This document shows positions 1 through 22,067 of a stretch of DNA of 22,067 nt, one piece after another. Under the pieces are notes generated by a model, which worked only from the letters and a program-made list of their open reading frames with translations, was not told the origin of the DNA and did not search any database. The stretch spans positions 1-22,067 of the IMG/VR virus record IMGVR_UViG_3300025869_000115; one strand, given 5' to 3'. The translations under genes and the position numbers were made by a program. Every line of letters begins with the position of its first letter. Position 1 is the first letter of the stretch. Source of the stretch: a virus.

Positions 1-1159
1 TCGCACCAAGACCCAACGACCTTTCTCTATAAGCCGAGTAGGCAGATTTAAGAAACCCCTCTTTGCCCGGCTTAATATGTTTTTGAAACCTTTTAAAATT
101 TGCATTGTATTCTCCTAAGTTATTGGTGTCGACAGCGTTATCAATGTAATGTTGTAATACATTGTCAAGCATGGTAATTAAATCATCAATGAACAAAGGG
201 TTCTCACTCCACTCATCAAAGTATTCTAGGTTTACGGAAGACAAACAACACACTGCTGTTCGTTCTTCGTTAGTAGGTAAAGTAATCTCAGAACATAGAT
301 TGCTCTGTTTGATTTCTAATCCTAAATCTTTTTGTTCTTTAGGTAATGCTTCGTTACATGTATCTATATTAATCATGTAAGGCTCACCTGTCTCTGCTCT
401 TGCGTTGATGATCTGCCACCATAAGTCTCTAGCATTTACAATCTTTGTAGGTTCGTGAGTCTTCGGGTCAATCAATCTAAAGTCTGCATCTTCTTGTACA
501 GCTTTGAGAAACTCATTGGTAATGTTGATACCATTGTGAAGATTAAGATTCTTCCGGTTGATATCACCACCAGATTCTTTACGCATGTTAATGAACTCTT
601 CAATCTCTGGATGAGATATGTCCATGTATGCAGCATAAGAACCACGTCTTGTAGTGCCTTGATTAAAGGCTAACATCTGAGAATCTACGACATGCATAAA
701 GGGGATTGAACCAGTAGACTTACTACCGTGAGTAGTAGAAATACCATTACTCCTAATATCTCCCCAAAATCCACCAATACCTCCACCCGAACTTGCCAAC
801 CAAATATTCTCGTCATAGTGAGCAGATAAACCATCCCGACTATCAGGTACATAATTGAGGAAACAGCTAATAGGAAGACCACGACTTGTTCCCCCGTTGC
901 TAAGTATAGGAGTGCTAAACATGAACCAACAAGAGGAACTGTAGTGATAAAGTCTTTGAGCCAATTCAAAATCTGTGTGACCTTTGTAGGTTGCTCCGAA
1001 GACGGATGCTCTGGCAAATGCTTCTTGGGCATGTGTTTCATTCTCCCATAAGTATCTATCCTTGAGAGTATCAAGGCTAAACTTATCTAATAGTTTTTCA
1101 TTACTGTAATTAATTTTTATACCAAGATATTCCTTGATACCTACTTTATCATCTACCAT
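1..1159 (-). CDS. nrdA: Ribonucleotide reductase large (catalytic) subunit, 3' end outside window
   Basis: Only the first 386 codons lie in the window; the frame stays open to base 1. The product makes deoxyribonucleotides from ribonucleotides for phage DNA synthesis. Visible family residues: first redox cysteine in SCFLNY (C99), radical-site motif NLCSEI (N287, C289, E291, matching E. coli N437/C439/E441), and the partner cysteine in AVCCLSSVNL (C304). The glycine-rich SSGGGIGG loop (123-130) lies between them. There is no N-terminal ATP-cone: the protein starts almost directly in the catalytic domain, so the usual overall-activity allosteric site is absent. The start is ATG at 1159, overlapping the upstream stop as TAATG, so translation is coupled. 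Class I alpha is most likely from the motif spacing, but the beta subunit is not in view, so class II is not excluded. Confidence 0.93.
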   Translation of the reverse strand, partial: MVDDKVGIKEYLGIKINYSNEKLLDKFSLDTLKDRYLWENETHAQEAFARASVFGATYKGHTDFELAQRLYHYSSSCWFMFSTPILSNGGTSRGLPISCFLNYVPDSRDGLSAHYDENIWLASSGGGIGGFWGDIRSNGISTTHGSKSTGSIPFMHVVDSQMLAFNQGTTRRGSYAAYMDISHPEIEEFINMRKESGGDINRKNLNLHNGINITNEFLKAVQEDADFRLIDPKTHEPTKIVNARDLWWQIINARAETGEPYMINIDTCNEALPKEQKDLGLEIKQSNLCSEITLPTNEERTAVCCLSSVNLEYFDEWSENPLFIDDLITMLDNVLQHYIDNAVDTNNLGEYNANFKRFQKHIKPGKEGFLKSAYSAYRERSLGLGA

Positions 1160-1425
1160 TATGAGTTCTCTGTGTCGTGTACGTTAAGCATTATTATACC
1201 ATAATGTAGTATCTTTAGCAAGTCTTTTCTGTTTTTTCCGTCTTTGTTTCCGTAACGTTTAGCGTACTTCATAATGTTACCAAGAGTAAATCCTTCACCA
1301 TGTCCTGAATCAATGATGATATCTGTTGCTTGGTACTTATCGGAAGCATAATGCTCACCATATGTACCATCAATATAAGCCTGTAGTTCTTGTATTAGTT
1401 GTCCTTCATTAAATTTATAGTTCAT
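1159..1425 (-). CDS. DUF3310-type small phage protein (T7 gp1.7-like nucleotide kinase domain family)
   Basis: 88 aa. The core pattern HY near residue 25, then GFTLGNIMKYAKRYGNKDG (about 45-63), then a KDLLKILHY helix, fits DUF3310, the domain found in T7 gp1.7 (nucleotide kinase) and many phage proteins beside nucleotide-metabolism genes. Its position directly upstream of nrdA, with a TAATG overlap, supports a role in nucleotide supply. The start codon at 1425 lies inside the end of the endonuclease I gene, with GGAG about 10 bases upstream. Family assignment is by pattern recognition; kinase activity is inference. Confidence 0.68.
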   Translation of the reverse strand: MNYKFNEGQLIQELQAYIDGTYGEHYASDKYQATDIIIDSGHGEGFTLGNIMKYAKRYGNKDGKNRKDLLKILHYGIIMLNVHDTENS

Positions 1426-1861
1426 CTGTTATCCACTCCTTCGGTAAAGTTTCTTCACTGTACCATGTAAAATTATTTGTTTCTGCCCACTCAGCATGGG
1501 TTCTTTTTGTTCCGTTCTTTCTTATCTTAGCTCCCGGCATAGGTGCAAAAGGTTTTTGAAATAAAAATATTAATTCATAGTCTTCTACTTTTTCCCTCAA
1601 GGCTTCTCTTATCCAGATATACTTACTGTATTCAGCATAATCCCAGAACCTTCCCTTTGCTTCTAACAATATTATTTTACCATCAACAGTCTTTACAAAG
1701 TCTGGCTCATAAGTATGCTCTACTATATAATCAATCTTATCCCAATGATGTTTCCACTCTTGCAAAATAGTTTGATGTATATTATATTCCCATGTACTAT
1801 CATAGCCTTTAGGTACGTTAGTTTTTTTAGGTCTGGGTTTTCTGGGAACTCGTCTAGGCAT
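1415..1861 (-). CDS. Endonuclease I-like Holliday-junction resolvase (T7 gp3 family)
   Basis: 148 aa, the usual length for T7 endonuclease I (149 aa). Active-site pattern of this PD-(D/E)XK resolvase is complete: E25 in STWE, D54 in YEPDF, and E67/K69 in EAKGRF, matching T7 E20, D55, E65, K67. The protein cleaves branched DNA during recombination and packaging and, in T7, helps break down host DNA. The N-terminus is very basic (RRVPRKPRPKK). Start ATG 1861 has GGAG 6-7 bases upstream and overlaps the preceding gene by 8 bases. It sits in the replication and nucleotide module, as in T7-like phages. Confidence 0.93.
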   Translation of the reverse strand: MPRRVPRKPRPKKTNVPKGYDSTWEYNIHQTILQEWKHHWDKIDYIVEHTYEPDFVKTVDGKIILLEAKGRFWDYAEYSKYIWIREALREKVEDYELIFLFQKPFAPMPGAKIRKNGTKRTHAEWAETNNFTWYSEETLPKEWITDEL

Positions 1862-2102
1862 TCAAGTCTCCAAGAGTAATGTTCGGATTACGTTTTACTT
1901 GTTTGTAAAACCACCTTAAACTATATGCACTCAATAGAAATTTATTGTTAGCAAAGATATGAGTTTGTTCTGGTAAGAACTCATTAAGATTCTGTCTATT
2001 AATCCTAGATGTATCTTCTCCATCGGGAACCATTGTTCTTAACCACTCAATGAGTAAGTCTTCTGCTCTCCGTCTTAACTGTTTAGATTTTTTTTGATTC
2101 AT
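1854..2102 (-). CDS. Small basic protein of unknown function between exonuclease and endonuclease I
   Basis: 82 aa, not recognised. The N-terminus is strongly basic (KKSKQLRRR) and the rest looks helical, with the sequence LLSAYSLRWFYKQVKRNP near the C-terminus. No metal or nucleotide motif seen. It starts 20 bases inside the exonuclease gene and overlaps endonuclease I by 8 bases, so it is part of the same coupled operon. No convincing Shine-Dalgarno precedes the ATG, which suggests translational coupling. A nucleic-acid-binding accessory role is plausible from charge and context only. Confidence 0.75.
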   Translation of the reverse strand: MNQKKSKQLRRRAEDLLIEWLRTMVPDGEDTSRINRQNLNEFLPEQTHIFANNKFLLSAYSLRWFYKQVKRNPNITLGDLNA

Positions 2103-2901
2103 AGTTTTTTACTAATTTCCAATAGGTTAAAATACTGTTAAACATTTCTGTATGTTTTGTTTGAGAGTCTCTATCCCATATATGACAAGCTATAAGTTCT
2201 TTGTCTTGACGATCAACAAATATAGATACTCGTTCTACATCATCAAAACCACAGCCTTGAGCATAGGCTGACAACTGCATACCATGTTCATCATATACTA
2301 AACGAGCAGGGTCTTTACCTTCTAGATTATCTTTAGTTTTAAAGTCTACAAAGATACCAGACTTAGAATATAAATCTATCTTACCACCATAACCTAAGTC
2401 AGCACAGAAAGAATCTTCTGCTATCCATTCTTCATCCGGAAAGTTTTCATCTAACCAAGACTGTATTATCTCATAGGTTGGATTTGTTTCTTCACCTAAG
2501 AAACCTCGTTCAATCATTGCATGAATCTTAGTTCCTTCTTCTGCAGCTTCCTGTCCTATCCTTTTAGAATCTTGTTTACATCTGTAAGCAAACTCCTCAA
2601 GAGATTCATCTTCTTCTTTCTCTAACGTAAGAGCAGAGTTTAATGCTTGATTGATCTTCCAGTTTTCTAATCCGGGTTTGGCTACCAGACTTAGTACAGT
2701 AGTAACCGATGGTACTAAATTATCTTTCTTAGCATCACGTAATGTAGTGTTACGTTCTTTACCATTAGCACCTACAATAGTATACATCGGTTCACCTTCT
2801 TGGGTATACCAATGCCCTGATTCGGATGATTTTTTCTGAGCCGACAATTTATTATATACTTCTTGGCTTGTTGTGTCAAGTGTTTTCTTTTTATTTGTCA
2901 T
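2083..2901 (-). CDS. PD-(D/E)XK exonuclease (Cas4/RecB-like phage nuclease)
   Basis: 272 aa. The core nuclease signature is clear: a helix with GTKIHAMIERG (H127), then GYGGKIDLYS (D176), then VDFKTK (D186, K188), then a QLSAYAQG helix (Q209, Y213). This order matches RecB/Cas4-type exonucleases, which in T7-like marine phages take the place of T7 gp6, removing primers and degrading DNA 5'-3'. No four-cysteine Fe-S cluster as in Cas4 is seen. The N-terminal 60 residues are low in recognisable structure. The ATG at 2901 overlaps the HNH gene end by 11 bases and its AAGGA ribosome-binding site lies in the last codons of that gene. Confidence 0.88.
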   Translation of the reverse strand: MTNKKKTLDTTSQEVYNKLSAQKKSSESGHWYTQEGEPMYTIVGANGKERNTTLRDAKKDNLVPSVTTVLSLVAKPGLENWKINQALNSALTLEKEEDESLEEFAYRCKQDSKRIGQEAAEEGTKIHAMIERGFLGEETNPTYEIIQSWLDENFPDEEWIAEDSFCADLGYGGKIDLYSKSGIFVDFKTKDNLEGKDPARLVYDEHGMQLSAYAQGCGFDDVERVSIFVDRQDKELIACHIWDRDSQTKHTEMFNSILTYWKLVKNYESKKI

Positions 2902-3475
2902 AATTTATTCCTTTTTCATCATATAATTTTTTATAAAAGTTCCCAACTTTTAATATCTGATCTGGTGTTGCTTGATTTTTAATTGCGTTAGCTAATGAAG
3001 AAACTAATACAACATTTCCGGAAATATATCCTCTAGAATTATCAATACGATCTACTGACATAGAATTTGCCCAGTTATTTTGTCCTTTTTTAGAACCCCA
3101 AGTTAAATCTTTTTTGTTTAACTCATATTTAATATTTAAAATAGGACATCGTTTCGTTATTAATGGTTTCATATCTTTAACTTTTAAACTGAAAGTTAGG
3201 TTTCTTTTTTTAGCATTTTTTCTAATTCCACCTAATAAATCTTGAATATGTTGACTATCTCCTATAACTTTTTTTGCTCGTCTTCTTTGATCTCTTTGGT
3301 AGTCTTTTTTATTGTCACAAGTTCTACAGATATACTTAGACTGTCTATAATTAGAAGGGTTAATATTGTCCGGATAAACAATATCAACTAGACAAGAAAC
3401 ACACCTTTTAACTTTACATCCTTTTGGGTTTACCCTGTTAGTTCCTCTTCTTTGTGCAAGTTTAATGTGTGTCAC
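2891..3475 (-). CDS. HNH-type endonuclease, probable free-standing homing endonuclease
   Basis: 194 aa, strongly basic. Two CxxC pairs near the N-terminus (C25/C28 and C50/C53) look like a zinc-binding knuckle. The C-terminal part carries SVDRIDNSRGYISGNVVLVS, the form seen in phage HNH/EndoVII-like nucleases where D-x-I-D and N provide the metal site. The gene lies between polymerase and exonuclease, a common home for such mobile endonucleases. It looks richer in A/T runs than its neighbours by eye. The start at 3475 is GTG, inside the last codons of the polymerase gene, with GGAG touching it rather than spaced from it; coupling to the polymerase stop is the likely route of translation. No in-frame ATG precedes the zinc site. 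Confidence 0.83.
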   Translation of the reverse strand: MTHIKLAQRRGTNRVNPKGCKVKRCVSCLVDIVYPDNINPSNYRQSKYICRTCDNKKDYQRDQRRRAKKVIGDSQHIQDLLGGIRKNAKKRNLTFSLKVKDMKPLITKRCPILNIKYELNKKDLTWGSKKGQNNWANSMSVDRIDNSRGYISGNVVLVSSLANAIKNQATPDQILKVGNFYKKLYDEKGINYDK

Positions 3476-5192
3476 TCCAGTTACCTCCTACTTTATATTC
3501 GCCATCCATTGGACAGCGTAGATTAAAATGTTCACCTGCTTCTATAATACTTTTGACTGCAGTCTCTCCAACAAAATCTGCTTGAGATTCTTTGACTTCT
3601 ATCTGCCACTCATCATGTATGTTAGCAACAAATCTATAATCAATAGCGTTTAGTTTTAACACACTGTCTAAGTTTACTAATGCTTTCTTCATTAAGATAG
3701 CACCTGCTCCTTGCAGTAAAGTATTAAGAGCAGCATGTTTGTTTCTTATGTAAAGCTTCCTACCATCTAATCCTTTGAGGTAATTTTTTGAAGCTGCTCT
3801 GTCAACTCGTTCCTTAAGAGTTCGGTATGTTGGGAGACTACTAAGAAAGCGTTCTCGCAACCTCTTACCTTCTGCTCTGCTTCCTTTAATGATGCTTCCA
3901 ATCTTCTCATCTCCTGCTCCGTAAACGAGTGCGTAGATGAAAGTTTTAGCCTGATCTCTTGATTTAAGTCCAGCAAAGTTTTGGTTAGTCGTGTGAATGT
4001 CTCCATTAATAATTTCATTTATATACTCCTTGTCGTCCATGTAATGTGCTAACATGCGTAGCTCTAATCCACTTGCATCTACACCTACAAGCTTATGTCC
4101 TTCTGGTACAGTCCAACATGCTCTACATTCCTTACCATATGGGCTGTGAATAGATGGAACTTGGGCAACGTTAGGGTTTCTATGTGACATCCTGCCGGTA
4201 ATAGTACCGTTGGGAATAACAAAACCATGTATCCTACCATCATCCTTTACAGCTTCAACCCAAGAATCAATCTGAGCTATACGCTTTTGCAATAGTAAAA
4301 AGTCTGCAATAAGTTTGGCTTCGTGGATATGTGTAATCTTAGATAATGTTTTCTCATCTACAATAGGTTGACCAGTAGGTGTAAATCTATCTGGATTCCA
4401 ACCAAAGTCAATAAGGTATTCTCCAATCTGTTTACGAGAACCAAGATTAAACTCTTGTAAAGTTTGTCGCATGAAAGGATTGAAGTTGTTTGTGTCTAAG
4501 CAACGTTGATATTCTTCATCAGTCATACCACGCTTAGATAGATTACCATCTTTCTTGATGTAGGGTGTGACTTGTTTTGTGTCTACCCACTTAGGTTTAA
4601 ATGTGGAATGAACTTCGTCTTCAATCTGTTGTTTCTTTTCTCTTAGTTCTGCTAGTAAAGTAAGTGCTGATTGCATATCAAAAGCAAAACCATCTTGCTC
4701 CTGTTGTTTCATAATCTTAGCAACACCTTGTTCAAGATCAATACAATCTTTCTTAAACCCTCGTGACTCCTTACGAAGTTCTTGTAAAACTTTAGTATTA
4801 AGTTCTACGTCTCTTACACAATAGTTCAACATATCCTCAGAGTAATTAAGATAATCTTCAAACTCAATCTTAGGATAACCTAACTTATAACCCCACGTTT
4901 CTAGACTGTGACCTCCATCACGTGTTGGATTAAATAATCTAGATAGAACCAAAGTATCAATAACTATCTTATCACTTAGGTCTACATTACCAAACTTTTC
5001 TACCAGAGGTATATCAAATCCGATAATGTTATGACCAATAAGTTTATCTGCTGTTTGTAAAAACTGATATCCTTCTTCTAGTTTGTCTGGTGGGAACTTA
5101 AATACCTCACCGGATACTGGATTCTGTGCAACAATACACCATACCTTTGTTGCGTTCAGATCATCAGTCTCTATATCAAATACTAATTCCAT
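3462..5192 (-). CDS. Family A DNA polymerase with 3'-5' exonuclease (T7-like)
   Basis: 576 aa, shorter than T7 gp5 (704 aa). Exonuclease motifs: FDIETD (D6, E8), HNIIGFD (D60), YCVRDVE (Y124, D128). Polymerase motif A is VGVDASGLELR (D372); motif B is RDQAKTFIYALVYG (R412, K416, Y420, Y424-G425); motif C is IHDEWQ (H526, D527). The residue equal to E. coli Pol I position 762 is tyrosine (Y420), as in T7. The C-terminus NWSDTH resembles the T7 ending, so the gene is intact despite the HNH gene that follows. The ATG at 5192 overlaps the primase-helicase stop as TAATG. It replicates the phage genome with the adjacent gp4-like protein; whether it uses a thioredoxin clamp cannot be told. Confidence 0.97.
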   Translation of the reverse strand: MELVFDIETDDLNATKVWCIVAQNPVSGEVFKFPPDKLEEGYQFLQTADKLIGHNIIGFDIPLVEKFGNVDLSDKIVIDTLVLSRLFNPTRDGGHSLETWGYKLGYPKIEFEDYLNYSEDMLNYCVRDVELNTKVLQELRKESRGFKKDCIDLEQGVAKIMKQQEQDGFAFDMQSALTLLAELREKKQQIEDEVHSTFKPKWVDTKQVTPYIKKDGNLSKRGMTDEEYQRCLDTNNFNPFMRQTLQEFNLGSRKQIGEYLIDFGWNPDRFTPTGQPIVDEKTLSKITHIHEAKLIADFLLLQKRIAQIDSWVEAVKDDGRIHGFVIPNGTITGRMSHRNPNVAQVPSIHSPYGKECRACWTVPEGHKLVGVDASGLELRMLAHYMDDKEYINEIINGDIHTTNQNFAGLKSRDQAKTFIYALVYGAGDEKIGSIIKGSRAEGKRLRERFLSSLPTYRTLKERVDRAASKNYLKGLDGRKLYIRNKHAALNTLLQGAGAILMKKALVNLDSVLKLNAIDYRFVANIHDEWQIEVKESQADFVGETAVKSIIEAGEHFNLRCPMDGEYKVGGNWSDTH

Positions 5193-6862
5193 TAGAATCC
5201 TTCGTCTCCAGAGTTATCAAACTCTATGTCTTCGTTAGTTAATTCAGATAGTCTGCCGGTCTCGGCATCATAGATAACTCTAGCTGCCATACCTACATCA
5301 CCTGTGTATCTTGATTTAAGTACACGTAATCTGGTAGTCCTAGCTTCATCTGGGTCGTCTGATTGTTGATTACGTTCTAATGCAATAACACAATCTGATA
5401 ACTGACCAATACTATTTGAGCCACGTAGATGAGATAGACTTACTTCAATTCCATTCTCGTGTCCTTTGTTACCATCGACACGTCTAAGATGAGATACAAG
5501 AATAATCCCTGCACCTGTCTCTTCAACTAAACTTCTTAGTCTAGTCATAATAGCATCAATGGCTCGTCTCTCATCACCTTCATGCACTGCACTGACTAGC
5601 ATATGTAAGTGATCTACCACTATCCATTTGCAATCACAGCCAATAATCATAAAGCGAAGCTTGGTAAAGATATCATCAATGTCGTTAGTGCCAAAGTGTG
5701 AGTGAACCCATACTCTGTTTTTGTTTTCACCATCGTACAAGATGTCAAACATCTTATCAAGTTCTTCTTTAGAAAACTTCTCACGTTCTTGGTCAATGTA
5801 TAACCTAGCGTTAGCTTCAATAGAAAGTATACCATCAATGGTACGTCTCCAATCTTCTTCTAATGCTATGATACCTACGTTGTCTTGTGTTTGTTTAACA
5901 AGCCAATGCTCTATCTCTCTGGTCACACTAGACTTACCAAGTCCTGTACCACCAGTAAGAGTTACAAGTTCACCCTGTCTTAAGCCATACAACTTCTTGT
6001 TTAATCCTTCATAAGGATATGGGATGCTTTGTTTCTTCTCACGATTATGAAACTTCTCACGTTGCTCAGTAACATTTATAACACCAGATGGTGTGTAAAC
6101 TTTACTTGCCCACCATGCTTCAACAAAATCTTTATGTCTGTTGTCACGAAGCATATCGTTAGGGTCTTTGAAGCCATTGGGAAGTGTGAGTATCCTAGCC
6201 TTACCCGGCTTGAAAAGTCTAGCAACTTTAACTGCTGCATCCTTTCCTGCTTTGTCATTATCAAATGCTACAATAACATTTTCAAAATCATCAAAGAACT
6301 CTAAGCTTTCCTTGATGTCTCTGACTGCACCCTGTGCACCACGCTTGATGGATACGACTGCCCACTTACTACCAAGTAGTTCGTAAGCTGCCATAGCATC
6401 ACACTCCCCTTCGGTTATCGTGACATACTTGCCACTCTTAAACAACTGTTGACCAAACAATCCGGTCTCGTTATAACTACCAGATACAAAGAAGTCTTTA
6501 CTAAAAGAGTTTCTACATTTGGTAGCTGACAATTCGTGTCCGTTGTAATACGGATAGAAATGTTTAATGACCTGACCTTTAAGGTCTTGGACAGCTTTGA
6601 CCCCAAACTTCTGTGCAGTTGCTTGAGATATTTTTCTATCAGTTAATGCAATGAAGTTACCTTCGGCTACATTATCTGGTTGTTTGGTTTGTGTTGGTTG
6701 TGATTGTGTCATAGTTTTTCCGTTACATGCTTGTTCATAGTTCGGCATAAATTCTCCACAACTGAAACACTTTGCCGAGCCATCTTCATTGACTCCTACA
6801 GCATCACTGCTGTTGCAAAGTGGACAAGGTTGTTTCAACTTATGCCAAGTTGTATCGTTCAT
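5192..6862 (-). CDS. Primase-helicase (T7 gp4-like)
   Basis: 556 aa with the full bifunctional layout. N-terminal zinc-binding domain: C13, C16, C32, C35. TOPRIM primase core: ITEGECDAM (E151) and VAFDNDKAG (D201, D203). C-terminal RecA-like ring helicase: Walker A GGTGLGKSS (about 304-312) and Walker B IVVDHLH (D417). The last residues are acidic and end in phenylalanine, a feature used by T7 gp4 to contact the polymerase. An in-frame GTG at 6877 exists, but the ATG at 6862 has AGGAGG about 7 bases upstream and that SD would lie inside the longer version, so 6862 is preferred. It unwinds DNA and primes lagging-strand synthesis with the polymerase encoded next. Confidence 0.97.
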   Translation of the reverse strand: MNDTTWHKLKQPCPLCNSSDAVGVNEDGSAKCFSCGEFMPNYEQACNGKTMTQSQPTQTKQPDNVAEGNFIALTDRKISQATAQKFGVKAVQDLKGQVIKHFYPYYNGHELSATKCRNSFSKDFFVSGSYNETGLFGQQLFKSGKYVTITEGECDAMAAYELLGSKWAVVSIKRGAQGAVRDIKESLEFFDDFENVIVAFDNDKAGKDAAVKVARLFKPGKARILTLPNGFKDPNDMLRDNRHKDFVEAWWASKVYTPSGVINVTEQREKFHNREKKQSIPYPYEGLNKKLYGLRQGELVTLTGGTGLGKSSVTREIEHWLVKQTQDNVGIIALEEDWRRTIDGILSIEANARLYIDQEREKFSKEELDKMFDILYDGENKNRVWVHSHFGTNDIDDIFTKLRFMIIGCDCKWIVVDHLHMLVSAVHEGDERRAIDAIMTRLRSLVEETGAGIILVSHLRRVDGNKGHENGIEVSLSHLRGSNSIGQLSDCVIALERNQQSDDPDEARTTRLRVLKSRYTGDVGMAARVIYDAETGRLSELTNEDIEFDNSGDEGF

Positions 6863-6880
6863 GTTAGCCCTCCTCACAGA

Positions 6881-7180
6881 CTATGTGGTTTCTTTTGCTA
6901 CTTTAGATTCGTCCTCTATAGTTTCTGGGTCGTCTCCAACAAACTGACCTTTCTCGTTACGAGCAGATTCAGTTTCAACGATTGCTTCGTCTCTATCTTT
7001 GAGTAACTCTTCTAAGTTTGCTCGATGTGTACGACTTGCAAAGTCTAAAGCTTCTATGATAACTTGTAAGTTACCTACTTTCTGTACTATAACAGTAGCT
7101 TCTTGCTTTACTTTGTCGTCACTAATGTTGTTGACATCATAAGAGTTGTTACTGTCGTCATTATTAATAGTAATAATCAT
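6881..7180 (-). CDS. Small acidic protein, unknown function, between SSB and primase-helicase
   Basis: 99 aa, not recognised. Rich in Asp/Glu with an Asn/Asp-rich first 25 residues and a predicted coiled-coil segment around residues 55-75 (LEELLKDRDEAIVETE). No catalytic motif. It starts just after the SSB stop, with GAGGAG about 6 bases before ATG 7180 inside the SSB end, and is followed by the primase-helicase. Its place suggests a replication accessory or a mimic of nucleic acid, but this is only context. Confidence 0.75.
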   Translation of the reverse strand: MIITINNDDSNNSYDVNNISDDKVKQEATVIVQKVGNLQVIIEALDFASRTHRANLEELLKDRDEAIVETESARNEKGQFVGDDPETIEDESKVAKETT

Positions 7181-7594
7181 TTAGAACTCCTCGTTATCAG
7201 TGTCACCTTCAACATATTCTATTAAGTTCTCAACCTTTACAGCCATGAGTTCAGCGAATTGTCCGAAGTCATTCTTGTAAGGTTTAATCTTAACAGTTAC
7301 TTCTGAACCATTACCCACACTAACATCAATAGGTTCACCATCAACGTTAATTAACTTAGGTGCAGTATTAGCTACCCCATCGTTATTGGCTGCTCTTTTA
7401 CTAAAAGTAAATGCCGGTTCATCATACTTAGGCTGTCCTGCTCTGTCCTTAACTTGATTAAGACCAATGCCTTCAAGTTTTGCTGCAGTATCTGCATCTG
7501 TTAAAACAGTCAAGCCATACTTGTGAGGTTGAAACCTCGTGTTTGGCGATGTGATGTTTGCCCACATTGCCTTTCCTTTTACATACTCATACAT
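7181..7594 (-). CDS. Single-stranded DNA-binding protein (DUF2815 / gp2.5-type)
   Basis: 137 aa. It opens with KGKAMWANITSPNT and a following short beta-rich region typical of the DUF2815 phage SSB family, and ends in an acidic tail EYVEGDTDNEEF with terminal phenylalanine, as in T7 gp2.5 and bacterial SSBs, where the tail recruits polymerase and helicase. A longer frame from GTG 7627 exists, but the promoter -10 at 7630-7635 puts the transcript start at about 7623, downstream of that GTG; the ATG at 7594 has GGAGGA about 7 bases upstream and is the real start. It is the first gene of the transcript that continues through primase-helicase, polymerase and nucleases. Confidence 0.85.
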   Translation of the reverse strand: MYEYVKGKAMWANITSPNTRFQPHKYGLTVLTDADTAAKLEGIGLNQVKDRAGQPKYDEPAFTFSKRAANNDGVANTAPKLINVDGEPIDVSVGNGSEVTVKIKPYKNDFGQFAELMAVKVENLIEYVEGDTDNEEF

Positions 7595-7629
7595 AATTAT
7601 TCCTCCATCGGTTTGTATTAAGTGCACAC

Positions 7630-7658
7630 ATTATATCATACTTTGATGATAAAGTAAA
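7630..7658 (-). promoter_or_regulatory. Sigma70-type promoter for the SSB-replication operon
   Basis: On the minus strand TTTACT (7658-7653), 17 bases, TATAAT (7635-7630), with TG one base before the -10 (extended -10, TGA). Predicted transcript start is about 7623. The spacer holds a short CTTT...AAAG dyad. It sits 36-64 bases upstream of the SSB ATG. Confidence 0.72.
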
Positions 7659-7671
7659 GTGTTTGGTTAAA

Positions 7672-7712
7672 AAAGTTAAGCCGGTTTTAGCTTGGCACAA
7701 GACCGGAAACTT
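7672..7712 (-). other. Hairpin-forming sequence, possible weak terminator upstream of SSB promoter
   Basis: Read leftward, CCGGT and ACCGG (5 bp) enclose a smaller CTTG-TGC-CAAG hairpin; the outer stem is followed after a few bases by a run of six T. It lies after the 65-aa gene and before the SSB promoter, where a terminator or attenuator would make sense. The T run is not directly next to the stem, so termination is uncertain. Confidence 0.35.
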
Positions 7713-7766
7713 GTAGATATTATAAGTTAAATAAAGGAGGGCAAAACTTCTTATAATATACCTCAA

Positions 7767-7964
7767 TTAATTTCTGATAGCAGTTAGTATTTCTTCCCAA
7801 AATGTAAGTGGAGTATCATCCAGATGTACTATAAAAGTATCGTCTAGTTTGTCCACCACATGCCCTACATTTGGGTAGTGTTCAGCCATATACAATCCAA
7901 ACTTCCTATACTCATCACGAGTAAGTAGTTCTGTATTGTATTGGTTTTTTTCTAATGAATACAT
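7767..7964 (-). CDS. Small protein of unknown function, probably from a leaderless mRNA
   Basis: 65 aa, not recognised; acidic-aromatic with YMAEHYPNVGHVVDKLDD in the middle. An upstream GTG at 8000 gives a 77-aa version, but that would place the promoter inside the gene. The ATG at 7964 lies only 7 bases after a TATAAT with extended -10, so the transcript should start at or within a base or two of the ATG, and no Shine-Dalgarno precedes it. Roughly 110 bases of non-coding DNA separate its end from the SSB promoter. Confidence 0.6.
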   Translation of the reverse strand: MYSLEKNQYNTELLTRDEYRKFGLYMAEHYPNVGHVVDKLDDTFIVHLDDTPLTFWEEILTAIRN

Positions 7965-7971
7965 AAGCTGT

Positions 7972-8000
7972 ATTATACCACAGATTAATTGTAAATGCAA
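7972..8000 (-). promoter_or_regulatory. Extended -10 promoter giving a leaderless transcript
   Basis: Minus strand TTGCAT (8000-7995, weak -35), 17 bases, then TGG-TATAAT (-10 at 7977-7972). The perfect -10 with TGn extension offsets the poor -35. Predicted start is about 7965, against the ATG at 7964. Confidence 0.55.
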
Positions 8001-8003
8001 CCT

Positions 8004-8696
8004 TTAAATGTTAATTGTGAAAGGTAATGTACACCCTGTCATAGTGACTGGGTTATCAAACTCTAAATCCATTACATAATTAAGTGTAGCTTGTTTAACT
8101 TTGTTAGGTATCTTACCATCGTATTGAACATTAACAACATTACCATTAAACAAATCATAGATCACAGTAAACTTTAGTGTTCTTTTGATTGTAATGTTTT
8201 CAATGTAATCGCCATAAGGTTTAGCCGACCTAACCTTTGGACATGTCATTAACTCTGGCTCTGGCTCTGGAACTATCTCTGGCTGTCCTGTAACATGTGT
8301 TCCTGTAAGCACGCCTAGTCCAGCATTAACACCCAAGTCTGGTAATGGTTCTGGCTCTATATACTTTTCAATAACCACAGTTGCAACTGGTGGTTTGTTT
8401 AGTAGTTCATCTAACTCTTTTAGTATACTATGTATTTCAAAAGTAGAATCTTCTAGTGTATCTATTCTATCCGAAAGATTAATTAAAGAATTACGATAGC
8501 TTTCTCTGGTAGATTCTATTAAGTCTGCTGTCCTACCTACACTTTCGAACTCTTCGCTTAGAGACAGGAAAGATTTATTCAACCTCGTAAGTCCTGCTTT
8601 GTTTTCTGTTATCCCTCCGGCTGTTGTTGTTACGATGCTATAGACAGAAGCCATCGAAGCCACCAGCACCATTCCAAATATTATTTTAAATTTCAT
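8004..8696 (-). CDS. Membrane-anchored protein with TonB-like architecture
   Basis: 230 aa. Residues 5-24 form a hydrophobic N-terminal segment (signal anchor or uncleaved signal peptide). Residues about 33-100 look like a coiled coil. Residues 102-150 are rich in Pro and Glu (EPEPLPD, PEPEPEL). Residues 151-230 form a compact domain with two cysteines (C152, C222) and the pattern G-x-V-x-x-V, then IPNKVKQATLNYVMDLEF, then PFTINI, which recalls the TonB C-terminal fold. An anchor, a Pro/Glu linker spanning periplasm and a TonB-C-like end is exactly TonB layout. The ATG at 8696 follows the DenV-like stop by a single base pair step, with GGAG about 9 bases upstream. Alternatives are an inner-membrane spanin-like or exclusion protein. 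TonB assignment is by eye. Confidence 0.5.
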   Translation of the reverse strand: MKFKIIFGMVLVASMASVYSIVTTTAGGITENKAGLTRLNKSFLSLSEEFESVGRTADLIESTRESYRNSLINLSDRIDTLEDSTFEIHSILKELDELLNKPPVATVVIEKYIEPEPLPDLGVNAGLGVLTGTHVTGQPEIVPEPEPELMTCPKVRSAKPYGDYIENITIKRTLKFTVIYDLFNGNVVNVQYDGKIPNKVKQATLNYVMDLEFDNPVTMTGCTLPFTINI

Positions 8697-9194
8697 TTAC
8701 GCATACTCCTGTGTTGTCCACCATGTAGGTTTAGTTCTGTTTTGTTCCCACTTGGCATAGTGTTTTTCATTGATTACATATCTACGATACGCAACGATTG
8801 GGTCATTATGTTTGTATTCCTCCGGCATAGCCTGTGCTAATGGTGTCATATCACCAATGTTTATATTAAGTGGTAGTTGCATAAGAGGTGTTGATAGTTT
8901 ATCAAAACTTAAATGCGACCTACCATATCTATGACTGTACTCAATGGCTAGTGCTATGAAGTGCCTATACAACCATTGATAGTTAGAACTAGATTCTCTT
9001 GCCCAGATAGTACAAGGATGATTCTTGTATGCAGTTTTGTAAAGTCCTTGCTTGTCTGCCCACTCATCACCATCGAGTTCTCTGTGTGCTGTGCATAACA
9101 TCTGTGCTGTTTCCAATGGCATCTTGACTAACATCTTATCTGGTTGTGCTAGTGCTGATTCAACCGGACATTCATTAAAATAAAATATGTTCAC
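8697..9194 (-). CDS. DenV-like protein (pyrimidine-dimer DNA glycosylase superfamily, function uncertain)
   Basis: 165 aa. The sequence pattern KMPLETAQMLCTAHR near residues 24-38, then NHPCTIWARES, then a YRHFIALAIEYSHRYG helix and a C-terminal end with KPTWWTTQEYA, resembles the family of phage proteins grouped with T4 endonuclease V (pyrimidine dimer glycosylase). T4 DenV uses the amino group of Thr2; here residue 2 is Asn, so that chemistry may be lost or altered. Start is GTG at 9194, sharing its G with the upstream TAG stop, and GAGG lies about 7 bases before it. A role in DNA repair or in acting on host DNA is inference. Confidence 0.5.
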   Translation of the reverse strand: MNIFYFNECPVESALAQPDKMLVKMPLETAQMLCTAHRELDGDEWADKQGLYKTAYKNHPCTIWARESSSNYQWLYRHFIALAIEYSHRYGRSHLSFDKLSTPLMQLPLNINIGDMTPLAQAMPEEYKHNDPIVAYRRYVINEKHYAKWEQNRTKPTWWTTQEYA

Positions 9195-9382
9195 TACTCA
9201 TCCTCAATCTGAAACACTTCATTAACATGACAAAGAATATCTGCTAGTGCATGTGCTTCTTTGATATCCATACCACCATACTCAAACAAACCATTGACTC
9301 CCCACTTGGCTAGTTTGTATTCGTCCTTAATCCATTTAAGTCTAGACTCTGGAACTTTAATTGTTATCATTTTCTCTTTCAT
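9194..9382 (-). CDS. Small protein of unknown function
   Basis: 62 aa, not recognised; begins MKEKMITIKVPESRLKWIK and ends in acidic residues. Start ATG 9382 overlaps the previous small gene as ATGA and has GAGGG and AAGG upstream. Stop overlaps the next GTG start. Confidence 0.72.
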   Translation of the reverse strand: MKEKMITIKVPESRLKWIKDEYKLAKWGVNGLFEYGGMDIKEAHALADILCHVNEVFQIEDE

Positions 9383-9528
9383 TTGCCTTGCCCTCGATAT
9401 TTTTTTAAGTTGGCTTTTTTATTTTTGTTCATGGTAGATGTGCCAACATTACCTCTACCTTGACTTGTCTTCTTACCTCTGCCTTGAGTAGCAGATGTAT
9501 ATACAGATTTATTCCACGTCTTCGCCAT
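9379..9528 (-). CDS. Very small basic Gly/Arg/Lys-rich protein
   Basis: 49 aa, shorter than usual gene-calling cut-offs. It starts ATG 9528 with a good AGGAG about 7-8 bases upstream, 20 bases inside the preceding gene, and ends in an ATGA overlap with the next gene, so it fills an otherwise unexplained gap in a tightly packed operon. The product is basic with a repeated QGRGK-type element (TQGRGKK, SQGRGN) and few hydrophobic residues, suggesting nucleic-acid binding or an unstructured peptide. Not recognised. Confidence 0.68.
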   Translation of the reverse strand: MAKTWNKSVYTSATQGRGKKTSQGRGNVGTSTMNKNKKANLKKYRGQGK

Positions 9529-9721
9529 ACCTATTCTCCTCTATGGTTGCTCTGCGTTTGTCTCTGTACTCTGTAACCCTTCGACCATCTGCGTAGTCAA
9601 CTGTTTGTTTATACCATAACCCATCTTTATATCTGGTGTCAATACCTACAACTCGTTTGGCTTGTTTTTCTAATTCAAGTATCTCTTTTTGCTGTTGAAC
9701 AGCTTCATCATATTGTGTCAT
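9509..9721 (-). CDS. Small coiled-coil protein of unknown function
   Basis: 70 aa. First 25 residues are a likely coiled coil (EAVQQQKEILELEKQAK); the rest is charged with DGLWYKQTVDYADGRR. ATG 9721 overlaps the upstream stop as ATGA, with AGAGGG about 7 bases upstream. Not recognised. Confidence 0.75.
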   Translation of the reverse strand: MTQYDEAVQQQKEILELEKQAKRVVGIDTRYKDGLWYKQTVDYADGRRVTEYRDKRRATIEENRYGEDVE

Positions 9722-9936
9722 TTTGTTCCCTCTCTTTCTTTTTTAAGTTCCATTAACTCATCCCATTTATAAAACTTCTTAGTCTCTGCATCCCAAAAAT
9801 TTCCACGATGAACTTGCTCTCTTTCAACAGGTCTTGGTATGTGTGGTTCTATCTTGTCCTCTTCAACCAAGTACATGTACAAGGTTGTGACAGACAACAA
9901 CAACACAACACCCACTACTGCTAACATAAATTCCAT
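9718..9936 (-). CDS. Small single-pass membrane protein
   Basis: 72 aa. Residues 3-23 are strongly hydrophobic (LAVVGVVLLLSVTTLYMYLV), followed by a charged tail of about 48 residues with a WD...FYKWDEL segment; likely N-out or short-N anchor with the tail in the cytoplasm. ATG 9936 has TAGGAG about 9 bases upstream. Function unknown; phage early membrane proteins of this kind often act on host envelope or exclude other phages, which is only a suggestion. Confidence 0.75.
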   Translation of the reverse strand: MEFMLAVVGVVLLLSVTTLYMYLVEEDKIEPHIPRPVEREQVHRGNFWDAETKKFYKWDELMELKKEREGTK

Positions 9937-9947
9937 AACTCTATCTC

Positions 9948-10193
9948 CTATATAGATTTTTCAAAGTTACTACTGCTTGTAATACTTTTAAACTTAACAC
10001 CCAATAACTTATGTATCCTATCCTCAAACAAACTAACTTGATTCATTATCTCAGCTTGTTCACGTGGTGTAGCGTTTGCAAATCCCTTATCCATATGAAC
10101 CTCTGGACTATCAAACAAACCCATCAAGTAATCAGACACTTGGTGTTTAGCATACACCTTTGGTGTTACTTTTTTATTATTATATTCTATCAT
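9948..10193 (-). CDS. Small protein of unknown function, first gene after an early promoter
   Basis: 81 aa, not recognised; contains NATPREQAEIMNQVSLFEDRIHKLLG, probably helical. ATG 10193 has AAGGAG about 7 bases upstream. It is preceded by an 86-base, almost pure A/T leader from the promoter at 10286-10314. Confidence 0.75.
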   Translation of the reverse strand: MIEYNNKKVTPKVYAKHQVSDYLMGLFDSPEVHMDKGFANATPREQAEIMNQVSLFEDRIHKLLGVKFKSITSSSNFEKSI

Positions 10194-10285
10194 TACTATT
10201 CTCCTTTATAAAGTTTTATAAAATATTAATATAAATTATTAATATAATTAATTATTAATTTGATTAATGTTTTAAATTAAAAAAA

Positions 10286-10314
10286 GATTATAACATATTT
10301 TAAAACAAAAGTCA
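10286..10314 (-). promoter_or_regulatory. Strong sigma70-type promoter
   Basis: Minus strand TTGACT (10314-10309), 17 bases, TATAAT (10291-10286), with TGT before the -10 (extended). Eleven of twelve consensus bases match. Predicted start is about 10279, giving an 86-base AU-rich leader before the 81-aa gene. A GTGACA box lies just upstream at 10321-10326. Confidence 0.8.
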
Positions 10315-10328
10315 AATCATGTGACATT

Positions 10329-10343
10329 TAGGTTACGAACCTA
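10329..10343. repeat. Perfect 6-bp hairpin at a stop codon
   Basis: TAGGTT-ACG-AACCTA, a perfect dyad that contains the stop codon of the 22-aa gene and ends 15 bases upstream of the early promoter. No T run follows, so a classical terminator is not supported; an operator is possible. Confidence 0.5.
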
Positions 10344-10401
10344 GATATTCTAGAAATTTTAGACACAATACTGTTACAATTATCAATAAAATTATTTCCA
10401 T
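10333..10401 (-). CDS. 22-residue hydrophobic membrane microprotein
   Basis: Codes for a 22-aa peptide, MEIILLIIVTVLCLK followed by FLEYLGS. It is almost entirely one membrane helix. It has a strong AGAGGAG four bases before ATG 10401 and fits the gap between the 76-aa gene and the next promoter. The good ribosome-binding site is the main support; it is too short to judge by homology. Confidence 0.5.
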   Translation of the reverse strand: MEIILLIIVTVLCLKFLEYLGS

Positions 10402-10448
10402 TCTACTCCTCTCTAAGCATAGGGTTAATTAAAAGGTAGGGCATACCC

Positions 10449-10679
10449 TTAGTACTTGAACGAACGTCCAATACACGAAGCCACATACTCTTCTACAAGC
10501 ATGTTTATGTCCATCTCTGATAGACTATCTAAGTTCCTACGATTTATTACGTATGCATGGGTATCATCAAGCAACATTTGTTGCGTTACCTCTGTCAATT
10601 TACTGTAAACATTTCCCAAGTCTCGGCATAAAATCTCCTCAACTCTGGAATGCCATGTACCTTTTTCTATTCTTTTCAC
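10449..10679 (-). CDS. Small protein of unknown function
   Basis: 76 aa, not recognised; likely helical with RNLDSLSEMDINMLVEEYV. Start is GTG 10679, with GGAGG about 7 bases upstream, overlapping the upstream stop as GTGA. Confidence 0.7.
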   Translation of the reverse strand: MKRIEKGTWHSRVEEILCRDLGNVYSKLTEVTQQMLLDDTHAYVINRRNLDSLSEMDINMLVEEYVASCIGRSFKY

Positions 10680-10801
10680 TCAGCATCCTCCAATATTTGA
10701 GCAGACATTTCATCATCTTGCTCTTGTTGTTTAACAAAGTCTAACCACTCTTGACTGTTCTTGTCAACAGTATCAAACCATTCTCTAAATACTTTACTCA
10801 T
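10676..10801 (-). CDS. 41-residue acidic protein
   Basis: Begins MSKVFREWFDTVDK and ends acidic (QILEDAE). ATG 10801 has GAGGAG about 7 bases upstream; it overlaps its neighbours at both ends (ATGAGTAA upstream, GTGA downstream), which fits a real gene in this packed operon. Its start region nearly repeats the start of the next gene upstream. Function unknown. Confidence 0.68.
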   Translation of the reverse strand: MSKVFREWFDTVDKNSQEWLDFVKQQEQDDEMSAQILEDAE

Positions 10802-10976
10802 CTTCGGTCTCCTCATAATCCACAGTTAGCAGTTCACTATTCTCAACCTCGCACTCTGCATTTACATAACTACCATTATCAACAAACCATTCTTTAGCTT
10901 GTTCAATAGTTCCTTCATACTCGTAAAAGTATTTAACTGATTCTAATCTTGTTTCAGTAATTATTACTTTACTCAT
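10794..10976 (-). CDS. Small acidic protein of unknown function
   Basis: 60 aa, very acidic C-terminus (VDYEETEDE). Contains TIEQAKEWFVDNGSYVNAECEV, plausible as a short helix plus strands. ATG 10976 has AAGGAG about 7 bases upstream. Acidic early phage proteins of this size often bind host proteins as DNA mimics, but nothing specific is seen. Confidence 0.75.
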   Translation of the reverse strand: MSKVIITETRLESVKYFYEYEGTIEQAKEWFVDNGSYVNAECEVENSELLTVDYEETEDE

Positions 10977-11217
10977 CTTCGTTCTCCTTTTTAAGTATCG
11001 TTAAGCCATCCATTAATATCTTTTCTTTGACGTGTTCTCCAAAGCCTATGCACTCATCATCCTCATCATAAGCTACAGTCCAGACTTCTAACCTAAGTTT
11101 ACCATCTGGTATATCATCAACCTCATTAGTCACTCGCACTTCAAACTCTGTTCCAGCCCATTCAAAGTGTAAGCAATCAAAATAACTATGGTCTAACCAT
11201 TTATATTTATTACTCAT
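10969..11217 (-). CDS. Small acidic protein of unknown function behind a structured leader
   Basis: 82 aa from ATG 11217 (MSNKYKWLDHSYFD). A frame opening at 11271 adds 18 residues but the perfect AAGGAGG about 6 bases before 11217 marks the internal ATG as the start. Residues 10-65 look like a beta-rich domain (FEWAGTEFEVRVTNEVDD, LRLEVWTVAYDEDDE). Not recognised. It is preceded by 350 bases with no gene and several inverted repeats, which may be its 5' leader. Confidence 0.75.
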   Translation of the reverse strand: MSNKYKWLDHSYFDCLHFEWAGTEFEVRVTNEVDDIPDGKLRLEVWTVAYDEDDECIGFGEHVKEKILMDGLTILKKENEDE

Positions 11218-11570
11218 ATCATCCTCCTTTTTAAAATTGGTGCTAGTTTTTTTGGCATGGACTACTAGCAAACCACCTACCTTTATATATTTTATAGTAG
11301 CTATTAGTATGTTACGCTACTTGTCCAAGATGCTTTCCTTCAAGGACGTGATTACTCTACCTAGCAATCCGTAAGCCTAGTGATACAGTAAGGGTAGCTT
11401 ACCCAAACCAACTCTAGGATTTAATTTGTAGTTAGTGCATGGTGGTTTAGTTCTCATTTACTTTCATCCTTAACACGCACTTAAGACATATAAGACCAGT
11501 GGGATTTTACAAAGGCTCACTCCTAACTACAAAACATATCCTATCATATCAATGTGTCAAACGTGTGACA
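11218..11570 (-). ncRNA. Candidate structured RNA or long regulatory 5' leader
   Basis: No gene fits in this 353-base stretch. Read leftward it holds ordered inverted repeats: an 11-bp perfect stem (TTTGTAGTTAG at 11533-11523 with CTAACTACAAA at 11435-11425) enclosing TGGT/ACCA and CTTAA/TTAAG stems; GGGTA-AGC-TACCC at 11404-11392; AGTAGC/GCTACT at 11321-11296; and GCTAGT/ACTAGC at 11269-11242, which ends 11 bases before the Shine-Dalgarno of the 82-aa gene. A promoter-like sequence lies at its 5' end. I do not recognise any known RNA family (checked by eye for tRNA, tmRNA, hammerhead and group I features). Confidence 0.5.
11538..11560 (-). promoter_or_regulatory. Probable promoter at the head of the structured leader
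   Basis: TTGACA (minus strand, 11560-11555) is followed after 16 bases by TATGTT beginning at 11538; a second possible -10, TATGAT with TGA in front, is at 11548-11543. The second would start the RNA at about 11536, just before the 11-bp stem. Which is used cannot be decided. Confidence 0.45.
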
Positions 11571-11587
11571 TTATTGTGACAATTCTG
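11564..11587. repeat. Phased pair of GTGACA boxes
   Basis: GTGACA at 11565-11570 and 11576-11581, exactly 11 bases apart. The 24-base block matches the block at 14421-14444 at 21 of 24 positions. It spans the end of the 61-aa gene and sits next to the -35 at 11555-11560. Confidence 0.7.
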
Positions 11588-11756
11588 CAACATCTTCTCC
11601 TGTTATTCCTTTTGTTTCTAATCTGGCTACATCTTCCTTACAAATAACCAACCTCTCTTTAATTAAAAGATTTAGTTTTTCAAGAAAGTCTAGTTCACTT
11701 TCTATCCTTTTAATTTCTTTTAACTCTTCCCACTTATACAATAATTCTTTTTTCAT
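11571..11756 (-). CDS. Small coiled-coil protein of unknown function
   Basis: 61 aa, highly charged; residues 5-50 form a likely coiled coil (LKEIKRIESELDFLEKLN). ATG 11756 overlaps the upstream stop as ATGA; AAAGG lies 4 bases before it. The last codons run into the GTGACA pair at 11564-11587. Not recognised. Confidence 0.72.
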   Translation of the reverse strand: MKKELLYKWEELKEIKRIESELDFLEKLNLLIKERLVICKEDVARLETKGITGEDVAELSQ

Positions 11757-11959
11757 ATGCCTTTCTCTTGGAATATTCTTGTTGCTTCAATCTCTGCTTC
11801 CTCATAACTCATACCCTCATCAACACACGCATCAAAGATTCTCTCTAATTGCTGTGCATTGTGATCGTCTCCAAAGTATTTACTCTCTGGATTAGTGTCA
11901 ATGATCTCAGCATCCTCATAGTAATCATCTACTATTTGATCTACTTTATTTCTATTCAT
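11753..11959 (-). CDS. Small acidic protein of unknown function
   Basis: 68 aa, rich in Asp/Glu (VDDYYEDAEIIDTNPESKYF) with a helical C-terminal half (DEGMSYEEAEIEATRIF). ATG 11959 has GGGAG about 6 bases upstream. It follows the GP88-type gene by 15 bases. Confidence 0.75.
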   Translation of the reverse strand: MNRNKVDQIVDDYYEDAEIIDTNPESKYFGDDHNAQQLERIFDACVDEGMSYEEAEIEATRIFQEKGI

Positions 11960-11963
11960 AGTT

Positions 11964-11976
11964 TCTCCCTAGCTTT
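11964..11976 (-). repeat. 13-base repeat, copy 1 of 2
   Basis: AAAGCTAGGGAGA on the minus strand, identical to 13950-13962. This copy covers the GP88 gene end and supplies the Shine-Dalgarno of the 68-aa gene that follows. Confidence 0.6.
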
Positions 11977-12691
11977 ACGCTAATTGTACTACATTAATTA
12001 CAAACCCAGACGTATCTTGTCTAGCTTTGCCCTTTGCTTTCAGACCAACCACGCTATTTGGTTCGTCCAGAAATCTCATGTCTGTCTTATCTCCATCGAT
12101 AACCTTTAGTCCCTTGAACATACTCGGCAATGCTCCATTAAATACTACTGCCTTGTTATATGGTACGCTATCAAATAGCTTCGCATACTTATCGTTGGCT
12201 TCGCTGTAGCTCCATGTCAAGTGATAGTTCTTGATATGTGATACCTTTCTTGTTGGTATCTTGGTATAATCATAGAACTGTACATCACTAAACATAGCAA
12301 AGATGTTCTCGTACTCACCTACTGTTATCGTCTCCCATTGTATATCACTCGTACCATTGAGCCTTATGCATGGCTTCTTACCTAGTCTATCACACTTACG
12401 TATGAATGCTTGTATATCTTTTACCAATAGCTCCATGAATGTATCTCTATCTTCTAGGAATAACTTAGTCTTACGCTTCCTAGCTTCTTGTATAACATTC
12501 GTTGTCTCGCCCTTCTTGAATATACCTCCTCGCCCTGCAGTATTTAAACATGCTACTTTGCAATTAGCTATATCTTGATAAGGACATATCCTTGTATTGA
12601 TAGGCGATAAATGTTTAATAGCTGATAGATATTCATCACTCAGCTTATCACCTTTCATCAACTTAGGATTACTTACTGTTAATAATTTCAT
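11975..12691 (-). CDS. GP88-family phage protein, function unknown
   Basis: 238 aa. Starts MKLLTVSNPKLMKG, the usual family start, then Cx7Cx3C (C40, C48, C52 counted from the upstream TTG) followed by LNTAGRGGIFKKGETTN, then IRLNGTSDIQWE and DVQFYDYTKIP. This is the conserved pattern of the mycobacteriophage gene-88-like family widespread in phages. The three close cysteines and the many invariant polar motifs suggest a metal- or cofactor-binding enzyme, but no activity is known to me. A TTG at 12703 would add four residues; ATG 12691 fits the family and lies about 16 bases after the predicted transcript start. It has its own promoter with an operator-like dyad. Confidence 0.75.
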   Translation of the reverse strand: MKLLTVSNPKLMKGDKLSDEYLSAIKHLSPINTRICPYQDIANCKVACLNTAGRGGIFKKGETTNVIQEARKRKTKLFLEDRDTFMELLVKDIQAFIRKCDRLGKKPCIRLNGTSDIQWETITVGEYENIFAMFSDVQFYDYTKIPTRKVSHIKNYHLTWSYSEANDKYAKLFDSVPYNKAVVFNGALPSMFKGLKVIDGDKTDMRFLDEPNSVVGLKAKGKARQDTSGFVINVVQLA

Positions 12692-12700
12692 AGCTTTTCT

Positions 12701-12735
12701 CAATGTGGGCTACACAATATCACATTGCATAGCCC
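12701..12735. promoter_or_regulatory. Interlaced inverted repeats over the GP88 promoter (candidate operator)
   Basis: Two perfect dyads overlap here: CAATGTG (12701-12707) with CACATTG (12721-12727), and GGGCTA (12707-12712) with TAGCCC (12730-12735). Both cover the -10 and spacer of the promoter at 12714-12742, the position of a repressor site; they could also form alternative hairpins at the RNA start. Confidence 0.55.
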
Positions 12736-12742
12736 TTGTCAA
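12714..12742 (-). promoter_or_regulatory. Sigma70-type promoter for the GP88 gene
   Basis: Minus strand TTGACA (12742-12737), 17 bases, TATTGT (12719-12714) with TGA directly before it (extended -10). Predicted start about 12707, sixteen bases before ATG 12691. Confidence 0.7.
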
Positions 12743-12745
12743 GTT

Positions 12746-12943
12746 TTACTTAGTGATTAAACACAAGTATCTACTTGCTAACCCATTGAATACAATACCT
12801 CTACTAGTTTTGTAGATGGTTCTGTTATCCAGTCTTGTTGATCGCTTGTTATTAGCAATCCTAAACTTCAACCCCAACAAATTCACGTGATGGAATTTCT
12901 TGTTGTTGTTGTACCTATCCTTAAAAGTTTTTATGCTTAACAT
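12746..12943 (-). CDS. Small basic protein of unknown function
   Basis: 65 aa, strongly basic (NNNKKFHHVNLLGLKFRIANNKRSTRL). ATG 12943 has GGAGGG about 5-6 bases upstream. Likely nucleic-acid binding by charge; not recognised. Its end is 4 bases from the GP88 promoter -35. Confidence 0.7.
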   Translation of the reverse strand: MLSIKTFKDRYNNNKKFHHVNLLGLKFRIANNKRSTRLDNRTIYKTSRGIVFNGLASRYLCLITK

Positions 12944-13002
12944 AATAACCCTCCATATTTTGACTCACACTTGTAATAGGTGGTAAGTCTTTTACCTAAT
13001 TT

Positions 13003-13209
13003 CTAAAGTCCTAGATAATTTATTACTCCATTATATCTTTTGACTAATTGTTCTTTTATCTTGTGCTTTTCTTTCTCTGTCATTTCGGATGTTCTCACTA
13101 GAAAACTTTCCTCCCAAAATTCCAGAACCACCTCCATTTTATCAGCTAACAATTCTTTTGCTATCTGATTAGGTGTTAGTTTTTTACCTGTCATTACACA
13201 TTTAATCAT
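13003..13209 (-). CDS. Small protein of unknown function
   Basis: 68 aa; begins MIKCVMTGKKLTPNQIAKELL, with the rest helical and charged. ATG 13209 has a perfect AAGGAGG about 8 bases upstream. The 59 bases after its stop hold a GGTAA/TTACC hairpin (12982-12996) without a clear T run. Confidence 0.72.
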   Translation of the reverse strand: MIKCVMTGKKLTPNQIAKELLADKMEVVLEFWEESFLVRTSEMTEKEKHKIKEQLVKRYNGVINYLGL

Positions 13210-13212
13210 GCT

Positions 13213-13428
13213 TCATACCTCCTTAAATTGTTCATCATATAAATACTGTTCTATTTTATCTCTTAAACTTTTTGGATGGTGATAGTCTAAAGGTTTTAAT
13301 ACCATATGTCCTAGATCAATGTCTAGTTCATCACATATCACCTTCTCAAGTTTGCATATTGCTTCCTCAATTCTATCTATTCTATCATCTTTAGTTTTAT
13401 TCCATTCATATATTTTAATCATCGCCAT
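13213..13428 (-). CDS. Small protein of unknown function
   Basis: 71 aa; acidic helical first half (DDRIDRIEEAICKLEKVI), then PLDYHHPKSLRDKIEQYL. ATG 13428 has AAGGAGG about 8 bases upstream, the SD being formed by the last codons of the preceding gene. Confidence 0.72.
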   Translation of the reverse strand: MAMIKIYEWNKTKDDRIDRIEEAICKLEKVICDELDIDLGHMVLKPLDYHHPKSLRDKIEQYLYDEQFKEV

Positions 13429-13431
13429 ACT

Positions 13432-13710
13432 TTACACCTCCTTAGTGCTATCTTCTTTATATAATCCATGTGCTACAAGTTGTTTGTATGCACCCTTTTT
13501 AGTTCTTGCCAAGTTGTTGAAGTATTGTTTCAGTACTCCAAGACTTGATATTCTAGTGAACAATAAGCCATGTTCATTTGTAGCTTCCATCTTCAACCCT
13601 ATGAGAGCTGTTTGTAGTCTAATGTGGTGTCCATCACTCAGCATAGCTGAACCATCATCGCCTACTTCCCATATCTCCGGATTGAAATGTAGTTGTTTAA
13701 TCTTACTCAT
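13432..13710 (-). CDS. Small protein of unknown function
   Basis: 92 aa. First half beta-like (FNPEIWEVGDDGSAMLSDGHH), second half helical and basic (LGVLKQYFNNLARTKKGAYKQLV). ATG 13710 overlaps the upstream stop as TAATG with only a weak GGAAG, so coupling is likely. Confidence 0.72.
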   Translation of the reverse strand: MSKIKQLHFNPEIWEVGDDGSAMLSDGHHIRLQTALIGLKMEATNEHGLLFTRISSLGVLKQYFNNLARTKKGAYKQLVAHGLYKEDSTKEV

Positions 13711-13901
13711 TATTTAATCTTCCATATTTTGCCGAATGTATGACCCCATACTTCGTCATAGGCTTTTGCATTAGCTTTATCGCCATGCATACCTTGTTGT
13801 TTTAACTCTTTAGCTCTATCTCGAACCATCTGACCACCTAGCTCACGATCAATTTTACTTGTCGGCTCTAAGTGCATTTTCATATCCATTCCAAAATACA
13901 T
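13710..13901 (-). CDS. Small protein of unknown function
   Basis: 63 aa from ATG 13901 (MYFGMDMKMHLE), with GGAGA about 8-9 bases upstream; a TTG at 13916 would add five residues but would swallow the SD. Contains DRELGGQMVRDRAKELKQQGMHGDKANAKAYDE, likely helical, ending VWGHTFGKIWKIK. First gene after the promoter at 13994-14022. Confidence 0.7.
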   Translation of the reverse strand: MYFGMDMKMHLEPTSKIDRELGGQMVRDRAKELKQQGMHGDKANAKAYDEVWGHTFGKIWKIK

Positions 13902-13949
13902 AATGCATTTCTCCAATGTGACAACCTTTTCAAATCGTGGCGTTGTCTG

Positions 13950-13962
13950 TCTCCCTAGCTTT
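13950..13962 (-). repeat. 13-base repeat, copy 2 of 2
   Basis: AAAGCTAGGGAGA on the minus strand, identical to 11964-11976, here in the untranslated leader about 50 bases before ATG 13901 and not used by any visible gene. Confidence 0.6.
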
Positions 13963-13993
13963 TCGGTTTCCCTATTCGGCTAGTTATTTGTAT

Positions 13994-14022
13994 ACTATGG
14001 CATACTTTGCCTAGCTTGTCAA
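13994..14022 (-). promoter_or_regulatory. Early promoter with TGC-CATAGT extended -10 (copy 1 of 3)
   Basis: Minus strand TTGACA (14022-14017), 17 bases ending in AAAGTATGC, CATAGT (13999-13994). It overlaps the end of the 83-aa gene and drives the 63-aa gene behind an ~85-base leader. It closely matches the promoter exactly 300 bases away at 14294. Confidence 0.7.
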
Positions 14023-14270
14023 TACCCTTGGCGAATTAATATTTCCCTTGGGTTTTGCCCTATCCGGTTTTGGTGGTATAGATTGCTCCATTCAACCTTT
14101 AATCCGGAACTGTCTTTATTACTGTTTGCATGAGCTGACAGAATCCTAGTTTTTCCATATCGCTTAGCTTTACGCTTGGCATTCTTGGATACCTTAGGGC
14201 TATTCTTGTTTACACGTATGTATACGTTTTCACCTGTCAGTCCATCAATAGCCTGTTTATATTCAGTCAT
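14019..14270 (-). CDS. Small basic protein, first leftward early gene
   Basis: 83 aa, basic (KNSPKVSKNAKRKAKRYGKTR) with a C-terminal NLYHQNRIGQNPREILIRQGY. ATG 14270 has TAGGA about 8 bases upstream. It is the first gene left of the control region, directly behind tandem promoters, so likely among the earliest expressed. A DNA- or RNA-binding host-takeover role is possible from charge and position only. Confidence 0.72.
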   Translation of the reverse strand: MTEYKQAIDGLTGENVYIRVNKNSPKVSKNAKRKAKRYGKTRILSAHANSNKDSSGLKVEWSNLYHQNRIGQNPREILIRQGY

Positions 14271-14293
14271 GTTGATGTCCTATTTATTGTTAT

Positions 14294-14322
14294 ACTATGA
14301 CATACTTTTAAAGCCTTGTCAA
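14294..14322 (-). promoter_or_regulatory. Early promoter with TGT-CATAGT extended -10 (copy 2 of 3)
   Basis: Minus strand TTGACA (14322-14317), 17 bases ending AAAAGTATGT, CATAGT (14299-14294). Predicted start about 14287, 17 bases before ATG 14270. Confidence 0.72.
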
Positions 14323-14372
14323 GTATTAATTTATTTATTTAATATATGTAATCCTTTATTTAATATAGGTGT

Positions 14373-14401
14373 ACTATGACATGATAAAATTGAAAAGTCA
14401 A
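14373..14401 (-). promoter_or_regulatory. Early promoter with TGT-CATAGT extended -10 (copy 3 of 3)
   Basis: Minus strand TTGACT (14401-14396), 17 bases ending ATCATGT, CATAGT (14378-14373). Tandem with the promoter at 14294; no gene starts between them. Confidence 0.68.
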
Positions 14402-14412
14402 GGGTTTAATGT

Positions 14413-14440
14413 AACAAGTTTGTGACATGTTTGTGACAAT
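14413..14440. repeat. Phased pair of GTTTGTGACA boxes
   Basis: GTGACA at 14422-14427 and 14433-14438, 11 bases apart, each preceded by GTTT and the first by ACAAG. Near-copy of the 11564-11587 pair and just upstream of the early promoter at 14373-14401. Confidence 0.72.
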
Positions 14441-14639
14441 TGTGTGAAATAAGGCAATGCTCAGAATGGCGTGTATGGTGTTTTTAGAGAAAATAGGTGG
14501 TGTAGTATTGGTGAAGTGTTCGAAGCGTTAGAGAGCTTTAGAGAGTTGAAATATTAATTATAGTGATAATGTAATATAAATTATAAGCACTGTACAAATA
14601 TACACTATTTTGAAATGCGTTAACTAGATTTGACAAGCG

Positions 14640-14692
14640 TTACAAGTTTGTCACATTTGTCACGTGGCTGTCACATTGTGACAAGTTTGTAA
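14640..14692. repeat. GTCACA/GTGACA box cluster within a large imperfect palindrome
   Basis: Arms 14640-14655 and 14677-14692 match as an inverted repeat at 14 of 16 positions. Four boxes: GTCACA 14650, GTCACG 14659, GTCACA 14670 and GTGACA 14678. The last two form a perfect TGTCACA-T-TGTGACA dyad (14669-14683). ACAAGTTTGT occurs at 14642 and 14681 and also at 14414. Confidence 0.75.
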
Positions 14693-14796
14693 AACTTTAA
14701 AAAATTTCATAAAAACCCTTGACAAATTTGTAAAATTGTGCTAGGACTTTTAAAGGCTTGATCTCCGGCTCAGTTTCGCAGGTTCCGTTTAACAAA

Positions 14797-14811
14797 CATT
14801 ACGAAGTAATG
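14797..14811. repeat. Perfect 6-bp hairpin in control region
   Basis: CATTAC-GAA-GTAATG. Confidence 0.6.
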
Positions 14812-14821
14812 ATTATTGTAT

Positions 14822-14863
14822 AGGTGGTGAAGGGTAGACAGGAGGTACAGGGGTAGTAGGGGG
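14822..14863 (+). other. G-rich tract, possible G-quadruplex
   Basis: In an otherwise AT-rich genome the plus strand here is almost only purines with G runs of 3, 2, 2, 4 and 5. SD-like AGGAGG occurs but no start codon follows at a proper distance. Four-strand folding is possible but the runs are uneven. Confidence 0.4.
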
Positions 14864-14873
14864 TATATATCTA

Positions 14874-14906
14874 AATGTTATACATTTCGAAAGGTTTTAT
14901 AACATT
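14874..14906. repeat. Perfect 9-bp inverted repeat
   Basis: AATGTTATA (14874-14882) and TATAACATT (14898-14906) around a 15-base loop that itself contains TTTCGAAA. Confidence 0.65.
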
Positions 14907-14998
14907 AACCAGATTGCCCGGTATGCAATAATTTCGCCTATGAGTTATGATATTTTGAATAAGTCTTGGAACGACTATAGAGGATGAGGTTGGGTTAT

Positions 14999-15012
14999 GT
15001 TATATATATAAC
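14999..15012. repeat. 14-bp perfect palindrome
   Basis: GTTATATATATAAC, an easily melted AT palindrome just left of the divergent promoters. Confidence 0.6.
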
Positions 15013-15033
15013 CGGGGAGAACCTTACAATTCT

Positions 15034-15062
15034 ATTGTACACATTTATTCTTGTTTTGTCAA
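15034..15062 (-). promoter_or_regulatory. Leftward promoter at the divergent switch
   Basis: Minus strand TTGACA (15062-15057), 17 bases, TACAAT (15039-15034), 11 of 12 consensus bases. It would transcribe the whole gene-free region leftward from about 15027. Its -35 is 37 bases from the -35 of the rightward terS promoter. Confidence 0.68.
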
Positions 15063-15079
15063 GTCATTTGCGAAATAAA

Positions 15080-15093
15080 GTAAAAAACTTTAC
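15080..15093. promoter_or_regulatory. Dyad between the divergent promoters (candidate operator)
   Basis: GTAAA-AAAC-TTTAC, overlapping a second AAAGT/ACTTT dyad, lies in the 37 bases between the two -35 boxes. A protein bound here could touch both promoters. Confidence 0.4.
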
Positions 15094-15099
15094 AAAGGC

Positions 15100-15128
15100 T
15101 TGACAAATTTGCAATATACCTCTATAAT
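15100..15128 (+). promoter_or_regulatory. Perfect-consensus sigma70 promoter for the packaging operon
   Basis: TTGACA (15100-15105), 17 bases, TATAAT (15123-15128): all twelve consensus bases. The expected start is 15134-15136 and the terS ATG is at 15135, so the mRNA should have no leader. Confidence 0.85.
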
Positions 15129-15134
15129 ACCTAC

Positions 15135-15560
15135 ATGGCAACCAATTATTTAGCTGAAACAAAAGACAAGAACCTAACTGAAAAGCAGGAAGCGTTCTTG
15201 GGTCACCTCGTGGATACAGGAGGAGACTTTAAAAAGTCAGCCGAACTTGCAGGTTACTCCGGCAATCACTATCAAGTACTAAAAAGTTTAAAAGAAGAAG
15301 TAGTAGATTTAGCCCAAAACGTACTTGCAAGGGAAGCCCCTACAGCAGCGTTCAAGATTATAGAGGTTTTGAAGTCAGATAGACCTATACCTCAAGCTAA
15401 TTATAAGTTACAAGCTGCACAAACGATACTAGATCGTGTAGGAGTTTCAAAGACTGACAGGATAGATGTTAATCATAATACCGGTGGTGGTATATTTATT
15501 CTCCCAGAGAAAAAAGCAATTGATATTACTGATGGAGATTATGAAGAAGTATCTGAATAA
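15135..15560 (+). CDS. terS: Terminase small subunit
   Basis: 141 aa. N-terminal helix-turn-helix of the small terminase type: NLTEKQEAFLGHLVDTGGDFKKSAELAGYSG (about 13-43), then a helical oligomerisation region with AAFKIIEVLK and NYKLQAAQTILDRVG, and a disordered acidic tail. It recognises phage DNA and hands it to the large subunit. The ATG at 15135 is the only suitable start before the HTH, lacks any Shine-Dalgarno and coincides with the predicted transcript start, so leaderless translation is likely. It heads the rightward operon of packaging and structural genes. Confidence 0.88.
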   Translation: MATNYLAETKDKNLTEKQEAFLGHLVDTGGDFKKSAELAGYSGNHYQVLKSLKEEVVDLAQNVLAREAPTAAFKIIEVLKSDRPIPQANYKLQAAQTILDRVGVSKTDRIDVNHNTGGGIFILPEKKAIDITDGDYEEVSE

Positions 15561-15645
15561 TTTGTTTAACTTTATTAGAAGTAATCCTGTAGATGCTGTA
15601 TTAGTCTTTATAGCTGGATGGTGTATAGGATTAATCATACAATGA
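15541..15645 (+). CDS. 34-residue membrane microprotein
   Basis: Begins MKKYLNNLFNFIRSNP and then has one membrane helix (VDAVLVFIAGWCIGLIIQ). ATG 15541 lies inside the terS end with GGAG three bases upstream, and the stop overlaps the next start as ATGA. A short basic-amphipathic head plus one helix would suit a small holin-like or envelope protein, but this is unproven. Confidence 0.6.
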   Translation: MKKYLNNLFNFIRSNPVDAVLVFIAGWCIGLIIQ

Positions 15646-15851
15646 AGATATTTTTAACAGAGATAGAAGCTTACGGTACAACCTTTGCAGGTCCTAACAT
15701 TGTAGCTTCATCCTATGAGAAAGCAGAGATAGCTGCAGCTCAAAACCATTTAGTGGTTGTAGGAGAGTTAGACAGCATCTATGTGGATGATGATCTAGAA
15801 AAAGAATACCTTAATACTATACCTAAAGAAGAAGATAGAACTATACACTAA
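15642..15851 (+). CDS. Small protein of unknown function
   Basis: 69 aa from ATG 15642 (MKIFLTEIEAYGTTFAGPNI); an upstream ATG at 15618 in frame would overlap the membrane microprotein more deeply and has no SD. Alpha/beta pattern with SYEKAEIAAAQNHLVVVGELDS and acidic C-terminus. Resembles small proteins near terminase genes in marine phages, without known function. Coupled by ATGA and TAATG overlaps. Confidence 0.72.
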   Translation: MKIFLTEIEAYGTTFAGPNIVASSYEKAEIAAAQNHLVVVGELDSIYVDDDLEKEYLNTIPKEEDRTIH

Positions 15852-16063
15852 TGTTATTAGAAAGATTACAACTTAGAAAGGGTGGCAAGGCTAAATCAAA
15901 AGTCAACGCAGCAGGTAACTATACTAAGCCCGGACTAAGAGAAAGAATATTTAAAAGAATTAAAGCTGCTGCTTCACACGGTACTGCAGCCGGTAAATGG
16001 TCTGCACGTAAAGCCCAAGCACTAGCCAAAGCATACAAGAAAGCAGGTGGAGGTTACAAGTAA
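15851..16063 (+). CDS. Small highly basic protein
   Basis: 70 aa with KGGKAKSKVNAAGNYTKPGLRERIF followed by HGTAAGKWSARKAQALAKAYKKAGGGYK. This pattern (GNYTKPxLRxRI...GKWSARKAQxLAKxYKxxGGGYK) is common in marine phage small proteins and also occurs joined to the kind of sequence encoded by the next gene. About a third of residues are Lys/Arg, so DNA binding, perhaps in the packaged genome, is plausible. TAATG overlaps at both ends. Confidence 0.75.
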   Translation: MLLERLQLRKGGKAKSKVNAAGNYTKPGLRERIFKRIKAAASHGTAAGKWSARKAQALAKAYKKAGGGYK

Positions 16064-16593
16064 TGTTAAAGAAACCACAAGAGTCCCTAAAGAAATGGGG
16101 CGAACAAGATTGGGGTACTAAGTCTGGTAAGAAGTCTAGCGATACAGGTGAGAGATATTTACCCAAGAAAGCTAGAGAAGCCTTAAGCGATTCAGAGTAT
16201 GCAGCTACGAGTGCCAAGAAAAGAAAAGATAAAGCTGCCGGTAAGCAACACTCAGCTCAACCTAAAAAGATTGCAGAGAAAACAGCAAAGTTTAGAATGG
16301 CTAAAGGTGGTAAAACCGATAGCAGATTAAAACGAGCAGGAGTAAGTGGTTACAACAAACCCAAGCGTACTCCTAATCATCCTACTAAGTCACACATTGT
16401 TGTAGCTAAAGTAGGTGATAAGATTAAGACTATTAGGTTTGGTGAACAAGGAGCTAAGACAGCAGGTAAACCTAAAGCAGGTGAGTCAGCTAAGATGAAA
16501 GCTAAACGTAAATCTTTTAAAGCTAGACACGCTAAGAACATAGCCAAAGGTAAACTCTCAGCAGCTTACTGGGCTAACAAGGTGAAGTGGTAA
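16063..16593 (+). CDS. Highly basic protein, DUF5872-like N-terminal part
   Basis: 176 aa, very rich in Lys. N-terminal segment SLKKWGEQDWGTKSGKKSSD followed by GERYLPKKAREALSDSEYAAT resembles the DUF5872-type domain found in phages and large viruses. C-terminal segment SHIVVAKVGDKIKTIRFGEQG then KMKAKRKSFKARHAKNIAKG and SAAYWANKVKW is a second conserved unit often seen in marine phage proteins. The product may be a virion DNA-condensing protein by charge and by position in the structural operon. Family name is from memory and moderately sure. Confidence 0.72.
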   Translation: MLKKPQESLKKWGEQDWGTKSGKKSSDTGERYLPKKAREALSDSEYAATSAKKRKDKAAGKQHSAQPKKIAEKTAKFRMAKGGKTDSRLKRAGVSGYNKPKRTPNHPTKSHIVVAKVGDKIKTIRFGEQGAKTAGKPKAGESAKMKAKRKSFKARHAKNIAKGKLSAAYWANKVKW

Positions 16594-16748
16594 TACGAAT
16601 AGTTAGTTTAGTTTTACTGATGAGTTGTGTAACAACATCAAACAATAATGAGTTTGACAAGTGTAAAGACATTTATTATGCTGCTTACTCTGAAGAAATA
16701 GTTTTAGAAGAATGGCATAAATGTATGCAAGGAGAAGATGATGGGTAA
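16587..16748 (+). CDS. 53-residue small lipoprotein
   Basis: A short gene from GTG 16587 overlapping the previous stop by 7 bases and the next start by 8-11. The product begins MVIRIVSLVLLMSCVTTSNN: a basic residue, a hydrophobic stretch and a lipobox LMSC with the lipidated Cys at 14, leaving a mature peptide of about 40 residues with two more cysteines (C26 and C47). A weak AAGG lies about 4 bases before the GTG. Small phage lipoproteins include outer-membrane spanins and superinfection-exclusion proteins; neither can be chosen here. Confidence 0.6.
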   Translation: MVIRIVSLVLLMSCVTTSNNNEFDKCKDIYYAAYSEEIVLEEWHKCMQGEDDG

Positions 16749-16920
16749 ACAAATAGGCAGTGACGAAAAACCTTTTACGTTTAAATCACCCATATATAAA
16801 AATACACACGGAAGCAAGGGTGCTAATCCTAGACCCGGATTCTATACCCAAGATTACAGAGATAATTGGGATAGAATATTCGGTAAAAAGAAAACAGAGG
16901 ATAGTCCAAAAGAGGACTAG
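16741..16920 (+). CDS. Small protein of unknown function
   Basis: 59 aa from the second of two adjacent ATGs; GGAG at 16731-16734 is 6 bases from 16741 and only 3 from 16738. Polar, with SPIYKNTHGSKGANPRPGFY and QDYRDNWDRIFG. Not recognised. It sits between the lipoprotein and the 45-aa basic protein. Confidence 0.68.
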   Translation: MGKQIGSDEKPFTFKSPIYKNTHGSKGANPRPGFYTQDYRDNWDRIFGKKKTEDSPKED

Positions 16921-16930
16921 GAGAACAACA

Positions 16931-17068
16931 ATGACAATGATTAATAGATGGTTAGACAAAGTAAAGAAAGCTTATAGTAAGTTATTCAAAAAAGCTCTAG
17001 CTCCAAAGAAACAAACAACGAAGAGGAAAACAAATGTTAAAAGAACTACTAGAAAAAAAAGTAAATAG
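16931..17068 (+). CDS. 45-residue very basic amphipathic protein
   Basis: From ATG 16931 with AGGAG about 8 bases upstream. N-terminal amphipathic helix (INRWLDKVKKAYSKLFKKAL) and a Lys/Arg/Thr tail ending KRTTRKKSK. The same frame is open from 16760 but that part overlaps the 59-aa gene and lacks an SD, so the short form is chosen. Could bind DNA or membranes; not recognised. Confidence 0.65.
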   Translation: MTMINRWLDKVKKAYSKLFKKALAPKKQTTKRKTNVKRTTRKKSK

Positions 17069-17165
17069 TATTATTGAAACCAACGACCTAACAGATATGC
17101 AAGTCTGGGGTGTCATGTGTGGTATAGGATTTATATCAGCTTTTATAGTTATGTGGATTATTTAA
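17034..17165 (+). CDS. 43-residue membrane microprotein
   Basis: ATG 17034 with GAGG about 7 bases upstream, overlapping the basic gene by 35 bases in another frame. A charged helix (LKELLEKKVNSIIETND) precedes one membrane helix at the C-terminus (VWGVMCGIGFISAFIVMWII). The C-terminal-anchor layout could suit a small holin or envelope-acting peptide. Stop is one base before the next ATG. Confidence 0.6.
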   Translation: MLKELLEKKVNSIIETNDLTDMQVWGVMCGIGFISAFIVMWII

Positions 17166-17166
17166 T

Positions 17167-17463
17167 ATGAACTTAGTTCCCGAAGGTTACATTAAAAGAA
17201 ACACCTCTACCATACCATTCGGGTATGAGTTCGATGAGGTTACTGGATTTCTTAAACCTATTGAAGAGGAACTAGAAGCATTACAAATTGCTGAGAACAT
17301 GATAGTCAACGAAGAGGTATCACTTCAGGCTGCATGTGATTGGTTAGAATATAAAACCGACAGAAGAATTTCTACTCCCGGTCTCAAGAAACACGTAGAT
17401 AAAAAATATGGAAAACGAAACGAAAGACTGGGAGAGGAATCCTCATCTCTACTTGCAAGATGA
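17167..17463 (+). CDS. Small protein upstream of large terminase, HTH-like
   Basis: 98 aa. N-terminal MNLVPEGYIKRNTSTIPFGYEF followed by a helical region with EVSLQAACDWLEYKTDRRISTPGLKKHV that resembles the short helix-turn-helix of recombinase-type proteins. Similar small genes precede terL in marine phages. No Shine-Dalgarno; coupled to the preceding stop. It overlaps terL by 56 bases in a different frame. Confidence 0.68.
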   Translation: MNLVPEGYIKRNTSTIPFGYEFDEVTGFLKPIEEELEALQIAENMIVNEEVSLQAACDWLEYKTDRRISTPGLKKHVDKKYGKRNERLGEESSSLLAR

Positions 17464-19066
17464 TGATGGTAACTTTGTCTTAAAGAAAGACGGAACTCCT
17501 AAAAAGAAAGCAGGTCGACCCAAGACCAGCACCGAAAAAGCTATCAAGGCTGCACGTGCTACGGTAGGTCGTAAACAGCGTAACATTAAAAAGCTTGAAG
17601 CCAAGCTTAACAACGCTAGACAATCGTTTAAAAAACAAAAAGAAACAATTCAAAAACTTGACAAGACTGTAGAAGGTCCTGTCACCACAGATGAACTTGA
17701 CAATCTTCCCAAGGCTGTACAAGAAAATCTAGACAATCACAAAGTATTATTCCACGCTAACGAAGGTCCTCAGACAGACTTTCTTGCTGCCGGTGAGAAA
17801 GATGTGTTGTATGGTGGAGCTGCTGGTGGTGGTAAATCTTTTGCCATGATTGTAGACCCACTCAGGTATTGTCACAAGAAAGCACACAGAGCTTTAATAC
17901 TTCGTAGGTCTATGCCAGAACTAAGAGAGATGATTGATAAGTCTCGTGAGTTATATCCACAAGCCTTTCCCGGTGCTAAGTTTAGAGAAGTTGAAAAGCT
18001 TTGGAACTTTCCAAGCGGTGCAAAGGTTGAGTTTGGATTCCTTGAGAGAGATGCAGACGTATACAGATATCAAGGACAAGCATATAGTTGGATAGGCTTT
18101 GATGAGATTACTCACTTACCCACAGAGTTTAGTTGGAACTATCTTGCTTCACGACTAAGAACAACTGACCCAGAAATACAAACATACCTTCGCTGTACTG
18201 CTAACCCCGGTGGTGTTGGTTCTCATTGGGTTAAGAAAAGATACATAGAACCCTCAGAACACAACACAAGTTTTCAAGGTGGTGATGGACTTACACGTAA
18301 GTTTATTCCGGCTAAGTTAGCTGATAACCCATACCTTGCAGATGATGGTGTCTATGAGCAAATGCTTAAATCTTTACCACCGATTCAACGAAGACAATTG
18401 CTTGAAGGTAACTGGGATGTAGCAGAAGGTGCTGCTTTTGTAGAGTTTGACCCACTACATCATGTGATTACTCCGTTTGAATTACCCTTACACTGGGAAA
18501 GAGTTAAAGCAGTTGACTATGGATACGCTGCAGAATCCTGTTGTTTATGGGGAATAATGGACCAAAATGACGGAACTTTAATAATATATAGAGAATTATA
18601 CAAAAAAGGCTTGACAGGAGAAGAATTAGGTAGTATAATAACAAGTATGGAGCTAGAAGACCCTTACTCGGTCTCTGGTGTCTTGGATACAGCAGCGTGG
18701 GCTAGAACAGGTACTACAGGACCTACTGTTGGAGAAGCACTTGTACGAGCAGGACATAAGCTTAGACCAGCAGATAAGAATAGGGTACAGGGTAAAATCC
18801 AGATACATGAGTTTCTAAAGGTTCAAGATAATGGTAGACCTAAGTTACAGATATTTAATACATGTCCAAACTTAATAAGAGAATTACAGTCTATACCGTT
18901 ATCAAAGAACAATCCGGAGGATGTGGATACACATGCTTCCGATCACGCATATGATGCATTGCGTTATATGATAATGAGTAGACCACGAATGGTAAGTACA
19001 TTCGATCAGTTGAGAGGATTAAAAAGAGATATTCATCAACCGGCTGACTCCACATTTGGATATTAA
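17408..19066 (+). CDS. terL: Terminase large subunit
   Basis: 552 aa. ATPase: Walker A GGAAGGGKS (136-144) and Walker B WIGFDEITH (D232, E233). Nuclease (RNase H fold): VDYGY (D370), LDTAAW (D427) and SDHAYDALRY (D516). The protein cuts concatemers and drives DNA into the prohead through the portal. The first 110 residues are an extension with a basic KKKAGRPKT segment and a coiled coil (about 45-90), longer than in T7 gp19; its role is unknown. ATG 17408 lacks an SD and lies inside the preceding gene, but no other start precedes the conserved core, so coupled translation is inferred. Confidence 0.96.
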   Translation: MENETKDWERNPHLYLQDDDGNFVLKKDGTPKKKAGRPKTSTEKAIKAARATVGRKQRNIKKLEAKLNNARQSFKKQKETIQKLDKTVEGPVTTDELDNLPKAVQENLDNHKVLFHANEGPQTDFLAAGEKDVLYGGAAGGGKSFAMIVDPLRYCHKKAHRALILRRSMPELREMIDKSRELYPQAFPGAKFREVEKLWNFPSGAKVEFGFLERDADVYRYQGQAYSWIGFDEITHLPTEFSWNYLASRLRTTDPEIQTYLRCTANPGGVGSHWVKKRYIEPSEHNTSFQGGDGLTRKFIPAKLADNPYLADDGVYEQMLKSLPPIQRRQLLEGNWDVAEGAAFVEFDPLHHVITPFELPLHWERVKAVDYGYAAESCCLWGIMDQNDGTLIIYRELYKKGLTGEELGSIITSMELEDPYSVSGVLDTAAWARTGTTGPTVGEALVRAGHKLRPADKNRVQGKIQIHEFLKVQDNGRPKLQIFNTCPNLIRELQSIPLSKNNPEDVDTHASDHAYDALRYMIMSRPRMVSTFDQLRGLKRDIHQPADSTFGY

Positions 19067-19071
19067 AGTTT

Positions 19072-21276
19072 ATGGCAGACAACGAGAATACATTTTTAAA
19101 CGCTGACAACATCTACGAAGACGTAGAAGGTGAAGCTGGTAAAAATCTTAACTTAGAAATAGAACAAAAAAGTAATCTTGTTGGTATTGTTAAATCAAGA
19201 TTTACTGTTGCTGAAGACTCTAGACGTTCAGATGAATCCCGTTGGTTACGAGCATACGAAAACTACAGAGGACTTTACAACAAGTCTATTAAGTTTAGAG
19301 ACTCAGAAAAGTCTCGTATCTTTGTAAAGATTACTAAAACAAAAGTACTTGCTGCTTTTGGTCAACTTGTTGATGTAATCTTTGGTACAGGTAAGTTTCC
19401 AATTGGTATTGCAGAAACTAAAATACCCGAAGGTGAATTAGCAAGTGCTCATTTAGATACACAAACAGGTGCACCCGGCTTAGAAAGCACTATGGGTGGT
19501 GGCGAGTTACCAGATGATATTGGTAACAGAATGGATAATCCTTACGATGTTGGTTACGAAGGTGATGGTAAAGTTCTTAAACCCGGAGCTACCTTCAACA
19601 AAGGAATCTTTGAAGAAACTCTTGAGGATAAAGTAGAAGATCAATTGGTTGAAGGCTTTAGTCCTATACCTACAGTCTTAGAAATTTCTCCAGCACAAAA
19701 AGCTGCAAGGAGAATGGAAAAACTTATCCACGATCAAATAGATGAATCCAAGGGTTCATCAGAAATTAGAAATGCTCTTTTAGAATCTTCTCTACTTGGT
19801 ACAGGGATTGTAAAAGGACCATTTAACTTTAATAAGAAACTTCACAAGTGGGAAACCGGTGAAGATGGTGAAAGAAGTTATAACCCATTAGAAGTTAGAG
19901 TACCTAGAATTGAGTTTGTTAGTTGTTGGGATTTTTACCCAGACCCCGGAGCTACTAGCATTGAAGAGTGTGAGTATGTTATTCACAGACACAAGCTAAA
20001 CAAATCTCAACTTAGACAACTTCGTAACATGCCTTACTTTGATGAGGATGCTATACGTAATTGTATTCAGATGGGAGCTAACTACGAAGAGAAAAGCTTT
20101 GAGTCACATTTAAAAGATGATGCAAGAGCTGATGAAGACTATCAAACAAACTTTGAAGTTCTTGAATACTGGGGAATCATGGATGCAGAGTATGCACGTG
20201 AAGTCGGTATAGAACTTTCAGATGATATTGATGATTTAGATGAAGTCCAAGTTAATGCTTGGATATGTGGTAACAGTTTATTAAGAGCAGTGGTTAATCC
20301 ATTTACTCCTTATAGAATACCTTACCATGCTTTTCCATACGAAAGAAACCCATACAACTTCTTTGGTATTGGTGTAGCTGAGAACATGGATGATTCTCAA
20401 CAAATTATGAATGGTCATGCACGTATGGCTGTAGATAACCTAGCAATGGCTGGGTCTTTGGTGTTTGATGTAGATGAGTCTGCTTTAGTTGGTGGACAGT
20501 CTATGGAAATATATCCGGGTAAGATATTCAGAAGACAAGCTGGTATGCCCGGACAAGCGATACATGGTTTAAAGTTTCCTAACACAGCACCAGAAAACAT
20601 GATGATGTTTGACAAGTTTAGACAACTTGCAGACGAACAAACAGGCATACCTAGTTATTCACACGGACAAACAGGTGTACAAAGTATGACAAGGACTGCT
20701 TCAGGTATGTCTATGTTACTAGGTGCATCAAGTTTAAATATTAAAACAGTTGTTAAAAACCTTGACGACTTTTTATTAAGACCTCTAGGAGAAGCTTTCT
20801 TTCAATGGAACATGCAGTTCTTTGAAGGTGGTCTAGATGTCAAAGGTGATTTAGAAGTTAAAGCTACTGGAACAAACAGCTTGATGCAGAAAGAAGTACG
20901 TAGTCAAAGACTAACTACATTCTTACAAACTGTACAAAATCCTGCTGTTGCTCCGTTTGTTAAGATTTCTAAACTAATTAGTGAACTTGCCTATAGCTTA
21001 GACTTAGACCCAGATGAAGTTTTAAACGACCCTGAAGAAGCAGCTATCATGGCACAAATCATAGGAATGCAAAATGTTGGACAAACAACTGGCGAGGAAG
21101 CTCAACCCAATAGTGAACAACCCGGAGGTATGGGAAGCCTTGCAGGAACACCTGCACAACCTCAAGACCTTGGACCTACAGGCACTGGCGGTGGCAACAT
21201 CGGAATCGGAAATGTTCCGGTTGCAGGGGAAGATCAATTCTCTGGTACGCCTAGAACAGTTACCGGAGCAGGTTAA
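19072..21276 (+). CDS. Portal protein
   Basis: 734 aa, in the size range of large podovirus portals. Recognised by context (directly after terL) and by patterns such as SRRSDESRWLRAYENYRG near the N-terminus, WDFYPDPGATSIEECEYVIH, and YHAFPYERNPYNFFGIGVAE followed by MNGHARMAVDNLAMAGS, then SYSHGQTGVQSMTRTASGMS, as in marine phage portals. It forms the twelve-fold DNA channel at one capsid vertex. The last 65 residues are Gly/Pro/Gln-rich and low-complexity; that part shares its DNA with another gene in the +1 frame. ATG 19072 is 6 bases after the terL stop without a clear SD. Confidence 0.92.
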   Translation: MADNENTFLNADNIYEDVEGEAGKNLNLEIEQKSNLVGIVKSRFTVAEDSRRSDESRWLRAYENYRGLYNKSIKFRDSEKSRIFVKITKTKVLAAFGQLVDVIFGTGKFPIGIAETKIPEGELASAHLDTQTGAPGLESTMGGGELPDDIGNRMDNPYDVGYEGDGKVLKPGATFNKGIFEETLEDKVEDQLVEGFSPIPTVLEISPAQKAARRMEKLIHDQIDESKGSSEIRNALLESSLLGTGIVKGPFNFNKKLHKWETGEDGERSYNPLEVRVPRIEFVSCWDFYPDPGATSIEECEYVIHRHKLNKSQLRQLRNMPYFDEDAIRNCIQMGANYEEKSFESHLKDDARADEDYQTNFEVLEYWGIMDAEYAREVGIELSDDIDDLDEVQVNAWICGNSLLRAVVNPFTPYRIPYHAFPYERNPYNFFGIGVAENMDDSQQIMNGHARMAVDNLAMAGSLVFDVDESALVGGQSMEIYPGKIFRRQAGMPGQAIHGLKFPNTAPENMMMFDKFRQLADEQTGIPSYSHGQTGVQSMTRTASGMSMLLGASSLNIKTVVKNLDDFLLRPLGEAFFQWNMQFFEGGLDVKGDLEVKATGTNSLMQKEVRSQRLTTFLQTVQNPAVAPFVKISKLISELAYSLDLDPDEVLNDPEEAAIMAQIIGMQNVGQTTGEEAQPNSEQPGGMGSLAGTPAQPQDLGPTGTGGGNIGIGNVPVAGEDQFSGTPRTVTGAG

Positions 21277-21307
21277 AGAAGCAGCAAATAGAAAAGAGGA
21301 CATATGA
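21074..21307 (+). CDS. Small helical protein overprinted on the portal 3' end
   Basis: 77 aa from ATG 21074 with AGGA about 8 bases upstream. The first 203 bases overlap the portal gene in the +1 frame; the rest runs past the portal stop and ends in ATGA with the next gene. The product looks like a real protein: KQLARKLNPIVNNPEVWEALQEHL, then SEMFRLQGKINSLVRLEQLPEQVKEAA, a helical pattern I recognise from small proteins that follow portals in marine phages. If it were absent, 27 bases would separate portal and the next gene, so either reading is possible on spacing; the protein pattern and ATGA coupling favour a true gene. Confidence 0.72.
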   Translation: MLDKQLARKLNPIVNNPEVWEALQEHLHNLKTLDLQALAVATSESEMFRLQGKINSLVRLEQLPEQVKEAANRKEDI

Positions 21308-22029
21308 GTTTATTACAAGACGACAACAAAGTAAGAATTAAATACAAAGATGGTATGGAAGTAGAAATGCCTAATGAAGGATTAAAAGCTTTAGCAAAAG
21401 AAGCTCCTGAAGTTGTTGAACGTATGCTTAAAGCCGAAGGTGGTCCAATGGGTGAAGAACCTATAATGGAAGAACCTATGATGGATACACCTATGATCAA
21501 TGAGCCTGAAGAGGATATGCTTCCAGATGATGAGATGGAAGATGAATACTTAGATTTTATTTTAGATGAAGCATTAGATAGCGAAGAAGAAGACTATCTA
21601 ATGTCACAGTTACAAGGCAACGATCAACTTAGCGAAATATTCGATAAAGTTATAGACGTTGCACAAGAATTTGCTGGGTCTGGTCCTGTTGAAGGACCGG
21701 GTTCAGGAGTCTCTGACAGTATACCTGCAAGGTTATCTGATGGAGAATTTGTCTTCACTGCTAAAGCTGTAGAAGAAATCGGAGCCGACAACTTAATGGC
21801 AATGATGAAAGATGCAGAAATGAAAGCAGATGATAGACAAGGTTTAGCCAATGGTGGTGAGCCTGAAGAACGAGTAGAGTTACCTGTTGAAGAACAAAAA
21901 GAACCACAAGTTCGAGTTGTTAAAGAAACAGTAGACAATAGACGTTCTTTAGAAGATGAGGATGAAGTGTCAAAAAATATTAAACAAAATATGATGCTTG
22001 ACCCAAATCAACAACACGTCAGAAGCTAA
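21304..22029 (+). CDS. Acidic structural/scaffold-like protein
   Basis: 241 aa, strongly acidic with a Met/Pro/Glu-rich stretch at about 45-85. A conserved segment SDSIPARLSDGEFVFTAKAV (about 136-155) is shared by many phage structural proteins; the C-terminus is charged and probably helical. Position between portal and (expected) major capsid protein, plus acidity, suits a scaffolding protein that guides capsid assembly, but another virion role is possible. ATG 21304 has GAGG about 5 bases upstream and overlaps the previous stop as ATGA. Confidence 0.65.
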   Translation: MSLLQDDNKVRIKYKDGMEVEMPNEGLKALAKEAPEVVERMLKAEGGPMGEEPIMEEPMMDTPMINEPEEDMLPDDEMEDEYLDFILDEALDSEEEDYLMSQLQGNDQLSEIFDKVIDVAQEFAGSGPVEGPGSGVSDSIPARLSDGEFVFTAKAVEEIGADNLMAMMKDAEMKADDRQGLANGGEPEERVELPVEEQKEPQVRVVKETVDNRRSLEDEDEVSKNIKQNMMLDPNQQHVRS

Positions 22030-22040
22030 ACAAACTTAAC

Positions 22041-22064
22041 GGTAGGGCTACCTTATGTCATAAG
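22041..22064. repeat. Two adjacent short hairpins after the scaffold-like gene
   Basis: GGTAG-GG-CTACC (22041-22052) and CTTATG-T-CATAAG (22052-22064) lie 11 bases after the stop at the window edge. They could be part of a terminator or attenuator, but any T run would be outside the window. Confidence 0.4.
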
Positions 22065-22067
22065 CAC

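Follow-up and report, generated by a model that had tools for sequence, protein, structure and literature searches.

Phased GTGACA boxes at early promoters of an HMO-2011/HTVC115P-like marine phage are probable Pho boxes

The 22,067-base virus record analyzed here in full, hereafter the window (IMGVR_UViG_3300025869_000115), carries short GTGACA boxes repeated at 11-base spacing, which raises the question of what protein reads them. The record is a fragment of an HMO-2011/HTVC115P-like marine phage, as indicated by a homologous terminase and DNA polymerase and by the same divergent genome order. By protein homology, its terminase is closest to that of Pelagibacter phage HTVC115P (63.8% identity), as is its DNA polymerase (52.9% identity), followed by HTVC103P and HTVC104P, with HMO-2011-type phages being more distant; SAR11 was taken as the candidate host group. 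A megablast search of the window against phage records returned no match, and Rfam and tRNA searches of it were empty. A leftward block starting at about 14.27 kb comprises the early and replication genes, while a rightward block starting at 15.13 kb comprises the terminase and structural genes. The boxes lie mainly between these divergent blocks and also at the edge of a second noncoding stretch (11.27-11.58 kb).

To begin with the boxes themselves, the initial annotation had described GTTTGTGACA as occurring twice, 11 bases apart. The repeat and its spacing were confirmed, with coordinates shifted by one base to 14418-14427 and 14429-14438. The proposed 24-base near-copy is also present, since 14421-14444 (TGTGACATGTTTGTGACAATTGTG) and 11564-11587 (TGTGACATTATTGTGACAATTCTG) are identical at 21 of 24 positions, and so is the four-box palindromic cluster reported at 14640-14692, with GTGACA at 14649(-), 14658(-), 14669(-), and 14678(+). 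The palindrome is imperfect, its arms (14635-14655 and 14677-14697) being 81% complementary. Single boxes said to lie near promoters at 10321 and 13918 both exist, but the latter adjoins a start codon and has no clear relation to a promoter. The window contains 20 copies of GTGACA where 11.65 +/- 3.1 would be expected, and none of 100 shuffles reached 20; TGTGACA is present in 14 copies, compared with 3.8 expected. Tandem Repeats Finder (TRF) delineated a period-11 repeat of 3.5 copies at 14410-14447. Each array holds more heptads than previously noticed, i.e., four (two of them degenerate) at site 1 and three (TGTGTCA, TGTGACA, and TGTGACA) at site 2. In a set of 82 loci retrieved solely on the basis of terminase homology, TGTGACA boxes form 10 neighboring pairs, every one of them spaced by exactly 11 bp. 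A variable-spacing scan across viruses, in which the matches listed were mostly multiples of three and minisatellites, was not counted as evidence. The boxes are thus real and nonrandom: two intergenic regions each contain three or four heptads spaced by exactly 11 bp, and a compact inverted cluster is present as well.

Read in the direction in which the early genes are transcribed, the arrays are direct repeats of (T/C/A)TGTCAC-N4, and the heptads are oriented with transcription. Site 1 (14411..14450, minus strand) reads ATTTCAC-N4-TTGTCAC-N4-ATGTCAC-N4-TTGTTAC, and site 2 (11554..11582, minus strand) reads TTGTCAC-N4-ATGTCAC-N4-TTGACAC. The inverted TGTCACA/TGTGACA cluster, recognized from the motif, the palindrome, and the PhoB matrix described below, was designated site 1b (14646..14697, plus strand). 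The PhoB operator consists of two direct repeats of 11 bp (PMC3978041), and the arrays contain such direct repeats of CTGTCA(T/C)-type heptads at 11-bp spacing. To compare them with PhoB operators, we used a matrix seven bases wide built from nine heptads of only the phoA, pstS, and phoB promoters of Escherichia coli (NC_000913). Sites 2, 1, and 1b came out at the top of the whole 22-kb window, with three-heptad scores of 21.6 bits at 11554-11582, 17.1 at 14422-14450, 16.8 at 14411-14439, and 11.1 at 14646-14674. The best two-heptad match, TTGTCACGTGGCTGTCAC at 14657-14674 within site 1b, lies in rightward orientation and scored 20.6 bits, compared to 20.8 for E. coli phoA itself. Both window bests exceed the maxima of 300 shuffles (20.7 for three heptads and 19.1 for two), and spacings other than 11 bp scored lower. 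In addition, the recognition helix of SAR11 PhoB (RTVDVHIRRLRK) is identical to that of E. coli PhoB. Taken as sequence evidence, these features suggest, with a probability that we put at roughly 70%, that the phased boxes are Pho boxes bound by host PhoB or by a very close relative of the OmpR/PhoB family.

If host PhoB reads the arrays, the same motif would be expected before phosphate genes of the candidate host group. SAR11 genomes were reached via a 16S probe and their pstS genes via a family search. The regions upstream of SAR11 pstS indeed contain runs of three to four heptads with 11-bp spacing, for instance, TTGTCACAAAACTGTAACCTAAATGTAAT in genome L502. Across 23 distinct SAR11 pstS promoters, the E. 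coli matrix and a phage-array matrix stood out only at 11 bp, the former on the sense strand; relative to randomly drawn AT-rich windows of SAR11 genomes, 19 and 22 of the 23 promoters, respectively, reached p<0.01. The phage-array matrix includes heptads from relative L006 and from an extra array of L145 that were found with a matrix containing SAR11 heptads and is to that extent circular, a problem that affects neither the E. coli-only nor the window-only matrix. At the same threshold of p<0.01, the window-only matrix picked 13/23 pstS promoters at 11 bp, compared to 0-1/23 at 9, 10, 12, and 13 bp, and none of 11 SAR11 lexA promoters. TGTNACA being close to a palindrome, this matrix is blind to strand (15/23 on the antisense strand). 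SAR11 genomes rarely contain an exact TGTCACA pair (7 in 297 genomes), and the bacteria's own boxes are mostly TGTAAY; this rarity counts against PhoB and at first spoke against it, until the pstS promoters were read.

Matches in other genomes point the same way. Within 398 Pseudomonadota genomes, YTGTCACANNNYTGTCACA occurs six times and its reversed control once. Two of the six occurrences lie at DUF47 (PhoU_div) genes beside a phosphate permease (PHO4 by Pfam in one case), one lies beside a gene of Porin_O_P, a phosphate-selective porin family, one lies at a similar porin-like gene set, and two lie elsewhere. On viral contig L135, a triple TGTCACA array is found 45 bp before a pstS-type gene (L135:1845-2914); by eye, this contig also encodes IscU-like and peroxiredoxin-like proteins. 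These results bear on the alternative that another host response regulator of the OmpR/PhoB family, answering a different signal, binds the arrays. SAR11 genomes do carry genes for at least two other full-length regulators of the OmpR family, and 10- to 11-bp direct repeats are what this family typically binds, yet the specific heptad fits pstS promoters and PhoB sites and the matches elsewhere are mostly at phosphate genes, making this alternative improbable.

The 11-bp TGTGACA repeats are also found beside integrases of SAR11 islands and in other viruses. These occurrences weigh against PhoB, and the motif alone is thus not unique to it. In SAR11 genomes L392/L395 and L393/L396, these repeats immediately precede integrase genes, in one case next to a tRNA-like sequence, and recur about 3 kb away; they are likely the arm-type sites of small integrative elements. 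Could the phage arrays likewise be arm-type sites of an attP? The arrays at 14.41 and 14.65 kb do flank a core of about 190 bp. However, the array-bearing relatives G309 (49.7 kb) and G310 (51 kb) showed no integrase, and neither did other records of the clade (up to 53.8 kb); a crude motif likewise found none at 66 array loci, and a second conserved array lies 3 kb away. Given that the clade records hold no integrase, the window itself being a fragment, we rejected this explanation, which we regard as extremely unlikely.

The reading as Pho boxes for host PhoB also has to fit the promoters. The site 1 array lies directly upstream, at about -47 to -80, of a full leftward early promoter, P1 (14373..14401, minus strand; TTGACT-17-CATAGT with TG), which has a weak -10 and is repeated in relatives L459 and L458. 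A second leftward early promoter, P2 (14294..14322, minus strand; TTGACA-17-CATAGT with TG), precedes the first early gene (14019..14270, minus strand), which encodes a basic protein of 83 amino acids with no assigned function and is kept beside site 1. At site 2, a -10 element (TAGGAT; 11538..11543, minus strand) begins 10 bp past the last heptad, as in E. coli phoA, where 10 bp separate the last heptad from the -10. The same distance was observed in relatives L013 (TTGTCAC-AGTAGTATGA-TATGAT), L145 (CTGTAAC-AAAACTATGA-TACAAT), and L147 (CTGTAAC-ATTCATGAGT-CATAGT). Over 13 clade arrays, several of which are homologous, the mean -10 score was highest at +10 past the last heptad, with +15 a close second. 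Site 1 differs in this spacing, and its geometry, unlike the classic PhoB one, counts against PhoB. A degenerate pair, site 3 (ATGTCAC-N4-TTTGACT; 10310..10327, minus strand), overlaps with its second heptad the -35 of a leftward promoter matching the consensus at 11/12 positions (TTGACT-17-TATAAT with TG; 10287..10315, minus strand); its counterpart in L013, TGTCACATGGTTGTCACACGATTTGACT, is fuller. On the rightward side, a promoter-like TTGACA-17-TAGGAC (14719..14747, plus strand), read by eye and absent from the promoter-scan list, lies just downstream of site 1b. The consensus sigma-70 promoter of the terminase/late operon (TTGACA-17-TATAAT, 12/12; 15100..15128, plus strand) carries no Pho heptads. 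Judged from the sequence, the array positions would fit activators rather than repressors blocking the start site.

Several further features of these promoter regions were observed. The ATG of the terminase small subunit lies only 7 nt past the -10 of the perfect late promoter (15100-15135), a layout also found in L006, and the resulting transcript is probably leaderless. The extended -10 core of three leftward promoters (13994-14022, 14294-14322, and 14373-14401) follows a common pattern, TG(C/T)CATAGTA, possibly a clade-specific early promoter consensus. Between the early promoters, at 14334-14371, lie two AT-rich direct repeats of 16 to 17 bp, TTTATTTAATATA(T/G)GT, 21 bp apart. The leader downstream of site 2 (11415-11543) contains a 21-bp inverted repeat (86%), and GTTTTGTAGTTAGGAGTGAGCC and the bases following it are conserved in relatives, so this leader may be structured; it has no match in Rfam.

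The AT-rich repeat of 21-bp period, together with the tandem boxes themselves and the change in GC skew around 14 kb, could be taken to indicate a replication origin with iterons bound by an initiator, and an origin-binding protein was indeed among the initially annotated candidates. The skew switch coincides with divergent transcription and is not evidence of an origin for that reason. Moreover, there are two array loci, separated by 3-4.5 kb and each linked to a leftward promoter of its own, the arrays are missing from most relatives, and no initiator family was found among the G309 proteins with Pfam or PHROGs. With neither a cognate initiator nor a single locus, an iteron origin was rejected as very unlikely.

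Comparison with related phages showed that array-bearing relatives keep arrays at both positions, i.e., beside the first early gene and 3-4.5 kb along the early block (L093, L097, L120, L123, and L145). Site 2 is conserved in L007, L459, L458, G309, and L123 and has a fuller form in L013, while copy number varies, with three sub-arrays in G309 and two in L005. Heptads are more constant than the N4 spacers, and at site 1b of L459 the boxes of the window are kept while the spacer and flanks have changed. Like SAR11 pstS promoters, the relatives combine different heptads (TGTCAC, TGTAAC, TGTTAC, and TGTCAT). L006, which has no TGTGACA arrays, nonetheless shows a run of four TGTWACA heptads with 11-bp spacing in another part of its early region; compared with shuffles, the p value of this run is about 0.02, which is modest when taken alone. 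Most terminase relatives and the nearest isolated SAR11 phages (HTVC115P, HTVC103P, and HTVC104P) lack arrays, which argues against PhoB, as does the absence of any phosphate gene seen downstream of the arrays.

Many equally close relatives without the site 1 array carry other elements there, namely, a CTGTATANATATACAG-type palindrome in L007 and L064 or CTTTATAAAG palindromes in L006 and L051, so that site 1 content (TGTCACA arrays, CTGTATANATATACAG, or CTTTATAAAG) differs among near-identical phages. The elements of L007 (3180-3210) and L064 (1600-1625) read CTGTATAAATATACAG and ACTGTATATATATACAA, respectively, which we take to match an E. coli-type LexA box; as SAR11 LexA sites they were rejected, since SAR11 lexA promoters carry GAAC-N7-GAAC. 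Repeated CTTTATAAAG palindromes also precede the terminase in L005, L006, L051, and L064, where the window has site 1b.

Variation of this kind is what immunity-type operators display and leads to the alternative that a small early protein of the phage binds the heptads cooperatively and times early and late transcription, the likeness to Pho boxes being convergent or captured. Many small early ORFs without assigned function could encode such a regulator. Nevertheless, no recognizable DNA-binding regulator was found among the early proteins of the window or G309, and Pfam and PHROGs revealed no HTH, RHH, or OmpR-type regulator in the 29 nonstructural proteins of the array-bearing G309. A phage regulator would also leave unexplained why the window-only matrix picks SAR11 pstS promoters at 11 bp and why the arrays also come first with a PhoB matrix derived independently from E. 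coli. We consider this alternative unlikely, although less so than those discussed above.

Under the preferred reading, dimers of host PhoB would bind the tandem (T/C/A)TGTCAC heptads (variants TGTTAC and TGTAAC) on one face of the DNA. At site 2, the last heptad occupies the -35 region 10 bp before the -10, as in E. coli phoA, while at site 1, PhoB~P just upstream of the weak--10 early promoter would recruit or stabilize host RNA polymerase. Phosphate starvation would then increase leftward transcription of early and replication genes, and site 1b could act likewise rightward or couple both directions. PhoB binding, its activating effect, and the phosphate response of the arrays are all predicted from sequence. 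The initial proposal that a regulator binds cooperatively to one side of the DNA near early promoters is supported by the phasing, the promoter geometry, and the conservation of two sites. Its candidate, an early repressor or activator, has to be narrowed, as an activator is favored and the likely binder is a host response regulator and not a phage repressor. More speculatively, and in our estimation rather doubtfully, a phage lineage without detected phosphate genes might gate its whole early lytic program via PhoB, and near-identical phages might swap operator cassettes (Pho arrays, LexA-box-like CTGTATANATATACAG, and CTTTATAAAG palindromes) to respond to different host stresses.

Much of the surface ocean is phosphate limited, and SAR11-type bacteria and their phages dominate there. 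If the arrays do function as Pho boxes, the infection dynamics of pelagiphage-like viruses would depend directly on phosphate supply, which would go beyond the known case of a phage-carried pstS under PhoB. A search rule for such viruses would be the presence of three heptads, 11 bp apart, in front of early genes. Infection by pelagiphage HTVC027P raises SAR11 host pstABCS, phoB, and phoU (PMC12753301), and the open-licence literature searched yielded no description of early promoters with Pho boxes in pelagiphages. Virus-borne Pho boxes are already known from cyanophages and a prophage, but their use at early promoters of the HMO-2011/HTVC115P-like clade appears to be new.

Compared with known systems, the arrays share with the E. 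coli phoA, pstS, and phoB operators the YTGTCAY heptads, the 11-bp spacing, two to four tandem copies, and the same orientation toward the promoter, as well as, at site 2, the 10-bp distance between the last heptad and the -10. They differ in lying at early genes of no assigned function and, for site 1, in front of a complete -35/-10 promoter. In Pelagibacterales, pstS promoters likewise have three to four heptads at 11 bp, in the mixture of TGTAAY, TGTCAY, and TGTTAY shared with phage relatives L006, L145, and L147, although position 5 of the host heptad favors A (TGTA) and that of the window C (TGTC). In cyanophages, host PhoBR controls pstS of P-SSM2 and a set of S-PM2d genes that includes DNA polymerase (PMC10976474). 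These viruses similarly place promoters, including those of replication genes in S-PM2d, under the host phosphate regulator, but they belong to other phage families, use the cyanobacterial Pho box PyTTAAPyPyT/A, and were not shown to have tandem arrays at a divergent early promoter (PMC10976474). Some predicted Pho boxes of S-PM2d did not bind PhoB (PMC10976474); such predictions in phages can thus fail when tested. Finally, host PhoB directly binds the promoter region of Shiga-toxin prophage BP-933W via Pho boxes (PMC3978041). That case concerns the late region of a temperate lambdoid prophage, and ours an early promoter in a marine phage for which no integrase was detected; what they would have in common is phage DNA bound directly by host PhoB via Pho boxes, which in the window is a prediction.
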